DNA from: an uncultured Prevotellaceae bacterium
Lineage (GTDB): Bacteria; Bacteroidota; Bacteroidia; Bacteroidales; Bacteroidaceae
Direction: 5' to 3'
Assembly: GCA_900320565.1 (NCBI GenBank)
Contig: ONSR01000009.1
Span: forward strand, 58,408-122,407
Length of the DNA: 64,000 nt
This document shows positions 1 to 64,000 of the stretch, in pieces. The translations under genes and the position numbers were made by a program. The notes below the pieces were generated by a model that was not told the origin of the DNA, did not search any database, and worked only from the letters and a program-made list of their open reading frames with translations. Each line of letters opens with the position of its first letter. The first letter of the stretch is position 1.

Positions 1-604
1 ACTCAGCAACATTCCGGGCACGACTGGTTGTTTCTCCATTTATATAAAGTTCAAGGATGGCACGATGCCGTACATGAACACCAACCTCTACGGCTACCAC
101 ACCTCTTCTCCTTGGGATTGCGACCAGCATGACTTCCTTTACATGCACATGTGCCACAAGGATAAAGCAGATTTCGCCCAGAGTGGCGTAGTGCTTTCAT
201 ACATGAAGATGGATGAAGTGGAGAGATGGAAAGGGACACATGTCGGGCATCGTGGGGCAGATTACGAAGCCTTCAAACGCCAACATGCAGAGCAACTGAT
301 ACAAGACATCGAGAAGTATCAGCCTGGAATTACTGCCGCAATCGACACCTACTACACCTCTACACCGCTCACATACCTTGATTACACAGGCACGGAAGGC
401 GGTTCGATGTATGGAGTTGCCAAGGACATTCACCTTGGTCCCGCAGGTAGAGTGCCTTATAGGACAAAGGTTCCCAACCTGTTTCTCGCTGGTCAGAACG
501 TCAATTCACATGGCATGATGGGCGTCCTCGTAGGCACTATCGTAACATGCAGCGAGCTATTCAAGTTTTCAAACCGTGAAATAGTGAACTTGTTCAATGA
601 CTAA
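1..604 (+). CDS. FAD-dependent oxidoreductase, CrtI/RetSat-like, C-terminal part (5' end outside window)
   Basis: The reading frame is open from base 2 to the TAA at 602-604, so only the last ~200 residues are present and the FAD-binding N-terminus lies outside the window. The visible part aligns along its length with the C-terminal part of the next protein: a WKGTHVGHRGADYEAFK block matches WAGTSLGHRSQDYLTWK, followed by TPLTYLDYTGTEGGSMYG and a closing VPNLFLAGQNVNSHGMMG that matches IPNLLLTGQCVNLHGFCG. The LAGQN..HG segment is where phytoene-desaturase/retinol-saturase type flavoproteins close the FAD site. The stop overlaps the next start by 8 bases, so the pair is probably co-translated. 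Family assignment is from the paralogue; the substrate is unknown and likely a polyene or unsaturated acyl chain. Confidence 0.8.
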   Translation, partial: LSNIPGTTGCFSIYIKFKDGTMPYMNTNLYGYHTSSPWDCDQHDFLYMHMCHKDKADFAQSGVVLSYMKMDEVERWKGTHVGHRGADYEAFKRQHAEQLIQDIEKYQPGITAAIDTYYTSTPLTYLDYTGTEGGSMYGVAKDIHLGPAGRVPYRTKVPNLFLAGQNVNSHGMMGVLVGTIVTCSELFKFSNREIVNLFND

Positions 605-2084
605 GGTACTCATCATAGGCGGCGGGCTCGGAGGTCTTTTCTGTGGAGCAATCCTTGCAAAGGAAGGTTTGAAGGTGACTGTCCTCGAGAAAAATACGGC
701 GATAGGCGGCGGGCTTCAAAGCTTTACACGCTTTGGCGAGGTCTTCGACACCGGCATGCACGTGGTAGGTGGGCTGCAGGAAGGCGGTAACATAAGACGC
801 CTCCTCGAGTATCTTGGCATTTGGAACAAGGTACATGTCGAGGCCATTCCTGCTGATTGTGCTGACCTTCTTTACTTTGCAGAAGATAAACATTACTATC
901 GGATAGCATCTGGCAAGGAGCAATTCGTCGCGTCTTTAGCGAAAGATTTCCCTTCCGAACAGGACAACCTCACTCGCTATGTGGATGCGATGTACAGGCT
1001 TGTCGAGGAGATGGACCTCTTCCATTTACGTCCCGGGGCGCGTGACATCTTCTCGCATAGCGAGGAGTTCAGCATGGCAGCCGATGCTTTCATTGCTAAA
1101 TACATCAGTGACAAGAAGCTACAAAGGATTGTGGCTTACGTCAACCCACTCTATGGAGGTCGTGCAGGCACCACGCCCGCTTTCATTCATGCCACTATCT
1201 CTGTGCTCCACATCAATGGCCTTTGTCGCTTTGCAGGCGGTAGTCAACTGTTTGCAGAGACACTTGGCGACTTCATTAAGGCTCATGGTGGAGAGGTTCT
1301 TGCCAGCGAAGAAGTACAGCACATCCATACCGAAGGGCGAAACATAACAGGCGTCACAACTCGGGGTTGCCAGCATTTCTCTGCCGATTACTACATTTCG
1401 GATATTCATCCTTGCTCTTTGCTTGGGCTCTTCGATGAGCCTAAAGCTCTTCCCAAGGCTTACAGGGCACGTCTCGAAGACATTCCAAACACCTATTCCG
1501 CCTTTCTCATTTACTTGAAACTCAAGCCAGAAACCTTTCCCTTCCTCAACCATACCGGCTATTACATGCAGAGTTATGAGGAAATATGGGACATCGCAGA
1601 AGCAAAACTCCCATGTTCAAATGGTTTCCTCTACATGACGCCACCAGAAATCGAACAAGGCGAATTTGCCAGGAAGATGATTATTGCAGCCCCCATGAAC
1701 TGGCAGGAAGTGGCAAGATGGGCAGGGACATCGCTTGGTCATCGCAGCCAAGACTATCTTACATGGAAGCAATCCAAGGCCGATGAACTGCTCAGCAAAA
1801 TGGAAGAGATGTTCCCTCGCTTCCGCGACAGCATTGAGAATGTCAACACTGCCTCGCCTCTGACCATCCGCGACTACTATGGCGTGAAGGAGGGAGCAAT
1901 GTTTGGATACGCAAAAGACTGCAAGAACATGGCACTCTCACAGGTTCCTGTCGTCACAAAGATACCGAACCTCCTGCTCACAGGCCAGTGCGTTAATCTC
2001 CACGGATTCTGTGGTGTACCGCTCACCGCAATCAATACTTGCGAAGTTATACTTGGCAGAAACTACGTGATTAATAAGATTTGA
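597..2084 (+). CDS. FAD-dependent oxidoreductase, phytoene desaturase / retinol saturase-like
   Basis: This 495-residue protein opens with a dinucleotide-binding fold, VLIIGGGLGGLFCGAILA at residues 4-21, then the acidic end of strand 2 (VTVLEKN) and the GGGLQSF segment typical of the CrtI/CRTISO/RetSat flavoprotein group. The C-terminal LLLTGQCVNLHGFCG is the second FAD contact. It is a full-length paralogue of the truncated gene just upstream, so the operon carries two consecutive members. Family enzymes desaturate, isomerise or saturate conjugated chains; the substrate cannot be read from sequence. Its position before an esterase, an MMPL exporter, an acyl carrier protein and an AMP-forming ligase suggests an acyl or polyene lipid made on a carrier protein (inference). 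Start at 597 overlaps the previous stop and is followed directly by the Rossmann motif. Confidence 0.85.
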   Translation: MTKVLIIGGGLGGLFCGAILAKEGLKVTVLEKNTAIGGGLQSFTRFGEVFDTGMHVVGGLQEGGNIRRLLEYLGIWNKVHVEAIPADCADLLYFAEDKHYYRIASGKEQFVASLAKDFPSEQDNLTRYVDAMYRLVEEMDLFHLRPGARDIFSHSEEFSMAADAFIAKYISDKKLQRIVAYVNPLYGGRAGTTPAFIHATISVLHINGLCRFAGGSQLFAETLGDFIKAHGGEVLASEEVQHIHTEGRNITGVTTRGCQHFSADYYISDIHPCSLLGLFDEPKALPKAYRARLEDIPNTYSAFLIYLKLKPETFPFLNHTGYYMQSYEEIWDIAEAKLPCSNGFLYMTPPEIEQGEFARKMIIAAPMNWQEVARWAGTSLGHRSQDYLTWKQSKADELLSKMEEMFPRFRDSIENVNTASPLTIRDYYGVKEGAMFGYAKDCKNMALSQVPVVTKIPNLLLTGQCVNLHGFCGVPLTAINTCEVILGRNYVINKI

Positions 2085-2088
2085 ACCT

Positions 2089-2940
2089 ATGCGAGTCTTC
2101 ATAATAATAATATTATTATTAATCTCATACCACATACAAACCTTCGCACAAACTTCTGTTCGGATATGGGACGGCACAGAGACTAAGGCAAAGGCTGTTA
2201 CGCTGATACCATATTTAGCAGATAACGACTCATACTCCGCGGCGGTTATCATCTGCCCTGGCGGCTCGTATTGTTGGCATGGGATGAAGGCAGAAGGCAC
2301 TGAAGTGGCCGAATGGTTGCAAGCGAAAGGCATCTCGGCCTTCGTGTTGAAGTATCGCGTGCAAGGTGTCGTGCCATACATCACGCACGCTCGACTTCTC
2401 TTCAGAGGGCATCAATACCCAGACGCGCTCAACGATATTGAGCAGGCCATAGCCTATGTTCGCGAGCATGCCAACGAGTATCATATCAATCCTAAGCAGG
2501 TTGGCGTGATGGGTTTCTCTGCCGGAGGACACTTGGCAATGCTTTCTGCCGAACAATCCAGCATGCGTCCAGACTTCGTTGCAGCTGTTTATCCTGTGGT
2601 AAGCATGTCGCATTCTGACAGTCATAAGCGTTCCAGGCGAGGCATGTTGGGTGAATACAAGAAGCATAACAAAGTGATGCGCGACTCGCTTTCCGTGGAA
2701 AAACATGTTTCAAAGGACTGTCCGCCAGTCTTCCTCGTTAACTGTAAAAACGACCACATCGTTAAGCCTCGCAATGCAGAACTGCTCGATTCTGCTCTGA
2801 CAGCACAGGGTATCAATCATCGCTACATTCAATACCGTACAGGCGGACACGGCTTCGGAGCTTCAGAAACAAAGGGAACAGCAGAATGTCGTGCTTGGAA
2901 GGATGAGTTCCTGAAATGGTTAAAAAGTCTTGAGCTATGA
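2089..2940 (+). CDS. secreted alpha/beta-hydrolase (esterase/lipase family)
   Basis: A 283-residue protein starting with a hydrophobic signal peptide (VFIIIILLLISYHIQTFAQ). The alpha/beta-hydrolase core follows: oxyanion strand CPGGSY at 56-61, nucleophile elbow GFSAGGH with Ser144, Asp222 in KNDHIVKP and His254 in GGHGFG form a complete triad. It resembles the acetylxylan-esterase/BD-FAE style hydrolases of Bacteroidetes. Here it lies 4 bases after the oxidoreductase and its stop overlaps the exporter start (ATGA), so it is part of the lipid-type operon. It could cleave or transfer an acyl group in the periplasm, but a sugar-ester substrate is equally possible. Confidence 0.85.
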   Translation: MRVFIIIILLLISYHIQTFAQTSVRIWDGTETKAKAVTLIPYLADNDSYSAAVIICPGGSYCWHGMKAEGTEVAEWLQAKGISAFVLKYRVQGVVPYITHARLLFRGHQYPDALNDIEQAIAYVREHANEYHINPKQVGVMGFSAGGHLAMLSAEQSSMRPDFVAAVYPVVSMSHSDSHKRSRRGMLGEYKKHNKVMRDSLSVEKHVSKDCPPVFLVNCKNDHIVKPRNAELLDSALTAQGINHRYIQYRTGGHGFGASETKGTAECRAWKDEFLKWLKSLEL

Positions 2941-5378
2941 TAATACTGAAGATATTCGACTTTTTCCGCGAGCGCGCCATTGCCCGTTGGGCATCGCTCA
3001 TCGCGTTAACTTTGGCCATATTGGCTTCCATCTTGCGTCTTTCATATAAGGAAGACATACAGGATTTCCTGCCTTTCAGCCAAACGAACCGAGAGAGGAT
3101 GGCTGTTTACCAAGACATATCGGGCATGAATCGCCTTTTTGTCGTCTTCGAGAGCACGGGTGATGCAGGGGAAACAACTGAAGCGATAGACTGTTTTACG
3201 AGAATAGTCGAGGAGAAAGACACGGCAGGTTGGTGCCAAGACCTGCAGGCGACATTCGACCTCGAGAGCCTCTCCGAGACGATAGACTTCGTTTATCAGA
3301 GTGCCCCACTCTTCTTAATGGAAAAGGATTACAAGCGAATGGACAGCCTTCTCGCTTTGCCCGACTACATGGATGCTAAGCTCGAAGACAACCTGAACGC
3401 CCTAATGCTCCCATCAGGCAGTTTCCTGAGCGAGAGTATCAGTCGCGACCCGCTCGGACTCTTTGCCCCATTGATGGAAGAACTGCAGCTATCCCAGCAT
3501 CAGATGCGCTTCGAGATGTACGACGGATACATCTTCACGCCCGATATGTCCAAGGCTATCGTGATGCTTTCGTCACCCTTCGGCAGCAGTGAGACGAAGA
3601 AAAACGCCCAACTTATCGCGTTGCTCGATGATGCCATCAACGGCATGCGAACGGACTTCCCTGAGGTAAAGGCACACGTCATCGGCGGTCCGCAGGTGGC
3701 TGTGGGCAATGCAAAGCAGATAATGCACGACAGTATCTTGGCCGTCTCCTTGGCTGCGATACTCATCTTGGCATTGCTGCTTTACGCTTTCCGCAGGTTC
3801 CGAGACATCGTGCTCATCGCCTTATCAGTTCTTTGGGGCTGGCTCTTCGCCCTTGGAGGCATGGCTTTGGTGCACGATAGCGTGTCGATGATTGTCATTG
3901 GCATCTCGAGTATCATCATCGGCATTGCTGTCAACTATCCGCTTCACCTTACCAGTCACATCCAGCATCAAACGGATATTCGCCAGGCTTTGCGTGAGAT
4001 AACGACACCTCTACTTGTCGGAAACATCACAACAGTCGGCGCTTTCCTTGCCCTTGTGCCGCTTAAATCTATTGCCCTGCGCGACCTCGGACTCTTTGCA
4101 TCCTTGCTCTTGATAGGAACTATACTCTTCGTGTTGGTTTGGTTGCCACATCTAATTAGGACTAGGGACAATAGACAACAGACGACAGACAAGGGAGACT
4201 TCCTTTCCCGCCTTGCCTGCGCACAGATAGACAGAAAGCGATGGCTGGTCGTTATGGTAGCCTTGCTGACTTTTGTCTTTGGCTATTTCAGCCTTTTCGT
4301 CAAGTTTGATTCCGATGTCTCGAACATCAACTACATAACCGCACAGCAGAAGGAAGACATGAATTACTTCCAAAAGTTCTTCGAGGGGAACGCCTCGCAG
4401 GACGATGTCACGCTTTATCTCCTGTCTTCTGCCACAGACTTTGATGGCGCTCTAGCTTGCTCGGAATCCAAACAGGCTGCCATTGATTCCCTGAAAGAGG
4501 CTGGTTTGATTGCAAGCCACCATGGTGTAAGCCGCTTCCTGCCCTCGATGGAGGAGCAGACTAGACGCATCAATCGATGGAACAAGTGGCTTGAAGGCCA
4601 TCCGAATCTGCTGGATGATTTGACGAAGAAAGCCGTCGCGCATGGTTTCTCGGCAGAGGCTTTCACTGATTTCGCAGAGATGATTCAATCGGAACAAACG
4701 GCAAAGTCCTTCGACGAGTTCCGTCCCTTGACATCTAAAGCCCTTGCCGAGAATGTCTCGCAGGCAGGAGAGGAGGGTAAATCTACTATAATCGAGACCC
4801 TTTCCGTCAGGAAGAAAGACCTCGACAGGGTCAAGAAGTCACTACCCGAAGCCTTTGATATCGGCTCGCTTCACTCGTCGGTGGCAGATGCTCTGTCGGG
4901 TGATTTCAACTACATCGGCTGGGCATGTTCGCTGATAGTGTTCTTCTTCCTGTGGCTTTCCTTCCGTCGAATCGAGCTGGCCATCATTTCCTTCATTCCG
5001 ATGGCAATCAGCTGGATATGGATTTTGGGCATCATGGCTATTCTGGGCATCAAGTTTAACATTGTCAACATCATCCTTGCGACCTTCATCTTCGGACAGG
5101 GCGACGACTATACCATCTTTATGACCGATGGCTGTATCTCGGAATATGTGCATGGGAAGCCACTCCTCGCCTCCTACAAACGCAGCATAATCTTGTCGGC
5201 ACTCATCATGTTTATTGGCATCGGCACACTCATTTTCGCCCGCCATCCTGCCCTGCATTCGTTGGCGGAGGTCACCATCATCGGCATGTTCTCTGTCGTG
5301 CTGATGGCTTACCTCGTTCCGCCCTTGCTCTTCAAATGGATGATGAAACGATTTCCAAAACGATTTGAAAACCTATAA
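2937..5378 (+). CDS. MMPL/RND-superfamily lipid exporter
   Basis: An 813-residue membrane protein with the duplicated RND layout. TM1 lies near residues 18-36, followed by a large extracytoplasmic domain, then TM helices 2-6 (SILAVSLAAILILALLLY onward, ~257-405). A cytoplasmic linker leads to TM7 (WLVVMVALLTFVFGYFSLF), a second outer domain and TM8-12 with FGQGDDYTIFMTDG near 720, the usual charged TM4/TM10-type segment of MMPL proteins. These proteins export lipids or polyketide-like products using proton-motive force. Aryl-polyene and flexirubin clusters of Bacteroidetes commonly include such an exporter next to acyl carrier proteins. The central linker (RTRDNRQQTTDKGD, ~409-422) is encoded by a 7 bp tandem repeat and may be a late insertion. 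Translation is coupled to the upstream esterase by an ATGA overlap. Confidence 0.88.
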   Translation: MIILKIFDFFRERAIARWASLIALTLAILASILRLSYKEDIQDFLPFSQTNRERMAVYQDISGMNRLFVVFESTGDAGETTEAIDCFTRIVEEKDTAGWCQDLQATFDLESLSETIDFVYQSAPLFLMEKDYKRMDSLLALPDYMDAKLEDNLNALMLPSGSFLSESISRDPLGLFAPLMEELQLSQHQMRFEMYDGYIFTPDMSKAIVMLSSPFGSSETKKNAQLIALLDDAINGMRTDFPEVKAHVIGGPQVAVGNAKQIMHDSILAVSLAAILILALLLYAFRRFRDIVLIALSVLWGWLFALGGMALVHDSVSMIVIGISSIIIGIAVNYPLHLTSHIQHQTDIRQALREITTPLLVGNITTVGAFLALVPLKSIALRDLGLFASLLLIGTILFVLVWLPHLIRTRDNRQQTTDKGDFLSRLACAQIDRKRWLVVMVALLTFVFGYFSLFVKFDSDVSNINYITAQQKEDMNYFQKFFEGNASQDDVTLYLLSSATDFDGALACSESKQAAIDSLKEAGLIASHHGVSRFLPSMEEQTRRINRWNKWLEGHPNLLDDLTKKAVAHGFSAEAFTDFAEMIQSEQTAKSFDEFRPLTSKALAENVSQAGEEGKSTIIETLSVRKKDLDRVKKSLPEAFDIGSLHSSVADALSGDFNYIGWACSLIVFFFLWLSFRRIELAIISFIPMAISWIWILGIMAILGIKFNIVNIILATFIFGQGDDYTIFMTDGCISEYVHGKPLLASYKRSIILSALIMFIGIGTLIFARHPALHSLAEVTIIGMFSVVLMAYLVPPLLFKWMMKRFPKRFENL
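4160..4194 (+). repeat. five 7 bp tandem units (GACAACA type) inside the exporter gene
   Basis: The units read GACTAGG, GACAATA, GACAACA, GACGACA, GACAAGG in exact 7 bp register. They encode the hydrophilic linker between TM6 and TM7 of the exporter. The same GACAACA heptamer recurs at 50584-50611 and 52069-52103. Confidence 0.8.
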
Positions 5379-5381
5379 AAT

Positions 5382-5606
5382 ATGAAAGAACGTATCATTG
5401 AACTCTTGACGGGAGCACTTCCGATGGTCAATCTCGAGTCGGACTTCCTGTTCAGCGAACTCGATTCCTTAGGCGTGACAACCATCCTGATGCTCCTTTC
5501 CGAGGAATATGGCATCGAGCTGGAGGCAAAAGACGCAACCCCCAAGAACCTCAAGACCATCGATTCTATCGTGGAAATGGTGAAATCCAAACTCGCTAAG
5601 CAATGA
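5382..5606 (+). CDS. acyl carrier protein
   Basis: A 74-residue acidic helical protein of normal ACP length. The phosphopantetheine attachment serine is in ELDSLGVTT (Ser28), the DSLG version of the family's DSL motif, followed by helix II ILMLLSEEYGI. It starts 3 bases after the exporter stop and its stop overlaps the ligase start (ATGA), so ACP and ligase are translationally coupled. The pairing suggests that the ligase loads an acyl group onto this carrier. It is unlikely to be the housekeeping AcpP, which normally sits beside fabF. Confidence 0.88.
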   Translation: MKERIIELLTGALPMVNLESDFLFSELDSLGVTTILMLLSEEYGIELEAKDATPKNLKTIDSIVEMVKSKLAKQ

Positions 5607-6928
5607 CTCTCGAGCAATCTGTCAAGCATTATGCCAAACTGACGCCAGACAAAGCGGCTGTCATTACAGGCGATGAGACGCTTTCCTACTCGTCTCTTTG
5701 GAAACGAATTCAAGAGAAAGCGAGCCTTTTGAAAGGGAATGGCCTCTCAGAAGGGAAACCTCATGTCTTCATATCCAAGCAAGATGTCGATTTCGTCGTA
5801 ACCTATTGTGCCGCACATCATCTGGGAGGCGTCTGTGTTCCCCTCGAAAGTTCAACCCCCAAAGAGCGTCAACAGCAAATCCTCGACGAAGTAAATGGGA
5901 AATGGTCAAATGGTAAATGCTCCGACATCCTCTACACCACAGGCACAACAGGCAAGGCAAAAGGCGTGATGATATCCACAGAAGCATGGAATGCGAATGC
6001 TGAAAACCTTATCGACAGGCTAGGATTCACCTCCGATTTGCTCTTCATCGTTTGCGGTCCGCTCAACCATCTTGGCAGTCTCTCCAAGATATATCCTACA
6101 CTCATGACTGGCGGCACATTATATATTATGGAGAGCCTGAAGAACCTCAATGCTTTCTTCTCAGTCTTCGAACTGCCTTTCACGAAGTTCGCCACCTTTC
6201 TCGTTCCCTCCAGCATCAGGATGCTCCTGCAGGTTGCCTCAAAGAACTTGGCAGCCGTAGCCAGCAAGATTGACTTCATCGAAACGGGAGCCGCTGCCAT
6301 TACACAAAGCGACATGGAGGCACTCTGCAAGGTCCTGCCCCACTCTCGCCTTTTCAACACCTACGCATCAACTGAGACGGGCATCGTTTGTAGCTACGAG
6401 TTCAGCCGATACGGCTGCGTGCCTGGCCTCCTAGGAAAGCCCATGAAGCATTCTTCTGTTCGTATTGACGACCAGGGCAGAGTGATTTGTTCGGGCAAGA
6501 CCCTCATGTCGGGTTACGTTAATGCACCTGAACTGACGGCTCAAGTCCTGATAAATGGGGAGATTCATACTTCCGACGTCGGTTCTCTCGATGCCGACGG
6601 CATGCTGCACTTGCAGGGAAGGCAGGACGATGTCATCAATGTGGGGGGCTACAAAGTGAATCCATCCGAGGTGGAAGAAGCGGTAAGTGGCTTCGACCTT
6701 GTTGCCGATTGCATTTGCATTCCTGCCCAACACATCCTTCTCGGCATAGTGCCCAAGCTCCTTTATGTGCCCAAACAAGGCAAAGAAGTAAAGCCAAAAG
6801 ACATAGCCGACTTTCTTAAAAGTCGCCTCGAGAACTATAAAGTTCCTATACTCTACGAGGCTGTCGATGCCATCAAACGCACCTACAACGGCAAACTCGA
6901 CCGCAAAGCATACCTCCCTGCTCGTTGA
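5603..6928 (+). CDS. AMP-forming acyl/aryl-acid ligase (ANL superfamily)
   Basis: The protein has 441 residues, short for this superfamily (usually 500-550). The phosphate-binding loop YTTGTTGKAKG is at 111-121, the aromatic/acid motif FNTYASTETG near 250, the HTSDVG...LQGRQDDVINVGGYKV hinge region near 330-360 and the catalytic-lysine motif NGKLDRK near 430. It activates a carboxylic acid as adenylate and passes it to CoA or, given the preceding ACP gene, to the carrier protein (inference). The stretch VNGKWSNGK just before the P-loop comes from a 7 bp repeat (5891-5919) and is probably a tolerated insertion in a surface loop. It is the last gene of the operon. Confidence 0.87.
   Translation: MTLEQSVKHYAKLTPDKAAVITGDETLSYSSLWKRIQEKASLLKGNGLSEGKPHVFISKQDVDFVVTYCAAHHLGGVCVPLESSTPKERQQQILDEVNGKWSNGKCSDILYTTGTTGKAKGVMISTEAWNANAENLIDRLGFTSDLLFIVCGPLNHLGSLSKIYPTLMTGGTLYIMESLKNLNAFFSVFELPFTKFATFLVPSSIRMLLQVASKNLAAVASKIDFIETGAAAITQSDMEALCKVLPHSRLFNTYASTETGIVCSYEFSRYGCVPGLLGKPMKHSSVRIDDQGRVICSGKTLMSGYVNAPELTAQVLINGEIHTSDVGSLDADGMLHLQGRQDDVINVGGYKVNPSEVEEAVSGFDLVADCICIPAQHILLGIVPKLLYVPKQGKEVKPKDIADFLKSRLENYKVPILYEAVDAIKRTYNGKLDRKAYLPAR
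5891..5919 (+). repeat. 7 bp repeat block (GTAAATG type) inside the ligase gene
   Basis: Units GTAAATG, GGAAATG, GTCAAATG (one base longer) and GTAAATG follow each other within the coding frame and encode VNGKWSNGK. The same TAAATGG theme appears on the minus strand at 14131-14166. Confidence 0.7.
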
Positions 6929-6956
6929 TTCCGGAACAGCCCCAAGTGAAGCGTGA

Positions 6957-7066
6957 AAAGTTAACGTGTTAAGTTTGCAAACTAAGCACGTTAAGTTGAG
7001 CAACTAAACACGCCTAAATTACAAACTAAGCACGCCTAATTTACCAATCACGTTAGGGACATAAAA
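6957..7066 (+). repeat. 22 bp tandem array, about five units
   Basis: Units begin at 6957, 6979, 7001, 7023 and 7045, each 22 bp. Each starts AAAG, AAAC, CAAC, AAAC or CAAT and carries a core such as TAAGCACGTTAAG or TAAGCACGCCTAA followed by TTTGC, TTGAG or TTTAC. It lies between the ligase stop and the tRNA terminator. The preceding GTGAAGC GTGAAAA (6946-6959) is a two-unit 7 bp repeat. Confidence 0.8.
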
Positions 7067-7068
7067 GG

Positions 7069-7102
7069 ACAAGGGCTTGCAAGTCATTTGCAAAGCCCTT
7101 GT
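7069..7102 (-). terminator. hairpin downstream of tRNA-Met
   Basis: ACAAGGGCTTGC at 7069-7080 faces GCAAAGCCCTTGT at 7090-7102. On the minus strand the hairpin is followed by TCCTTTTAT, as expected for a terminator of the tRNA transcript. Confidence 0.65.
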
Positions 7103-7107
7103 TTCTG

Positions 7108-7181
7108 TAGCGGGAGTGGGTCACGATCCCACGACCTCCGGATTATGAATCCGACGCTCTAACCAGCTGAGCTATCCCGCC
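7108..7181 (-). tRNA. tRNA-Met (anticodon CAU)
   Basis: The minus strand folds as a 74 nt cloverleaf. Acceptor 5' GGCGGGA pairs with TCCCGCT; the D arm is GCTCAGCTGGTTAGAGC; the anticodon arm has loop TTCATAA between CCGGA-type stems; the T arm is GTGGGATCGTGACCCAC; the discriminator is A. CCA is not encoded. The CAU anticodon could in principle belong to the lysidine-modified tRNA-Ile2, but the body fits Bacteroidales elongator tRNA-Met better, and there is no mismatched first pair typical of the initiator. Confidence 0.92.
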
Positions 7182-7253
7182 ATCAATGAAATTTATGGAG
7201 TTTAGGGCTACGTCTGGAGCAACTTTCAACCCCTCTTCTTTCATTTGCGAGCG

Positions 7254-7285
7254 CAAAGGTACGGCTTTTTTGCGGAATAGCCAAA
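7254..7285 (-). promoter_or_regulatory. promoter of tRNA-Met
   Basis: On the minus strand TTTG (7285-7282) and TACCTTTG (7261-7254) are separated by 20 bases, matching the Bacteroidetes -33/-7 consensus. They lie about 75 bases upstream of the tRNA. Confidence 0.75.
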
Positions 7286-7316
7286 CATTTAGGCAAGTTT
7301 TTTCTATTTTTCTCAT

Positions 7317-7344
7317 TTTTCACTTTTCACTTTTCACTTTTCAC
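7317..7344 (+). repeat. four perfect 7 bp repeats (TTTTCAC) upstream of aroB
   Basis: TTTTCAC is repeated four times without error, ending 21 bases before the TATCTTTG promoter element. The array therefore covers the place where a -33 element would be. Confidence 0.9.
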
Positions 7345-7365
7345 TTTATTATAATATATAATGTG

Positions 7366-7373
7366 TATCTTTG
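7366..7373 (+). promoter_or_regulatory. -7 element (TATCTTTG) of aroB
   Basis: This is an exact TAnnTTTG match 27 bases before the ATG at 7400. No TTTG is found at the -33 position, which is occupied by the TTTTCAC array. It decides the aroB start: ATGs at 7361 and 7376 would lie upstream of, or at, the transcript start. Confidence 0.65.
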
Positions 7374-7399
7374 TCATGAATTTGCAGGAAAATGGAACT

Positions 7400-8452
7400 A
7401 TGCCTAAGCAAGAAATCATCATAAGCAAGGACTTGAGTCAGGATGTCGAGGGAGCCATCGCAAGATGCCAGCACGACCGCCTCTTTGTACTTACGGATTC
7501 GACCACTCTTCGCCTGTGTTGGCCACTCGTAAGCGCTTTTCCGTGCTTCGAATCGGCACAGATGATTACGATTGGAGACACGGACGAGAACAAGACGCTC
7601 GACTCCCTTTCAAGCGTCTGGACTGCCCTGCAGAAGGGTGGTGCCACGCGTCATTCGCTCCTTGTAAACCTTGGCGGAGGCATGGTGACAGACCTGGGAG
7701 GCTTTGCCGCAAGCACATTCAAACGCGGAATGGCCTACATCAACATCCCAACAACCCTGCTGAGTCAGGTGGATGCGAGTGTTGGAGGCAAGACAGGCAT
7801 TAACTTTGGAGGCTTGAAGAACGAGATTGGCGTCTTCAACTGCGCAGCCTCAGTCATCCTCTCGAGCGAGTTCCTACGTTCGCTCGACATGAAAAACATC
7901 CTCTCTGGCTATGCCGAGATGCTCAAGCACGGTCTCATCAGCGACGAACAGAGCCTTACAGAGTTACTCCGTTTCGACCTCGAAGAACTCGATTTCACTG
8001 AGTTGGGAAGGCTCGTCAGCAAGAGTGTCAGCATCAAGGAGCGTATCGTTGAGGAAGACCCGACTGAGAAAGGCATCCGAAAAGCCCTGAACCTGGGGCA
8101 CACAGCAGGTCATGCTCTCGAGAGTATGGCGTTGGAAAAGGGGCGGCCAGTCCTGCATGGCTATGCCGTTGCATGGGGTCTCATCTGCGAGCTCTACTTG
8201 AGTGTCGTGAAATGTGACTTCCCAAAAGAGCGGCTTCGACAAACCGTGCAATTCATCAAAATGCATTATGGCGACCCTTTACTCGACTGTAAGCAGTACG
8301 AACGCCTCTACGAGTTCATGAAACACGATAAGAAAAACGAGGGATACAGCATCAACTTCACCTTGCTTGGCAACGTCGGAGACATCCGAATCAACCAGCA
8401 AGCCACCAAGGATGAGATATTTGAAATGCTCGACTTCCTCCGCGAAGGATAG
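7400..8452 (+). CDS. aroB: 3-dehydroquinate synthase
   Basis: A 350-residue cytoplasmic enzyme, normal AroB length, converting DAHP to 3-dehydroquinate in the shikimate pathway with NAD and a divalent metal. Visible motifs are the glycine-rich NAD site NLGGGMVTDLGGF (~89-101), the substrate segment PTTLLSQVDASVGGKTGIN, and the metal-ligand regions GYAEMLKHGL, LNLGHTAGHALE and LHGYAVAWGL. I chose ATG 7400 because the promoter element at 7366-7373 excludes earlier starts. It is followed 25 bases later by the GH95 gene, with which it shares no obvious function. Confidence 0.95.
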   Translation: MPKQEIIISKDLSQDVEGAIARCQHDRLFVLTDSTTLRLCWPLVSAFPCFESAQMITIGDTDENKTLDSLSSVWTALQKGGATRHSLLVNLGGGMVTDLGGFAASTFKRGMAYINIPTTLLSQVDASVGGKTGINFGGLKNEIGVFNCAASVILSSEFLRSLDMKNILSGYAEMLKHGLISDEQSLTELLRFDLEELDFTELGRLVSKSVSIKERIVEEDPTEKGIRKALNLGHTAGHALESMALEKGRPVLHGYAVAWGLICELYLSVVKCDFPKERLRQTVQFIKMHYGDPLLDCKQYERLYEFMKHDKKNEGYSINFTLLGNVGDIRINQQATKDEIFEMLDFLREG

Positions 8453-8477
8453 ATAACGACTAAAACTAATACCTGAT

Positions 8478-11400
8478 ATGAAACGATTCGCTTTTTCATT
8501 ACTTATTCTGATGCTCGCCAGTTTGGCAGGAGCAGCCGACCTCACGAATGCACGTTGGTACACAATCAAAGTGGCTAACGGCGGCTATCTCAGCACGAAA
8601 ACAGGCTATAGAGACGGCGTCAATCTGTTACTCAGCAATACAACAGAAGATACGAGCGACAACGGACTTTGGACTTTCATTGGCAACGAGACCGACGGCT
8701 ACACGTTCTACAACAAGGCTCGAGGTGGAAGTTACGTCCTTGGCATGAGTGGCTCGGAAGCAAATGGCCGCGCTAAGATGGTGGCTGAAAGCAGCACGAC
8801 AACTGTCACGAAGTTCGACATGGGCAAGAACGGCGAAGGGTTCTGGATAAAAGACCACGGTTCGACAAGCAAATACTGGAACAAACGCGGCAACTTCCTC
8901 GCGTATTGGGACAACTCGGCAGGCAGTTCGGACGCAGGTTCTCGCTTCATTTTCACCATTCAAGGCATTCCTGACGACTTCTTCTCAACAGACGAACAGG
9001 AGAACTTCTACTACATCACATTTGCAAACTCCGACCTTGTCATGCAGGACATGGGTGCTTCGAAGAACATCACGACACAAGGCCGCAAGTATGGAGAGCA
9101 GTCGCAACTCTGGAAACTCGTAGGAAGCGAAAAGAACTTTCAACTCGTCAACAAAGGTTCTGGACGTCGTGTCTATTACGATGGGAGTCGCATCAAGACC
9201 CGAACGACCGCCGACGGCAACGGCTTTACCATCGAGGCAACGACCAATACAAACAATGTAGGCAAGTACGAGATATCGTGGAACGGTGCAGCTTCGGCGG
9301 CCAATCGTTACTTCAATCAATGGGGCGGAACTGGGGTCGGCAAGGAAATCGGACTTTGGCAAGCAGCCGATGCCAACAATATCCTCTACCTCATTGCTGA
9401 AGCCGACGTGCTGCCTTCTGAATTTTGTGTAGGCGAGAAAGGCACAAGACCAAGCGACATCCACGACTTCTCCCTTTGGTACGACACGCCAGCAACTGCT
9501 ACAGGTGTCAGCGACACTTGGATGGAATATGCGCTTCCCATGGGTAACGGACAGATTGGCGCTACCATTCGAGGCGGCGTGCTTTGTGATGACATCCAGT
9601 TCAACGAGAAGACTTTGTGGAGTGGATACACGACAAACGGCAGTTCGGTTGGTCAAGGCTACTTCCAGAACTTCGGTTCCATCCTCGTCAAGGACAAGAG
9701 CGGCACCTTCTCGGCTGTCGCTTCCGAAGGCAAAACCATCGAGAACTACAATCGCTATCTCGACATCATCGACGGTGTGGCTGGCGTAAACTTCCAATCT
9801 GCCGACCATCAGACGAGCTTCCACCGTCGCTATTTTGCCTCTGCGACAAACAAAGTCTTCGTGGCACACTATGAAGCAGAAGGCACTGAGCCACTGTCAC
9901 TTAACGTGAGTTATGCTCCAGACAAGCAGATTAATGCAGGCGCTGTGACCTATGCGACAGAAGATGATGGCACGGCATCCGCAACGTTCTCTGGAAAGCT
10001 GCAGATTGTCAGCTACAACACACGCTTCAAAGTCAAGACAGACGGCACGTTGAATGCTACGGCAGAGGGTATCAATGTGACTGGCGCAACGTGGATGGAC
10101 ATCATCATGGCTGCTGCTACGGACTACGATGCGAGCAAGGCTTCTTGCACGTCAGGGCAGTCTTCCTCCGAGTTGTCGAATGTTGTAAGTACTCGCATAA
10201 ATGAGGCCATCGGGAAAGGCTACACGTCACTCCTCGCCGACCACAAGGCTGCGCATAGTGCTTTGATGAATCGCGTCAACTTGCAACTTGGCGAAAGTTC
10301 TACGAAGACGACAGAAGACCTCATCAAGTTCTACAATGCCTCCGAACAGAACAAACTGAGTAGCGACGGACTTTTCCTCGAAGCGCTCTACTTCCAGTAT
10401 GGCCGCTACTTCACGATAGGTGCGAACCTCGACACAACAATCCACGCGCCGTCGAACCTGCAAGGCATTTGGAACGACCGAAGCAACACATCGTTCTGGC
10501 ATTGCGACATTCATGCCGACATCAATGTGCAGATGAATTATTGGCCTGCCGACCCGTCGAATCTCTCTGAGATGCACTTGCCTTTCCTCAATCACATCCT
10601 CGACCTTGGCGCTCCTGACAGCAATTCGCCGTGGTATCAACTGGCTAAGAAGATAAAGAGTGGCGCAAACGGATGGACGGTAGCTGTGGAGAACAACATC
10701 TTTGGCGGCACCTCGACGTGGAGCAACGGCAGCATGAAGACGCTCGGAGCCTGGTATTGTACGCACCTCTGGCGCTACTACAAGTACACGATGGACAGGG
10801 AGTTCCTGAAGAAAGCCTTGCCTGTCATGTACCAATGCGCGCTCTTCATCAGGTCTATCGCCACGAAAGACAGCAACGGACTCTACGAAATCAAGGACGA
10901 ATGGAGCCCCGAACATGGTCCCACGGATGTGACCGCGTTCGCACAACAAACAAGTTACGAGCTCTTGGACGAAGTGATGAAAGGTCATGCGGAACTTGGT
11001 GACGAGTCTCCACTGACGGCTTCTGACATCGAGGCCATTCAAGCCCTCTACGACAACTTCGATAAAGGCCTTTGGGTTGAGACTTATAACGGCAAGGACT
11101 GCATCTCCGAATGGAAAAACAACGCACTCTCCGACCCAGGACATCGCCACCTTTCCCACCTGATGTGCCTCTATCCGTTCTCGCAGGTCAGTGCCTTTGA
11201 CCAGACGAGAAGCGGCATACGTCTGTTCCAAGCGGCTTATAATGGACAGATTGCACGCAATGGAGATGTGACGGGATGGTCAATGGGATGGCAGACAAAC
11301 ACCTACAGCCGTTGCCTCGATGGTGACCGAGCCCGAAAGAACCTCTCGCTTGCTTTGCGTCATTCGGGCAGTTATGTCATCGAGATGGGCAACTACGGTG

Positions 11401-11930
11401 GCTGCTACTACAACCTCTTCGATGCGCATTCGCCTTTCCAGATTGACGGCAACTACGGCTGCACCAGTGGCATCTGCGAGATGTTGCTGCAATCCTACGA
11501 CGACGTCATAACCATCCTGCCTGCCCTACCCTCTGCTTGGAAGGAAGGCAGTGTTACGGGATTGAAAGCTCAGGGCAACTTCATTGTCAGTGAGACTTGG
11601 CAAGACGGCAAGGCTACGAGCATTACCATCAAAAGCAATGCAGGCCAACCTTTGCGTATCCGTTATGAAGGACTTGAGGATTACTACATCCGTCTGAATG
11701 GCGAGAAAGTGACACCGACCAACGATGGCGAAGTCTATACCATTCCCAATGTGAAGGAAGGCGACGTCGTTACCATTGACAAGGAAGACCCCGATGGCTT
11801 GGAGACTGTTCGCCGCCCTTTTGGCGACGGAGCAGAGGCAAAGCTCTACAACCTCGCAGGACAGCCCGTCGGAAAGGATAAGCCGACGAAGGGTATCGTT
11901 GTGCAGAAAGGGAAGAAAATCATTAAATAA
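8478..11930 (+). CDS. secreted GH95 alpha-L-fucosidase with N-terminal lectin-like region
   Basis: A 1150-residue protein. A signal peptide (FAFSLLILMLASLAGAA) is followed by two beta-trefoil-like, ricin-style stretches (~20-300; repeated LWTFIG/LWKLVG and GRYVLGM-type turns). The GH95 body starts near 325 with SLWYDTPATATG...YALPMGNGQIGATIRGG. Conserved family blocks are LQGIWND and DIHADINVQMNYWP (~660-685), the Glu-bearing EWSPEHGPTD (~808) and FQIDGNYGCTSG with the base Asp near 988. GH95 enzymes invert alpha-1,2-fucosyl or alpha-L-galactosyl linkages on host and plant glycans; which of the two is not decidable here. The last ~40 residues form the shared C-terminal tag (LYNLAGQPVG...GIVVQKGKKIIK). 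A GTG start of the next gene follows the stop with no gap. Confidence 0.92.
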   Translation: MKRFAFSLLILMLASLAGAADLTNARWYTIKVANGGYLSTKTGYRDGVNLLLSNTTEDTSDNGLWTFIGNETDGYTFYNKARGGSYVLGMSGSEANGRAKMVAESSTTTVTKFDMGKNGEGFWIKDHGSTSKYWNKRGNFLAYWDNSAGSSDAGSRFIFTIQGIPDDFFSTDEQENFYYITFANSDLVMQDMGASKNITTQGRKYGEQSQLWKLVGSEKNFQLVNKGSGRRVYYDGSRIKTRTTADGNGFTIEATTNTNNVGKYEISWNGAASAANRYFNQWGGTGVGKEIGLWQAADANNILYLIAEADVLPSEFCVGEKGTRPSDIHDFSLWYDTPATATGVSDTWMEYALPMGNGQIGATIRGGVLCDDIQFNEKTLWSGYTTNGSSVGQGYFQNFGSILVKDKSGTFSAVASEGKTIENYNRYLDIIDGVAGVNFQSADHQTSFHRRYFASATNKVFVAHYEAEGTEPLSLNVSYAPDKQINAGAVTYATEDDGTASATFSGKLQIVSYNTRFKVKTDGTLNATAEGINVTGATWMDIIMAAATDYDASKASCTSGQSSSELSNVVSTRINEAIGKGYTSLLADHKAAHSALMNRVNLQLGESSTKTTEDLIKFYNASEQNKLSSDGLFLEALYFQYGRYFTIGANLDTTIHAPSNLQGIWNDRSNTSFWHCDIHADINVQMNYWPADPSNLSEMHLPFLNHILDLGAPDSNSPWYQLAKKIKSGANGWTVAVENNIFGGTSTWSNGSMKTLGAWYCTHLWRYYKYTMDREFLKKALPVMYQCALFIRSIATKDSNGLYEIKDEWSPEHGPTDVTAFAQQTSYELLDEVMKGHAELGDESPLTASDIEAIQALYDNFDKGLWVETYNGKDCISEWKNNALSDPGHRHLSHLMCLYPFSQVSAFDQTRSGIRLFQAAYNGQIARNGDVTGWSMGWQTNTYSRCLDGDRARKNLSLALRHSGSYVIEMGNYGGCYYNLFDAHSPFQIDGNYGCTSGICEMLLQSYDDVITILPALPSAWKEGSVTGLKAQGNFIVSETWQDGKATSITIKSNAGQPLRIRYEGLEDYYIRLNGEKVTPTNDGEVYTIPNVKEGDVVTIDKEDPDGLETVRRPFGDGAEAKLYNLAGQPVGKDKPTKGIVVQKGKKIIK

Positions 11931-12428
11931 GTGAGAAGTAGGTTATTCATCATCCTTTTGGGAATATCGCTGTGCATGTCGGCTCAGAGGCATTCCATAT
12001 TCCTTGGCTTAGAACTCGGCGGAGACAGAGACGAGTTCGTGGATGCCCTTGAGGACAAAGGCTTCGAGTTCGAGGAGGAGGATGACGAATGCACTGTCCT
12101 GTCGGGTCTCTTCGATGGCGTCGGTGCAAGGATTGAAGTACTGGCAACGCCTCAATCGCACACCGTTCATCTCGTCACGGTCTATTTCATCGAGATTGCA
12201 GGCAACGAAGTGGGTCTGCTGATGAAGACCAATCAGGTGCGCAAGCAGTTGAAGCGGAAGTATGGCAAATGGGACTATACCCACGAGCGGAACCTCGAAG
12301 AATGGTCTTCGCCCTATGCGCGCATCTCTTTAGGCAAGAAGCGATTGAAAGGCGATGACTTCAAGACCCTCTACGTCCAATGGCAAGACCGCAGCGGATG
12401 GGAGGCCTTGCAGAGAGAGAAGGACTAA
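11931..12428 (+). CDS. small secreted protein of unknown function
   Basis: A 165-residue protein starting with GTG immediately after the GH95 TAA. The signal peptide is RLFIILLGISLCMSAQ. The mature part begins FLGLELGGDRDEFVDALEDKGFEF, a pattern seen in short exported Bacteroidales proteins that pair a 'FLGI.hDG....F...L..KGF' start with a mixed alpha/beta body. I do not recognise a catalytic motif. The absence of a gap suggests translation coupled to the fucosidase. Its stop abuts the stop of the convergent PspC gene. Confidence 0.75.
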   Translation: MRSRLFIILLGISLCMSAQRHSIFLGLELGGDRDEFVDALEDKGFEFEEEDDECTVLSGLFDGVGARIEVLATPQSHTVHLVTVYFIEIAGNEVGLLMKTNQVRKQLKRKYGKWDYTHERNLEEWSSPYARISLGKKRLKGDDFKTLYVQWQDRSGWEALQREKD

Positions 12429-13253
12429 CTAAAAGCCAGTGAAGATAGTCCAAAACATCTTTCCCCACACGACAAAGAAGATGGTAATGGGCACCAAGAT
12501 GCAGATGCCAATAACAATCAGCACTGCCTTGAGACAGCCCTTGTTTTCGTCCTTGACAATGATGGGTTCCGAATCATTCTTGACTTGCTGAGCCAAGTTG
12601 TCGGGCGTCACCTCTCTGCCCCTCTGACGCAGACGGTCTTCTGGCGTAAGGGCAGCTGGCGTGATGAGCCACATGACGATATAAATAATAGGAAGCGGAA
12701 GACCTACGCCCAGCAGTGTTAGGGCAATTGCTCCGAGTCGCCAAATGAGGGGACTGCCTGAATCGAAATAGACAGCCAAGCCTGAACAAACGCCTCCCAG
12801 CACTTTATCGTCGGCACAACGATAGAAGCGATGCGTGCGGATATGCTGTTTGCCTTTGTCGTAAACATCATCTGCGAACCTGCCTGCCTCGTCGCTGAAG
12901 TGTTTGAAGTCTTCTTTGATGCTGCTCCTTTGCCTGTTCGAACCCTCCTGTTTATTGTAGTTTGCAAAAGCGCTCTCTGCCTTGTTTCCGTCGCTGGCAA
13001 TATCTTCCGCCTTACCAATCGTGTCGATAATGCCTTTCACGACATCGATGTCGATGGCAGTCATGCCAGCTTCCTTCTTCTTCCAGAGAAGTTCTGCCAC
13101 GCGATGTTCAATATCATCGGCAATCTCAGCACCTCCTTCCTGACGACCAAAGTAGCGTTGCATGCTCTGCAGGTAGTTCTCCAGGAGGTTGTAGGCATCT
13201 TCATCTATATTATATAATGTGCCAAACAGGTTGATGCTAATGTTCTTTTTCAT
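12429..13253 (-). CDS. PspC-domain membrane protein
   Basis: A 274-residue protein. Residues 1-85 form a helical, cytoplasmic region (NLFGTLYNIDEDAYNLLENY...EIADDIEHRVAELL) typical of Bacteroidetes PspC proteins. The PspC domain is at ~142-200 (FYRCADDKVLGGVCSGLA with two hydrophobic segments), and a further TM helix sits at 243-263. PspC relatives take part in envelope-stress responses. It follows the PadR gene by 27 bases in the same direction, and PadR-PspC pairs are a recurrent Bacteroidetes arrangement in which the regulator probably controls both genes. Confidence 0.88.
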   Translation of the reverse strand: MKKNISINLFGTLYNIDEDAYNLLENYLQSMQRYFGRQEGGAEIADDIEHRVAELLWKKKEAGMTAIDIDVVKGIIDTIGKAEDIASDGNKAESAFANYNKQEGSNRQRSSIKEDFKHFSDEAGRFADDVYDKGKQHIRTHRFYRCADDKVLGGVCSGLAVYFDSGSPLIWRLGAIALTLLGVGLPLPIIYIVMWLITPAALTPEDRLRQRGREVTPDNLAQQVKNDSEPIIVKDENKGCLKAVLIVIGICILVPITIFFVVWGKMFWTIFTGF

Positions 13254-13280
13254 TGTCTTATTGTTTTAAAGTGATTAATT

Positions 13281-13604
13281 CTAACTCTTCAGTATGTTGA
13301 CCGTTCGCAGTATTTCTTCCCAACTGGCATCGAGTTGAGCAAGTGCCTCGTGCCCATCGTCGGTCAGGACATAGTATTTGCGAGGCGGACCTTGCGTACT
13401 TTCTCGCCACTCGTAGCCCAGAAGTCCGTCACGCTTCAAACGTGAGAGCAACGGATAGAGTGTGCCCTCCATGACAATCATATCGGCTTCGTGGAGTTTT
13501 TGAATGATGTCGTTGGCATAGCAAGGTTGCTGTCTGAGCAAGAGCATGATGCAATACTCGAGCATCCCTTTGCGCATCTGCGATTTCGTGTTGTCCGTAT
13601 TCAT
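13281..13604 (-). CDS. PadR-family transcriptional regulator
   Basis: A 107-residue winged-helix repressor. RKGMLEYCIMLLLRQQPCYANDIIQKL forms helices 1-2, EGTLYPLLSRLKRDGLL is the recognition helix with the family's TLYP motif, and ESTQGPPRKYYVLTDDGHEAL is the wing. The short C-terminal helix fits the PadR-s1 type that dimerises through it. It is the first gene of the pair with PspC and has a promoter plus an inverted repeat at 13633-13672, suggesting autoregulation. No inducer is evident. Confidence 0.92.
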   Translation of the reverse strand: MNTDNTKSQMRKGMLEYCIMLLLRQQPCYANDIIQKLHEADMIVMEGTLYPLLSRLKRDGLLGYEWRESTQGPPRKYYVLTDDGHEALAQLDASWEEILRTVNILKS

Positions 13605-13632
13605 CTAACTTGAAATGTGATGTTTGACAATG

Positions 13633-13672
13633 CAAAGATAGGTATAATACGAATACCTTGTATCGCAAGGTA
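13633..13672 (-). promoter_or_regulatory. promoter and inverted-repeat operator of the PadR-PspC operon
   Basis: On the minus strand TATCTTTG (13640-13633) is a consensus -7 element 29 bases before the PadR start. TACCTTG TATCG CAAGGTA at 13654-13672 is a perfect 7 bp inverted repeat covering the -33 region, a good position for a repressor site. Confidence 0.65.
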
Positions 13673-13935
13673 CTTAAATTTAACAATCTTTAATAATTCG
13701 AAGCATTACATCGAAACCTCAGAAACGTCGAACTTGTAAAGAAATTTCTCTTGGACATTTGATTTAAGCGCATTTTTGAGCTAATGTGATAGTCAGAGAC
13801 CCCCGAAACGCAAATTCGCGCGATTTCTGCAAACTAGTAGGAATCAAATGGTTACATCACCATTTCATCAAAAGCCACAAGAGAAAAAGGACAAAAAGAA
13901 GTGTTATGCGACAAAAATCGGCGTATTTTCTCTAC

Positions 13936-14023
13936 GAACATAACACGGGGGAATCCTCAACGCAACGTAGGGCATTGGCAAACTTAACATAGGGCATTGA
14001 AAAAGGCCCTATGCCAAGTCAAC
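13936..14023 (+). repeat. 22 bp tandem array, four units
   Basis: Units begin at 13936, 13958, 13980 and 14002. The second and third share AACGTAGGGCATTG / AACATAGGGCATTG; the fourth carries the inverse GGCCCTATGCC. Weaker continuation is seen on both sides. The array fills much of the 480 bp gap between the SGNH gene end and the PadR promoter; the rest (13673-13935) shows nothing recognisable. Confidence 0.75.
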
Positions 14024-14084
14024 TCATTCGGCACTTTAGGCGAACGAATGCGGCTGAATTTTGTCGTTATTTTTCCTGCAAGTA

Positions 14085-16940
14085 CTACTTCAGAACCTTT
14101 TTCCCGTTCTGGATGTAAACACCCTTGGGTAATTTACTATTTAGCCATTTACCATTTACCATTTGATTGCCATCTGCAACCTTGCGGCCACTCAAGTCGT
14201 AAGTGCCCTTGATGCCGTTTGCATCAGAGGACGACCTGGGAAGTGTGATGCCGTCGGGGTTCTCCACCTCTTCTATCTTGAAGTACGTGCGCTTTTCTGC
14301 TGAAGGCAGATAGCAACTGAAAGGTGGCAAATTGACTGTCGATGTAACACGATAGAGGTTGGCTCCCGTCGTCTTCAGGCTATAGCCTTCGCCTGCATTC
14401 AGTGTCCTGCCAGGATAGACTCCCAGCAGAAGATTCTCCGGCCACGAGGAAGCGAGACACGCCTCCCCCACCTCATTCTTGTCGAGTGCCGTCAGTGTGA
14501 TAGCAGCCTTCGCTGTACCTTTGATGATGACAGGTGTTCCGTATGGCACGACATCACCAGCCTCAGCGATGGGCATCATTTGGACAGACGTAGAGGTGAA
14601 TCCTGTGGCGATGAAGGCAGTGCACCCCTCGGGCACTTGATAGATGTAGGGCAGGCAGACCGCCACGTATCCATTGGAGCCGAGCGTGTAGCTTCTTTCC
14701 TGCGAGCCAAGTATGCCATGCAGGTTTCGCACCTGGTCTTGTGTGAGTGCCCTGCCCCAGATGCGCACCATAGCGATATTGCCTTGGAAAGGATAGGCAC
14801 CCGTCGATGTCGCCTTATCGAATACGCCTGAAGCGTCACCACCTATGGCAAGCCATTCGGAGGGCGTCCACTCATACAGCATACATTCCTTGAAGGTCAG
14901 CCAGCGGCTGGCAGCCAGTTCACCGTTGACATAGAGTTTCGACGTATAATTTTTTCGGTCGAAGACAATAACATAGTGCGTATAGGTATCAGTAAGGCTG
15001 CCGCTGCCCACTCTGGTCCACTGCGTCTTGGCATAAGTGCCGTCCGTCTTGTTGCCCAGAGTAACTGTGCAGAACCCGATATTGCCCTGGATGTTCATAT
15101 CCATGCCAAAGCCCCAGCCACTGCCACATCCGATGGGACGCGTGCTTGCGGCGGGTAATGCAGCGCTGTTCTTGCAGAAGAGTTCTACGCTGTACGCCTC
15201 GGAAAGTCGGTTCATAATCGACGGATTGTCGCCAAGCTGATACTTGAAGAACTGCGACTTCACGCCGTTGAACTGTGCCTCATAGAAGTTGATGTCGGCA
15301 TTGTAGGCAATCGAGACATCGCCCATCTTGATAATAGGTTTATCCTGATAGGCCGGAGCACGATTGGCGGCACTGTCTGGAATGAACTCACAGTCCATGA
15401 TGAGCTCCGCCCCGAACTGCGTATCCGGCTCCGTAAAACGCTTCACATCGTCGTCATAAAGCCCCTGGGCCGCATTCTGCGTCAACGCACCGTCGTATAT
15501 CCTGGCAAAGACAAAACTGCAAGCCGACGAGTTCTCTGCACCGACACTATAGGCACCTTCCTTAGCATCGCCACCCAGACAAATCCACATGCCCTTACGC
15601 CCCTTGCTCGAGCCGCACTGAGGCATCATCATGTCCGTGCCAGCGCGAGTGCCGGTGCAGACAAGCTTGCCATTGATGAAGTAGCGCATGATGTGGCTCG
15701 TCCTGTCCATCGTGACAACCAGATGGTAGAACTTGCCCGAGACAAGAATGGAGTCGCCCGTGATGCTCTTCATGGTGCTCTTCACCCCACTCTTGTTGCA
15801 GTAGGAGAAGCTGCTTGCCAAGGCCGAGTTATAGAAAGCCCAGCCTCCGCCACCCTCCTCGTTGCCCAGGATACACGTCCTGCTGATGTTTCCGTTCTCG
15901 TCTGCCAGCCCATCCAGACGCACCAGCATCTCCCACGTCACATTGCCATTGAAGGCATTGGCCAAAGGCGAATCCAGGTCATAAGTCGCATAGAAATAGT
16001 CCGAAGCCTTAGCCTTCGAGCAGCCGTAGTACGTATCGTTCTTGGCATCATAGAAAGTGGTGGCATTGCCATGCTTGCCCACTCTGGCAGTATAAGAGCC
16101 CTGATTGACGATGCCGTCAGCCGTGAAGCTCAAGTCCAGAAGCCGCTCAGCCTCCGTCACCTCGTTCGAGCGCTTCAAGGCTCTCGTAATGATGCCCTGC
16201 GAAATCAGCTTGTTGTAGATGTTCTGAGCCATTATCTTGAAGCCGTCGGCCGTAGGATGGAGGTTGCCCGGCAGCATATAGAGCCCCCAATTATTGCTGA
16301 AGGGAATCGTGGTGCAGTCTATGTAGTACTGGCCGAACTGCTCCGCGATATACTGTATGCTGGCATTTGCATCCGCCTGCGACCATCCCTGACTATTCTT
16401 CTGTGTGACACTCTCGCCTCGAGGCAAGATGCTCAGGCAGACCACCTTCGACTCAGGATACCACGTCGTGAGCTTCCACAGAAGACGCTGGTAAGCGCCA
16501 CGGAAGGAGACAGAGTCCTTGAAGTTCTCCGTCCGGTACTCACCCAAAGGCACCTTCGACGTATTCCAGTCGTTCGTACCGCCAGCAATGAAGATGAAGT
16601 CAGGGTTGCCAGCCCTGCCAAGCGCCTTCATGCGATGGTTACTCAAGAAAGGCGCATTACTGTTGAGCACGTCGCAAGCCACACGGCTGCCGCTCCACGA
16701 AGCATTTGCCAGGAACGTCAGCCCAGACAATCGGCTCAGCTGCATCCACCAAGTGTCACCCACCTGAATGCCGTAGTTCTTCTCGCGGTCCTGGCTGTAA
16801 TATATAGCATAACCCGACGGCAGATAGTCGTAATACGTCGAGATGGAGTTCCCCAACACAGCGAAAGTCAGGCTGTCAGGGTTCTGAGCGTAAGCCTTTG
16901 CGCCCACGCACAAAAGCATCAACAAAAGCAGTCTCTTCAT
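14085..16940 (-). CDS. secreted SGNH-hydrolase protein with two LamG-type domains
   Basis: Signal peptide KRLLLLMLLCVGAKAYAQ; 951 residues from ATG 16940, chosen over the ATG at 16961 because TAACTTTG at 16970-16963 places the transcript start near there. Residues ~23-240 are an SGNH esterase: block I VLGNSIS (Ser32), Gly in SWSGS, block III GGTND (Asn123) and block V NLHPTADG (His228). The usual Asp three residues before the His is Gly225, so the triad may be incomplete. Two LamG/concanavalin-like domains follow (~260-500 and ~530-740; repeated LYVNGELAASRW and FINGKLVCTG strands, ALTQ(N/D) ends). The shared C-terminal tag ends in GVYIQNGKKVLK and contains a 7 bp repeat insertion. Probably removes ester groups from extracellular glycans. 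Confidence 0.85.
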   Translation of the reverse strand: MKRLLLLMLLCVGAKAYAQNPDSLTFAVLGNSISTYYDYLPSGYAIYYSQDREKNYGIQVGDTWWMQLSRLSGLTFLANASWSGSRVACDVLNSNAPFLSNHRMKALGRAGNPDFIFIAGGTNDWNTSKVPLGEYRTENFKDSVSFRGAYQRLLWKLTTWYPESKVVCLSILPRGESVTQKNSQGWSQADANASIQYIAEQFGQYYIDCTTIPFSNNWGLYMLPGNLHPTADGFKIMAQNIYNKLISQGIITRALKRSNEVTEAERLLDLSFTADGIVNQGSYTARVGKHGNATTFYDAKNDTYYGCSKAKASDYFYATYDLDSPLANAFNGNVTWEMLVRLDGLADENGNISRTCILGNEEGGGGWAFYNSALASSFSYCNKSGVKSTMKSITGDSILVSGKFYHLVVTMDRTSHIMRYFINGKLVCTGTRAGTDMMMPQCGSSKGRKGMWICLGGDAKEGAYSVGAENSSACSFVFARIYDGALTQNAAQGLYDDDVKRFTEPDTQFGAELIMDCEFIPDSAANRAPAYQDKPIIKMGDVSIAYNADINFYEAQFNGVKSQFFKYQLGDNPSIMNRLSEAYSVELFCKNSAALPAASTRPIGCGSGWGFGMDMNIQGNIGFCTVTLGNKTDGTYAKTQWTRVGSGSLTDTYTHYVIVFDRKNYTSKLYVNGELAASRWLTFKECMLYEWTPSEWLAIGGDASGVFDKATSTGAYPFQGNIAMVRIWGRALTQDQVRNLHGILGSQERSYTLGSNGYVAVCLPYIYQVPEGCTAFIATGFTSTSVQMMPIAEAGDVVPYGTPVIIKGTAKAAITLTALDKNEVGEACLASSWPENLLLGVYPGRTLNAGEGYSLKTTGANLYRVTSTVNLPPFSCYLPSAEKRTYFKIEEVENPDGITLPRSSSDANGIKGTYDLSGRKVADGNQMVNGKWLNSKLPKGVYIQNGKKVLK
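14131..14166 (-). repeat. 7 bp repeat block inside the C-terminal tag of the SGNH protein
   Basis: On the plus strand AATTTAC, TATTTAG, C, CATTTAC, CATTTAC, CATTTGA follow with one extra base. The gene strand shows the TAAATGG theme and encodes QMVNGKWLNSK, which widens the tag between its two conserved halves relative to the other tagged proteins. Confidence 0.7.
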
Positions 16941-16962
16941 GACTTTTAAGTATTTGTGCATG

Positions 16963-16970
16963 CAAAGTTA
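16963..16970 (-). promoter_or_regulatory. -7 element (TAACTTTG) of the SGNH gene
   Basis: A consensus TAnnTTTG lies in the 25 bp between this gene and the upstream protease stop, 22 bases before ATG 16940. No TTTG is seen at -33, so it may be a secondary promoter inside the cluster. Confidence 0.5.
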
Positions 16971-16986
16971 CGAATAAATCTCTAAG

Positions 16987-19900
16987 CTAACGGAGCACTT
17001 TGCGGCCGTCCTGAATATAGATGCCTCGCTTAGGGGTCTGGACTTTGCGGCCGGAGAGGTCGTAGATGCCCTTGAACTCCTTGCTGCCATCGGTGCTCTT
17101 GGGCGTCGATATGCCGTCGGGATTGTCAGTTGGTGCGAGGGGCTCTATGGTGACGCCTTCGAGCTTGAAGGCATGGATGCCGAAACTGGCTTGGCCTGTG
17201 AGGTTCACGATGACGCCTACGCTCACGTTCGTCTCTTCGGAGAGTGCGAAGCTGATGGTCGGGTTAGCCATTGGCGCTTTGGCAAGGATTTTGGTTGAGT
17301 CGCTTTCGCTCACCATGGTGCCGCCCAAGCAAGCCATGACGACGCTGCTCTGCGAGTCGTCCACATCACCCGGGATGACACTGAAGGTGTAGCGGCCTGC
17401 TGGGAGTGTGACGGGATGCCAGAGGCGGTAGTCGAGCAGAGGTGTGGCGAAGCCGCTCCATTGCGTCTCGAACTGGATGTCATTGTGATGGCTTGTGTCA
17501 ATGTGAGCGCCTGTCGTGATGGTGCCACTCACTATGGCATTCTTATCAAGCCACTTCGAGCGTGTGTTCCTCATCAGGAACTTTAGGAATCGGCTACTGT
17601 TGTTTGGATTGACGGTGCCGGAGGCTGTGAGGAACGGATTCTTGTAGTTGGTGAGGTATTGGCCGGAGATATCGCCATGCATGAGGGCTTGCGGGTCGAG
17701 CGTGAAGACACCGAGGGCCGAGTTCCAGGCGTCGCCATCAGGTCCGAAGCCAATGCGCTGGCCATCTATACCATTAGAAGTGCGGTCCTTGACGTCGCCT
17801 CCGCTCTGGTTAAAGTCGTAGTAGAGCAACAGTCCGTCTGCCTCGGCAGCAGCGATGTCTTCGATGTGCTGGTTGCTGTAAGCCTTAATCTGGTCTAGTG
17901 TAAGCGTGGCATTCCAAAGTCGAACCTCATCGAGTTGCCCGCGGAAGCCTTCGCAAACGGTGATAGTCTCCAGGGCAGGAAAACTCGTGGCGAGCTTGAC
18001 GGTAGGACTGCTCACGAGGTGTCCGTCGCGATAGAACTTGACTGTGCCACTGGTATAGGTCACGGCATAGTGGTGCCACTCGTCCATGATGATGTAGCCT
18101 TCGTCCGACGACACAGTCTTGGTGCCAAGCGTGATGCTGAGGGTGCCCTTATTATCGACGGATGTGGAGAGACTGCCCTGAGAGGAAGTGATGCTGACGC
18201 TGCCCTGATACTGAGCAGGACGCATCCACCAGTCGAGGGTAAGTTTCTTCTGCGCTTCGGCAAACGGGCAAGCAAGTTGCAGCGTCTCTGCTCCCGTGAA
18301 GTTCAGACAGCTCTTCGGGTCGTCATTGCTCACGATGAGATAACGCTTCTGTGTAAGGGTGTTCTCGCCTAAGGGATTCGTCACGTAGAGGCTGACGTCG
18401 TAGATACCGGGTGCCTCAGGTACGACGTAGGGCGACTGTTCATCGACAGTGAAGATGCGCGAGCCGTTGTTCAGCTCCCAGTGCCATGTGACGGGGCTGT
18501 AGCGGCTGTCGTCCGTGAGCTGTACGCCATCGCCCAGCATAATAGCCGTTTCGGACAGGGCGAAGCGTGCTGCCGGAGCCGACTCGCGCACAACAACCTC
18601 CTTCGTCACGCTGCTCGAGCCCGCAGGATTGGTGGCTGTCAGTGTCACTTGGAAGACGCCTGTCGTGGGATAGAGTGCCGTGGCATTGGTGCCTCCCAGC
18701 TCCTCAACTTCAGCACCAGGCATACTCCACAAGTAAGTGCATCCGCTGCCCTCACTATGATTGATGAAGCTGAAACGGTCGCCTGCAGGAAGTGTGTCGT
18801 TCAGCACCTCGAAGGCAGCCACGGGAGCTTCGCCCTCGGCAACAACAATTGACTTCTCCGCAGCAAGTGTACTGCCATCAACAAAGGTTGCTGTACAGCT
18901 TACCGCATAAGTTCCGGCCTCTGCAAAACAGAAAGACGGACTCATGCCGTGCATGACAGGCATCGAGGAGTCTGCAACGCTCCAAGTCCAATCCGTGACA
19001 TTCAGCATGGTCTGAGCCGTCAGGTGGAATGGGATGCCGGCAATGTGAGTGCCAGCTTCCTCGGCAATGCTGAGCGTCGGTGTCGGCGTGGTGCTGGAGA
19101 ATGGGCTGTCCTCCACGACTTCGTGTGTTCCGATGGAGCGGAAGTAGGCATGCTTGCCACTCACATACTCGCGCAACTTCGTCTCGCCATCCACCACAAT
19201 CGTATCCATAGGCACATAGACCAGCAGGTCGGGCTGCAAAGCAGGTGCTGCAATACGAACATTCATGTTGTTACGAATCTCGGCCACCGTTCGTGCAGTC
19301 TTCCATACGCGTATCTCGTCGAGTCCGCCTATCCACCACTGGTTGATGTCTGAAGTGCGCCCGAACTGGAGGTCGCCAAATGCAGTGAGGCCCGAGTAGG
19401 AACTGGACGTGATGGCTCCTTTCCTAAGTGCGTTGACATAGAGCGTGAGCACGCTTCCGTTTATGACAATAGCAATGTGGTTCCACTTCTTGAGATTAGT
19501 AAAGACGCCCGAGACATTGAGACGGTCCGACCCGCTACTGTTCCATCCAACGGAAAGCGTGCCGTTGCTGCTATTGTGGAAGAGGAATGTTCCCCAGCCA
19601 GGTCCAACCTGATGCGTATAGTTGACATTCTTGTCGCTACGCATCCAGAACTCTATCGTGGCCTGTCCCAAGGTCTCGGAAATAGCATTGGGAATCACGA
19701 TACTGCCCTCGTTCAGGTTGACAATTTGATTGGCATCCTGTTCAGGTATCTCAATCATAACGGCATTCGACGGAGCAGACTCCTGTCCGTACTGCCCTGC
19801 CCAATAGACAGCCTTTACGGTAAAGGCATCCGAGGCATTGGTGTCGGGCGTATAATAGGTCTGATTCGCTGCCAGCTCAGCCACAAGCTTCGTGCCTTCA

Positions 19901-21477
19901 TACACATGGTAACCCGTCAGGGTGAGGCTCGATGCCTGAGGAGCAGACCACACCAGCACGCCATCCTCATAAGCGAGGTTCGTAGGAGGATAGAGCTGTT
20001 CGCCAGGCACAACAACACTGATGACAGTCTCGCGTCCGCTATTCCTAATCGCCACATTCTCCTGCTCGAAGGGAATCTCCACCCCCTCGTTCTCTATCTC
20101 ATAATTGATAATCGAGGCATTGTAGATGTGGCCCGAGCCTATGGCTCCCGACTTAGTCTTGACGATGAAGAAGTACTTCAAAGGCTTGGTGCGATCCACG
20201 GAGAAAGTGAGGTCTGTGAGGTCGTAGCCGAACTCCATCGGCTCGTCATGTATGCCATCTACCCAACGTCCAAGCATTGGAACCTCAGGAGCAGGATCGG
20301 CACCCAAGGTGTTGCCTGCATAGCGGAAATGTTCGAAGGGAATCGTCTTCTCTGGCTTTGTGGCCTTAATATTCTGGGCAATGCCTGCCGAGAGCAAAAG
20401 CTCGCTGCGATGCGTGTAGTCCATCAAAAGCTTGATAGTCCTGAGCGGACGGTAATCCTGTCGAATCACATAAGCGCCAGGCGTCCAAGTCCACACATCG
20501 TTATTCACAGCAAAGCTGTACTTATAGGGACAATAGATGAAGCCCTTATTCTCCCATCCGTCGCCCCACGAATTGGCAATAATCCAAGCACCTATCTCGT
20601 CTTCTTCCACCTCGCCTACAATGCCGTCTTTGTCAAGGTCGAACTCGATGCGGTCATCGTATCCGCAGACAGTAAGAGCATGGTCGAACGTCTCGCCCCA
20701 CTTCTCGACATACTTCATGCCGACAACACCCGCTGCCTTGTTTGCCGCAGAATTGGGAATGGCAGCCCATGTGCCGCCTGAAGCCACGCCAATACCACAC
20801 ACGCCACCGCCGTGCATCGTCTCATCACCACAATGATTATAGAGCCATTCCTTTAGCTCTTGCCTACCCTCAGGCGTGTTGGTAGGACTGAGCTGGAAGT
20901 CATAAGCCGAGCGGTTCCACATCGCGCTGAACCACTTGTTGTAGCCTTGCATCCAGCCATAGTCGGGGTCGTCGTGGGTCTGTGCACCGAAGAGTCTGCT
21001 GTACGTCCTGCCACCATAAGTAGGAACATTGGGGATGCCTATAGCCTTTGCCATTCCCTCTGTCGTACTCGTCTGATATGCCATCAGCCAAGTGAAATGC
21101 GAAGGGTACTGGTTCTCCGGCAAAGAAGCATCGGCATCACGATAGCTGTTTATCTCGTGTGTAAACTGATAGCCCACACCAGCTGCCGAGCCACAACTGC
21201 CGCCACTCTGATTGAAGATGGGTGGGAAGTACTTGTCCTGCCCGTTATAAACGTATGGAGGCAACTTTGACTGTCCCTTAGCTTTACGAGCTTTACGTCG
21301 TGCCACATAATCGGCAGGCTTTGCCTTGGATGCGACATCATACCTCAGATTAGGAAAGACACTACGGTCTATCTTAACTACCTTTCCATCAGGAAGCGTG
21401 TACTCTTCTATCTGTGCCATCGTGCCAAGAGAAGGCACAATGCTTGCTATCAGAAGCAGACTCCTCAGGTTCTTCAT
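16987..21477 (-). CDS. secreted papain-like (C1A) cysteine protease with LamG and PKD domains
   Basis: A 1496-residue protein with a signal peptide (LRSLLLIASIVPSLGTMAQ) and a short propeptide. The C1A domain runs ~75-330: oxyanion Gln90 and nucleophile Cys95 in FNQSGGSCGSAA, His266 in ETFDHALTVCGYDD and Asn302 in IIANSWGDGW form a complete papain triad. A fibronectin-like stretch is followed by LamG 1 (~585-735, ending LDEIRVWKTARTVAEI), two or three PKD-like beta-sandwiches (~760-1010, YLWSMPGAEV and TWHWELNNGS types), LamG 2 (~1020-1200) and the shared tag (IYDLSGRKV...GIYIQDGRKVLR). It likely digests glycoproteins after binding them through the lectin-like domains. Confidence 0.9.
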   Translation of the reverse strand: MKNLRSLLLIASIVPSLGTMAQIEEYTLPDGKVVKIDRSVFPNLRYDVASKAKPADYVARRKARKAKGQSKLPPYVYNGQDKYFPPIFNQSGGSCGSAAGVGYQFTHEINSYRDADASLPENQYPSHFTWLMAYQTSTTEGMAKAIGIPNVPTYGGRTYSRLFGAQTHDDPDYGWMQGYNKWFSAMWNRSAYDFQLSPTNTPEGRQELKEWLYNHCGDETMHGGGVCGIGVASGGTWAAIPNSAANKAAGVVGMKYVEKWGETFDHALTVCGYDDRIEFDLDKDGIVGEVEEDEIGAWIIANSWGDGWENKGFIYCPYKYSFAVNNDVWTWTPGAYVIRQDYRPLRTIKLLMDYTHRSELLLSAGIAQNIKATKPEKTIPFEHFRYAGNTLGADPAPEVPMLGRWVDGIHDEPMEFGYDLTDLTFSVDRTKPLKYFFIVKTKSGAIGSGHIYNASIINYEIENEGVEIPFEQENVAIRNSGRETVISVVVPGEQLYPPTNLAYEDGVLVWSAPQASSLTLTGYHVYEGTKLVAELAANQTYYTPDTNASDAFTVKAVYWAGQYGQESAPSNAVMIEIPEQDANQIVNLNEGSIVIPNAISETLGQATIEFWMRSDKNVNYTHQVGPGWGTFLFHNSSNGTLSVGWNSSGSDRLNVSGVFTNLKKWNHIAIVINGSVLTLYVNALRKGAITSSSYSGLTAFGDLQFGRTSDINQWWIGGLDEIRVWKTARTVAEIRNNMNVRIAAPALQPDLLVYVPMDTIVVDGETKLREYVSGKHAYFRSIGTHEVVEDSPFSSTTPTPTLSIAEEAGTHIAGIPFHLTAQTMLNVTDWTWSVADSSMPVMHGMSPSFCFAEAGTYAVSCTATFVDGSTLAAEKSIVVAEGEAPVAAFEVLNDTLPAGDRFSFINHSEGSGCTYLWSMPGAEVEELGGTNATALYPTTGVFQVTLTATNPAGSSSVTKEVVVRESAPAARFALSETAIMLGDGVQLTDDSRYSPVTWHWELNNGSRIFTVDEQSPYVVPEAPGIYDVSLYVTNPLGENTLTQKRYLIVSNDDPKSCLNFTGAETLQLACPFAEAQKKLTLDWWMRPAQYQGSVSITSSQGSLSTSVDNKGTLSITLGTKTVSSDEGYIIMDEWHHYAVTYTSGTVKFYRDGHLVSSPTVKLATSFPALETITVCEGFRGQLDEVRLWNATLTLDQIKAYSNQHIEDIAAAEADGLLLYYDFNQSGGDVKDRTSNGIDGQRIGFGPDGDAWNSALGVFTLDPQALMHGDISGQYLTNYKNPFLTASGTVNPNNSSRFLKFLMRNTRSKWLDKNAIVSGTITTGAHIDTSHHNDIQFETQWSGFATPLLDYRLWHPVTLPAGRYTFSVIPGDVDDSQSSVVMACLGGTMVSESDSTKILAKAPMANPTISFALSEETNVSVGVIVNLTGQASFGIHAFKLEGVTIEPLAPTDNPDGISTPKSTDGSKEFKGIYDLSGRKVQTPKRGIYIQDGRKVLR

Positions 21478-21521
21478 GTTATCTGGTATATATTAATATA
21501 TATAATGTGTAATGTAAAAGT

Positions 21522-21561
21522 AAAAAAGGGAGCCTCCGGGCTTTCCCGAAGAGCTCCCCTT
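21522..21561 (-). terminator. intrinsic terminator of the 21579-26078 gene
   Basis: On the minus strand AAGGGGAGC pairs with GCTCCCTT around an inner TTCGGG/CCCGGA stem, followed by TTTTTTA. It separates this gene from the protease gene downstream. Confidence 0.75.
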
Positions 21562-21578
21562 ATTGATAGATTAGGTCT

Positions 21579-24500
21579 TCACTTCACCAGTACCTTCACA
21601 CCATTGAGGATGTACATGCCCTTGCCTAATGTCTTCAGGCTATTGAGCGTAGCACCGGTCTTGAGCAAGCGGCCGTCCATGCTATAGACATTACCCTTCT
21701 GGCTGATCTTATCGACAGCAGAAGTAACATCCTTCACACCATCGGCTGCATCAGCAGCTGCCTTGCCCAATGAGATGCAGAAGTCAAACTCATCGTATGG
21801 ATCAATTACGGGGCAGAGGCTAATATCCAGAACTGCACTGCAAGGTGTCACGTTGACAACGTATCCAGTCTTAACATCAGCTGCATAATTTGCATTGAAG
21901 TAAATCGTACCAGGACCAAAGGATTGGGTAACGAGTGTACCGATAAGGCCATTCTCCGTAGTTCCCTTAATTGCCAGTTCTCCATTGCCAGGAACCTTGA
22001 ACTTGATTGGTTCTACGTATTCGTCCTCAGCATTATAAGAAGTGGTATCGCCATAGATGAAGAGTGCGGGCTGACCTGCCTCGATAGTTTCTACAGCCTT
22101 CAAAGCCAGGAAGGTTTCGATTTCTTCACCTTCGCCTTCGGTGTACTGACCAACTACGGTGTATGCAGATGCATCATCAGGAGCATCAACAGCTGTGAGG
22201 CTTACACTGTGACACCAGTCAACAATGCGACCGGGCTTGACATTCTTGACGAAGGTAAACTCTGCGGGAGCTTCATACTCAACGTCTGCTTTGCAAGCCA
22301 CGAGACCCGAGTTAGTGGTGGGCTCTGTAGTGCTCCATGTGCAGAATCTGCGATTGCTCTCACCTGCATGGAGGTAATTTTGGCTTTCGCCCTTGAGATT
22401 CGAAACAGTAAACAAGCTTCTCTGATAACCAAGGGCCTTCCAAGTGACGAGGGAAGGTATAGTCTTCAGATAAATATTGTCCTTACTACCAGTACCATCA
22501 ACAAAGACGAAGAGACCTGTAGCCTTGTTCTGGAGTGCATAGACGGGCTGTGCCTTGTCTTCGCCATAAGGCAGGACATCCATACCCTCAGCAGTGTTGA
22601 ATTCAGTGCGGAATGCTCTGTAAGCCTGTGCAGCAGCAGTGATATCCTCTGCAGTAGCATCCTTCAGGAGCACCTTGTTGGCAGCGGTGTAAGCGTCCTG
22701 GAGAGCCTGAGCACTTGCGCTCAACTGACCCTTGACAGTTACAGGATAGATCTGGAACTCGGAAGCGTGGAAGTATGACCAACCACCTGCTACGCTATAT
22801 TGGTCTGCGCTGATGATTACCTCGAATGGATTATATTCGATACCACCACCATCAGAACCATATCTGTTAGTCATAGTGAAGCGCAGATAACTATATGTGC
22901 CACCCAAGTCAATGGGCTGGCTGGTAGCAGGAGTATTGTAATCAACGAAAGGAAGTTCGATGTAACCTACGTTGCTCCAAGTCTCTGCATCGGTGCTACC
23001 CTGAACGAACATACGAGTAACGTGACCGTTAGTAGCGCCCGAACGACGTGCCATATAAACCTGGATAAGACCAGAGGTGGGCTCATTGAGAGCAACCTGG
23101 ATATAGCCAGGAGCAAGGACTTCCTTATGGTAGTCACTGTGCCAGTATGTGTTTGTATTACCATCAACAAGGTTTTCGATGTGCAGACCTTCACTCTTGT
23201 CACTTGCGTTGCTCGAAAGCTGAGATGCGTCGGTAATCAGCTTCTCGCCTCTCGTGTAAGTCTGGCTCATGTCGAGAGCCATCGTCATATTCTCCTTGAC
23301 ATCAGAGAGGAGTGAAGTATAATCTACAGCAATAGGCTCGCTCTCAACAAAGCGGAACATGCTGAAGTCCTTGTCGTCAATTTCATCGTCTGCCATGAAG
23401 AACAGGCGGTCAGACTCGCGAGAATCTTCACCACTGATTGCTTCGAGGTGAGTAACGTTCTTGGTGGTTTCTACACCTTCTTCTACAACTGTCTCTTCTT
23501 CTGTAACTTCCTTAGCGGTAGTAACGAATGTGCCACAGATAGTAGCCTGGTCTTCGCGAAGGCTTGTCTTGTCAACGCCTTCTTTGCTGAATCCGTATGC
23601 GTCATACATTTCCTCTGTCGGAACCATGATGCGATACCACTTATCGGTCGTAATACCGTTGGCCTTCTCCATGACGCTCATCTGCATAGCCTTAAGCATT
23701 ACGCTATACTTATGTACTTGGGCAGCATCATATTTGCCAGCTTTGTCATAAGCATCGGCTTCTGAATACAGTTTGTTGAAAGAGTCGGCAATGCCGTCGT
23801 CCATCCATTGGCCAGGTTCACTACCCTGAACAACACCGGCAGTTGCTTTTGCGTATGTTGCCAAAGCAGCACGCAGTTCAGCCGGGTCAACCAGTCCGCT
23901 GTTGAGGAATGTGTTGTATGCATCGAGCAATGCCTGATAAATTTCAGGAGTGATGTCTTCGTCAGCAGTGGCAATGTTGGCATTGTAGGTTTCATCGAGA
24001 GTCTCGGCAACTTCGCCTAGTTGCGCGAACTGAGAGTTAGGATTGTCACGTACAGTGATGATCTGAAGCTCTGCAGCATGCCAGAATGTACGATAAGTAG
24101 GATCGCAATCGACGCCAACGACACGTACATAAGGATAAGCAGTCTCTACAAAGAAAGGAACTGTGCTCTCTGCACCGGCTGCGAAGTTAGGAATATCAAT
24201 AGTTGCCATTTCTACCCAGTCTTCGTCAGCATTCTCCAGGTTGTCACTACCCTTGAGCAGGAACTGCTTTGGACGGTCGTTGCCAGCACCGGCTCTCTCT
24301 CGGAGATAGAACTCACAATCGCCAACCATGTCCTCCATGCCTGTGAGCTCGATGTAGTGCTGGCCTTCGGGACTATTCTGCCATGCGCTATGCCAATAGG
24401 TAGATGCATCGCCATCAATGAGGACACCGAGGTCGCCACCATCATCTTTATTACCAGCCTGATCATTATGGCTGTAGGGAGAAGACATTTGGCTGGCAGA

Positions 24501-26078
24501 GGTAATCAGCTTTGTTCTGATAACGTCTTTAGCAAGTGTCAGGGTCTCGAGAACCTGAGCGCGGAGCTCATTGTTCTTGGCTACCAAGACATCGTGGTTC
24601 AGAATCATCTCGAAGTCGGCAATAAGTTGTTCTGCTTCATCCTCAGGAACATATTCGAGGAACCATTCGCTGGTGTTAAAGTCAGACCTTTCGGTCCCGT
24701 AGTCCCATGTCCTTCTCCAGAAGGCCATATTCTGTTCCTGACCGGAGTCAGTACTATAGTTGCCCCAAGGAGAGGAAGTGTCATTTACAGAGCCGTGACC
24801 ATTCTGATGGAAATACTTCTCACCATTTCTTGGATCCTGAGCGAATCGTATGCAGATGATGTCCTTGTCTTCGCCGATGCCATCCGGTTCTACGTACTGA
24901 GGTTCGCCGTAAGCATAGTCGAATATCACATAACCTGCCTGGGTTTCGTCGGCAGTAGTCACGAGGCCGCCTTCCGTTCTGGAAGCGATGCTAATGTATG
25001 TATTCATACCTGCATTCTGCATCAGGATGCTGTCGCCATCCTCGCTCTGAGTGAGTTTCCACAGGAAGTGGGCTTTACTTCTATCCAGTGTGCTGTAAAC
25101 AATTCTGTTCACGTGATTCTTATCGTATGAAGCAGCAATAGCTTTATCAACGAATCCACTTGGGTCGATGGTTGACTTATAGCGGTTGTGGGCGATAATG
25201 CGATAGTAGCCGTTACCCTCTGTATCAAAGAGGGTATATGACACCTCACTGTCGAGAATCTTCTGATACAAGGAATCTGCAAGAGTGCCCATCTCTTGAG
25301 CCTCTTCATATGTGATAACATCGGGATCTGAAGATGGATCATATTCTGGGTCGCCATATAGCGTTACATATTCATCGACCTGTTGAATCAGCATATAGAA
25401 CTCCTGCCATGCGTCAAAGTCGGAATGTTGGCCTGGGCCAGTACCCATATTCATGGTCTCACCGTCGCCGCTGTCCCAAACTTGCTCGTTATATTTTTCG
25501 TAGATTGAATTAAGCACAGCCAAAATCTTTTCTATATCGGCAGGCTCTTCCAGTTCCCATATATATTGGGGATCATATTCGTAGGTTGCGATATCGCCGA
25601 TTGTTGTCCAGAAGGAACTGCCCACATGGTTCCAACTCGAGGCTGCATATGAACAGTTGCAGGCACGGATTGCATATTTGCCTTCATCGTTCAGGAAGAA
25701 GACTTGAGTCTCCCACGTTGCATCACCACGTGTGCTGGTGTGCAGATGGGTGTCGGTTATGCTGTCATTAGCATAACTTCCACTCTCAGGATTGCTGAAG
25801 TAGGAGCCATCCTTAATAACTTGGAAGCCATAGGTCTTGAAAGAACCTCCCGACTTCTTCTTTAAGTTAAAGATTGAAGCCGTAGACTTGTCGTCTGTCA
25901 GGTAACCGCTCTGATCCAAGTAATACTTGGTACCTTCCACATCTGTTGTAATGTAGTAGTTACCATTGTCTTGAATAGCAGCCAACGCCGCCTCGTACTC
26001 AGCGTCGGTCTGTGCGAAAACATTCGCTGTGATGAGTTGGACTATCAACGTCATCAACAATAAGTAAAGTTTTCTCAT
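21579..26078 (-). CDS. large secreted protein with two F5/8 type C (discoidin-like) domains
   Basis: A 1499-residue protein with signal peptide KLYLLLMTLIVQLITANVFAQ. An N-terminal ricin-like stretch (~35-190, YYITTDVEGTKYYLDQSG) is followed by helical linkers and another lectin-like module (~290-470). Discoidin-like domain 1 (~535-700) has LIDGDASTYWHSAWQN and domain 2 (~955-1115) has LVDGNTNTYWHSDYHK; the DGxxxTYWHS motif starts the sugar-binding sandwich. Helical FIVAR-like spacers with DAYNTFLNSG and AAQAYRAFRTEF sit between. The C-terminus is a variant of the shared tag (VYSMDGRLLKTG...GMYILNGVKVLVK). I see no catalytic domain; a glycan-binding or adhesive role is inferred. Confidence 0.85.
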   Translation of the reverse strand: MRKLYLLLMTLIVQLITANVFAQTDAEYEAALAAIQDNGNYYITTDVEGTKYYLDQSGYLTDDKSTASIFNLKKKSGGSFKTYGFQVIKDGSYFSNPESGSYANDSITDTHLHTSTRGDATWETQVFFLNDEGKYAIRACNCSYAASSWNHVGSSFWTTIGDIATYEYDPQYIWELEEPADIEKILAVLNSIYEKYNEQVWDSGDGETMNMGTGPGQHSDFDAWQEFYMLIQQVDEYVTLYGDPEYDPSSDPDVITYEEAQEMGTLADSLYQKILDSEVSYTLFDTEGNGYYRIIAHNRYKSTIDPSGFVDKAIAASYDKNHVNRIVYSTLDRSKAHFLWKLTQSEDGDSILMQNAGMNTYISIASRTEGGLVTTADETQAGYVIFDYAYGEPQYVEPDGIGEDKDIICIRFAQDPRNGEKYFHQNGHGSVNDTSSPWGNYSTDSGQEQNMAFWRRTWDYGTERSDFNTSEWFLEYVPEDEAEQLIADFEMILNHDVLVAKNNELRAQVLETLTLAKDVIRTKLITSASQMSSPYSHNDQAGNKDDGGDLGVLIDGDASTYWHSAWQNSPEGQHYIELTGMEDMVGDCEFYLRERAGAGNDRPKQFLLKGSDNLENADEDWVEMATIDIPNFAAGAESTVPFFVETAYPYVRVVGVDCDPTYRTFWHAAELQIITVRDNPNSQFAQLGEVAETLDETYNANIATADEDITPEIYQALLDAYNTFLNSGLVDPAELRAALATYAKATAGVVQGSEPGQWMDDGIADSFNKLYSEADAYDKAGKYDAAQVHKYSVMLKAMQMSVMEKANGITTDKWYRIMVPTEEMYDAYGFSKEGVDKTSLREDQATICGTFVTTAKEVTEEETVVEEGVETTKNVTHLEAISGEDSRESDRLFFMADDEIDDKDFSMFRFVESEPIAVDYTSLLSDVKENMTMALDMSQTYTRGEKLITDASQLSSNASDKSEGLHIENLVDGNTNTYWHSDYHKEVLAPGYIQVALNEPTSGLIQVYMARRSGATNGHVTRMFVQGSTDAETWSNVGYIELPFVDYNTPATSQPIDLGGTYSYLRFTMTNRYGSDGGGIEYNPFEVIISADQYSVAGGWSYFHASEFQIYPVTVKGQLSASAQALQDAYTAANKVLLKDATAEDITAAAQAYRAFRTEFNTAEGMDVLPYGEDKAQPVYALQNKATGLFVFVDGTGSKDNIYLKTIPSLVTWKALGYQRSLFTVSNLKGESQNYLHAGESNRRFCTWSTTEPTTNSGLVACKADVEYEAPAEFTFVKNVKPGRIVDWCHSVSLTAVDAPDDASAYTVVGQYTEGEGEEIETFLALKAVETIEAGQPALFIYGDTTSYNAEDEYVEPIKFKVPGNGELAIKGTTENGLIGTLVTQSFGPGTIYFNANYAADVKTGYVVNVTPCSAVLDISLCPVIDPYDEFDFCISLGKAAADAADGVKDVTSAVDKISQKGNVYSMDGRLLKTGATLNSLKTLGKGMYILNGVKVLVK

Positions 26079-26284
26079 TGTTAGTTTAAATTTAAAGGTT
26101 AAGTTGATAAGTTAGTTTTTTTATACGTTAATTCAATATATTTCGCCATACAAATTTATCTTTTTTACCTTTATATATTATATAATACGTAACGATATTT
26201 TCCATTTGTTAACATTTTTTAATATCCTTAGTCAACAAAGTGGCAGAATATGGCATGATGTGCAAAGGGTATAAAGTCTGTTGC

Positions 26285-26416
26285 AAACGCCCTATAGGGG
26301 AAAGGCAAACGCCCTATAGGGGAAAGGCAAACGCCCTATAGAGGAAGAGCAATTCCCCTATAGGGGAGTAGGAAACGCCCTATAGGGGAATTGTAAACCT
26401 GGCGTGCTGCGCCAGC
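26285..26416 (+). repeat. 22 bp tandem array, six units
   Basis: Units begin at 26285, 26307, 26329, 26351, 26373 and 26395. Units 1-3 and 5 contain AAACGCCCTATAGGGG or a close copy, unit 4 has CCCCTATAGGGG, and unit 6 has the hairpin CTGGCG TGCT GCGCCAG. It sits at the 3' end of the CotH gene. The rest of the gap (26079-26284) is AT-rich leader and promoter sequence of the preceding gene, with TTAACCTTTAAA near its start. Confidence 0.9.
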
Positions 26417-26438
26417 CAACATGGCTCGTTATGTTATG

Positions 26439-29400
26439 TTACTTGACCAGCACTTTTCGTCCGCCCTTAACGACGATGCCTTTGAAGTGCCCGTCAACAC
26501 GTTGGCCTGCAAGATTGTAGATGACGTTAGCGTCCTTAAGGGCATTAGAGTCCTTAAGGTCTTTAATGCCATCGACGAGAGACTCAAAGAGGCGGAATGT
26601 CGAACCATTATCGGTGAGGCTTCTGTTGTCTGTCCAGAACCCAAGCTGTCCGCCTTTGCCGCCAATATGGTTGAGGCAAGTATTAGTGGTTCCAGGCAAG
26701 CGCAAGACGAAGCCGTCCAGGTTGGGAAGCAAATCCCAAGCATATTCGCCTGCTCGCATAGCAGGATAGTCGCCTGCAGGAGCGAGTGATTCGTCGAAGC
26801 CTGTGGTACGATTATAAAGCACGACATGATATGGATTACCGCCAAAGGCCCATAGGTATTTATCCGAGAAGAGGATGTCTTCGTCGGTCTCCACTGTCGG
26901 ATAATACGGCTCGTAGTCCTGCTTGAAGACGAAGTAGTCGCTGCGAATGGTCATATCGTACCAATGAATATCCGTATCGGGGGAGGAGAAGAAGAACGGT
27001 CCGTACCACTCTACGTCGTAATCTATCGTCGTTTCACCCTCGATTTGATAAGGCATATCGGCGGGTTCCACGAGTTTGACAAAGGAATTCCCCCACTCTG
27101 CAGACGGTGCAGGAGGCTCGGCTCCCTTTGGCACCTGACGTATCTCGGAGCCGATGACTTCGCCGTTCCACAGGTAGCGATTCGTCACGGCATAGAGCGA
27201 AGCAGAAGCCAGCTGCAGAGCCTCGGTCGGGTCAAAGTCGGCAACTTCCACAATCTTGAACCGGTTGCCCTGGTCGGGAGTACTATAACCATTGATGACG
27301 AGTTTTGAGGAGTTATGATTGAAGTAGAGCTTCTGACCGGCATCGGTGTAGCAGGTCATCATGTAGGGATATTGTCCGTAGGGATGCATCGTGTCGAAGT
27401 CGATTGGTGTGCCAAGCATGTTCACCCAACTACCATTATTGGCATAATGAAGGAACTTCTTGGTGACGGGACTGTAGATGTAGTTCTGGCCCTCGATGCC
27501 GATGATGGCGAACCGAGCTTCCTCGTCCTCATAATCATAGTAGCGTTCCTGCTCAGCCGTCAGTCCATTGTGGTCGGCAGTCAGCACAAGTCCGCCTCGC
27601 TCGCAAGTGATGGTGTAGAGCTTCGTATTGTCGAACTCGACATATTCTATAGGCTCTGGTATGTCTGGGCGACGGCCAGAGACGATGTCGGCATAGATCT
27701 GTTGTGTACGCGTCTCAAGCCAGCTGGCCGCTTGCTGTGCTTGTGTAGCATAGTCGGTGTAATCGCCCCACTTCGAACTGTTGGCGTCGAAGGAGTTCTT
27801 GGCAAAGTCATAGTAGTCCTGACAATACTCCAGAAGTTCCTGCAGGTCGTTGTTCATGAACTCTTCCCAAAGTTGACGATAGACACTGTCGAGGGGTTCG
27901 TACTTGAAGCGAAGGTCGCGGATGAATGAAACGGCTGCAAACGAGGGAGAGTCTATCCAGTAGTTGCTGGTCGATTCGTTCCTGAAATAGGTTCTGTTTC
28001 TCTCGTAACCGAAACACCAGTCGAGGTCCCAAACAGGACCGAAGATGTACTTGCTGGTTTCGTCCGTGAAGTCCTCGCGATAGCAGAAGGTGCTCTTGGG
28101 ATGATAGAACTCGTAGTTGAGCGTCAGCTCGTTCACCATCATGAAGCGTGCGAGTTGCTCTATGTCAACATACGACGAGATGTCCTTCCCGCGATAGAGA
28201 GCGCTCATGAAGCTATTGAAGTGAGTCTGAATCATATCCAACGTCAACTGTGTCGTACCCTCGGCAAACTCGGGTTCCTTGATGTTGATGGGCAGGTCGT
28301 AAGGTGTGGAGCGGAACTTCTGTCCGTCTGGCTCGTCGTAATAGGAATCCAGCTCGAGCAGGGCTGCTACGGACTCGTCGAAGACATCGACACTATTGTT
28401 TGCCATTCCCACCTTCTCGGTGAAGTTATAGCTGCCTCGATACTCGCCATTCAGGTAGAGATCGACTGGCACGATATGATTTGCGGCACTGGCCTCCATG
28501 AGGTTGGCAGCCTTCATGCCGATGGCATTAGACATGAGCGAGCCTGTCTGGTAGTTTGAGAGCAGCACCCAATTCTTGCCTTTCGTCATACCGAGAGGCT
28601 TCATCTTCTCGGCAAACTTCAGTCGATAAGGCTTCTTAGGCCAGCCCCAGCTGCTGTTGCCTCTGCCTTTGATTTGTACAGGCGTCTCGTCCATCGATGG
28701 GAAGATGTCGTGCCCGTCGATGGTGATAGTGGCATCCTTGAAATAAAGTTTGCTCGTGATGGGCTGTCCGTCGGCTGTGTTAATGTAGATGGTAGGCACT
28801 TCTGCCCTATCCGTCAGCCAATCGACATGAACGCGGACACACCTTCCGTAAGGGTGCATGAAATACTTGTTGTCAGGTTCTGCCGTGAGTATCTTACAGC
28901 CAGGACGGCTCACGAGGTAATAGACATCCTTGTCGAAGCGCAAACGCTCGCCTGTTCCTTCGCTGTCCTGAAGCCTTTCGTTCACATAGACGACAGCACC
29001 TTCGTCGGAGGTAACGAATGTTGGCGTCAAGCGTTTACCAATGGCGGCAAGCGTCACGAAGACTGTATCCCCGACTATCTCGCCCGTAACTGTGCCGAAC
29101 ACCTGGTCGTTGTCTCTCTTGTATATCTTGAATGTCTCGAAGGTTGCGAAGTCAGGCTTCTGCTCGCTTACCGAATCGACTTCGGAGAGATTGTAGGTAT
29201 AGTTCCAGCCTAAATTGGTTTCGATGATCAACTTGCCATCTTGCTCCGAATGACCTTCGACGAACTTCAGCGGATAGGCCTCGATGCGACCGTCGCTCAG
29301 ATACACATGCAGAGCCTTCGGAAAGACATAGGGCGAATATTCGTCGGAAGGGTACTGGATTCCCGTCTTCTTCTCAACGCGCACGGGTCGAATGCTTTCG

Positions 29401-30551
29401 CCGGCGTAACGGTCGAAGCTTCCCACAATAGATATGCTGCTTGCACTGAAACTAAACTGGCATGCGCGGTCGGAGTAGGTTTTATCGGTCATGGTCGGCC
29501 AATAGAAGCCGTAGGAGCCTTCCCACTGAGTCTCGGTGCCGTTGCGTCTGCCCCCCGCGGGCAGGAAGATGCTTGCGTTGTTCCTAATGCTGGTGACAAG
29601 CCGTCCGTTTACGCCGTTCATTGTCGTCCACGTTGATGTCGTGTTCTCGCTGTCGATGAGTTCTCGCATCTGTTCCACACTTGGCATCTGCCACTTGCTG
29701 CCCCAGTTGGCCGTTGCAGCATCATCCTCGGGCAACAACACCGTTTGGCCGTCGCCAATGAATGTGCCGTTGCTGTTGTACCAGCAGGCTTCCGTCTGAT
29801 TGTCAACAAAGGTGTATTTATTGATTTGCGTCCAATCGGCCTGACCCGCGTTCATCCACTTATAGGTTCCCCAACTGTAATCTCCCCAAGTGCCATTGCT
29901 CTTCTTCGGCGTTATCTCGCCCCAGGCAAAGTAGTCGCCATATTCCTCAGGACTGTTGGCGCCGACGTTGCATGTTGCCCACAATGTTCCGCTGGGCAGG
30001 TCGAGGTCAACCCAATCATGCTCACCCGGTTCGGAAGTATCGTTTTTCTTATGGAAGACATAGCGCTCGTTGTCGCTGTTGCCACCACTGCCTTTATAGG
30101 TACCCAGCATGTTTGTGCCGGAACGGAGGTTCCAGTAATAATCCTTATCCACAGTACTCTGCACAGAATAAGCGCCGTCGCTGCCCGCGATGATGTTCCA
30201 GTACTCGGAGCCATCGCCAAGGGACTCGCTGGCAATCGTCATGTACTTGTAGTACGCATCATCGCGGCCATAGGTAAAAACAAGCAGGTGGTTCGTAGCC
30301 TGATTGCGGATAGTGTAGCCCGACTCAGTATTCGTAATCACCCAATAGCCGTCGTCCGACAACTCCTGCTCGGCGGTGACGTAATAGATGTAAGGATTGA
30401 CAGAATGGTACGAGCCCAAGCCGAGAAAACCAGCCAGCTTGGTGCAGGAAATGCTATAGACACCATCCTCGATGGGACCATCAGCATGAACCTTCAAGGG
30501 AAGACATGCGAGAAAGCATATAGAAAGACAAATAACGAAGCGATGTTTCAT
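26439..30551 (-). CDS. secreted CotH-kinase-family protein with FISUMP-like and lectin-like modules
   Basis: A 1370-residue protein with a signal peptide ending near KVHADG. Order: a ricin-like stretch (~25-165); a FISUMP-like domain (~175-400; DLPSGTLWATCNVGA, EYGDYFAWGEI, WQMPSVEQMREL); then the CotH kinase-like domain (~600-975) with VQIKGRGNSSWGWPKKPYRLKF, VLLSNYQTGS, LYLNGEYRGSYNFTEKV and GPVWDLDWCFGY. CotH relatives are atypical secreted protein kinases or cell-surface proteins; the WDLDW.FG segment matches the metal-binding part. The rest (~1030-1320) repeats modules found in the divergent gene at 31352 (YTITCERGG...KKFLHY; GPFFFSSP..HWYDM). The shared tag closes it (IYNLAGQRVDG...VVKGGRKVLVK). 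Confidence 0.87.
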   Translation of the reverse strand: MKHRFVICLSICFLACLPLKVHADGPIEDGVYSISCTKLAGFLGLGSYHSVNPYIYYVTAEQELSDDGYWVITNTESGYTIRNQATNHLLVFTYGRDDAYYKYMTIASESLGDGSEYWNIIAGSDGAYSVQSTVDKDYYWNLRSGTNMLGTYKGSGGNSDNERYVFHKKNDTSEPGEHDWVDLDLPSGTLWATCNVGANSPEEYGDYFAWGEITPKKSNGTWGDYSWGTYKWMNAGQADWTQINKYTFVDNQTEACWYNSNGTFIGDGQTVLLPEDDAATANWGSKWQMPSVEQMRELIDSENTTSTWTTMNGVNGRLVTSIRNNASIFLPAGGRRNGTETQWEGSYGFYWPTMTDKTYSDRACQFSFSASSISIVGSFDRYAGESIRPVRVEKKTGIQYPSDEYSPYVFPKALHVYLSDGRIEAYPLKFVEGHSEQDGKLIIETNLGWNYTYNLSEVDSVSEQKPDFATFETFKIYKRDNDQVFGTVTGEIVGDTVFVTLAAIGKRLTPTFVTSDEGAVVYVNERLQDSEGTGERLRFDKDVYYLVSRPGCKILTAEPDNKYFMHPYGRCVRVHVDWLTDRAEVPTIYINTADGQPITSKLYFKDATITIDGHDIFPSMDETPVQIKGRGNSSWGWPKKPYRLKFAEKMKPLGMTKGKNWVLLSNYQTGSLMSNAIGMKAANLMEASAANHIVPVDLYLNGEYRGSYNFTEKVGMANNSVDVFDESVAALLELDSYYDEPDGQKFRSTPYDLPINIKEPEFAEGTTQLTLDMIQTHFNSFMSALYRGKDISSYVDIEQLARFMMVNELTLNYEFYHPKSTFCYREDFTDETSKYIFGPVWDLDWCFGYERNRTYFRNESTSNYWIDSPSFAAVSFIRDLRFKYEPLDSVYRQLWEEFMNNDLQELLEYCQDYYDFAKNSFDANSSKWGDYTDYATQAQQAASWLETRTQQIYADIVSGRRPDIPEPIEYVEFDNTKLYTITCERGGLVLTADHNGLTAEQERYYDYEDEEARFAIIGIEGQNYIYSPVTKKFLHYANNGSWVNMLGTPIDFDTMHPYGQYPYMMTCYTDAGQKLYFNHNSSKLVINGYSTPDQGNRFKIVEVADFDPTEALQLASASLYAVTNRYLWNGEVIGSEIRQVPKGAEPPAPSAEWGNSFVKLVEPADMPYQIEGETTIDYDVEWYGPFFFSSPDTDIHWYDMTIRSDYFVFKQDYEPYYPTVETDEDILFSDKYLWAFGGNPYHVVLYNRTTGFDESLAPAGDYPAMRAGEYAWDLLPNLDGFVLRLPGTTNTCLNHIGGKGGQLGFWTDNRSLTDNGSTFRLFESLVDGIKDLKDSNALKDANVIYNLAGQRVDGHFKGIVVKGGRKVLVK
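26526..26570 (-). repeat. five 9 bp units inside the CotH gene
   Basis: On the plus strand GTTAGCGTC, CTTAAGGGC, ATTAGAGTC, CTTAAGGTC, TTTAATGCC are in 9 bp register. On the gene strand they encode the K-D-L, K-D-S, N-A-L, K-D-A triplets just before the shared tag. They resemble the array at 35382-35426. Confidence 0.75.
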
Positions 30552-30573
30552 GTTAGTTGTTAGTTTATCGCAG

Positions 30574-30581
30574 CAAATATA
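30574..30581 (-). promoter_or_regulatory. -7 element (TATATTTG) of the CotH gene
   Basis: A consensus TAnnTTTG lies 23 bases before the start codon and is followed by the leader AAACTAACAACTAAC. The upstream sequence is AT-rich without a clear TTTG at -33. Confidence 0.55.
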
Positions 30582-30924
30582 CGATTTTTTGCAATATATA
30601 ATATAAAATATAAGAGAAAAAAGAGTTTCTGTTCACAATTAAGGCATTTTGCCCCCGACAAACCTCGGATGGTTCATTTCGGTTTCAGAAGCACCAGAAA
30701 CCCATTTATTTCCATTTTACATTTTATACATAAGAATTTTGCAAAGCACTATACATCTATACATTACCCTATGTAAAGCATTATATATCAGAGCGTAATA
30801 TGGATGTATAGAGGTTTCAAAATACTATACGTCTATACATCTTTTTACATAAAAAGGCTCGTATTCGCTTGCAAAACATCGCTAATAAATTGATTTTCGG
30901 TTTGTTTCGCATTAACACAAAAAG

Positions 30925-31009
30925 ATGAAACAAATTGTTTCTGCGGTGGAAACAGTTTGTTTCACAGGTGAAACAGTTTGTTTCTCATGTGAAACTATGT
31001 TGAAACAAG
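30925..31009 (+). repeat. 21-22 bp array of palindromes GAAACAnnnTGTTTC
   Basis: Units begin at 30925, 30946, 30968 and 30989. Three hold a palindrome of the form GAAACA-nnn-TGTTTC (GAAACAAATTGTTTC, GAAACAGTTTGTTTC twice) at 21 and 22 bp spacing; the fourth is degenerate. It lies in the 800 bp divergent gap between the CotH and LamG genes. In that gap, 30740-30850 also has several ACTATACATCTATACAT-like stretches, and the remainder shows nothing recognisable. Confidence 0.8.
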
Positions 31010-31062
31010 TTATATCCGGACAAGAAACTGACTTTTCCTGATTTCGCCAGACACAATCAAAG

Positions 31063-31128
31063 AAGTTGTGCTGTTTTAGTTGACAAACTCGACGTGCCGT
31101 GTTGACAAACTCGACGTACAGTCATGAA
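31063..31128 (+). repeat. 22 bp tandem array, three units
   Basis: Units begin at 31063, 31085 and 31107. The last two share AAACTCGACGT and all end in TTGAC or ATGAA. It lies about 120 bases upstream of the promoter at 31249. Confidence 0.75.
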
Positions 31129-31248
31129 ATGAGGAGGGCAATCTCCCGAATCGACTCTTTTGCGCAAAGAACAGACTGCAAACAATCCCTAAACAAGGAG
31201 ATGAATAGGAAAAATGCGCCTTATTGTGAAACTTTTTTTTATTTTTTA

Positions 31249-31279
31249 TTTGACATATATTAAATAATGTATATATTTG
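31249..31279 (+). promoter_or_regulatory. promoter of the LamG gene at 31352
   Basis: TTTG (31249-31252), 19 bases, TATATTTG (31272-31279): a full Bacteroidetes promoter. It predicts a leader of about 65 nt that ends in TTAACCTTTAAACAAATC before ATG 31352. Confidence 0.8.
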
Positions 31280-31351
31280 CCGTGTTAAAGACGAAAAAAT
31301 TAGAGTAATCTTTATATAACAAACCTATTATTAACCTTTAAACAAATCATT

Positions 31352-34234
31352 ATGAGAAAAGCAAAACTTCTCTTGGCTGCCGTGCTTTGCACAGTGGCAG
31401 CAGGAAATGCCGGGGCTCAGATTACTGGCAACTCCCAGCTTTCCAACACGAAGGTTTACACCGTGACCACGCCTCGCGGCGCATGGATGGTGGACCAGAC
31501 AGGCAACCGAATGCACTACGACGGCAACTACACCAGCTCGAGTGCCACTCCCAAGAACGACGTGAACTATCAGTTCGCTTTCATCAACCATGAGGGCCAC
31601 TACTACCTCTACGCTCCTGCCATGAAGAAGTTCGTGCAGCCGCAGAAATATTTCCGCACAGGCTACACCACGCCCGTCACCCTCGCAGCAGAAAGCGGCA
31701 AGGTGAAAGTGAAGGGCGAGGAAACACCCCTCACCATCAACATCGGCGGCGCACAGTGGACATGGGACACATGGACAAGCTACGACGACGGTAACACCGT
31801 GACTATCGTGGAAGCCGCTGACCTCAGCGCAGCCGACCTCAACGAGGCCATCTCCATCCTCACGGGCACACCCGACTATTTCGACTCCCATAAGGTTTAC
31901 ACCATCAACTGCGAGCGCGTGGGCAACTGGGCTGCATCGGCCGACCACAACAGCCTGAGCTCCACCCTGGCATACCCCGGAGCCACGGATGCCGAGAAGC
32001 AGTTCGCCTTCTACCACAAAGATGGCAAGCTCTACATCTACAGTGTGGGCGCAAAGAAGTTCCTCAAAGGCGACGGAACCTTCGTCACAGGCAAACTGGG
32101 CGACCCCATGGACTATCGCATCATCAGCACGAGCGGCTACGACCACATGCTCTACGTTCCAGCCACTCACTTCTATTTCAATTCGCAGACAAGCGGTGGC
32201 TATGCCATCAACAGCTATTCGTCGGCCGACGCAGGCAACAAGCAGTCGTTCACCGAGGTCAACGGACTGGATGTCTTCGACGAGATGGACCTCATCGCCA
32301 ATCCCTCCTACTTCGTCACCTACGTCGTGAAGGATGAGGACGGTGCCACCATCTTCACATCCGAGCCCGTTGCAACGAATCTCGGAGCCAGCATCACCAG
32401 CCTCCCCGCTGACTTCCGTCGCTCCTTCTACACCTACAACGACGTCGACGTCACCGTCAGCGACTTCAACACCACCGTCGAGTTCACTGCAACGTGGGAC
32501 GGTCCGTTCGAAATCTCTACCGACTACGCCACAGCCCACTGGTACAACATGGCTGTACGCGGTAACTATTATGTGACATCGGGCAACAAAGCCACCGACG
32601 GCTCGCTCGCTCCCATCCCGGCAAACGCTATGGGTCTGGTGGAAGACGCTTATCAGTGGGCATTCATCGGCAACAACTACGACGGCTTCAAGGCTATCAA
32701 CAAGGCAGAAGGCGACAGCAAGGCCTACGCATGGGTTTCCAACGACAACAGCTCCATCCCGACCTTCGTCGATTATGCTACAGCCAACAAGTGGTACATC
32801 AAGGCCAGCACATCGTCTGTTGCCAACTCCTTTATGCTAACCACAGACAAGGGCTTCCAGACCAACCAGTTCGGTGGTGCCACAGGCTCTCTCAAGATCT
32901 GGGCAGACACCAGACTCAACGACGCAGGCTCTGCCTTCACGACCTTCAACGTGCCCACAAACTTCGCCAACTTCGTGGTTGACGAAATCGCACCCGCAAT
33001 GGAAGCAATAGGATACTTCGCCTTCACCGACGAAGTAAAGGCCACCATCGGCTGGGATCCTGCATACAAGACTGAATGCCCCTATGAGTCCTACAAGAAC
33101 ATGAAGGAGAAGTTGACTGCCATCGACATGACCGACATCAGCAACTACGTTCTTCCCGAGACCGGATACTACACGCTCAAGAACAAGAACTACGGCACCT
33201 ACATGGGCATCGACCCGAGCGACGCTGTGATGTACGGCAACTATGCCAGCGCAAACGAAGCCAAGCAAGTCGTCAAGCTCACAAAGACTGGCGCTGCCAC
33301 CTACACCATCGGCTTGATGGGCAAGTTCGCTCCCGCTGCCGTCGCACAGAGTGAAACCGTTTCTGCCAAAGACGAAGCCGGCACATACACCGTGGTTGTT
33401 CCCACCGTTGGCTTTGCTGCATTCCAGGCCGACACAGAGAACAGCATGTCCGTCCTGCACCAGCGTGCCGCAGGCGACATCGTGGGCTGGGGAGCTCCCG
33501 CCGCTGCATCTCAATGGGAAGTACAAAATGCTACTAGCATCGAACTCACTATCGGTGCTGAAGGCTATGCTACAACTTATCTGCCCTTCCCCGTTGAGTA
33601 TGGAGGCATTTCCATGCCGAAGGCAATCGGTTGCTGGACATTCGACGATCCTTCCAAGGCAATCGGTTGCTGGACATTCGACGATCCTTCCGATCTGCTT
33701 GCAGGTACCGGCATTGCTACCCTGCAGGCAACAACCCATGAAAAGGACAACGTTACAGTAACTGACGTCGCCACAGCCGGCATTACCACCGTGGATGGTC
33801 CCGATGCAAGCAACGGTGCTGTGGAAGTTCCCGTTGGCTCAAGTCTCTTGATGGCTGCCAACAATGGTGCAACAAGCATGGGCACATATTCTATTATGTA
33901 TGATGTATGCGTAGAAGACGGTTCTACATTCATTCCTCTCCTGCAGAATAGCCTGACCGACGGTAAGGACGGCAGCCTCTTCATCAATAAGAACCAAGTT
34001 GGTCTTGGCGGAGGCATCGGCTACCATGGCAACATCGAGAACAACAAGTGGTATCGCATCGTCTTCACCGTAAGTCCTTCGGAAGCTTCTCTCTATGTGG
34101 ACGGCAACTTGCTCACCACATACAACCAGAATTTCGATAATGTCAATGGCTCTTACCTTAAACATTGGGTTCTGACGACGGGTGCGCTCTTCTTTGCCGA
34201 CGAAGACGGTCCGAGCTGCGCTTCTGGGATGTAG
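31352..34234 (+). CDS. secreted multi-module LamG protein, 5' part (frame broken near 34208)
   Basis: 960 residues up to a premature TAG. Signal peptide AKLLLAAVLCTVAAGNAGAQ. Two lectin-like modules follow (~25-160 and ~180-310; HEGHYYLYAPAMKKFV and KDGKLYIYSVGAKKFLKG), then the GPFEIS..AHWYNMAVRGNYYV module (~388-500) that is also present in the divergent CotH protein. A LamG-type domain starts near 755 with CWTFDDPS and is cut off after LFFADEDG. The expected continuation, SELRFWDVALNAQQV, is encoded in the -1 frame from 34210, so the original gene ran 31352-35376 (about 1341 residues). A perfect 36 bp tandem duplication sits at 33620-33691. No catalytic domain seen; glycan binding inferred. 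Confidence 0.8.
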   Translation: MRKAKLLLAAVLCTVAAGNAGAQITGNSQLSNTKVYTVTTPRGAWMVDQTGNRMHYDGNYTSSSATPKNDVNYQFAFINHEGHYYLYAPAMKKFVQPQKYFRTGYTTPVTLAAESGKVKVKGEETPLTINIGGAQWTWDTWTSYDDGNTVTIVEAADLSAADLNEAISILTGTPDYFDSHKVYTINCERVGNWAASADHNSLSSTLAYPGATDAEKQFAFYHKDGKLYIYSVGAKKFLKGDGTFVTGKLGDPMDYRIISTSGYDHMLYVPATHFYFNSQTSGGYAINSYSSADAGNKQSFTEVNGLDVFDEMDLIANPSYFVTYVVKDEDGATIFTSEPVATNLGASITSLPADFRRSFYTYNDVDVTVSDFNTTVEFTATWDGPFEISTDYATAHWYNMAVRGNYYVTSGNKATDGSLAPIPANAMGLVEDAYQWAFIGNNYDGFKAINKAEGDSKAYAWVSNDNSSIPTFVDYATANKWYIKASTSSVANSFMLTTDKGFQTNQFGGATGSLKIWADTRLNDAGSAFTTFNVPTNFANFVVDEIAPAMEAIGYFAFTDEVKATIGWDPAYKTECPYESYKNMKEKLTAIDMTDISNYVLPETGYYTLKNKNYGTYMGIDPSDAVMYGNYASANEAKQVVKLTKTGAATYTIGLMGKFAPAAVAQSETVSAKDEAGTYTVVVPTVGFAAFQADTENSMSVLHQRAAGDIVGWGAPAAASQWEVQNATSIELTIGAEGYATTYLPFPVEYGGISMPKAIGCWTFDDPSKAIGCWTFDDPSDLLAGTGIATLQATTHEKDNVTVTDVATAGITTVDGPDASNGAVEVPVGSSLLMAANNGATSMGTYSIMYDVCVEDGSTFIPLLQNSLTDGKDGSLFINKNQVGLGGGIGYHGNIENNKWYRIVFTVSPSEASLYVDGNLLTTYNQNFDNVNGSYLKHWVLTTGALFFADEDGPSCASGM
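33620..33691 (+). repeat. perfect 36 bp tandem duplication in the LamG gene
   Basis: The 36 bp starting AAGGCAATCGG and ending GATCCTTCC occurs at 33620-33655 and again at 33656-33691 without a difference. It repeats KAIGCWTFDDPS in frame and looks recent. Confidence 0.95.
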
Positions 34235-35376
34235 CCCTGAATGCACAGCAGGTTTCAGACCTTGGCAGCATCAGTGGAGATGCACCTAAGTTCCCCGAAG
34301 CTCTCGGCACTTGGACATTCGAAGATGCAACAGATCCTTATGCAGGCACCGGCACAGCAACGCTTGCTGATTGGGGCACTGGTGTTACATTCGACGGCGG
34401 CGTTGCAACGGTTCCCGTTGGAGCTGGTATGGAGCTGAACACGAACCTTACAACAACCCCGACTGCTTACACACTCATGCAAGACGTTAAATTCGCAAAC
34501 GTAAGCGGCTACATCTCTCTCTTCCAGAATGACGTCAACAATGGCAAGGACGGCAGCATCTTTGTCAAGGACGGAACGGTTGGTTTGAACTCTGCTGGTC
34601 TTGGCTACAAGGGCACCATCAACGCCGACACATGGTATCGTATTGTTACTGTCATCGACAACAGCTACTGCACACTCTATGTGGACGGCGTACAGGTTGG
34701 TAAGAGCGCCGCTCAGGACGTGAACGCATGGGCAATGCGCGACTCAAGGAAGCTCATCCTGTTCATCGACAACGACGGTGAGGAGACAGAGGTTCAGCTG
34801 GCCGAAGCACGCTTCTGGGATAAAGCCCTGACAGCAGCACAGGTAGCAGAGCTCGCTACCGTCGGCACAACTATCGACGAAGGCGAATCCAAAGACGCAG
34901 TCGCCTACACTGCTCAACTCGACGGCAGCAACAAGTGGCTGGTACTGAACAAGCTTGATGGAACTATTCCTACTAAGACGGCCGTAGTCCTCAAGGGCGC
35001 GCCCAAGACATACGTTTACAACATCGTTGCCGAGGCTTCTCCCATCACAGACAACGTCCTGAAGGGCACACTCGAACCCATCGAAGCTACTGGCAAGTAC
35101 GTCCTTGCTAAGCCCGCAGGTGAGGAAGTTGGCTTCTATCTGGCTAACACAGGCAACATCGCAGCTTGCAAGGCTTACTTGGAAATCAATTCTGAGATTA
35201 AGGGCTTCGTCTTCAAGTTCGACGATGATGCAACCGGCATCGACGACATCAGCGACTATAACAATGCAAAGAACCTTAACGAATCGAAGGCCATCTACAA
35301 CCTTGCAGGCCAGCGCCTGAACAAGATGCAGAAGGGCATCAACATCGTGAACGGAAAGAAGATAATGGTTAAATAA
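34165..35376 (+). CDS. LamG protein, 3' part of the frameshifted gene with C-terminal tag
   Basis: The first true residues are SELRFWDVALNAQQV from 34210, which complete the LamG domain interrupted in the upstream frame; the ATG at 34165 only opens this frame and encodes nonsense (CALLCRRRR) before that. A second LamG domain follows (~34306-34870; TWTFEDATDPYAGTG, FVKDGTVGLNSAGLGYKG, LYVDGVQVGKSAA, EARFWDKALTAAQV), then a short beta-rich module (WLVLNKLDGTIPTKTAVVLKG) and the shared tag IYNLAGQRL...GINIVNGKKIMVK. The intact domains and tag argue that the break is young or a sequence error. It may be annotated separately or as a pseudogene. Confidence 0.75.
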   Translation: MGSDDGCALLCRRRRSELRFWDVALNAQQVSDLGSISGDAPKFPEALGTWTFEDATDPYAGTGTATLADWGTGVTFDGGVATVPVGAGMELNTNLTTTPTAYTLMQDVKFANVSGYISLFQNDVNNGKDGSIFVKDGTVGLNSAGLGYKGTINADTWYRIVTVIDNSYCTLYVDGVQVGKSAAQDVNAWAMRDSRKLILFIDNDGEETEVQLAEARFWDKALTAAQVAELATVGTTIDEGESKDAVAYTAQLDGSNKWLVLNKLDGTIPTKTAVVLKGAPKTYVYNIVAEASPITDNVLKGTLEPIEATGKYVLAKPAGEEVGFYLANTGNIAACKAYLEINSEIKGFVFKFDDDATGIDDISDYNNAKNLNESKAIYNLAGQRLNKMQKGINIVNGKKIMVK

Positions 35377-35381
35377 GACAA

Positions 35382-35426
35382 GGACCTTAGGGTCTCTAAG
35401 GACTTTAGGGACCTTAAGGACTTTAA
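35382..35426 (+). repeat. five 9 bp units after the LamG gene
   Basis: GGACCTTAG, GGTCTCTAA, GGACTTTAG, GGACCTTAA, GGACTTTAA in exact register, starting 5 bases after the stop and ending 14 bases before the small peptide gene. Confidence 0.85.
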
Positions 35427-35440
35427 TCAAGAATAAGACA

Positions 35441-35596
35441 ATGAAAAAGACATATTTAATTCCTGCTATGCAGATTGAAGAGGCTCAAGCTGCTCAGATG
35501 CTTGCAGAGAGCCTGAACATAAGTACAACCACAGTTGATGGAAGCCAGGCATTGACCAAGGAAGACAGCAGCTGGGACATCTGGGGCGACGAATAA
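35441..35596 (+). CDS. 51-residue peptide with acidic Trp-rich tail
   Basis: ATG 35441 to TAA 35594-35596. The peptide starts MKKTYLIPAMQIEEAQ, continues AAQMLAESLNISTTTVDGSQ and ends ALTKEDSSWDIWGDE. It has no hydrophobic signal sequence. The combination MKKxYxxPxM, MLAxSL, then SQALTKE and a tail of Trp and acidic residues resembles short uncharacterised peptides I recall as common in Prevotella and Bacteroides genomes; that recollection is unverified. It sits 64 bases after the LamG gene with a strong terminator 20 bases downstream, so it is probably the last gene of that transcript. Function unknown; a RiPP-like precursor or a signalling peptide are possibilities only. Confidence 0.65.
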   Translation: MKKTYLIPAMQIEEAQAAQMLAESLNISTTTVDGSQALTKEDSSWDIWGDE

Positions 35597-35616
35597 GAAT
35601 CGTAGTCCTCAATACA

Positions 35617-35657
35617 AAAGAAGGCAGTTCCTGCAAAGGGGGCTGCCTTCTTTGTTT
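35617..35657 (+). terminator. intrinsic terminator after the 51-residue peptide gene
   Basis: AAAGAAGGCAG (35617-35627) pairs with CTGCCTTCTTT (35643-35653), followed by GTTTT. The 120 bases after it carry the next gene's AT-rich leader, with TAATTTCG as a weak -7 candidate and AAAAGGACC before the ATG. Confidence 0.8.
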
Positions 35658-35776
35658 TACCTGTATTGATGAAATTATTCCGATGTTTCCTTTGAGAGAT
35701 GAATAAAAAATAGTAATTTCGCCCAAGCTAACACATTATTATTAATAATACCTTATTAATTATATAGAAAAGGACC

Positions 35777-38700
35777 ATGAAACAGGGATTATTGTTATTA
35801 TGTCTTGCCGTAGCTTTCATTATGCCGGCTCACGCTACTGACTGGCAACAGAAGACAGATACGATATGGCCAGCCCGACATTACCGCGAGCTTAATGGCG
35901 AAGCCATAGGCAGCCAGAACACAAAAGCATGGATTGATTGGAAGCATGCTGAAGGTACCGTGCTCGTTTATGGCATCCATTTCCCGACAGGACATGTCCG
36001 TGCCGATGCAGTCTTTAAAGCTAAGAGCGGAAAGCACGTCACCTTTGGCATCCGTATCGTTCATCCGGCAACGGGCACTGTCGTCTTAGAAAACACAGCA
36101 ACAAGCAGCAGGACGACAACGGCAGAACAGACAATGGAAGTAATGCCTGACACAGAAATGCCCTATGACGGCTGGTATCGCTTTGAGCTTACCTGCCCTA
36201 ACGGCACAAGCACATTGGACCGCCTCAACCTGCTTCTCTTCCAGCGCTCCTCGTCGCTCAGCATAACCGACTCAGAGATATTCATGGCACCAAGCGTACA
36301 CCTATGGTGGGGCACTCAAGTACCTGGGGCGCCTTCCGGGCAAAGCTACAACTGGACTTACCTCGAGGTGATGTATCCCAGCGCGTACAAACAGCCAGCC
36401 ACATATCAGATGGCAATAGGCACCGACGGAATGTACTCCGGCATACAGATGCCCACACATAGCGATGGCAGCTACGGACACTCTGTCTTATTCTCGGTAT
36501 GGGACAATGGCGACGTGGACAAGGACAAGAACCTGCCCGACATCATGCGCTCTGCTGCAGTCGATTTAGGTCCTGAAGCATACGCAACTCGCTTCGGAGG
36601 CGAAGGCACTGGCTCAAGCATACGCTACAATCGTGATGACTTCTGGGAGTTCGACCAATGGATACAGTTCCTTTATAACGTTCGCCCAGACATCATCAGT
36701 GTTACCAATGCCGATGGCACAATCACAGAATATGAGAGTACCCTGCAGACAGTATGGTTCAAGACGGCAGATGAAAACGACTGGCACTATATGGGCACCC
36801 TTCGTATGGCTGGAGCCAATCGCCTTACGAGCGGCATATATAGCTTCCTGGAAAACTTCGGAGACAATGGCGGCAACCTGATGCGACGCTGCTATTTCCG
36901 CAACGGAGCCATGCGTTCCGCAGCTACGGGGCAGTGGTATCCGCTGAACCATGCTGGATTTGGGAATACGCAGAACAATGGGAAGCGCTATTCACGTTAT
37001 GACTTCGGTCACGGCGTAACGGAGCTTTACGATAAGACTTTCTATCTGGAAACCGGAGGTTATATGGGTACGCGTGACAGTGCAAGCACCTGCGAGCCTC
37101 CTATCATGGGAGAGATGCCTTGGGTAGATACCATCGATATTGCTCGTCTGGAGCATCGTGTGGATGAAGGCGTCAAGCACTACCAGACGAAGGCCATGCA
37201 GTCTCGCATAGAGCTGACTCGCACCGTCTCCGACCCTGCAACGTGGCAACTCATTCAGTTCAGCGACGAAGAAACCGTTGGCGAAGGCGATAACGGGCGT
37301 GCTGCGCTGATGCTTGATGGCAACAGAAGCACTTACTATCACAACAAATGGAAGAATGGTGCTGTTGCTTATCCTCACATCTTCACTTTCGAAGCGCCAG
37401 AGCCCGTCACCGTTAGTTCGTTGGAACTCTATCAGAATCGTGACAGCACTTATCGGGCTAAGCAGCTGGCGTTCTATGTATCCGAGAACGGAACTCAGTG
37501 GACCGCAGTTTCCACGCGTCTCATCATTGAGGACAGCGAATCTCCCACAATAGAGTTGCCCGAGCCCGTCACGGCCAAATACTTCCGTTTGCGCTTCACG
37601 GCTGGCTACGGGCCTAACCTGGTCATCAATGAGATTTACTTCAAGCACGAATATCGGCTCAGCGACCTGCTGTCCCTTACTCAGCAGATTATTGCAGAGG
37701 CAGACACTTGGGGCGGGTATGCTCCTGCCGATATAGAGCCTCTATGCACAGTGTATGCCGACGGAACTTGTACGGATGCAGATGCTTTGCGACAGGCAAT
37801 CGAGGAGCTTGGTGCGACGGCGCAGCCACTCACCTACGGCGTCGTGGCTCAGGCAGAGCACTTTACGCCCCTGGCCGTTTATCAGATTCATAATCTGTCA
37901 GGTCGCGGCGACCTCATTGCCACGACCGACGACGTGCCATCCATCGTGTCATCCAATGTCACCAACGCTCTCGAGCCATACAAGCAGCCGTGTTCCGTAA
38001 CTGATCCTTATTGCAATTGGATGATACTGCGCTCTGATAAGTATCACGAGTATTATCTCTACAACCTCGGCTCGAAGAAGTTCCTCATTGGCGAGGGGAG
38101 TGCTGTCTCGCTCTCCGAAACACCTATGCCCATCATCCTCAACAAGAGTGGAGACGGCTTTACCATCAGCGTGAAGGGAAAGCTCCTCAATGTAAGAGCC
38201 ACTGCACAAATGCCAGTCGTGCTCACGACAGCAACGGGGGCCAATGCCACCTTCCAGTTGCGCACCAACCAATACCTGCGACCCGATGAGATTACCGTGC
38301 ACGAACTGAGTCACGAAGCCGAGTTGGCTCTCCATGATGAAGTGTCTGAGCAACTGTTACAGCAGGCCTTGCAGACATATGCAAAGGCATTTGTTGCACA
38401 ACCTGACATCAGTTCACAACTCATCCGAAACGCCACCTATCTCTCCTCGAATGCAAACATTTCTCAGCAGACAGAACATAACCTTGCCAAACTCATCGAC
38501 AAGAAGACCGATACCTACTACGAGACTTGGTACAGCGGCATAGTATGGCCAGACGAGATGTCTTATATCCAAGCACAGATAACTGCAGGCCTGAATGCAT
38601 TTGCCTTCAGTTTCACGCCCTCTCAGAACCCCGAATACGGATTGCCTGACATACCTGTTGACTTCATCGTCTCGGTTTCCGAGAACAAACAGGGCTTCAT

Positions 38701-39187
38701 ACCTGTAGCCAGACTTACCGAAGGGATGCCGTCTTCCATAAATGAAACCTACACCTCGCCACTCATCTTTACCGACGGCAACACACGCTTCATCCGATTC
38801 CAAGTGATGCAAACCATCGGCAAGCGAGCAGACAGCCACATCTTTGCCATGAGCGAATTCAAAATTCACAAGGCAATCATTGACGAAGAGGCTTCGCCAT
38901 ATCACCAGAATCCACTCATCAAGGAAGCTTTCGACGCTTTGCAATCCGAGATGCAGAGCATGCATGCACTCATCGCAGCCAACACCGTCACTGCTGCAGA
39001 CAGGGAGTCTCTGCAACAGGCCATCGAGCGAGCAGAGCAGGCCCTCGACAACGCAACCGAGATAAGAAGCATTTCTGCTACTCCTTCCACTAAGGATGTT
39101 GTCATCTATAACCTCAACGGCCAGCGCGTAAGCAAGATGGAGAGGGGCATCTACATCAGGAATGGCAGAAAAGTCTTGGTCGAATGA
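35777..39187 (+). CDS. secreted DUF3472 protein with F5/8 type C domains
   Basis: A 1136-residue protein with signal peptide GLLLLCLAVAFIMPAHA. Residues ~20-150 resemble the DUF5077 sandwich, followed by DUF3472 (~170-460; SVHLWWGTQVPGAPSG, MYSGIQMPTHSDG, HSVLFSVWDNGDVD, SGIYSFLENFGDNGG), which in gut Bacteroidetes occurs on exported proteins of polysaccharide loci. A discoidin-like domain (~490-640; LMLDGNRSTYYHNKWK), a lectin-like stretch (YYLYNLGSKKFLIGEG) and a second discoidin-like domain (~885-1040; LIDKKTDTYYETWYSG) follow, with a helical spacer and the shared tag (IYNLNGQRV...GIYIRNGRKVLVE). A carbohydrate-binding role is likely; enzyme activity is not shown. Confidence 0.82.
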   Translation: MKQGLLLLCLAVAFIMPAHATDWQQKTDTIWPARHYRELNGEAIGSQNTKAWIDWKHAEGTVLVYGIHFPTGHVRADAVFKAKSGKHVTFGIRIVHPATGTVVLENTATSSRTTTAEQTMEVMPDTEMPYDGWYRFELTCPNGTSTLDRLNLLLFQRSSSLSITDSEIFMAPSVHLWWGTQVPGAPSGQSYNWTYLEVMYPSAYKQPATYQMAIGTDGMYSGIQMPTHSDGSYGHSVLFSVWDNGDVDKDKNLPDIMRSAAVDLGPEAYATRFGGEGTGSSIRYNRDDFWEFDQWIQFLYNVRPDIISVTNADGTITEYESTLQTVWFKTADENDWHYMGTLRMAGANRLTSGIYSFLENFGDNGGNLMRRCYFRNGAMRSAATGQWYPLNHAGFGNTQNNGKRYSRYDFGHGVTELYDKTFYLETGGYMGTRDSASTCEPPIMGEMPWVDTIDIARLEHRVDEGVKHYQTKAMQSRIELTRTVSDPATWQLIQFSDEETVGEGDNGRAALMLDGNRSTYYHNKWKNGAVAYPHIFTFEAPEPVTVSSLELYQNRDSTYRAKQLAFYVSENGTQWTAVSTRLIIEDSESPTIELPEPVTAKYFRLRFTAGYGPNLVINEIYFKHEYRLSDLLSLTQQIIAEADTWGGYAPADIEPLCTVYADGTCTDADALRQAIEELGATAQPLTYGVVAQAEHFTPLAVYQIHNLSGRGDLIATTDDVPSIVSSNVTNALEPYKQPCSVTDPYCNWMILRSDKYHEYYLYNLGSKKFLIGEGSAVSLSETPMPIILNKSGDGFTISVKGKLLNVRATAQMPVVLTTATGANATFQLRTNQYLRPDEITVHELSHEAELALHDEVSEQLLQQALQTYAKAFVAQPDISSQLIRNATYLSSNANISQQTEHNLAKLIDKKTDTYYETWYSGIVWPDEMSYIQAQITAGLNAFAFSFTPSQNPEYGLPDIPVDFIVSVSENKQGFIPVARLTEGMPSSINETYTSPLIFTDGNTRFIRFQVMQTIGKRADSHIFAMSEFKIHKAIIDEEASPYHQNPLIKEAFDALQSEMQSMHALIAANTVTAADRESLQQAIERAEQALDNATEIRSISATPSTKDVVIYNLNGQRVSKMERGIYIRNGRKVLVE

Positions 39188-39273
39188 AGACATGCTTAGC
39201 TGCAGCGAGCGAAAGCAAACTCGGCTAAGCGACTCAACACAAAGCAGGAAATTGTAAACATTTTTCTCCTAAG

Positions 39274-39297
39274 CGGCGTTTCTGACGCCGTTTTTTT
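39274..39297 (+). terminator. intrinsic terminator after the DUF3472 gene
   Basis: CGGCGT, loop TTCTG, ACGCCG, then seven T. It lies 87 bases after the stop codon. Confidence 0.9.
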
Positions 39298-39453
39298 GTT
39301 CAGATGACCTCAGATATACCCTGAAGCCTAAAAAGGGCTTATTTTGAATCCGCACTGACAATCAAGCAGTTACAAAGTCGGTTTTTAGTAGGCAATGTTA
39401 AGATAGTATCACTGTCACACGTCAATCAATCAAACATGATGTAGTTTGGACTC

Positions 39454-39585
39454 AAATTCGACGTGTTAAGTCGGTAAACTTAACGTAGGGGAATTTCAAA
39501 CGCGACACGTCGAATTTGCAAACGCCCCACGTCGCGTTGAAAAACGCCCCACGTCGCGTCTGCCGATTCGACACGTTAACTCACA
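39454..39585 (+). repeat. 22 bp tandem array, six units in exact register
   Basis: Units begin at 39454, 39476, 39498, 39520, 39542 and 39564. Starts are AAAT, AAAC, AAAC, AAAC, AAAC, CGAT; cores carry TTCGACGTG, TTAACGTAGGGG, GCGACACGTCG, GCCCCACGTCGCG (twice) and TTCGACACG. Units 4 and 5 agree in their first 18 bases. The array lies between the terminator at 39297 and the alkaline phosphatase promoter; 39298-39453 shows nothing recognisable. Confidence 0.92.
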
Positions 39586-39670
39586 AAATACTGTAAAGGA
39601 TTTTTCACCACAAACCACGTTTGTCTAGACGACTCATGCCATTCAAATGCAAAGAAAAACTCGTTTTTCT

Positions 39671-39701
39671 TTTGTATTTCGCGGGCTTTTTCGTAACTTT
39701 G
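39671..39701 (+). promoter_or_regulatory. promoter of the alkaline phosphatase gene
   Basis: TTTG (39671-39674), 19 bases, TAACTTTG (39694-39701). Transcription should start about 35 bases before ATG 39744, leaving an A-rich leader (TAACAACAAAC) at the start codon. Confidence 0.8.
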
Positions 39702-39743
39702 TGGGCGGATTGGATAATTATATAACTTAAAATAACAACAAAC

Positions 39744-41132
39744 ATGAAGAAACGAGTCTTTTCTACACTGAGCATCCTGCTGGTTGCTCTGGCTGCTCTT
39801 GCTGAAGGCAGAGCCAAGTATGTATTCTATTTCATCGGCGACGGTATGGGCGTGAACCAGGTCAACGCTGCCGAGACTTACCTCGGTGCGCTCGAAGGTC
39901 AAATTGGCATCAAGGAACTTTGCTTCCCCAGCTTCCCCTACGTAGCACTCATCAACACACAAAGCGCCACGAATGGCGTGACCGACTCTGCTGCCGGCGG
40001 TACTGCTCTGGCAAGCGGACACAAGACGAAGAACGGCGCTCTCGGCGTCCTGAAGGACCTGGAGACGCCTGTTAGCAGCATCGCACATTGGGCAAAGGAT
40101 GCAGGTGCTGCAGTCGGTGTAACGACCAGCGTGAGCATAGACCACGCTACTCCAGCTGCCTTCTATTCGCATGTGGCAAAGCGCAGCATGTCCTACGAGA
40201 TTGGTTCTCAGCTGCCAGGCTCCGGATTTGACTTCTTCGCAGGAAGTGACTTCGTGAAGCCTCAGAACCCAGACGGCGGCCCAGACCTCTATGCACAGGC
40301 TCAGGCTGGCGGCTACACGATTGCTCGTGGCTACAAAGACTACCAGAAGAAAGCCAAGAAGGCCGACAAGATGATTCTCTTCCAGACAGAAGCAGCAAGC
40401 AAGATCGACAACGGCTGCATCCCCTACGCACTTGACCGCACGAAGGACGACCTTACCCTGCAGGACATCACACGCGCAGCCATCAACTTCCTCATGAAGA
40501 AGCAAAACGAGAAGGACGGCTTCTTCGTGATGATTGAAGGCGGCAAAATTGACTGGGGCTGCCACGCAAACGACCCCGTCTTCATCACGGAACTCATCGA
40601 CATGGACAATGCCGTGAAGGTAGCTTACGAGTTCTATCAGCAACATCCCGACGAGACACTCATCGTCATCACTGCCGACCACGAGACAGGCGGACTGGTG
40701 CTCGGCCGTGGCCCGTACGAGTTGAACCTCAAAGCAGTAGCATCTCAACGCATGAGCATGGTGAAGCTCGAACGCGAACTCAAGGCCAAAAAGGCAAAAC
40801 TGGGCGACAAGTTCACTTGGGAAGAAGGCAAGAAGTTCCTCACAGATAACTTTGGCTTCTGGGGCGACGTGAAGGTAAACGACGATCAGGCAAGCCGCCT
40901 GGAACGCTCGTTCAAAGAGTTTATGGAGAAGAACGACCCAGGTCGTCTGTCAGGCACCGTGAAGCGCGTCATCTCCGAATGCGCCCTGATTGGTTGGCAA
41001 AGCGGCGGCCACAGCAACGGCTACGTGCCGGCCTTCGCAATCGGCGTCGGAGCAGAACAGTTCCACGGACGCTTCGACAACACCGAAATCTGCAAGAAGA
41101 TGGCAAAGGCTGCAGGTTGGGAAATTAAGTAA
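39744..41132 (+). CDS. alkaline phosphatase (PhoA superfamily), exported
   Basis: A 462-residue protein with signal peptide KRVFSTLSILLVALAALAEG. The phosphomonoesterase core is complete: metal-binding Asp33 in FIGDGMG, nucleophile Ser82 in TDSAAGGTALASGHKT, EGGKIDWGCHAND (~270-282) and ITADHETGGLVLG (~309) as metal ligands, and HSNGYVPAFAIG (~423) carrying the last zinc ligand. It hydrolyses phosphate monoesters in the periplasm, with two zinc ions and a third metal in family members. It lacks the shared C-terminal tag. A 58-base gap leads to the GH43 gene on the same strand, probably in one transcript from the promoter at 39671. Confidence 0.92.
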   Translation: MKKRVFSTLSILLVALAALAEGRAKYVFYFIGDGMGVNQVNAAETYLGALEGQIGIKELCFPSFPYVALINTQSATNGVTDSAAGGTALASGHKTKNGALGVLKDLETPVSSIAHWAKDAGAAVGVTTSVSIDHATPAAFYSHVAKRSMSYEIGSQLPGSGFDFFAGSDFVKPQNPDGGPDLYAQAQAGGYTIARGYKDYQKKAKKADKMILFQTEAASKIDNGCIPYALDRTKDDLTLQDITRAAINFLMKKQNEKDGFFVMIEGGKIDWGCHANDPVFITELIDMDNAVKVAYEFYQQHPDETLIVITADHETGGLVLGRGPYELNLKAVASQRMSMVKLERELKAKKAKLGDKFTWEEGKKFLTDNFGFWGDVKVNDDQASRLERSFKEFMEKNDPGRLSGTVKRVISECALIGWQSGGHSNGYVPAFAIGVGAEQFHGRFDNTEICKKMAKAAGWEIK

Positions 41133-41190
41133 CAACGATTCGGGCGGGTTCAAGCAATCCGTCCGAAGTCATTTTAACAGGTAAAGAGAT

Positions 41191-43875
41191 ATGAAAGGAA
41201 AGACATTTTTTGCAGGCATAGCGTTCTTGCTCCTACCCTTCCTCGCAAAGGCTGAAGGTGGCAAGAGCCAGATTCCACTGGCAGACCCATACATTCTGCT
41301 CGACGGCGACACCTATTATGCCTACGGCACCCACGACGCAAGCGGCATCAGATGCTACTCCAGCACCGACCTTCGCGTATGGAAAGACGAAGGACAGGCT
41401 CTCAACAAAGCCAACACGACAGAGCAAAAGAACTTCTGGGCACCTGAAGTCTATCGCATCAAGGGCAAGTACATCATGTATTTCTCTGCCAACGAGCACC
41501 TCTTTGCCGCTACTGCCGACTCCCCGAAAGGGCCCTTCAAGCAAGTAGGCTCCTATCAAATGGAGAACCTTATCAACGATGAGAAGTGCATAGACTCGCA
41601 TGTCTTCATCGACGAGGACAGCACAGCCTACATCTTCTTCGTGCGCTTCACCGACGGCAACTGCATATGGCAGGCAAAACTGAGCGACGACTTCATCACT
41701 CCCGTCACGGGTACTCTGCGCAAATGCTTTGCTGCATCGCAAGCTTGGGAGCTCAAAGACGAGCGAGTCAACGAGGGTCCTAATGTCATCAAGCATGGCA
41801 AACGATACTACCTCACGTATTCCGGCAACCACTACCGCTGCTTGGACTACGCCGTAGGCTATGCCTACACAAGCAACATCGCCTCGGGAACGTGGACAAA
41901 ATACACGAACAATCCCATCCTCCGACGTTGGGACGACCTCGTTGGGACAGGGCATCATTCGCTCTTCTACGACAAAGACGGTGCCCTTCGCATCGTCTTC
42001 CATGCACACAACAGCACGGAGGCCATCCACGACCGACTGATGTATATTGGCACAATGACGTTCAGAGCAAACAACCTCGTGATGCTTAACGACCCAATCA
42101 TCCGCCCCACGCTCTCCACTACGGCGCCCTACAGTCCCGAACTCATCACGCAGGCTTGGGGTTTTAGGAATGGCGGAGCGGTCACCATAGACCTGAATAA
42201 CGACGGAAGCCAAGACATTGTGACCGGTGGGCTTGCCAAGGTTCAGGACTCCGCCACAAACGAAACAACCACCAATCGCATATCGTATCTTGCAACCTTT
42301 GCGCCCACAACACACAAATGGACAAAGGTTACGACAACTCCTCCCTTTAAGGTAACAGACTCTCCCTCTCTTGTTCCATGCGACATCAACAACGACGGCA
42401 ACATGGACATCATTGCTTTCGACCAAACTGGGAGCGACAACGAGGACAATCACGAAGGCATCTTCCTGGGGAAAGGGAATGGGACGTTTGAAGCAGCAGC
42501 ACTCGTCATCCTCAATCCCGACGGCTCTAATGCGTCTATTGACTACAGGGCGGTTTGCAACGCGGAAGTGATTGACATCGACAACGACGCGCGGCTCGAC
42601 ATCATTCTCGTCGGCCATCAAGGCGAGACGAACTGCAATGTCATCCTCCACAACCAAACGACCAACCCATCAAGTCTCACCTTCATGGTCGAACCCTTTG
42701 AGCAAGATTACCTTTTTCGCGAGGCAATCATTCAGCCGGCCGACTTCAACAACGACGGACTGCAAGACTTCGCCATCTCTGCTCTCGTGGATGAAAAGGA
42801 AGGACAACTGCGCTTCACGGACGTTTACCTTAACAATCCCGACCAACTTGGGCAGTTCCGCCGCTTGGGTTTGGGTGAGAGAGGAGCCAACATCAAACGC
42901 AAATCCAACGGAGCCTTGCAGGTTGCCGACTTTAATGGCGACGGCTGGCTCGACATCATGCTTGCAGGACTTGGCGAGTCTTCCTCGGGAGAGACGACGA
43001 CTCGACAGCGCATCTACATCAATCAGGCGACCAAAACGCCCAGCTTCAAAGCAATCAGTTGTGATTTCCAAACCGATATCTACACACTTTCTTCTGCGGC
43101 AAACAACTCGGCTGGCGTGATAGATTGGGATGGAGATGGTGACTACGACATTCTTTTAGGCGGTACAAAGTCGAATATCTATGGAGGAATGCTTTACCTT
43201 AACGACGGCAAGGGACAACTCAAACGCAGCACCGCCATACCTGGAGCCACAGGTGCCAGCATCATCTTCCCTGACTATAATGGCGACGGGCGCAAGGATT
43301 TCGTGGTCATCGGGCATTCTGAGGACAAGAACTATCTTACCACGGAGCAATTTGGCGACAATGCCATCCTTTGTTACAACTTGCTTTCTGCACCGTCACG
43401 ACCTGATGCTCCGCTTGCGCCGACTGCCAACGTTCAAGAAGGAGGCGTGCGTCTTGCATGGCAAGCAGCTGAGACGGCACATCCAGGCTTTACCTACGAA
43501 GTCTATATCAAAGACGAGACCGGCAACTTACTGAACAGCACACCTGCCATCATTGGCGGCGCAAACGATGGCATTCGCAAGGTGAATCGCCTCGGGCGCA
43601 TCGGCACGCGAACAGAATGGACGTTCCGTCCGACGAAAGTCGGCACATATTCTTGGGGAGTTCAGGCAGTCGATGCTGCCTACACAGGCTCTCTTTTCAC
43701 CGAAGGACCGCAGTTTACTGTCACAGAAGAGGACATCGAAACTGGTCTCGCTCCAGCCTTCTCCAACAAAGAAGAAACCATATACAACCTTCTGGGGCAG
43801 CGATTGTCGAAGCCTCATCGAGGTGTAAACATCCATAAAGGAGAAAAGAAAACTTATAAAAATATAAAGCTATGA
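41191..43875 (+). CDS. secreted GH43-like glycosidase fused to FG-GAP/VCBS repeats
   Basis: An 894-residue protein with signal peptide KTFFAGIAFLLLPFLAKAEG. The N-terminal five-bladed propeller (~25-300) carries the GH43 triad: base Asp32 in LADPYILLDG, Asp135 in CIDSHVFID and acid Glu195 in NEGPNVIK. GH43 enzymes remove arabinose, xylose or related side chains; the subfamily cannot be named. From ~325 there are seven calcium-type VCBS/FG-GAP units, for example DLNNDGSQDIVTGG, DINNDGNMDIIAF, DIDNDARLDIILVG, DFNNDGLQDFAIS, DFNGDGWLDIMLAG, DWDGDGDYDILLGG and DYNGDGRKDFVVIG, forming a second propeller. A fibronectin-like domain and an altered tag (IYNLLGQRL...GVNIHKGEKK) follow. Its stop overlaps the coiled-coil gene by ATGA. 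Confidence 0.87.
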   Translation: MKGKTFFAGIAFLLLPFLAKAEGGKSQIPLADPYILLDGDTYYAYGTHDASGIRCYSSTDLRVWKDEGQALNKANTTEQKNFWAPEVYRIKGKYIMYFSANEHLFAATADSPKGPFKQVGSYQMENLINDEKCIDSHVFIDEDSTAYIFFVRFTDGNCIWQAKLSDDFITPVTGTLRKCFAASQAWELKDERVNEGPNVIKHGKRYYLTYSGNHYRCLDYAVGYAYTSNIASGTWTKYTNNPILRRWDDLVGTGHHSLFYDKDGALRIVFHAHNSTEAIHDRLMYIGTMTFRANNLVMLNDPIIRPTLSTTAPYSPELITQAWGFRNGGAVTIDLNNDGSQDIVTGGLAKVQDSATNETTTNRISYLATFAPTTHKWTKVTTTPPFKVTDSPSLVPCDINNDGNMDIIAFDQTGSDNEDNHEGIFLGKGNGTFEAAALVILNPDGSNASIDYRAVCNAEVIDIDNDARLDIILVGHQGETNCNVILHNQTTNPSSLTFMVEPFEQDYLFREAIIQPADFNNDGLQDFAISALVDEKEGQLRFTDVYLNNPDQLGQFRRLGLGERGANIKRKSNGALQVADFNGDGWLDIMLAGLGESSSGETTTRQRIYINQATKTPSFKAISCDFQTDIYTLSSAANNSAGVIDWDGDGDYDILLGGTKSNIYGGMLYLNDGKGQLKRSTAIPGATGASIIFPDYNGDGRKDFVVIGHSEDKNYLTTEQFGDNAILCYNLLSAPSRPDAPLAPTANVQEGGVRLAWQAAETAHPGFTYEVYIKDETGNLLNSTPAIIGGANDGIRKVNRLGRIGTRTEWTFRPTKVGTYSWGVQAVDAAYTGSLFTEGPQFTVTEEDIETGLAPAFSNKEETIYNLLGQRLSKPHRGVNIHKGEKKTYKNIKL

Positions 43876-44717
43876 AAAAGATTCTATTTTCTGTATTGGT
43901 GCTTATGGCATCATCATTCGTTGCAAATGCACAGGGATTCAAGGTTTACCGCAGTGATGGAGCTGTTTATCAGTTCAGTTGGGTTGCAGACAGCATTGCC
44001 TTTTTCGAAGGCGAAGGCGATCCAGATTATCAGGAGCCCGTGCCCGAATCAGTACGAAACGCACTGGACGAGTTGAGAGCTTACGCAACAAGAAATGCTG
44101 CAAGCATTGCCGAAGTGAACAACATGGCCAACTTAAACAGGATGGACATCCAGTCTCTTCAGGTGACCATCGAGACTTTGCAAGCAAGTGGTCAACAGAA
44201 TCAGAACAACATTGTCGCGCTTCAATCGATGATTAATGCGATTCAAGCCGACGTTGCAGCCATGGATGCTAAGGTCAACATGTTGCAAGAATCAATCTCG
44301 ACATTAAGTCAAGACGTTCAGCGTAACAAGCAGAGCATTGAAATGCTGCAGGCCATAAGTGCCGAACTTCAATCATCAATTGCCGCTTCTGTCAATAGGA
44401 TTTATTCACTGGAAAATGCGATAAGAGAGCTTCAAGTAAACAACAGTAACCTGGCAGAACAGATTGAGACGCTGCAAGCAGCAATCAATACCATTCTAGA
44501 GCAGAATCAAGTTCAAGAAAATGACATTGCTGTGCTGAAAGAGAGGTCAAACACGGCGGAAGAAGCCATTGCAGAACTTCAGCAACGAAACACAGATCTG
44601 GAAAGAGCTAACGCTACCTTAAACTATCGAGTTGACGCTAACACATCTACAATTGAAACTCTTGCACAACAGATTAGCCAGCTCACTGATCGTGTTGAAA
44701 GACTTGAGAACCAGTAG
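43872..44717 (+). CDS. exported coiled-coil protein
   Basis: A 281-residue protein with signal peptide ILFSVLVLMASSFVANAQ. Residues 20-45 (FKVYRSDGAVYQFSWVADSI) look like the 'F.V.........I.S.DSI.F' leader found on exported Bacteroidales proteins. From ~60 to the end the sequence is one long heptad coiled coil rich in Gln, Asn, Ala and Leu (IETLQASGQQNQNNIVAL, IAELQQRNTDLERA, QISQLTDRVERLENQ). There is no enzyme motif. Translation is coupled to the GH43/FG-GAP protein, so the two may form a trimeric stalk-and-head assembly on the surface (inference). It resembles trimeric phage-fibre or surface-stalk segments, but no phage genes are near. Confidence 0.8.
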   Translation: MKKILFSVLVLMASSFVANAQGFKVYRSDGAVYQFSWVADSIAFFEGEGDPDYQEPVPESVRNALDELRAYATRNAASIAEVNNMANLNRMDIQSLQVTIETLQASGQQNQNNIVALQSMINAIQADVAAMDAKVNMLQESISTLSQDVQRNKQSIEMLQAISAELQSSIAASVNRIYSLENAIRELQVNNSNLAEQIETLQAAINTILEQNQVQENDIAVLKERSNTAEEAIAELQQRNTDLERANATLNYRVDANTSTIETLAQQISQLTDRVERLENQ

Positions 44718-44742
44718 AATCAATAACCCAATTGCCCCTTCC

Positions 44743-46983
44743 TCACTTTGTCGGAGCTGAGGGAGGTGTGGCATCTTCGGCGCTACCCCATTGTTTGTTG
44801 GGCCTGCTGCCCATTTCAAGCACGAGGGTTGCGCCGTTCTTTATGTCGTCGTGGCTGAACCAGGGCTTGTTCCAAGGCTTTCCATTGAGGGTTGCACGCT
44901 GGATGTATTTGTTCTCCTTGCTGCTTCCTTTGGCAATGATATGCAGTTCCTTGCCGCCAGCCAGCTTGACGCGAGCGTCCGTGAAGAGTGGCGAACCGAT
45001 GTTGTAGGCAGGGAAACCTGGCGTGACAGGATAGAAGCCAAGTGAAGAGAAGACCACGAAAGAGGTCATTCCGCCACCGTCTTCGTCGCCAGGCATACCC
45101 ATAACATCGTTGCGGAACCACGCGTCGAGGCATTGGCGAATGCGTTTCTGCGTCTTCCAGGGAGCGCCAGCATAGTTATATATATAAGGTATATGGAGCG
45201 ACGGCTCGTTTGCCATCGTGAACTGCCCCATATTGCCCGTCTGATCGGGGAACTCTCCGTAGAACTGCCACTTGCTCCTGCCCAGCGGTTCCGCAAAGGT
45301 GCGGTCTAGTTCTTGACACATCGATTCACGTCCGCCCATCAGCTTCGCGAGGTCACGAAGGTTGTGTTGTACGTCCCAACGATAGGTCCATCCGTTGTTT
45401 TCGCCATAAGCGGCACGTGCTCCGATGCCTCCGCTGAAGCGATAATCGAAGTCAGGCAGGAAGTTGCCGCTCTCGTCTTTGGGATGGAAGAAACGCGTGT
45501 CGGCATTCCAAACATTGCGATAATTGTAGCTGAGGGCAAGGTATTTGGCAGCATCTTCCTTATTGCCCATGAACTCTGCTATGCGAGAGAGGCACCACTC
45601 GTCGTAAGCTGTGCCAAGCGTGACGGCGATAGGCTGCCGTTTCTCAAAGCCGCCCACGTTCGGTTCGGTCTCCGTCTCGCCTTCTGCAAGAGCGGGGAAG
45701 TAGCCATGATCCTTGTAGAACTGGTCGAGACGACCTGCCGGATCGCCACTCCAGGGCACAAGCGTCTTCTCTTCTATGCCGCGACGACAGTACTCAAAGC
45801 CGCGCTTGGCATCCACTTTAAGACCCTTCCAGAGCGCATCTGCAACCATTGCCACACCATGATTGCTGTTCATCCTTCGCGTATCGCCTGTCATTTCCGG
45901 GAAAGTTGGCATCCATTTCGTACCCATTTGCTCTGCCATTCGGAGGTAACTTTCGATGATATCTTCTTCCTTCCAGGGTTGAATGAGGGCACGAAGAGGG
46001 TGTGCTGCGCGATAAGTATCCCAGATCCAGTCGTCGGTATAGAAGGGATGTCCGTCATCCTCGTGCACCTTACCGTCGAAAGCCGAGAAGTAACGTCCGT
46101 CCTCGCTCAAGCAGACGGGGCGCTCGAAGGTACGATAATAAGAGGTATAGAGCACAGCCTTCTGGTCCTCGGTACCGCCTTTGACGCGAATGTTGCTGAG
46201 CGTCTCGTTCCATTCCTTGCGACCATCCTTGATGACTTTGGCCATGTTGAAGTCCTTGCCCTGCTCGCGAACGAGGTTCTTCTCCGCTTGTTCCTCGCTG
46301 ATGAGGGAAACGCCGTAACGGAACTGAACCTTCTTTGTACCGGCAGGAAAGCGTAGAGCTGTGCAAATGCCGCGCCCTGCAGGAACCTTCTCATCAGCAA
46401 TTCTTCCGTTGCGTATCGCCCCAGCCTTCTCTGGTTCGACATCGAACTCGCCCGAAAAGAAGATGTTCATGTTCCTGCTCAACCTTTGGCTTGCAGAAGC
46501 GTGACGTCCTTCAATCTGCATTCTGCCGCTTTCAGTATAGAGAATAATCGTGGCAGGCTTGCTTGGGTCGGCAAAGGTAAACTCGTAGATGGCACTTTGA
46601 TGGCAGACTGCAAGGTGGACGTCGATGGTGTTGTCGGCAATCGAGACCTGATAGTCGTAAGGTGTCACGCGCTCATGATCCCAACTTGTCGAGATGATGG
46701 GACGCAGGTCGTCGCCTTGCGTGACACTCAACCTGAAGGCACTTCGCTCGCGATGATTGGTGACGACGATGGGCAGACCGTCGAGGTACTCTGTAATATA
46801 TTCGTTTCGCGTCGGATAGATGCGCATCAAACTGTTGGGCAACTGAATGGTCGGAAAGCAGGGAACCAGCAAATGACTGATGCTTCCGATGTAAGGATTC
46901 ACGTAATCGACGGGTTCTGCAGCTTGGCTACAGAGGGGTGCAAACACGGCTACGAAGAGGACTTTCCTAAGCAAATGGTTCAT
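44743..46983 (-). CDS. GH92 alpha-mannosidase, exported
   Basis: A 746-residue protein of normal family length with signal peptide VLFVAVFAPLCSQAAE. GH92 hallmarks are VDYVNPYIGS at the mature start, the (alpha/alpha)6 barrel blocks DDWIWDTYRAAHPLRALI and WMPTFPEMTGDTRRMNSNHG, and the C-terminal GDEDGGGMTSFVVFSSLGFYPVTPG, which corresponds to the family's GNDD.G.MSAW..F...G.YP. GH92 enzymes are calcium-dependent exo-alpha-mannosidases acting on N-glycans and yeast mannans in gut Bacteroidetes. It lacks the shared tag and lies convergent to the coiled-coil gene. TAACTTTG at 47022-47015 is a -7 element 32 bases before the start. Confidence 0.92.
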   Translation of the reverse strand: MNHLLRKVLFVAVFAPLCSQAAEPVDYVNPYIGSISHLLVPCFPTIQLPNSLMRIYPTRNEYITEYLDGLPIVVTNHRERSAFRLSVTQGDDLRPIISTSWDHERVTPYDYQVSIADNTIDVHLAVCHQSAIYEFTFADPSKPATIILYTESGRMQIEGRHASASQRLSRNMNIFFSGEFDVEPEKAGAIRNGRIADEKVPAGRGICTALRFPAGTKKVQFRYGVSLISEEQAEKNLVREQGKDFNMAKVIKDGRKEWNETLSNIRVKGGTEDQKAVLYTSYYRTFERPVCLSEDGRYFSAFDGKVHEDDGHPFYTDDWIWDTYRAAHPLRALIQPWKEEDIIESYLRMAEQMGTKWMPTFPEMTGDTRRMNSNHGVAMVADALWKGLKVDAKRGFEYCRRGIEEKTLVPWSGDPAGRLDQFYKDHGYFPALAEGETETEPNVGGFEKRQPIAVTLGTAYDEWCLSRIAEFMGNKEDAAKYLALSYNYRNVWNADTRFFHPKDESGNFLPDFDYRFSGGIGARAAYGENNGWTYRWDVQHNLRDLAKLMGGRESMCQELDRTFAEPLGRSKWQFYGEFPDQTGNMGQFTMANEPSLHIPYIYNYAGAPWKTQKRIRQCLDAWFRNDVMGMPGDEDGGGMTSFVVFSSLGFYPVTPGFPAYNIGSPLFTDARVKLAGGKELHIIAKGSSKENKYIQRATLNGKPWNKPWFSHDDIKNGATLVLEMGSRPNKQWGSAEDATPPSAPTK

Positions 46984-47014
46984 AGTTGAAGGTAATAATT
47001 CGTTATATTTAATG

Positions 47015-47076
47015 CAAAGTTACAAAATAATTATGAACTAATGGCTATGAACTATGAATTTTTTTTCATATCTTTG
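47015..47076. promoter_or_regulatory. divergent -7 elements of the GH92 and discoidin-repeat genes
   Basis: TAACTTTG on the minus strand (47022-47015) serves GH92, and TATCTTTG on the plus strand (47069-47076) serves the gene at 47105. Neither has a TTTG at -33. The plus element rules out the ATG at 47054 as a start. Confidence 0.6.
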
Positions 47077-47104
47077 CACATCGAAATCAATAAAACTAAC
47101 AGAT

Positions 47105-48031
47105 ATGAGACATCTTTCACTTATCCTAATGTCCTTTTTCGCCTTGAGTGAAGCTCTCGCTCAGGCTCCCATCAAGACAACTTTGGTGAGCGGCTCCGGT
47201 CGTGGCGGACAGGAAGGTCCGGCCATGATTTGCGACGACCAGCTCTCCACGAAATGGTGCATCGACTTCCCCAGACTGATGCCCTACTCGATCGTCCTCG
47301 ATGCAGGACAGCAGACAGGCGTCGTAGAGTACGGACTCGTAACGGGCGACGACACAAATGCCTATCCCGAACGCAATCCCGTAACGTGGAAAGTAAGCGG
47401 AAGCAACGACAAGGAAAACTGGACGACCCTCGACGACCAGAAGAACAACCGCAGCCTCCCAGCCGAAGGTCTGCAGGAATATCGCTTCAAGCCCACAGCC
47501 GCAGGAGCAAAGGACAAGTTCCGTTACTACCGGTTCGAATTCTTCAGGATGGCTGGCGGAACACGCATCCAGCTCAGCGAAATCTACCTGTACGACAAGG
47601 TTCAAATGCCCGTGAAAGCCAGTTTCGTGAGCGGTTCGGGTCGTGACGGCAAGGAGGGAGCGGCAAAGGCTGCAGACGGATGGATGTTCACGAAGTGGTG
47701 CATCGACGAACCTCGCCAGATGCCCTACGCCATCACCCTCGATGCAGGCGAACAGACGCCCATCAACGAGTACCGATTCGTCACGGGTGATGACACGCAC
47801 GACTACCCCGACCGCAACCCCGTAACGTGGAAAGTGAGCGGTTCGAACGACCAAAAGAGTTGGACAGTCCTCGACGAGCAGAAAGGCAACCGCCTTCTTC
47901 GCGACGAAAACGAGCAGGAATATCGCTTCAGGATGGCAGCCTCAGGCAGCTACCGCTACTACCGCTTCGAGTTCCTCAAAATGGCTGGCGGCACCAGGCT
48001 GCAGCTTAGCGAGATCAAGCTCTTCAAGTAA
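47105..48031 (+). CDS. exported protein with two tandem F5/8C-like domains
   Basis: 308 residues from ATG 47105, which gives a good signal peptide (RHLSLILMSFFALSEALAQ). The mature protein is almost entirely an internal duplication of about 140 residues. Copy 1 has VSGSGRGGQEGPAMICDDQ, STKWCIDFP, VTGDDTNAYPERNPVTWKVS and MAGGTRIQLSEI. Copy 2 has VSGSGRDGKEGAAKAADG, FTKWCIDEP, VTGDDTHDYPDRNPVTWKVS and MAGGTRLQLSEI. The pattern fits discoidin/CBM32-like sandwiches. No enzyme domain is attached, so it is probably a glycan-binding protein, divergent from and possibly co-regulated with the GH92 mannosidase. Confidence 0.85.
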   Translation: MRHLSLILMSFFALSEALAQAPIKTTLVSGSGRGGQEGPAMICDDQLSTKWCIDFPRLMPYSIVLDAGQQTGVVEYGLVTGDDTNAYPERNPVTWKVSGSNDKENWTTLDDQKNNRSLPAEGLQEYRFKPTAAGAKDKFRYYRFEFFRMAGGTRIQLSEIYLYDKVQMPVKASFVSGSGRDGKEGAAKAADGWMFTKWCIDEPRQMPYAITLDAGEQTPINEYRFVTGDDTHDYPDRNPVTWKVSGSNDQKSWTVLDEQKGNRLLRDENEQEYRFRMAASGSYRYYRFEFLKMAGGTRLQLSEIKLFK

Positions 48032-48067
48032 AAAGCCTCGCGTCGGAAGCCGAATAATATGCCGAAC

Positions 48068-48096
48068 GAGGGGAGCAAAACGCTCCCCTCGTTTTG
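48068..48096 (+). terminator. intrinsic terminator after the discoidin-repeat gene
   Basis: CGAGGGGAGC, loop AAAAC, GCTCCCCTCG, then TTTT: a strong 10 bp stem 36 bases after the stop. Confidence 0.9.
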
Positions 48097-48105
48097 CGTT
48101 CCAAA

Positions 48106-48193
48106 ACATCACGTGTGACGAAGCCTAACATCTAGTGTGACGTTTGCATTTTACTAGTGTGACGTTTGAAATCGTATAGTGCCAGGTTTGAAA
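48106..48193 (+). repeat. 22 bp tandem array, four units
   Basis: Units begin at 48106, 48128, 48150 and 48172. The shared core is TAGTGTGACGTTTG (units 2-3), CACGTGTGACGAAG (unit 1) and TAGTGCCAGGTTTG (unit 4). Read on the minus strand the units open with AAACGTCACACTAG, so they carry the same AAAC start as the other arrays, in opposite orientation. Confidence 0.85.
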
Positions 48194-48266
48194 GTACGGC
48201 CTGAAAGGCAAGGTCACAAGCGAGCGAAACAATAGGGATTTCCCCCTCAACAATTCGTGTTTTCCC

Positions 48267-48297
48267 TTTGCAGGGTTGCAAACATCCTGTACCTTTG
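48267..48297 (+). promoter_or_regulatory. promoter of the Tyr-rich lipoprotein gene
   Basis: TTTG (48267-48270), 19 bases, TACCTTTG (48290-48297), an exact consensus promoter 28 bases before ATG 48325. It excludes the in-frame ATG at 48268. Confidence 0.8.
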
Positions 48298-48324
48298 CAC
48301 CAGACAAACCTAAAAAATACAGTT

Positions 48325-48978
48325 ATGAAACGCTTTATGATACACTACGACAGCAAGGCAAGAGCCTTTGGCTTCGCGTCTTTCATCTTCATGATGGCAG
48401 TTCTTTCGTTCTCTTCTTGCATCGATATGGAGGACACCAACAAGTCGATGGTGCTCTCGGGAGAGTGGAGAGGAGACTTCGGAATGTACTACGACTACAG
48501 AGATGACTACGGAAGGGTCTATACTTTCGACTCCTACGACACCTATCTGACGTTCATCCCCGCCTATTCCTATGCGAACTATGGCCGAGGAACGCAGGTT
48601 GACTACTACGACTACGGACCCTACGAGTACCAATACTACAAGTTCCGTTGGTCGGTAGAGAACGGTTATATCTATCTTACTTATGATTATGACCCCCAAC
48701 TCAACACGCGAATCAGCAACTATCGGATGACGAACGACTACTTCTCGGGCACTTTCTCCGAGTCTGGTACCTCGTTCCGTATGCGCAAGCTCGTTGATTA
48801 CTACAACTGGACGCCATACGTAAACAGCTATGGCTACTGGGATCGCGACAACTGGGGCTACTATTATCCTTACTTCGCACCAGCAACTCGCAGCGATGTC
48901 GAGCAGCCGGAGGACAGCACATCCAACGTTGGAGAAGTAGTTGGAAGAGGCCGCAGAAGCACTTCCCTGAAGCAGTAG
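48325..48978 (+). CDS. tyrosine-rich lipoprotein of unknown function
   Basis: 217 residues from ATG 48325. A lipoprotein signal FASFIFMMAVLSFSSC gives Cys32 or nearby as the lipidated residue, followed by IDMEDTNKS. The mature part is unusually rich in Tyr and Asp: MYYDYRDDYGRVYTF, VDYYDYGPYEYQYYKF and YWDRDNWGYYYPYF. The layout (LSGEWRGDFGMYYDY ... TFIPAYSY ... GTFSESGTSFRMRKL) suggests a small beta-barrel, lipocalin-like fold with alternating strands and a GTFS turn, as in exported Bacteroidetes 'W.G' proteins. The tail is polar. Function unknown; it stands alone with its own promoter and ends convergent to GH32. Confidence 0.78.
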   Translation: MKRFMIHYDSKARAFGFASFIFMMAVLSFSSCIDMEDTNKSMVLSGEWRGDFGMYYDYRDDYGRVYTFDSYDTYLTFIPAYSYANYGRGTQVDYYDYGPYEYQYYKFRWSVENGYIYLTYDYDPQLNTRISNYRMTNDYFSGTFSESGTSFRMRKLVDYYNWTPYVNSYGYWDRDNWGYYYPYFAPATRSDVEQPEDSTSNVGEVVGRGRRSTSLKQ

Positions 48979-48987
48979 GAGGCAACT

Positions 48988-50634
48988 CTACCAGCAGCTC
49001 TCGACAGCATCAAGCTGAATATCAGTCACATTAATGTCTGCGCCCCAGAATTCAAGGCCTTTGGCTACGGGATTCCGGGGCGTACTTATTGCCCGCTTCC
49101 GCTCCATCGAATAGCTGTAAAGGCCGTCGTCGATGAAGACTTCTATCGAGGTGAGGTCGATGTAGATGTCCATCGTCAGAGAAAGACTTGTAGGGTCTTG
49201 CGGCGAATAGAACTGGCCGTTCAAGGTATTGTGGTTGAGGTCGTAGTCAACAAGCGTTTGTCCATCAAAGCGAAGACCTGCGCTTGTGGCATAGGTCAGG
49301 TTGAGTGTGGCACGAAGATGCACACAGTCTTGACTCTGATAAGGTTGCAGCGCCTTGTTGACTTCCTGCCCATTCAAGGCCTTTTCACTTGAATAAAGCG
49401 GCTTCAGCAAAGAGGCAACCTCGCGAATAGGCTTGCTAATGAGACGGATTCCGTCCTTTGTTGTGCGCAAAGTCAACTCGGTCGGCAGTAACATTTGCCC
49501 GCGGAAAGGCATCCCGGGATGGTCGATGTTGACCCATCCTATCTGTATTCTTCGTCCGTCAGGCACGTCGTTGAAGGTCTGAGCGGCATAAATAGTGCCC
49601 GTCGAGAAACGATGCTTACCGCTTTCTGGCGTGAAGACTTTTCCATCGAAACTGCCTATCATATACGTATTGCTTGCCCCATACATCACCCATCGCACAT
49701 CATTCGGATTGCCGTCAACAGCCAGAGGAAAGAGGTCAGGACACTCCCAGAAACCGTTCACATGGCTCTGATAAGTCCAGTCCTTCAAGTTGTCAGAAGT
49801 ATAGATGCTATGTCCGTTACGTTCATTCAGGACGAGAACCCAATGGCCCCCAGACTCGTACCAGAACAACCTCGGATCTCTCGTGTCGTGAGTCTGCCAC
49901 TTTTCGTGCGAATCAATAACGGGATTGCCTTCGTACTTGTGGAGCGTCATGCCCCCATCTAGGCTGTAGGCGATGCATTGCACTTCGCGGTCGCATCGGT
50001 CGGCAGTATAGGCATAGACGAGCGGAGGGTTCTTCTTGGTACCGAAACCAGATGTGTTGTCCTTGTCGAAGACTGCCGAACCGCTGAACATTGTGCCGAT
50101 TGTGTCAGGGAAAAGCACTGGGGCTTGTTCCGTCCAATGCAGGAGGTCGGGACTTGTAGCGTGTCCCCATGTCATGTTCTCCCATTCGCGCTCGAAAGGA
50201 TTGTGCTGATAATAGAGATGATACAGCCCGTCGTGCCAGATGCAACCGTTCGGGTCATTAATCCAGCCACGCCGCGTCGTAAAGTGGAACTGCGGACGAT
50301 TCCTCTCTCGATACATCTTCTGAGCGTCACGAATAGTGTCCGCCTGATAGACCAGCGAGAGTGCTTCCTCTGGTCCGTCAAAGGTAATGGTCAACGTCTT
50401 GCCCCTGTAAGCCGTTAAGTCCTTGAAGACCCAGTAATCAGGCTCTTTCGAGAGTCGAGCCACAACGTTGAGGTCATCCACGCCTTTTGCTTGGAAAGTC
50501 AACTTGCGACGCTCTGCATCTTGAGAGATAGGCAGATTCAGGTACTTGCTCTTCACTTTGAAGCTCAGTTCTGCGGACTGAGCGACAATGGACAACAGGC
50601 AACAGACAACAAAAAAGATAACGCGTTTCATCAT
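48988..50634 (-). CDS. exported GH32 fructosidase (levanase/inulinase/invertase type)
   Basis: 548 residues from ATG 50634, which overlaps the NhaC stop by four bases (ATGA); a second ATG at 50631 is equally possible. The signal peptide KRVIFFVVCCLLSIVAQSAE is partly encoded by a 7 bp repeat. After a ~100-residue N-terminal beta region, the five-bladed propeller has all three GH32 acids: nucleophile Asp127 in WINDPNG, Asp253 in TRDPRLFW and acid/base Glu297 in FWECPDLF. The C-terminal sandwich (~400-548) has the STSIEVFIDDG-like strand DLTSIEVFIDDG. It hydrolyses beta-fructosyl bonds in fructans or sucrose. It lacks the shared tag. The neighbour genes are transporters rather than a SusCD pair. 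Confidence 0.93.
   Translation of the reverse strand: MMKRVIFFVVCCLLSIVAQSAELSFKVKSKYLNLPISQDAERRKLTFQAKGVDDLNVVARLSKEPDYWVFKDLTAYRGKTLTITFDGPEEALSLVYQADTIRDAQKMYRERNRPQFHFTTRRGWINDPNGCIWHDGLYHLYYQHNPFEREWENMTWGHATSPDLLHWTEQAPVLFPDTIGTMFSGSAVFDKDNTSGFGTKKNPPLVYAYTADRCDREVQCIAYSLDGGMTLHKYEGNPVIDSHEKWQTHDTRDPRLFWYESGGHWVLVLNERNGHSIYTSDNLKDWTYQSHVNGFWECPDLFPLAVDGNPNDVRWVMYGASNTYMIGSFDGKVFTPESGKHRFSTGTIYAAQTFNDVPDGRRIQIGWVNIDHPGMPFRGQMLLPTELTLRTTKDGIRLISKPIREVASLLKPLYSSEKALNGQEVNKALQPYQSQDCVHLRATLNLTYATSAGLRFDGQTLVDYDLNHNTLNGQFYSPQDPTSLSLTMDIYIDLTSIEVFIDDGLYSYSMERKRAISTPRNPVAKGLEFWGADINVTDIQLDAVESCW
50584..50611 (-). repeat. four 7 bp units encoding the GH32 signal-peptide core
   Basis: Plus strand GACAATG, GACAACA, GGCAACA, GACAACA in exact register; read on the minus strand they give the hydrophobic VVCCLLSIV. 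The same heptamer, read in the opposite sense, encodes a hydrophilic loop at 4160-4194. Confidence 0.8.
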
Positions 50635-52058
50635 CTTGTAAGAGTTTTCTTTGGCAACAAAGTCGCTGCCAATATAGTCATTATGGGGCTTAAGTAGCAG
50701 AAGAAGCAATAGGGTGCATAGACGAGCGTGCTGACTCCCAAGACGTTGGCTTGTGTCATACCGCATGTGTTCCAAGGAATCAAAACGGAAGTCACCGTGG
50801 CGCTGTCCTCGCAAGTACGGCTCAAAAGGCGCGACTCGTAACCGTTCTTCTTGTAAGTATCGCCGAACATCGTGGCCGTCAGGATAATGCTGAGGTATTG
50901 GTCGGCACTAACCACATTGAGGAAGACACCAGAGAATGCTGTGCTGGCAACAAGGGAAACGGTTCCCTTAACCAGTTGCAGCAGGGCTTGCATAATGCTG
51001 TCGAGCATTCTTGTTGCTGTCATGGCTGCTCCGAAAGCCATAGCACAAAGGATAATCCAAATGGTATTGAGCATGCCAGCCATGCCTCTTGTGGCGACCA
51101 AGGCATTGAGGTCGGGCACGCCTGTATCGAGGTCTGTGCTGCCATAAACAATGATGAAGGCGCCACGAATGCGTTGAGCAAGCCCTTCATGGTCGATACC
51201 CGCTATCTCGTCGAGCAAGTTCGACTGACTCCATACTGCAGCCACAACGCCCATCAGCGTCGCAAGAAAGAGCACAACCATCGACGGCAAGCGCATCATA
51301 ATGAGGATAAAAGTCAGCACGGGTACGATGATGAGCCATGGAGAGATGAAGAATGTCTGCTGCAAAGCTTGCTGAACCGTAGCGACATGCGATGTGACGA
51401 CCTCTCCTTGCCCCAGTCCTACGATGGTAAAGATTGTGAGGGTGATGAGGAAAGTCGGTACTGTCGTGTAAAGCATGTAGCGGATGTGGGTGAAGAGAGG
51501 CGTGCCTACTGTGCTGGAAGCAAGCACCGTCGTGTCGCTCATGGGCGATATCTTGTCGCCAAAGTACGCGCCGCTAATGACTGCGCCTGCTATCCATGCT
51601 TCCTCGAAGCCGAGTGCTTGGCCGATACCCATCAAGGCGATACCGATAGTGGCTACTGTCGTCCACGACGAACCAGTCAACACACTCACCAAAGCACTGA
51701 TGAGGCAAGCGGAAACGAGGAACCATCTTGGGCTCATCATCTCCATACCATAATATATTATAGTAGGCACGACGCCACTCACCATCCATGCTCCGCCAAG
51801 TGCTCCGATGAGCAGCAGGATGATGATGGCCGAGCTAACGCCTCCCACCTTGTCGCTTATGGCTCGCTCAAAGTCGTCCCAAGTGATGAGACGCGATGCA
51901 ATGCCGATGCAAACGCAAAAAGCCGTTGCCACAAGCAATGCCATCTGCGACGCACCAGCCAACGTCTCGTCACCGAAGATGCTGACAACAAGAGCTACGA
52001 GTGCCACCAGTATTACCAGTGGCACACACGATAGCCAAAGAGGAGGAAGGCGCTTCAA
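50631..52058 (-). CDS. Na+/H+ antiporter, NhaC family
   Basis: 475 residues, 11-12 predicted TM helices. Family blocks are SGSSWTTVATIGIALMG (here TGSSWTTVATIGIALMG, ~165), ISGAYFGDKISPMSDTTVLASS (~215) and the second-repeat FSGVFLNVVSADQYLSIIL with NTCGMTQANVLGV near the end. Family members exchange cytoplasmic Na+ for H+, sometimes coupled to lactate/malate. The start is TTG at 52058: no ATG or GTG is available upstream because a TAG lies in frame, and the hydrophobic N-terminus starts immediately. The 103 bp upstream to the peptide-transporter stop is almost wholly a 13-unit 7 bp repeat. The GH32 gene overlaps its stop. Confidence 0.88.
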   Translation of the reverse strand: MKRLPPLWLSCVPLVILVALVALVVSIFGDETLAGASQMALLVATAFCVCIGIASRLITWDDFERAISDKVGGVSSAIIILLLIGALGGAWMVSGVVPTIIYYGMEMMSPRWFLVSACLISALVSVLTGSSWTTVATIGIALMGIGQALGFEEAWIAGAVISGAYFGDKISPMSDTTVLASSTVGTPLFTHIRYMLYTTVPTFLITLTIFTIVGLGQGEVVTSHVATVQQALQQTFFISPWLIIVPVLTFILIMMRLPSMVVLFLATLMGVVAAVWSQSNLLDEIAGIDHEGLAQRIRGAFIIVYGSTDLDTGVPDLNALVATRGMAGMLNTIWIILCAMAFGAAMTATRMLDSIMQALLQLVKGTVSLVASTAFSGVFLNVVSADQYLSIILTATMFGDTYKKNGYESRLLSRTCEDSATVTSVLIPWNTCGMTQANVLGVSTLVYAPYCFFCYLSPIMTILAATLLPKKTLTR

Positions 52059-52068
52059 TGTTTTAACA

Positions 52069-52159
52069 GACTACAGACAACTGACAACGGACAACGGACA
52101 GCAGTCAATGGTCAATGGTTAATGGTCAACGGTCAACGGTCAATGGTCAATGGTTAATG
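52069..52159 (-). repeat. thirteen 7 bp units filling the gap before NhaC
   Basis: On the plus strand GACTACA, GACAACT, GACAACG (2), GACAGCA, GTCAATG (2), GTTAATG, GTCAACG (2), GTCAATG (2), GTTAATG, without a break in register. It leaves 2 bases to the peptide-transporter stop and 10 bases to the NhaC start codon. Confidence 0.93.
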
Positions 52160-52161
52160 AC

Positions 52162-53739
52162 TTACGCCACCTTATTCAGCTTCTTGATAATCGAGAAGAT
52201 GAAGATAGCAGCAAGCAGGCAGATTGCCATAAGCGTGCCCCAAACGATGGTGAGGTCCATGCCCCACATGTGTCCAGGAATGCTGACAAGCTTGTTGCCG
52301 ATAGCCGTTGCAACGAACCATCCGCCCATCATCATGCCTTTGTACTTCACAGGAGAAACCTTCGTCACGAACGAGATACCAATCGGGCTCAGCAGCAACT
52401 CGGCAAAGGTGAGGATGAGGTATGTCCTAACCAACAGCGAAGGACCAACGTTTGCCTGATGAATATGGTTCACAGGATCTGCAGCAGGAAGTCCAACGGA
52501 ATCCAACGTGAGCCACAGATAAGCGCAGGCTGCAACAAGCATACCCAAGCCAATCTTGACGGGAGCCTTTGGTTCCTTGCCTATGCTTGCCAGCCAACCG
52601 AAGAGAGCCACGCTGACAGGCGTCAGGATAACTACAAAGCAAGGGTTGAAGTGCTGGAAGATAGGAGCAGAAACTGCTGTCTCGACACCTGGAGCAGGCA
52701 CCATATTATAAAGGAAGAACGCGCCTGCAACAATCATGATAGCTGCAAGGATGCGAGGCAAACCCTTCGACTGGAAGATGCCAAACAGGCCATAAACAAT
52801 GAAGATGAGAGCCAAGAGGTTGCGCACATCGAACATCATGCTCTCGATGCCTGTAGAGGTTTGAGCGGTATATTCATCTGCGAACCAAGTCAAAGTCAAG
52901 CCGTTCTGATGGAATGCCATCCAGAAGAAGATGACGACAGCAAAGACGAGACAGAGGCAAACGATGCGCTCCTTCGTGTCGTTCTCGGCAGGAACTTCTG
53001 CTTTCTGTGTCTCTTCCTTGACAGCAACCTTCTTTGTTGTACCAATCACATGAGCGAACGTGCGCTTGCCCAGATAATAGATAAGGATAGAGGCAATCAC
53101 GCTGACACAAGCAACAGCAAAGGCAAAGTGATAGGAGTCAGCCTTGCTGTAACCGAGCGACGACTGTGCCCAGTTCATGATGGCAATGGCTGCCGTCGGA
53201 GCAAACAGAGCGCCAATGTTGATGGCCATGTAGAAGAGCGAGAAGCCCGAGTCGCGCTTGTCGGCAAACTCAGGATCGTTATAGAGGTCGCCCACCATGA
53301 CTTGCAGGTTGCCCTTGAAGAGGCCTGTTCCAAGAGACACGAGCAAAAGGCCTGCACCCATTGCGATGATGGCTGGTGTTGCCTTGCCCAAAGGCACAGA
53401 CAGGATGAGGTAACCGATGAACATGATCATAATGCCCAACACGACCATCTTGCTGTAGCCGTACTTGTCGGCAAGCATGCCACCAAACAAAGGCAGCAGA
53501 TACACAACGAACAGGAAGTTGGAGAACGTCTCGCTGGCCCAACCTGAGTCGAAGCCAAAGTTGTCATGAAGGAAAAGGACGAATACGGCCAGCATGGTGT
53601 AGTAACCAAAGCGCTCGCCAGTATTGGCCAGAGCCAACGTCCAAAGTCCTTTTGGCTGCCCCTTGTAAGACAAGAGAAGGAAGCAGAACCAGATTGCAAA
53701 CAAGCCCACGATAATGGGAGTAGATAACATTTCGAACAT
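52162..53739 (-). CDS. POT/PTR2 family proton-coupled peptide transporter
   Basis: 525 residues with about 14 TM helices. The N-terminal family motif is ANTGERFGYYTMLAVFVLFL (helix 1, the E-R-F core of ExxERF; the first Glu is replaced), with GGMLADKYGYSKMVVLGI after helix 2 and MAINIGALFAPTAA around helix 5. POT carriers import di- and tripeptides with protons. A charged insert KKVAVKEETQKAEVPAENDT (~240) lies in the central cytoplasmic loop between the two six-helix bundles. It is the first gene of a minus-strand run with NhaC and GH32. The promoter element TAACTTTG is at 53779-53772. It could recover peptides released by the secreted proteases of this region. Confidence 0.9.
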   Translation of the reverse strand: MFEMLSTPIIVGLFAIWFCFLLLSYKGQPKGLWTLALANTGERFGYYTMLAVFVLFLHDNFGFDSGWASETFSNFLFVVYLLPLFGGMLADKYGYSKMVVLGIMIMFIGYLILSVPLGKATPAIIAMGAGLLLVSLGTGLFKGNLQVMVGDLYNDPEFADKRDSGFSLFYMAINIGALFAPTAAIAIMNWAQSSLGYSKADSYHFAFAVACVSVIASILIYYLGKRTFAHVIGTTKKVAVKEETQKAEVPAENDTKERIVCLCLVFAVVIFFWMAFHQNGLTLTWFADEYTAQTSTGIESMMFDVRNLLALIFIVYGLFGIFQSKGLPRILAAIMIVAGAFFLYNMVPAPGVETAVSAPIFQHFNPCFVVILTPVSVALFGWLASIGKEPKAPVKIGLGMLVAACAYLWLTLDSVGLPAADPVNHIHQANVGPSLLVRTYLILTFAELLLSPIGISFVTKVSPVKYKGMMMGGWFVATAIGNKLVSIPGHMWGMDLTIVWGTLMAICLLAAIFIFSIIKKLNKVA

Positions 53740-53771
53740 AGTTTATTTGATTTAAGTTAATAATTTGCCGA

Positions 53772-53830
53772 CAAAGTTATAAAAAAAAGTTCAATGTTCA
53801 ATGTTCAATGTTCAATTTGTTGTACTTTTG
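53772..53830. promoter_or_regulatory. divergent promoter region of the POT and SulP genes with four 7 bp repeats
   Basis: TAACTTTG on the minus strand (53779-53772) points to POT and TACTTTTG on the plus strand (53823-53830) points to SulP. Between them TTCAATG occurs three times plus TTCAATT (53790-53817). Both -33 positions fall within or beside the repeat. Confidence 0.65.
53790..53817 (+). repeat. four 7 bp units (TTCAATG) between divergent promoters
   Basis: TTCAATG three times followed by TTCAATT. The heptamer differs from the GTCAATG units at 52069-52159 by one base. Confidence 0.92.
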
Positions 53831-53849
53831 CAGCGTAATTTGAACAGAC

Positions 53850-55583
53850 ATGAAAGGATTGACACCAAGAATTATCGGCTGCATGAAGGGTTATAGCCGC
53901 GAAACCTTCATGAAAGACTTGATGGCTGGCATCATCGTGGGCATCGTTGCTTTGCCACTTGCCATCGCTTTCGGCATAGCCAGCGGTGTAACCCCTGAAA
54001 AGGGCATTATAACGGCCATTGTGGCTGGTTTCCTCATCTCCTTGCTCGGCGGCACAAAAGTGCAAATTGGAGGCCCTACAGGAGCCTTTATCGTCATCAT
54101 CTACGGCATTGTCAACAACCCTGAATACGGTCTGCAAGGCTTGCTGATTGCCACTATTCTGGCAGGCATCATTCTCATCGCGCTTGGTGCTTTCAGGCTG
54201 GGCGTCGTCATCAAGTTCATCCCCTATCCTATCATCATAGGCTTCACGGCAGGTATCGCTTTGACCATCTTTACGACGCAAATCAGCGACATACTGGGCT
54301 TGACGCAAACCGCGATTAGCACGACTGGCGAGGCCATCCGCATCCCCCTCAAGACGCCTGGCGACTTCGTGGGCAAATGGATATGCTATGCCGAGAACAT
54401 CGGGACGTTCAATCTCTGGAACTTCATTGTCGCCATCGGTTCTTTGCTGGTCATCATCTTCTCGCCCAAGGCATTGAAGAAGGTGCCTGGCTTGGGCAAG
54501 ATACCTGGTTCGCTTTGGGGCATCTTGATTGGAACTGTTGCCGTTCTCATCATGAAGCAGTACGGCATCGAGGGCATCGACACCATCGGCGACCGCTTCC
54601 ACATCCAGGCGCAACTGCCTAAAATGGTCGTGCCAAGCATCACTTTCGAACTCTTCCAGCAACTCATGCCTGTTGCCTTCACTATTGCCATCCTTGGAGC
54701 CATCGAGAGCCTGCTCTCAGCAACGGTGGCAGATGGTGTTATCAGCGACAAGCACGACTCGAACATGGAACTCATTGCACAAGGTGTGGCGAACATGATG
54801 ACACCGCTTTTCGGAGGCATTCCTGCAACGGGAGCCATCGCGCGCACCATGACAAACATCAACAACGGAGGCAAGACACCTGTTGCAGGCATCATCCATG
54901 CCGTCGTGCTGCTTGCCATCCTGCTTCTCTTGATGCCTTATGCTGAGTATATTCCGATGGCTTCGCTGGCTGCAGTACTCGTCATCGTGGCTTACAATAT
55001 GAGCGGCTGGCGCACGATTCGAGGCTTGCTGAAGAACCCGAAGAGCGACGTCATCGTGCTTTGCGTGACCTTCTTCCTGACGGTTGTCTTCGACCTCACC
55101 ATCGCGATTGAGGTCGGCCTCATCCTGGCCTGCGCCCTCTTCATGAAGCGCATCATGGAGACCACCGAGATCTCTGTCATCAAGGACGAAATAGACCTTG
55201 GCGACGCCTCGGATATGGCCGTGAACGAGGAGCACCTCATCATCCCCAAAGGCTGCGCAGTTTATGAGATTAACGGTCCTTACTTCTTTGGCATTGCCAA
55301 CAAGTTCGACGACCTGATGGCAAACATCGGGCACGAGAAGCCAAAGGTTCGCATCATCCGCATGAGGAAGGTACCCTTCATCGACTCGACAGGCATCCAT
55401 AACCTGCAGACGCTCATCGAGATGAACCACGAAGAAGGCATCCACGTCATTCTCTCAGGCGTTAATCCGAAAGTGCATAGCCAGCTGCAGAAAGCACGCT
55501 TCTACGACCTCATGGAGAGCGACCACATTTGTCCGCACATCGACGTCGCCCTCCAAAAAGCACGTGAATTCTTAGAGAACTAG
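53850..55583 (+). CDS. SulP-family anion transporter with STAS domain
   Basis: 577 residues. The membrane part (~1-425) begins MKDLMAGIIVGIVALPLAIAFGIASGV, the family signature. Later segments include GGTKVQIGGPTGAFIVIIYGIV, GFTAGIALTIFTTQ and FGGIPATGAIARTMTNINNGGKTP. A cytoplasmic STAS domain follows (~455-570) with PFIDSTGIHNLQTL, the serine equivalent to the anti-sigma-antagonist phosphorylation site. Members carry sulfate, bicarbonate or other anions by symport or exchange. Its location beside a four-sulfatase operon suggests sulfate transport, but bicarbonate (BicA-type) is just as consistent with sequence alone. It runs convergent with the sulfatase operon. Confidence 0.92.
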   Translation: MKGLTPRIIGCMKGYSRETFMKDLMAGIIVGIVALPLAIAFGIASGVTPEKGIITAIVAGFLISLLGGTKVQIGGPTGAFIVIIYGIVNNPEYGLQGLLIATILAGIILIALGAFRLGVVIKFIPYPIIIGFTAGIALTIFTTQISDILGLTQTAISTTGEAIRIPLKTPGDFVGKWICYAENIGTFNLWNFIVAIGSLLVIIFSPKALKKVPGLGKIPGSLWGILIGTVAVLIMKQYGIEGIDTIGDRFHIQAQLPKMVVPSITFELFQQLMPVAFTIAILGAIESLLSATVADGVISDKHDSNMELIAQGVANMMTPLFGGIPATGAIARTMTNINNGGKTPVAGIIHAVVLLAILLLLMPYAEYIPMASLAAVLVIVAYNMSGWRTIRGLLKNPKSDVIVLCVTFFLTVVFDLTIAIEVGLILACALFMKRIMETTEISVIKDEIDLGDASDMAVNEEHLIIPKGCAVYEINGPYFFGIANKFDDLMANIGHEKPKVRIIRMRKVPFIDSTGIHNLQTLIEMNHEEGIHVILSGVNPKVHSQLQKARFYDLMESDHICPHIDVALQKAREFLEN

Positions 55584-55813
55584 AGTTTTTCTTTTTGACA
55601 ATTAGGAGCTGGCTGAAATGTGCCTACGCCTTGTCGTGAATCAAAGCTCCTGTCCCTGGTGATTCTTGGGCGTATTACCTCCCAACATAATCTATCTCCA
55701 TAAGGCAAATTCCGCTGCTTGAGGAATCTTGATTTAAATAGAATCCGTACCTTCGTAAACCGAACGATATACAACATACAAGGGAAAAACACTAGCATAT
55801 CTTATACATATCT

Positions 55814-55901
55814 CTATAATATCAAGTAAAGAGTTCTATAATATCAAGTAAAGAGCTCTATAACATCAAGAAAAGACCTCCATTGGAACAAGCAAACAAC
55901 T
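55814..55901 (+). repeat. 22 bp tandem array, three clear units plus one weak
   Basis: Units begin at 55814, 55836, 55858 and 55880. Units 1 and 2 share their first 20 bases (CTATAATATCAAGTAAAGAG), unit 3 reads CTATAACATCAAGAAAAGA, and unit 4 is diverged (GGAACAAGCAAACAACT). Confidence 0.85.
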
Positions 55902-55921
55902 AAGTAGTATCTCCTATACAT

Positions 55922-55998
55922 GTCCGGTAGATGTCCGGTAGATGTTCGGTATAAAAGCGGACAAGTACCGGACAAGTACCGGACATATAGCGGACAAC
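55922..55998 (+). repeat. 11 bp tandem array, seven units with mid-array inversion
   Basis: GTCCGGTAGAT (2), GTTCGGTATAA, AAGCGGACAAG, TACCGGACAAG, TACCGGACATA, TAGCGGACAAC in unbroken register. The first three carry TCCGGTA and the others its reverse complement TACCGGA, so the array is an inverted repeat built from direct repeats. Confidence 0.92.
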
Positions 55999-56047
55999 GA
56001 TAGGAGGAAAATAGGAGCTCCACATGAGCAACTATATGGATAGAATT

Positions 56048-56113
56048 GAGGTCTGTATGAGAAGTACTAGAGAGTTACGTGAGATATTATAGAGAACGCT
56101 AATTCGTATAATT
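56048..56113 (+). repeat. weak 22 bp array, three diverged units
   Basis: Units at 56048, 56070 and 56092 start GAGGTC, GAGAGT and GAGAAC and share TGAGA..TA.TA in the first two. The rest of the 568 bp convergent gap (55584-55813) shows no gene or terminator that I can support. Confidence 0.45.
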
Positions 56114-56151
56114 GAATTATTCTTTTTTACCATTCTAGATGGGTTAAGCCG

Positions 56152-57780
56152 CTACTCTTTCAGCCTCGTATCGCGACCTCCACGGCCTTTTGGGAAGACG
56201 TGATGGGTGTTGGCCCATTCTTCCCATTTTCCGACGAGCTGCTTCAATTGTTCGGGCTTCTCGGCTGCAAGGTCGTGGCGCTCGGTTCGGTCGTTCGGTA
56301 TGAAATAGAGTTCCCATTTGTCGGTTACCTCGTCGCGAACGGCTTTCCAGTCGTTCCACCTGACGTAGCAGTTATCAGCATGTTCGCCGAAGATGTATTC
56401 GTGGAGCTTCTTGTCGGGATGACTGACGGCTGGCATCAGGCTTGTTCCTGCAAGCGGAATGATGTCGTTGCCTCCGTGATAGGTCTTTGGATAGGTGGCT
56501 CCAGCCACATCGATGAAGGTGGCCATAAGGTCTGTGACGTGGCAGATGTTGTCTCTGAGCTGCGAGGCGTACTGTCGGGTTTGCTCTGGCCAGGAGACGA
56601 TGAGCGGCGCTGCTATGCCGCCTTCGTAGGCACGGCGTTTGTACTTACGGTAGGGCGTGTTGCTCACCATTGCCCAGGGCTTGCCATAGGACGGCTGCAC
56701 CCAATGCTGCTGGTTGTTGATGTCGGCTATGGTTCCGAAGCCTGTCTCGCTATAGGGCTCAGCGCATGCTCCGTTGTCGGAAAGGAAGATGATGAGGGTA
56801 TTGTCGAGCTGCCCCTTTTCCTGGAGGTAGGCGATGACTCGGCCAATGTTGTAGTCCATGCAATGAACCTGTGCGGCATAGACCGACATGCGAAGGGCTG
56901 AGTTGTCCTGTTCCTCTACGGAGAGTTGGTCCCAAGTCCTGGATTCCCATTCGGCCAGTCCCCATTCGTCCTTTATGAGTCCCAGCTCCACCATTCTCTG
57001 CCTGCGCTGCTCGCGCGTCTTTTGCCATCCATCAGCATAGCGCCCAGCCATCTTCTCGATGTCGGCATCTTTGGCTTGCAGAGGCCAGTGCGGGGCGTTG
57101 TAGGCAAGGTAGAGGAAGAAGGGCTTGTCGTCCTGCTGCTCTTCGAGGAAAGTGATGGCGTGGTCGGTGAAGGCATCCGTAGTGTAATAAGGCGGGCGTG
57201 GAGCAGGAAGATGCATGTTGTCGAGCGTCAAGCCTCGTCCACCGCGGGGTTGCAGATAGCTCGTTGCACCAGCCAGAATGCCATAGAAATGCTCGAAGCC
57301 TCGCTGCAGCGGCCATTTCTCTTTTCCATGCAGTCCGACATGCCATTTGCCCGTCATATAGGTGTGGTATCCAGCATCGCGAAGCACCTCAGCCATCGTC
57401 AGGCAATTGCGGTTCAGGAACCCCATATATCCGTGCTCACCCTGATGCTCTGGGTCATCTCCGTCTTTAAGCTCAGGGTCTTCCGACATTGCTCCGATGC
57501 CGGCTTGATGGGAATAGAGGCCGGTCAGCAGACTGGCTCTGGTGGGGCAGGAACGTCCGCAATTGTAGAACTGCGTGAAGCGAAGCCCTCGAGCGGCTAA
57601 AGCGTCGATATTGGGTGTAGGAATCTCGCCTCCGTAGCATCCGATGTCGGAATAGCCCATGTCGTCAGCCATGATGAGCAGGATGTTCGGACGTTTGTCT
57701 GTCTTCTTTGCCGACCAGCATGGAAAAGCCGTCAGCAGCGCTACAGCAGAAAGACTGCCTTTGATGATGATGTGCTTCAT
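56152..57780 (-). CDS. S1 family sulfatase, serine-type (fourth of the operon)
   Basis: 542 residues from ATG 57780, chosen because it gives a clean signal peptide (KGSLSAVALLTAFPCWSA) and a 14-base gap from the previous gene; an in-frame ATG at 57816 would overlap that gene. Metal-binding Asp39-Asp40 lie in IMADDMGYSD. The formylglycine site is Ser77-Cys-Pro-Thr-Arg81 followed by ASLLTG, so the catalytic residue comes from serine although a cysteine sits next to it. Further blocks are GKWHVG (~140), LFLSDNGAC and PYRKYKRRAYEGGIAAPLIV, of the arylsulfatase-A-like kind. It removes sulfate esters from glycans after conversion by an anaerobic maturase encoded elsewhere. Confidence 0.92.
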   Translation of the reverse strand: MKHIIIKGSLSAVALLTAFPCWSAKKTDKRPNILLIMADDMGYSDIGCYGGEIPTPNIDALAARGLRFTQFYNCGRSCPTRASLLTGLYSHQAGIGAMSEDPELKDGDDPEHQGEHGYMGFLNRNCLTMAEVLRDAGYHTYMTGKWHVGLHGKEKWPLQRGFEHFYGILAGATSYLQPRGGRGLTLDNMHLPAPRPPYYTTDAFTDHAITFLEEQQDDKPFFLYLAYNAPHWPLQAKDADIEKMAGRYADGWQKTREQRRQRMVELGLIKDEWGLAEWESRTWDQLSVEEQDNSALRMSVYAAQVHCMDYNIGRVIAYLQEKGQLDNTLIIFLSDNGACAEPYSETGFGTIADINNQQHWVQPSYGKPWAMVSNTPYRKYKRRAYEGGIAAPLIVSWPEQTRQYASQLRDNICHVTDLMATFIDVAGATYPKTYHGGNDIIPLAGTSLMPAVSHPDKKLHEYIFGEHADNCYVRWNDWKAVRDEVTDKWELYFIPNDRTERHDLAAEKPEQLKQLVGKWEEWANTHHVFPKGRGGRDTRLKE

Positions 57781-57794
57781 AATGTGTTGTTGTT

Positions 57795-59174
57795 TTAAAA
57801 TTCCGTTATTTTCCATTCCTTTGGTGCGACAAATCCCTTCTGCCCTTTTCCATAAGGTATTTCTTCCTGATAGGGCACAATGGCATCGCCCTGCACTACC
57901 GTTTTACGAAGCTCCTTAACACGATTTGGATCTTCATAGATGCGACCTTCGCGTGTTTCGTAAGGGTTCTGCAGGATGTCCGTAATGAAGTCCTTCTTCA
58001 AGCCAAGATGCTGACCTGCGAGGATGAGTTTGTATTGTTGGCAAACGCCTGCACCGCATCCCAGATACATATCACGGTCTATCTGCTTCTTGCCCCGGAG
58101 CACACCATAAATGCTGATGCCGTCATACGGATTCTTCGGTTTCCCTTTCGCTCCGATGATGTCGGCCAGGGTGGGAAGGATATCGACGAAGCCCGTGACT
58201 TGCTCCAGTTTCCTGCCACCTTGCTGGAAACCTTTCTTCCAATAGATGCCTGCAACCGTACGGACTCCACCTTCCCATTCGTCGAACTTTGAGCCACGCA
58301 AGGGACGGTTCACACAATAAGGTTCCATACCCGGTACTCCCCCATTGTCGCTCATAAAAAGGATGATTGTATTGTCCCACTCGCCACTCTGACGAATGGC
58401 ATCGAGGATGGTCCCAACGCCTGTATCCATTCGAGAGACCATAGCCCGATAAGTCCATCCCTTCTGGTCTTTTGGGGGAAGGGCATCGAACTCCTCTTTG
58501 GAGATGAACTTACGGATTTCCTCTTCTGGTGCCTGATAAGGGGCATGAGGAGCATTGAAGCAGGCATAGACAAGATACGGCTCGCCCTTGGCATATTCCT
58601 TGATGCATCGCGAAGCTTCGGCAGCAATAAGGTCTGTGGAGTAGCCTTCCTCGTGGCACGACTCCCAATCGTTGTGCCAGTCAAGCTCTTTCTCTCGCGT
58701 ATGGTCGAAGTAATCAAAGGCACCGTTCAAGGCTCCATGGAAATGCGTAAAACCACGATTGAGCGGGTAGTAGCGCAGACGACTGTGCCCCATATGCCAT
58801 TTGCCTATCGCTGCACGATTTGTGTAGCCATTTCGTCCCAATAAGTCAGCCATCGTCTCTTCCTCGACAGGAAGTCCATAGTCTCGCCAAGGCGGAATGA
58901 CTGTCTCGCGAATGCCGAAGCGACTGGGATAGCGACCCGTCATGAGTCCACATCGTGTGGGAGAACTGACGGGAGCCGTATAGAAGCGATTCAGTTCAAT
59001 GCCTTCGCCAATAAGACGGTCGATGTTTGGCGTTGGGATGACGCTGCCGTGATAGCTCACATCGCCCCACCCCAAGTCGTCAGCTACGATAATCACTACA
59101 TTAGGACGCGTGGCTCCAAAGGCGTTTGCTGCGGTTGCAGCCGTCAGCAAAGCCAAAGCCTTTTTTCCCTGCAT
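57795..59174 (-). CDS. S1 family sulfatase, serine-type (third of the operon)
   Basis: 459 residues from ATG 59174, placed in TAATG with the upstream stop; an ATG two codons earlier (59180) is possible. Signal peptide KKALALLTAATAANAFG. Asp32-Asp33 in IVADDLGWGDV bind calcium; the formylglycine site is Ser70-Ser-Pro-Thr-Arg74 with CGLMTG. GKWHMGHSRL, FMSDNGGVPG and GGVRTVAGIYW are the other conserved blocks. The combination PLRGSKFDEWEGGVR suggests the N-acetylgalactosamine-6-sulfatase/arylsulfatase group, without a firm substrate. Translational coupling with the gene before it and its position in the run imply action on the same sulfated polymer. Confidence 0.92.
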   Translation of the reverse strand: MQGKKALALLTAATAANAFGATRPNVVIIVADDLGWGDVSYHGSVIPTPNIDRLIGEGIELNRFYTAPVSSPTRCGLMTGRYPSRFGIRETVIPPWRDYGLPVEEETMADLLGRNGYTNRAAIGKWHMGHSRLRYYPLNRGFTHFHGALNGAFDYFDHTREKELDWHNDWESCHEEGYSTDLIAAEASRCIKEYAKGEPYLVYACFNAPHAPYQAPEEEIRKFISKEEFDALPPKDQKGWTYRAMVSRMDTGVGTILDAIRQSGEWDNTIILFMSDNGGVPGMEPYCVNRPLRGSKFDEWEGGVRTVAGIYWKKGFQQGGRKLEQVTGFVDILPTLADIIGAKGKPKNPYDGISIYGVLRGKKQIDRDMYLGCGAGVCQQYKLILAGQHLGLKKDFITDILQNPYETREGRIYEDPNRVKELRKTVVQGDAIVPYQEEIPYGKGQKGFVAPKEWKITEF

Positions 59175-60529
59175 TACCATTCTTTCAGTCTGTTTTCTTC
59201 GTACCAGGCACACACCTTTTCTGCCAATTTGCGTGCAAGGCGTGGGTTCTGGTCAGCCAAGTTCTTTGTTTCGTTATGGTCAGCCTCAAGGTCGTAAAGC
59301 TCTATATCCGTGCAATTGTCGTTGCAGAGCAGTTTCCATTTGCCGCGACGAATGGCCAGATGAGGGCTACGGTTCTCCTTCCTGCCAGGGAAGTTGAAAC
59401 TCTTGTTTCGACCGAAATCCCACATCAAGTCTGTGCTGCGACTCTTTTTGTTCTTTCCCAAAAGTTGGCGCGACATATCTTCTCCCCTGCTCTTATAACC
59501 CTTTTCAGTAGAGATGCCTGCCATTTTGCAGAGCGAAGGATAGAGGTCCATAGCGCTGAGAATGGTCGTTTCGTTGCGCTCTCCAGCCTTTATCTTGGCA
59601 GGATAGCGAATGATGAAAGGCATATTGATGCCGCCCTCATAAAGGCTGTTTTTTGCGCCCCGCATCCCTAAGGTGCGACGTTGCATGAAACTGGGAGCAG
59701 GACCATTGTCGCTGGTAAAGATGACAATGGTATTCTCCGTAAGTCCCATCTTGTCGAGTTCGTCGAGGAAACGTCCCAACTGCACATCCATCTCCTTCAA
59801 TACAGGCTCGAAGGCATCCTCCTTTTCCCACTTTTCTCGCTTCTCGGCAAAGAATTCTGGCACCCAAGGCGTGTGCATATCATCAGGCCAAAGGTTCAGG
59901 AAGAAGGGCTTGCCATTCTGTTTCCTGATAAATTCGAGGCTCTTATCCACGAAATAAGCAGTTCTGTTCCAACGCTTCACACTATCGGAAGCCGCCCATA
60001 TCCAATGCGTAGAAGTGATGATTGGGTCTGGGTCTGGACTCTCATAAGTGGAGATGTGTTCGTCGTAACCATAGTTCTCGAAGCCAGGAGCATCTGTTAC
60101 ATCACGACCTCCACCAAGATGCCATTTGCCAATATGCGCCGTAGCGTAGCCTGCTTGCTGGAAAGCCCTCGCAATACTGGGAGCAGAAGGATTCAGGTAG
60201 TTGAGTTGCTCAACCCTCTTGTTGGCAGCCCTCGTGTCCATAAATGTGTTTATTCCATGCTCCAGCGGGAACTGACCTGTAATAAGCCCACAACGGGAAG
60301 GAGAGCTGACAGGAGCGGCAGAGTAATACTGCGTGAAGGAAAGTCCTTGCTGAGCCAGACGGTCGATATTGGGAGTCGGTGTATATGAGCCTCCGAAGCA
60401 ACTGACGTCGCCTATGCCCATATCATCAATATACATAATAATGACATTCGGCTGCTTGTCTTGTGCGCAGAGCGCAGCAGGCAGTACAGCAAGCCCTGAA
60501 AGCATTTTGCGGTATCGTGATTTATTCAT
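59174..60529 (-). CDS. S1 family sulfatase, serine-type (second of the operon)
   Basis: 451 residues with signal peptide KMLSGLAVLPAALCAQ. Asp35-Asp36 in YIDDMGIGDV are calcium ligands; the formylglycine site is Ser75-Ser-Pro-Ser-Arg79 with CGLITG. GKWHLGGGRDV, IFTSDNGPAPSF and LYEGGINMPFIIRYP complete the fold. The C-terminal part (WKLLCNDNCTDIELYDL) is the usual four-stranded subdomain. It sits 25 bases after the first sulfatase of the operon, and its TAA overlaps the next ATG. It differs clearly from its neighbours in sequence, as expected if each removes a different sulfate. Confidence 0.92.
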   Translation of the reverse strand: MNKSRYRKMLSGLAVLPAALCAQDKQPNVIIMYIDDMGIGDVSCFGGSYTPTPNIDRLAQQGLSFTQYYSAAPVSSPSRCGLITGQFPLEHGINTFMDTRAANKRVEQLNYLNPSAPSIARAFQQAGYATAHIGKWHLGGGRDVTDAPGFENYGYDEHISTYESPDPDPIITSTHWIWAASDSVKRWNRTAYFVDKSLEFIRKQNGKPFFLNLWPDDMHTPWVPEFFAEKREKWEKEDAFEPVLKEMDVQLGRFLDELDKMGLTENTIVIFTSDNGPAPSFMQRRTLGMRGAKNSLYEGGINMPFIIRYPAKIKAGERNETTILSAMDLYPSLCKMAGISTEKGYKSRGEDMSRQLLGKNKKSRSTDLMWDFGRNKSFNFPGRKENRSPHLAIRRGKWKLLCNDNCTDIELYDLEADHNETKNLADQNPRLARKLAEKVCAWYEENRLKEW

Positions 60530-60554
60530 GAGTTTGTATGTTTTCTGATTTGTT

Positions 60555-61922
60555 TTAATTCGCTACATCCATGCCGATGCCTGTGTCGCCCATTTGTTCC
60601 ATCCATTCGAGAAGGGCAGTCTTCATCTCTGCTACTCGAGCAGCATATTCGGGCAAGTCAGCCAGATTATGAAGTTCCCAGGGGTCTGTCTGGTGGTCGT
60701 AGAGCTCTTGTGCAGGACGATGGACGAACTTGTCTATCAGCCAAGATGCCCGTTCGTCGGTTTGAGCCGTCACGAGCCACGAACCCCACATATCGTTGGT
60801 ATCTTCAGGTTTCATCATGTGCTTCTCGCTATACGGTCTCTCGTGCATCAGGTTCATGATGAAACGATAGCGCTTGTCCTGAATGCTGCGAATGGGATAA
60901 GCAGGCCCTTCCGGATGGTTGTTGTGAATACCATAAGCCCACTCCCGGACATGAGCTTTCTTCTTGCCATATAGGATGGGCAAGAGACTACGGCCATCCA
61001 AGGTATCGACAGGAGCACCTCCTGCAAAGTCGATAAGTGTGGGCAGTACATCTTCATATTGTACAAGGGCATCGCTGACAGAACCTGCCTTGATCTTTTT
61101 CGGATAGCGAGCCAAAAAGGCGCTGTGCTGACCATAACGGTAGCAAGTCCATTTGCCAAAAGGCATCTTGGGGCCTTGCTCTCCAAGAAAGATTACAAGC
61201 GTATTGTCTAATTGTCCTGTTTCCTCAAGGGTTCGAAGCGTCATCCCCACCTCGTTGTCGAGCATGCGAATCTCTGCCAGATAGTCGCAAAACATTCGTC
61301 TGGTTACAGCATTATCCACACAGTTAGGTGGCAGATGCACACTATCGGGATTGAACTCGGAAGCATCGCCAGAGTCCCATGGTGCATGGGTGTTGATACT
61401 GCAAACAAAGAGGCAGAAGGGCTGCGACTTGTCGCGACTCATGAACTCACGTATTCCATCAGGAGTGGAAACGGGAGGATGCGACATCGTGCAGCCCACA
61501 GCAAAGCCCGGTATCTTCTCGAAGGGGAACACCTTCAGCTGCTTTACAGGATGGTCTTTGCCTGTCCGCCCTACCCTATATCCCAAGTCGGACATATAAT
61601 GTACCACACTTCTGAGACCACGATTCACAGGTTTATGGTTTCGGAAAGAACCATGATGCTGCGGATACAAGCCCGTATAGAGGGATGCTCTGATTGGAAC
61701 GCTCACTGCCATAGAGCAGAAGTTGTTGGTAAGCAGCATGCCCTCTTTAGCCAAACGGTCAATGTTTGGAGTCTGCAGGTTTTCGCCCCCATAGCATCCA
61801 ATCTCGTTAGTTCCTAAATCGTCTGCTATGAAGACCAAGACGTTGGGACGAGACTTGGCCTGCCCTGCACAAACTGCAGAGCAGACCAAACCAGGAATCA
61901 AAACTAATTTATTAGTTTTCAC
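60555..61922 (-). CDS. S1 family sulfatase, serine-type (first of the operon)
   Basis: 455 residues starting with GTG at 61922, which overlaps the upstream stop as GTGA. Signal peptide NKLVLIPGLVCSAVCAGQ. Asp34-Asp35 in FIADDLGTNEIG, and the formylglycine site Ser74-Val-Pro-Ile-Arg78 followed by ASLYTG, a less common variant with Ile before the Arg. GKDHPVKQLK replaces the usual GKWH, and IFLGEQGPKMPFGKWT replaces the SDNG block, both features of the sulfamidase/heparan-type and related S1 subgroups. Possible substrates are N- or O-sulfated glycosaminoglycans, but this is an inference from the motif variants only. Confidence 0.9.
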   Translation of the reverse strand: MKTNKLVLIPGLVCSAVCAGQAKSRPNVLVFIADDLGTNEIGCYGGENLQTPNIDRLAKEGMLLTNNFCSMAVSVPIRASLYTGLYPQHHGSFRNHKPVNRGLRSVVHYMSDLGYRVGRTGKDHPVKQLKVFPFEKIPGFAVGCTMSHPPVSTPDGIREFMSRDKSQPFCLFVCSINTHAPWDSGDASEFNPDSVHLPPNCVDNAVTRRMFCDYLAEIRMLDNEVGMTLRTLEETGQLDNTLVIFLGEQGPKMPFGKWTCYRYGQHSAFLARYPKKIKAGSVSDALVQYEDVLPTLIDFAGGAPVDTLDGRSLLPILYGKKKAHVREWAYGIHNNHPEGPAYPIRSIQDKRYRFIMNLMHERPYSEKHMMKPEDTNDMWGSWLVTAQTDERASWLIDKFVHRPAQELYDHQTDPWELHNLADLPEYAARVAEMKTALLEWMEQMGDTGIGMDVAN

Positions 61923-64000
61923 TTAATTGCAACTTTTTTGCCATTCTTGATGTAGATACCCTTAGGCAACGTTCCACTTGACATCTTCTGACCGGCAAGA
62001 TTATAGATGCCGCCTTTCGAGCCAAATGTTCCTTCGATTGTCTGAATGCCATCAGGATCGATTTCATCATCGACTTTGACACAAATAGAACGATTGTTCA
62101 TGTCGAAAGTGACAATATAGTCTGTCGGACCAACACCGGCTGGCCATTCAATACGCAAACGATGGGCATTGCCCCAACCACGTACCAAATCTCCAACCGT
62201 TTCGCCGGGAGTGAGGATGCTGTCGTTCAAAGCAGTAGCATAGCTTGCCTCAAGCCACCCTGGGCGAGTAACGGTGCTGTTCTCTTCATCATCAAGAGTA
62301 GAACGACTTGCCATAACAAGGAAGGTGGCATATCCAGGATATACATAGTCTTCGAAGAAGCGTACAGTTCCGACATACATGCCATCACCCATGTGCTTCA
62401 AAGGTGCCATCTCGTCGTTCTTCCAGCGATGTTCTTTGCCGTCTTTGTCTATGATAGAGCCACAGACGAATACACGGTCGTGCCATGCATACTCAATCGG
62501 ATCGAACACAACTGTGCTGTCTGCCGGATTGAGCGTGACGTGCATCTCTTCACCAATCATCTGATAGTCCTGACCGGCACCGGATATGAGCGGATGAGTG
62601 TTGTATGCCGGTGTGACAAAGCGGCGATACTGCTGGTTGGACTTGAAGGTCTGGTCGAATCTTGTGAAATAGATGTTGGCACGAGCATCAGTATGAACAA
62701 GGTTGGCACGATTCTGAGTCTTGAATGTTCCCGTATATGTGCCGTCATCTTGACGCTGAAGAGGATAGAGTTTACTATTTTCATCATATTCTATTACGTT
62801 ACCTTCCTCATCAATCAAATCACCTCGAGCATAGAAACCACCACCTATCGAAACATCGTCTCTAATATCTGTCTCATATTGTATAACCTCTTCGTCCGTA
62901 AGGTCTCCGCTTTGCAGATGTTCGTAGATTTCGTCTCCTTTTGAATATAATGCATCACTTAGACCTGCATCTGTATCTACTATTGCATCGCTTTGATTGT
63001 AACAGTACTCCATCAATCCATTCAAATCATTATATATAGCATAACTGCTGTTGATGGTGTTGAATTCTGCATTGATTTGCTTGGCGAGTTCTAACTTTGC
63101 TTCTATATTGGTTTCCGCATTTGCCTCATCGATGAGAGAGGAGATTCGATCCAGAATAGCTGTGCTGATGTAGAAACGCTGCTCTTCCTGGGCCAAACGC
63201 AAATTTGCGAGGTGCTCTCCGAAATTATCCATCATGGCTTGTAGCGCATCTGCGTCCTGTCCACGATAAACAAGACGGAACTTGCCCCAGGCTGTTACAC
63301 CGCCTGCATACCATGGCATACCTGTATTCTGAATGCCGACGCGCAACGTGCCGTCCTCGACAATGGCATATGCATGATTGACGAAGCGACCTGCCGAGAA
63401 AGCAAAGCTCATAGCATAACGACCATCCGGAACCCAACCTGTACCTGTTGTTTCTCTATCATATGAGTGTGTCTCCTCGCCATTATGCGGGGCAGAGGGA
63501 TCATTGGACGGATCAAAGCGACAGTTCACCCCATTGATAGCTTCATTGTATGGAATCGCACATTTGTACAAGTTCCAAACAGGTGTATGGAAGTCATTTA
63601 TAAAGATATCGGCAGCCACTAGCTCGCAACCAGAGGGGTCGCCCAAGTCAATGTCGCCAGTACGCTGGTATGCAGGAACAATCAGTTCGTAGAGGCCATT
63701 GGGAAGACCGTCTTCCAAATCCTGATAAACATAGAATGCTGTATTTTTGCTGGCACTCACGGGATAGATGTCTAGGAAGCCTGTACGGGAAGAGAAGTTC
63801 GAGCCATTGCCAGTTTTAGTTGTCTTAGCGACCCATCCCTTGAAGTTGCCATCTTCAGCGAAGTCAGCATTGTAGATAAGGTTGGATAGGTCGGAACCTT
63901 CAGTGATGCTATTCTTGATAGCAAGGTTAAGCAGTTCCTGAACAAAGGACACCTCTGCAGCAAGTTCTTCTACAGAAAGTGTCTTGACTTCGATGATATG
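61919..64000 (-). CDS. secreted protein with beta-sandwich modules and C-terminal tag (5' end outside window)
   Basis: The frame is open to the window edge, so 693 C-terminal residues are visible and the signal peptide is not. A jelly-roll-like domain opens the visible part (NLIYNADFAEDGNFKGW, a pattern typical of sugar-binding domains, then YVYQDLEDGLPNGLYELIV). Helical segments follow (DALQAMMDNFGEHLANL and IEAKLELAKQINAEFN), then repeats with GTYTGTFKTQNR and GMYVGTVRFFED strands that resemble starch-binding SusE/F-like sandwiches. The shared tag closes it (IYNLAGQKMSSG...GIYIKNGKKVAIK). Its stop overlaps the first sulfatase start, so the glycan recognised is probably the sulfatases' substrate (inference). 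Confidence 0.82.
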   Translation of the reverse strand, partial: HIIEVKTLSVEELAAEVSFVQELLNLAIKNSITEGSDLSNLIYNADFAEDGNFKGWVAKTTKTGNGSNFSSRTGFLDIYPVSASKNTAFYVYQDLEDGLPNGLYELIVPAYQRTGDIDLGDPSGCELVAADIFINDFHTPVWNLYKCAIPYNEAINGVNCRFDPSNDPSAPHNGEETHSYDRETTGTGWVPDGRYAMSFAFSAGRFVNHAYAIVEDGTLRVGIQNTGMPWYAGGVTAWGKFRLVYRGQDADALQAMMDNFGEHLANLRLAQEEQRFYISTAILDRISSLIDEANAETNIEAKLELAKQINAEFNTINSSYAIYNDLNGLMEYCYNQSDAIVDTDAGLSDALYSKGDEIYEHLQSGDLTDEEVIQYETDIRDDVSIGGGFYARGDLIDEEGNVIEYDENSKLYPLQRQDDGTYTGTFKTQNRANLVHTDARANIYFTRFDQTFKSNQQYRRFVTPAYNTHPLISGAGQDYQMIGEEMHVTLNPADSTVVFDPIEYAWHDRVFVCGSIIDKDGKEHRWKNDEMAPLKHMGDGMYVGTVRFFEDYVYPGYATFLVMASRSTLDDEENSTVTRPGWLEASYATALNDSILTPGETVGDLVRGWGNAHRLRIEWPAGVGPTDYIVTFDMNNRSICVKVDDEIDPDGIQTIEGTFGSKGGIYNLAGQKMSSGTLPKGIYIKNGKKVAIK

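Follow-up and report, generated by a model that had tools for sequence, protein, structure and literature searches.

Intergenic arrays of 22-bp quasi-palindromes in gut Bacteroidales: possible rows of dyad protein-binding sites with fixed geometry and replaceable sequence

The parS, matS and Noc sites are dispersed dyad sites of homodimers, and to our knowledge they are not arranged in tandem at 22 bp. Our comparison with known repeat families draws on published accounts (PMC4596501, PMC3733652, PMC3898611, PMC7999016, PMC1525189, PMC4755523). REP elements and BIMEs are short clustered intergenic palindromes, often located between convergent genes, and those of E. coli are bound by gyrase, IHF and Pol I (PMC3733652, PMC1525189). 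The dRS3 repeats and NIMEs of Neisseria are described as repeats of about 20 bp with conserved ends and a variable core, forming intergenic mosaic arrays (PMC3898611). BrickBuilt, a MITE of Porphyromonas gingivalis, is an intergenic tandem short repeat with a 23-nt consensus (AGAYCATARTATCCTCTCRTRTG), flanked by a leader and a tail whose ends are inverted repeats; one strain has 19 copies, and no BLASTn match beyond P. gingivalis is reported (PMC4596501). PINSR of Prevotella intermedia is intergenic and is present in 177-184 copies, with about three quarters of the positions common to two strains (PMC4755523).

We analyzed intergenic arrays of 22-bp units in a window (the whole stretch of DNA under study, 64 kb from an uncultured Prevotellaceae bacterium) and in related genomes. 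The arrays are like parS, matS and Noc sites in being dispersed dyads, but the copy number of ParB_N does not follow them. Like REP elements and BIMEs, they are short, clustered, intergenic palindromes biased to the 3' ends of genes. Unlike those elements, they have a 22-bp head-to-tail period and arms that differ between arrays, and no RAYT gene was found in the array-bearing genomes searched. Among 183 linkers of CACG/CGTG units (CACG class only), the REP foot tetranucleotides GTAG or CTAC occurred 0 times and CGTC or GACG three times. The arrays share conserved ends and a variable core with dRS3/NIME; however, dRS3 is a 20-bp unit, ATTCCC(N8)GGGAAT, whereas here the period is 22 bp, the core tends to be self-complementary, and the units abut. 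As with BrickBuilt, they are intergenic tandem short repeats in Bacteroidales, but the BrickBuilt unit is 23 nt and by eye not palindromic, and the sequences here are different. PINSR differs in being a 188-bp repeat with one consensus, and section 3.4 of its description names no 22-bp unit (PMC4755523). We found no description of these 22-bp arrays in the open literature, a search whose scope took in few subscription journals. Bacterial repeats do not usually keep their geometry while their sequence is replaceable, and this combination points either to an undescribed nucleoprotein system or to a mutational process in which palindromes are copied by a ruler of two turns.

An earlier note on this DNA had named arrays at eight places in the window, and all eight proved real. 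A lag-22 scan of the window's gaps detected eight arrays with a score of at least 12, compared with a mean of 0.013 (maximum 1) in 300 shuffles, each done within 40-bp blocks. Six arrays scored at least 16, compared with none in the shuffles. The scored segments were 6946-7047, 13959-14004, 26283-26398, 30927-30973, 31079-31127, 39494-39559, 48105-48193 and 55792-55997. In contrast, 50 kb of E. coli K-12 contained no lag-22 arrays in the same scan. The predicted excess at lag 22 in intergenic DNA was present in the window (autocorrelation 0.349 vs 0.272 expected; z 13.5) and in 20 stretches of the same genome (2.63 Mb in 122 contigs) that were chosen blind (0.334 vs 0.270; z 21.0), where lag 44 had a z of 20.8. 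Lags 22 and 44 were peaks in the window and in the blind sample, and also when 40 stretches were pooled, the other 20 of which were mostly picked from hits. A sharp excess had been predicted at lag 11 as well, and it was absent (z -1.2 in the blind sample); since every second 11-bp half-unit is inverted, a direct peak at this lag is not expected. In six genomes, the spacings of 10-60 bp that separate model units were 22 in 307 of 348 cases and 44 in 24, a count that is not fully independent because its model was trained on lag-22 arrays. The units abut at this spacing, with no spacers of the CRISPR type, as the note had said. Its description of the period as strict was right for most unit pairs; the window array at 13936 is weak, and the one at 30925 is a mixture of 21 and 22 bp.

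A second set of peaks in the genome's intergenic autocorrelation, at lags 7, 14 and 21, is due to heptamer repeats and is separate from 22. Heptamer tandem repeats (TCACTTT, ATTTACC, GTCAATG, GTTCAAT) were observed in the window at 7299-7347, 14132-14164, 52065-52159 and 53789-53816.

The array on which the earlier note centred, at 39452-39583, has six 22-bp steps with CACG/CGTG centres (score 28, with only the inner 39494-39559 scored by the lag-22 scan; TRF 39491-39556, period 22; dyad p 0.08). It sits beyond a terminator-like hairpin at 39271-39293, and a search of its own genome gave 25 match rows besides the array itself. The gene at 39744-41132 has as its nearest named record the MAG RUG11599 (uncultured Bacteroidales bacterium; 99% identity), and the next nearest records are also MAGs, several of ruminant gut. 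The palindromic array of CAAACTAAGCACGTTAAGTTTG type at 6946-7047 (score 30; TRF 6968-7044, period 22; dyad p 0.01) lies 17 bp past the stop codon at 6928 and ahead of tRNA-Met. At 13936-14004 there is a weak array of about three units (score 14 for its lag-22 segment). The array of CGCCCTATAGGGG type at 26283-26398 has five units (score 62; TRF from 26283, period 22, 4.9 copies; dyad p 0.02). An array of GAAACA-TTTGTTTC palindromes at 30926-30995 runs at 21/22 bp (TRF from 30926, period 21, 3.3 copies; score 22 at lag 21 and 13 at lag 22), and a two-unit array, GTTGACAAACTCGACGTGCCGT, is located at 31079-31127 (score 19; dyad p 0.14, not significant). The array at 48105-48193 has a CTAGTGTGACGTTTG core and no significant dyad (score 25; TRF from 48132, period 22; dyad p 0.92). 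The array of CTCTATAATATCAAGTAAAGAG at 55792-55913 lies between convergent genes (TRF 55812-55880, period 22, 89% matches) and has a related copy with 80% identity at locus L011, 9971-10286. It adjoins two mutually inverted 11-bp direct arrays, ATGTCCGGTAG and CGGACAAGTAC, at 55920-55997 (TRF 55920-55951 and 55958-55997), and the whole stretch 55792-55997 has a dyad p of 0.16. Such 11-bp CCGGACATATA-like arrays adjoin 22-bp arrays both here and at L011 10118-10173.

The arrays are confined to the gaps between genes, or nearly so. With a hexamer-scored gene caller, all 84 arrays in 692,567 bp were intergenic, including 33 of 33 in the blind stretches alone, in agreement with the note's statement that none is in a gene; a cruder longest-ORF caller placed 72 of the 84 in gaps (both callers were home-made). 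When 13 congeners were added, one of 120 arrays was called genic. Arrays were found in 67 of 253 gaps of at least 60 bp (25 of 107 in the blind stretches). By orientation of the flanking genes, array-bearing gaps were 32 of 113 (++), 15 of 62 (--), 12 of 33 (+-) and 9 of 45 (-+). Within codirectional gaps of at least 150 bp in five genomes, 62 of 79 arrays were closer to the upstream stop and 17 to the next start (p 4e-7).

Many of the 22-bp units are quasi-palindromes that consist of a 7-bp arm, a 4-nt centre (CACG, for example), a second 7-bp arm and a 4-nt linker (AACTTCACACGTGAAGTT, AACTTCTGCAGAGAAGTT, AGGGACGCGTCCCT and the CGCCCTATAGGGG type are examples). The arms vary between arrays and species, yet tend to remain complementary. 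The earlier note was correct about the period, the placement, the array-specific cores and the lack of a single fixed sequence, but it overlooked the quasi-palindromes, the covariation of their arms and the genome-wide, lineage-specific family to which the arrays belong. The unit ends that it reported, AAAC and TTTGC, are the second dyad (linker TTGC-AA) of a palindromic array. The 92 arrays in 786 kb of the window's genome had centres of CACG/CGTG (52), CTGC/GCAG (10), CTATAG (7), CATG (4), CGCG (3) and other kinds (16). Linkers were mostly TGCA, GGCA, TGCC or GGGC-like (56/183), the consensus of the CACG class in a curated set is AACTnnACACGTTAAGTT plus linker, and one array class includes, by eye, ATTCCCCTATAGGG.

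Complementarity of the arms was measured in the CACG-centred arrays. With the register set by the centre alone, arm pairing was 0.595, compared with 0.458 when the right halves were re-dealt (249 distinct units from five genomes; z 14.3). When each array contributed a single unit (n = 73), the z was 7.9, and there was nothing comparable with the register slid by one base. A curated alignment (49 of 69 two-unit segments) had a covariation score of 0.277 vs 0.171 and 69 double-change cells vs 33, each with 0 of 500 shuffles as high; two of the five measures, pairs with a double change (202/500) and pair types (46/500), were not clearly above shuffles.

We tentatively favour the reading that the arrays are tandem dyad-symmetric binding sites of putative lineage-specific DNA-binding proteins, to which we give somewhat less than an even chance. 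Each 22-bp unit, which corresponds to roughly two turns if the DNA is underwound, would be occupied by one dimer of such a protein, and two to six dimers would line up along one face of the helix, which fits the earlier note's suggestion that equivalent bases face the same side. The rows of dimers would sit in gaps that follow a gene or separate transcription units, like BIMEs or other chromosome-organising sites, and a topological or organisational role would be possible. The preferred sequence would change by species and, in the window's genome, by array class, through paralogous proteins or relaxed specificity; arrays gain and lose whole units, and conversion would partly homogenise them. 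The dominance of the 22-bp spacing, the placement nearer the 3' ends of genes, and the recurrence of the layout with unrelated sequences in the window's genus and in Bacteroides caecigallinarum all argue for this reading, and a factor that reads DNA in steps of two turns would best explain one geometry over unrelated sequences. Against it, a significant dyad (identity at the best phase above a column-permuted null, p ≤0.05) was present in just two of the six strongest window arrays (6946 and 26283; the rest had p 0.08-0.92) and in 37 of 72 intergenic arrays of the genome sample, and one genome contains many arm types. The only candidate searched, ParB_N, does not track the arrays: it was single-copy in 22 of 24 genomes, and the two genomes with two copies were split between one with arrays (G117) and one with none of the searched pattern (G155), which led us to reject a ParB paralogue or Noc-type site. 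A bolder version is unlikely, although we think it worth stating: the arrays might belong to an as yet undescribed system that organises the chromosomes of Bacteroidales, in which fast-evolving putative proteins line up as rows of dimers along tandem 22-bp dyads between transcription units, the geometry (22 bp, about four units) being kept while the recognised sequence is replaced wholesale by species.

At several loci around a phosphatase-like gene, 22-bp palindromic arrays have unrelated letters. The second family of arrays is that of B. caecigallinarum (GTNACACGWWCGTGTNAC). We read fourteen 0.9-kb pieces plus locus L184. All 15 arrays had four units of NCGTNACACGWWCGTGTNACNN, and all 60 units were distinct. 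Six symmetric pairs of positions (12 of 22) were 90-100% fixed, as expected of protein contacts, and the remainder were variable; the fixity of the GT/AC positions is partly by selection, because units were accepted if at least three of four GT/AC dinucleotides matched. Covariation at the variable positions was absent on average (mean z -1.8; pairs between -2.8 and +2.1). Exactly where the four units end, the flanks switch to a different shared motif, with TAA at 1-3 and TTT at 17-19 outward on both sides. These symmetric, A/T-rich flanks are not complementary inside an element (z -1.6), and therefore a nucleoprotein site fits better than a hairpin; a bidirectional terminator, which the A-tracts and T-tracts might recall, was rejected on the same result. 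In the Bacteroides family, selection on a nucleoprotein site is suggested by the unit number and by the contact-like positions. Weak signals were all we found of conserved ends in the window's clade (TGTTTTC in 13 vs 2 of 225 flanks; C[AT]GTAG in 10 vs 9).

A search with the array gave 33 match rows in B. caecigallinarum ET12, which is recorded as a strain rather than a MAG and is presumably cultured; seven other named genomes gave no match. We searched 301 family genomes with a two-unit pattern, allowing 3 mismatches. Three g29 genomes gave 35, 66 and 35 forward hits, and two g38 genomes gave 6 and 2; the backward control gave 0 throughout. One of the three g29 genomes, G207, shares its contig coordinates with the ET12 genome and is not independent of it. 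The gene calls put one B. caecigallinarum array inside a coding stretch (L280, which is the same site as L278). At four Bacteroides/Phocaeicola loci (L171, L184, L193 and L195) the matched gene has a four-unit array some 3-4 kb upstream of it, probably at one orthologous site.

The distribution of the arrays is patchy. In small samples of each of 13 congeners, 22 was the top lag in six (G007, G011, G019, G023, G012 and G024; z 3.6-10), and most others were near zero. Among order-level relatives it was never the top lag; G029 had a z of 4.7 at lag 11 and 2.8 at lag 22 in 388 bp, and G026 a z of 3.9 at lag 21. A covariance model of two CACG units had matches in 17 of 61 genus genomes and none in 44, with at least 30 matches in 13 (about 108 candidates were scored per genome, so that high counts are minimum values). 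The same model, applied to 80 further genomes from the family sample, matched only in the congener G069, plus one match in a g30 genome. In a tree of 30 genomes built on RelA/SpoT, those rich in arrays formed a main clade and a separate pair, indicating two changes. Congeners negative for the model can have 22-bp arrays with other arms (two each in G047 and G060), as does G012 (one array, 6 model hits), and no 22-bp arrays were found in 50 and 39 kb of G062 and G066. CACG-centred arms are TTAA or TCAA in the window's genus; G069 has TCAACACGTTGA, G071 is related, and the window's clade mostly has TTAACACGTTAA. The genus genomes look like MAGs, mostly 60-97% complete, and their array counts may be low because contig ends fall in compound arrays. 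Farther out, 23 of 80 named loci around the phosphatase-like gene had a lag-22 array, the edge piece of L117 included. Lag 22 stood out at nine Bacteroides/Phocaeicola loci (6 vs 0-2), whereas at 50 loci of intermediate distance it (10 arrays) was not above lag 21 (17) or lag 14 (13), which counts against the binding-site reading. The occurrence of the same layout with other letters in some other gut Bacteroidales suggests rows of protein sites or self-copying palindromes.

The close rival for the window's family is a neutral or selfish palindromic minisatellite, which we regard as possible, if doubtful. Tandem hairpins would expand by whole-unit slippage, and strand switching templated by the hairpin, together with conversion among units, would keep their arms matched; the hairpins would persist behind genes, where selection is weak, and the 22-bp register would come from the 7+4+7+4 geometry of the hairpin. 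The covariation of the arms is what this process predicts, and one fixed binding specificity does not. Arrays also fold more stably, relative to shuffles, than array-free DNA does (mean z -2.9 in 90 arrays vs -0.8 in 80 array-free 88-mers; DNA parameters), and the centre occurs in both orientations within 17 of 73 arrays. Comparison of two close genomes, G011 and G023 (mean identity of flanking-gene pairs 84-98% in the 13 gaps listed), bears on both readings. Of 92 orthologous gaps, 24 had an array in both genomes, 66 in neither and two in one only, and in the latter two the partner has aligned sub-threshold sequence (identity 0.84 and 0.94). Position was retained in 24 of 26 orthologous array gaps, in line with binding sites. 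The indels that touch arrays were four of 22 and four of 1, whereas none of 35 indels elsewhere in the gaps was of 22, and 26 pairs of units within one array shared an identical change in the same column, compared with 4.4 at random (0 of 2000 trials as high; 188 substitutions in the 21 of 26 gaps that were ungapped). Such concerted change is expected of the minisatellite and is not predicted by one fixed specificity. However, most arm changes (67) hit a single arm; 13 were double, and 7 of these, in 539 arm pairs, were compensated, vs 0-3 in slid registers. Identity was 0.87 within arrays and 0.88 outside over the 13 gaps, and thus the arrays are not faster-evolving on average; it ranged from 0.70 to 0.96 for CACG arrays and from 0.87 to 0.98 for the GGTTAACC class.

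In the window's clade, the whole-unit indels, concerted change and arm covariation suggest that palindromes are copied inside the array, whether or not a protein is bound. The minisatellite predicts neither one period across unrelated sequences nor the constant four units, free of average covariation, in B. caecigallinarum. In its favour, no match to the nuclease gene sbcD above the cut-off was found in any of 17 genomes of the window's genus (11 had weak matches below it), but this includes array-poor congeners, and sbcD was found in six of seven g29 genomes, including 3 of 3 with arrays. The sub-threshold state of sbcD may permit palindromes in the genus but does not track the arrays, and on the sbcD result, loss of SbcCD as the sole cause was rejected. 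Binding sites and a repair or slippage process, both of which the earlier note had offered, may hold together. The four-unit arrays of B. caecigallinarum make the question testable at the bench.

It is improbable that the arrays act as RNA, as tandem 3' UTR hairpins that stabilise or terminate transcripts. The 3' bias and the stable folds (computed with DNA parameters) would suit this role, as would the several arrays that begin 30 bp or less from a stop codon and the presence of a terminator-like hairpin in 32 of 74 array gaps compared with 19 of 99 array-free gaps. However, the array is past the hairpin in 18 of those 74 gaps, ahead of it in 6, between two in 1 and around one in 7, and 42 have none, so that the general role as terminators proposed in the earlier note was not supported. 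The sense strand had no excess of G:U (wobble asymmetry 39 vs 52 cells) or, in the CACG class, of G:T (136 vs A:C 156), and the orientation bias of the arrays was not significant (31 vs 19; p 0.12). These results rule against RNA hairpins with wobble pairs and agree with the binding-site reading. In a covariance-model search of the window against Rfam, only tRNA reached its gathering score.

Mobile elements of the REP/BIME or MITE kind, spread by a transposase, are likewise improbable. Similar arrays are dispersed, a 621-bp compound piece had 83 match rows in the genome (itself included), the flanks in B. caecigallinarum are symmetric, and the 556-bp gap at 39188-39743 measures 21, 31 and 42 bp in three relatives, entire gaps being gained or lost at greater distance. 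However, close species keep their arrays in the same places, and no two of the 60 Bacteroides units are identical, which speaks against a recent burst; searches of phages and of plasmids with one array each gave no match. RAYT-driven REPs were rejected: Y1_Tnp (PF01797) had no match in G000, G007, G008, G011, G019, G023 and G024 (62-89% complete) and was present in G012, which has few model hits.

Some minor features of the repeats were also seen. By eye, the ORFs between compound arrays at L040 and L011 look housekeeping, and no transposase of an IS was recognised there. Similar pieces recur every 95 bp at L040 (about 95-470), adjoining compound palindrome arrays, with partial copies elsewhere. 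Five contigs of G000 (C35, C37, C40, C56 and C103) start, at position 1, inside compound 22-bp-array blocks, and therefore assembly probably breaks at these repeats. Within the window, ORF 31352-34234 contains a perfect 36-bp tandem duplication at 33620-33691.
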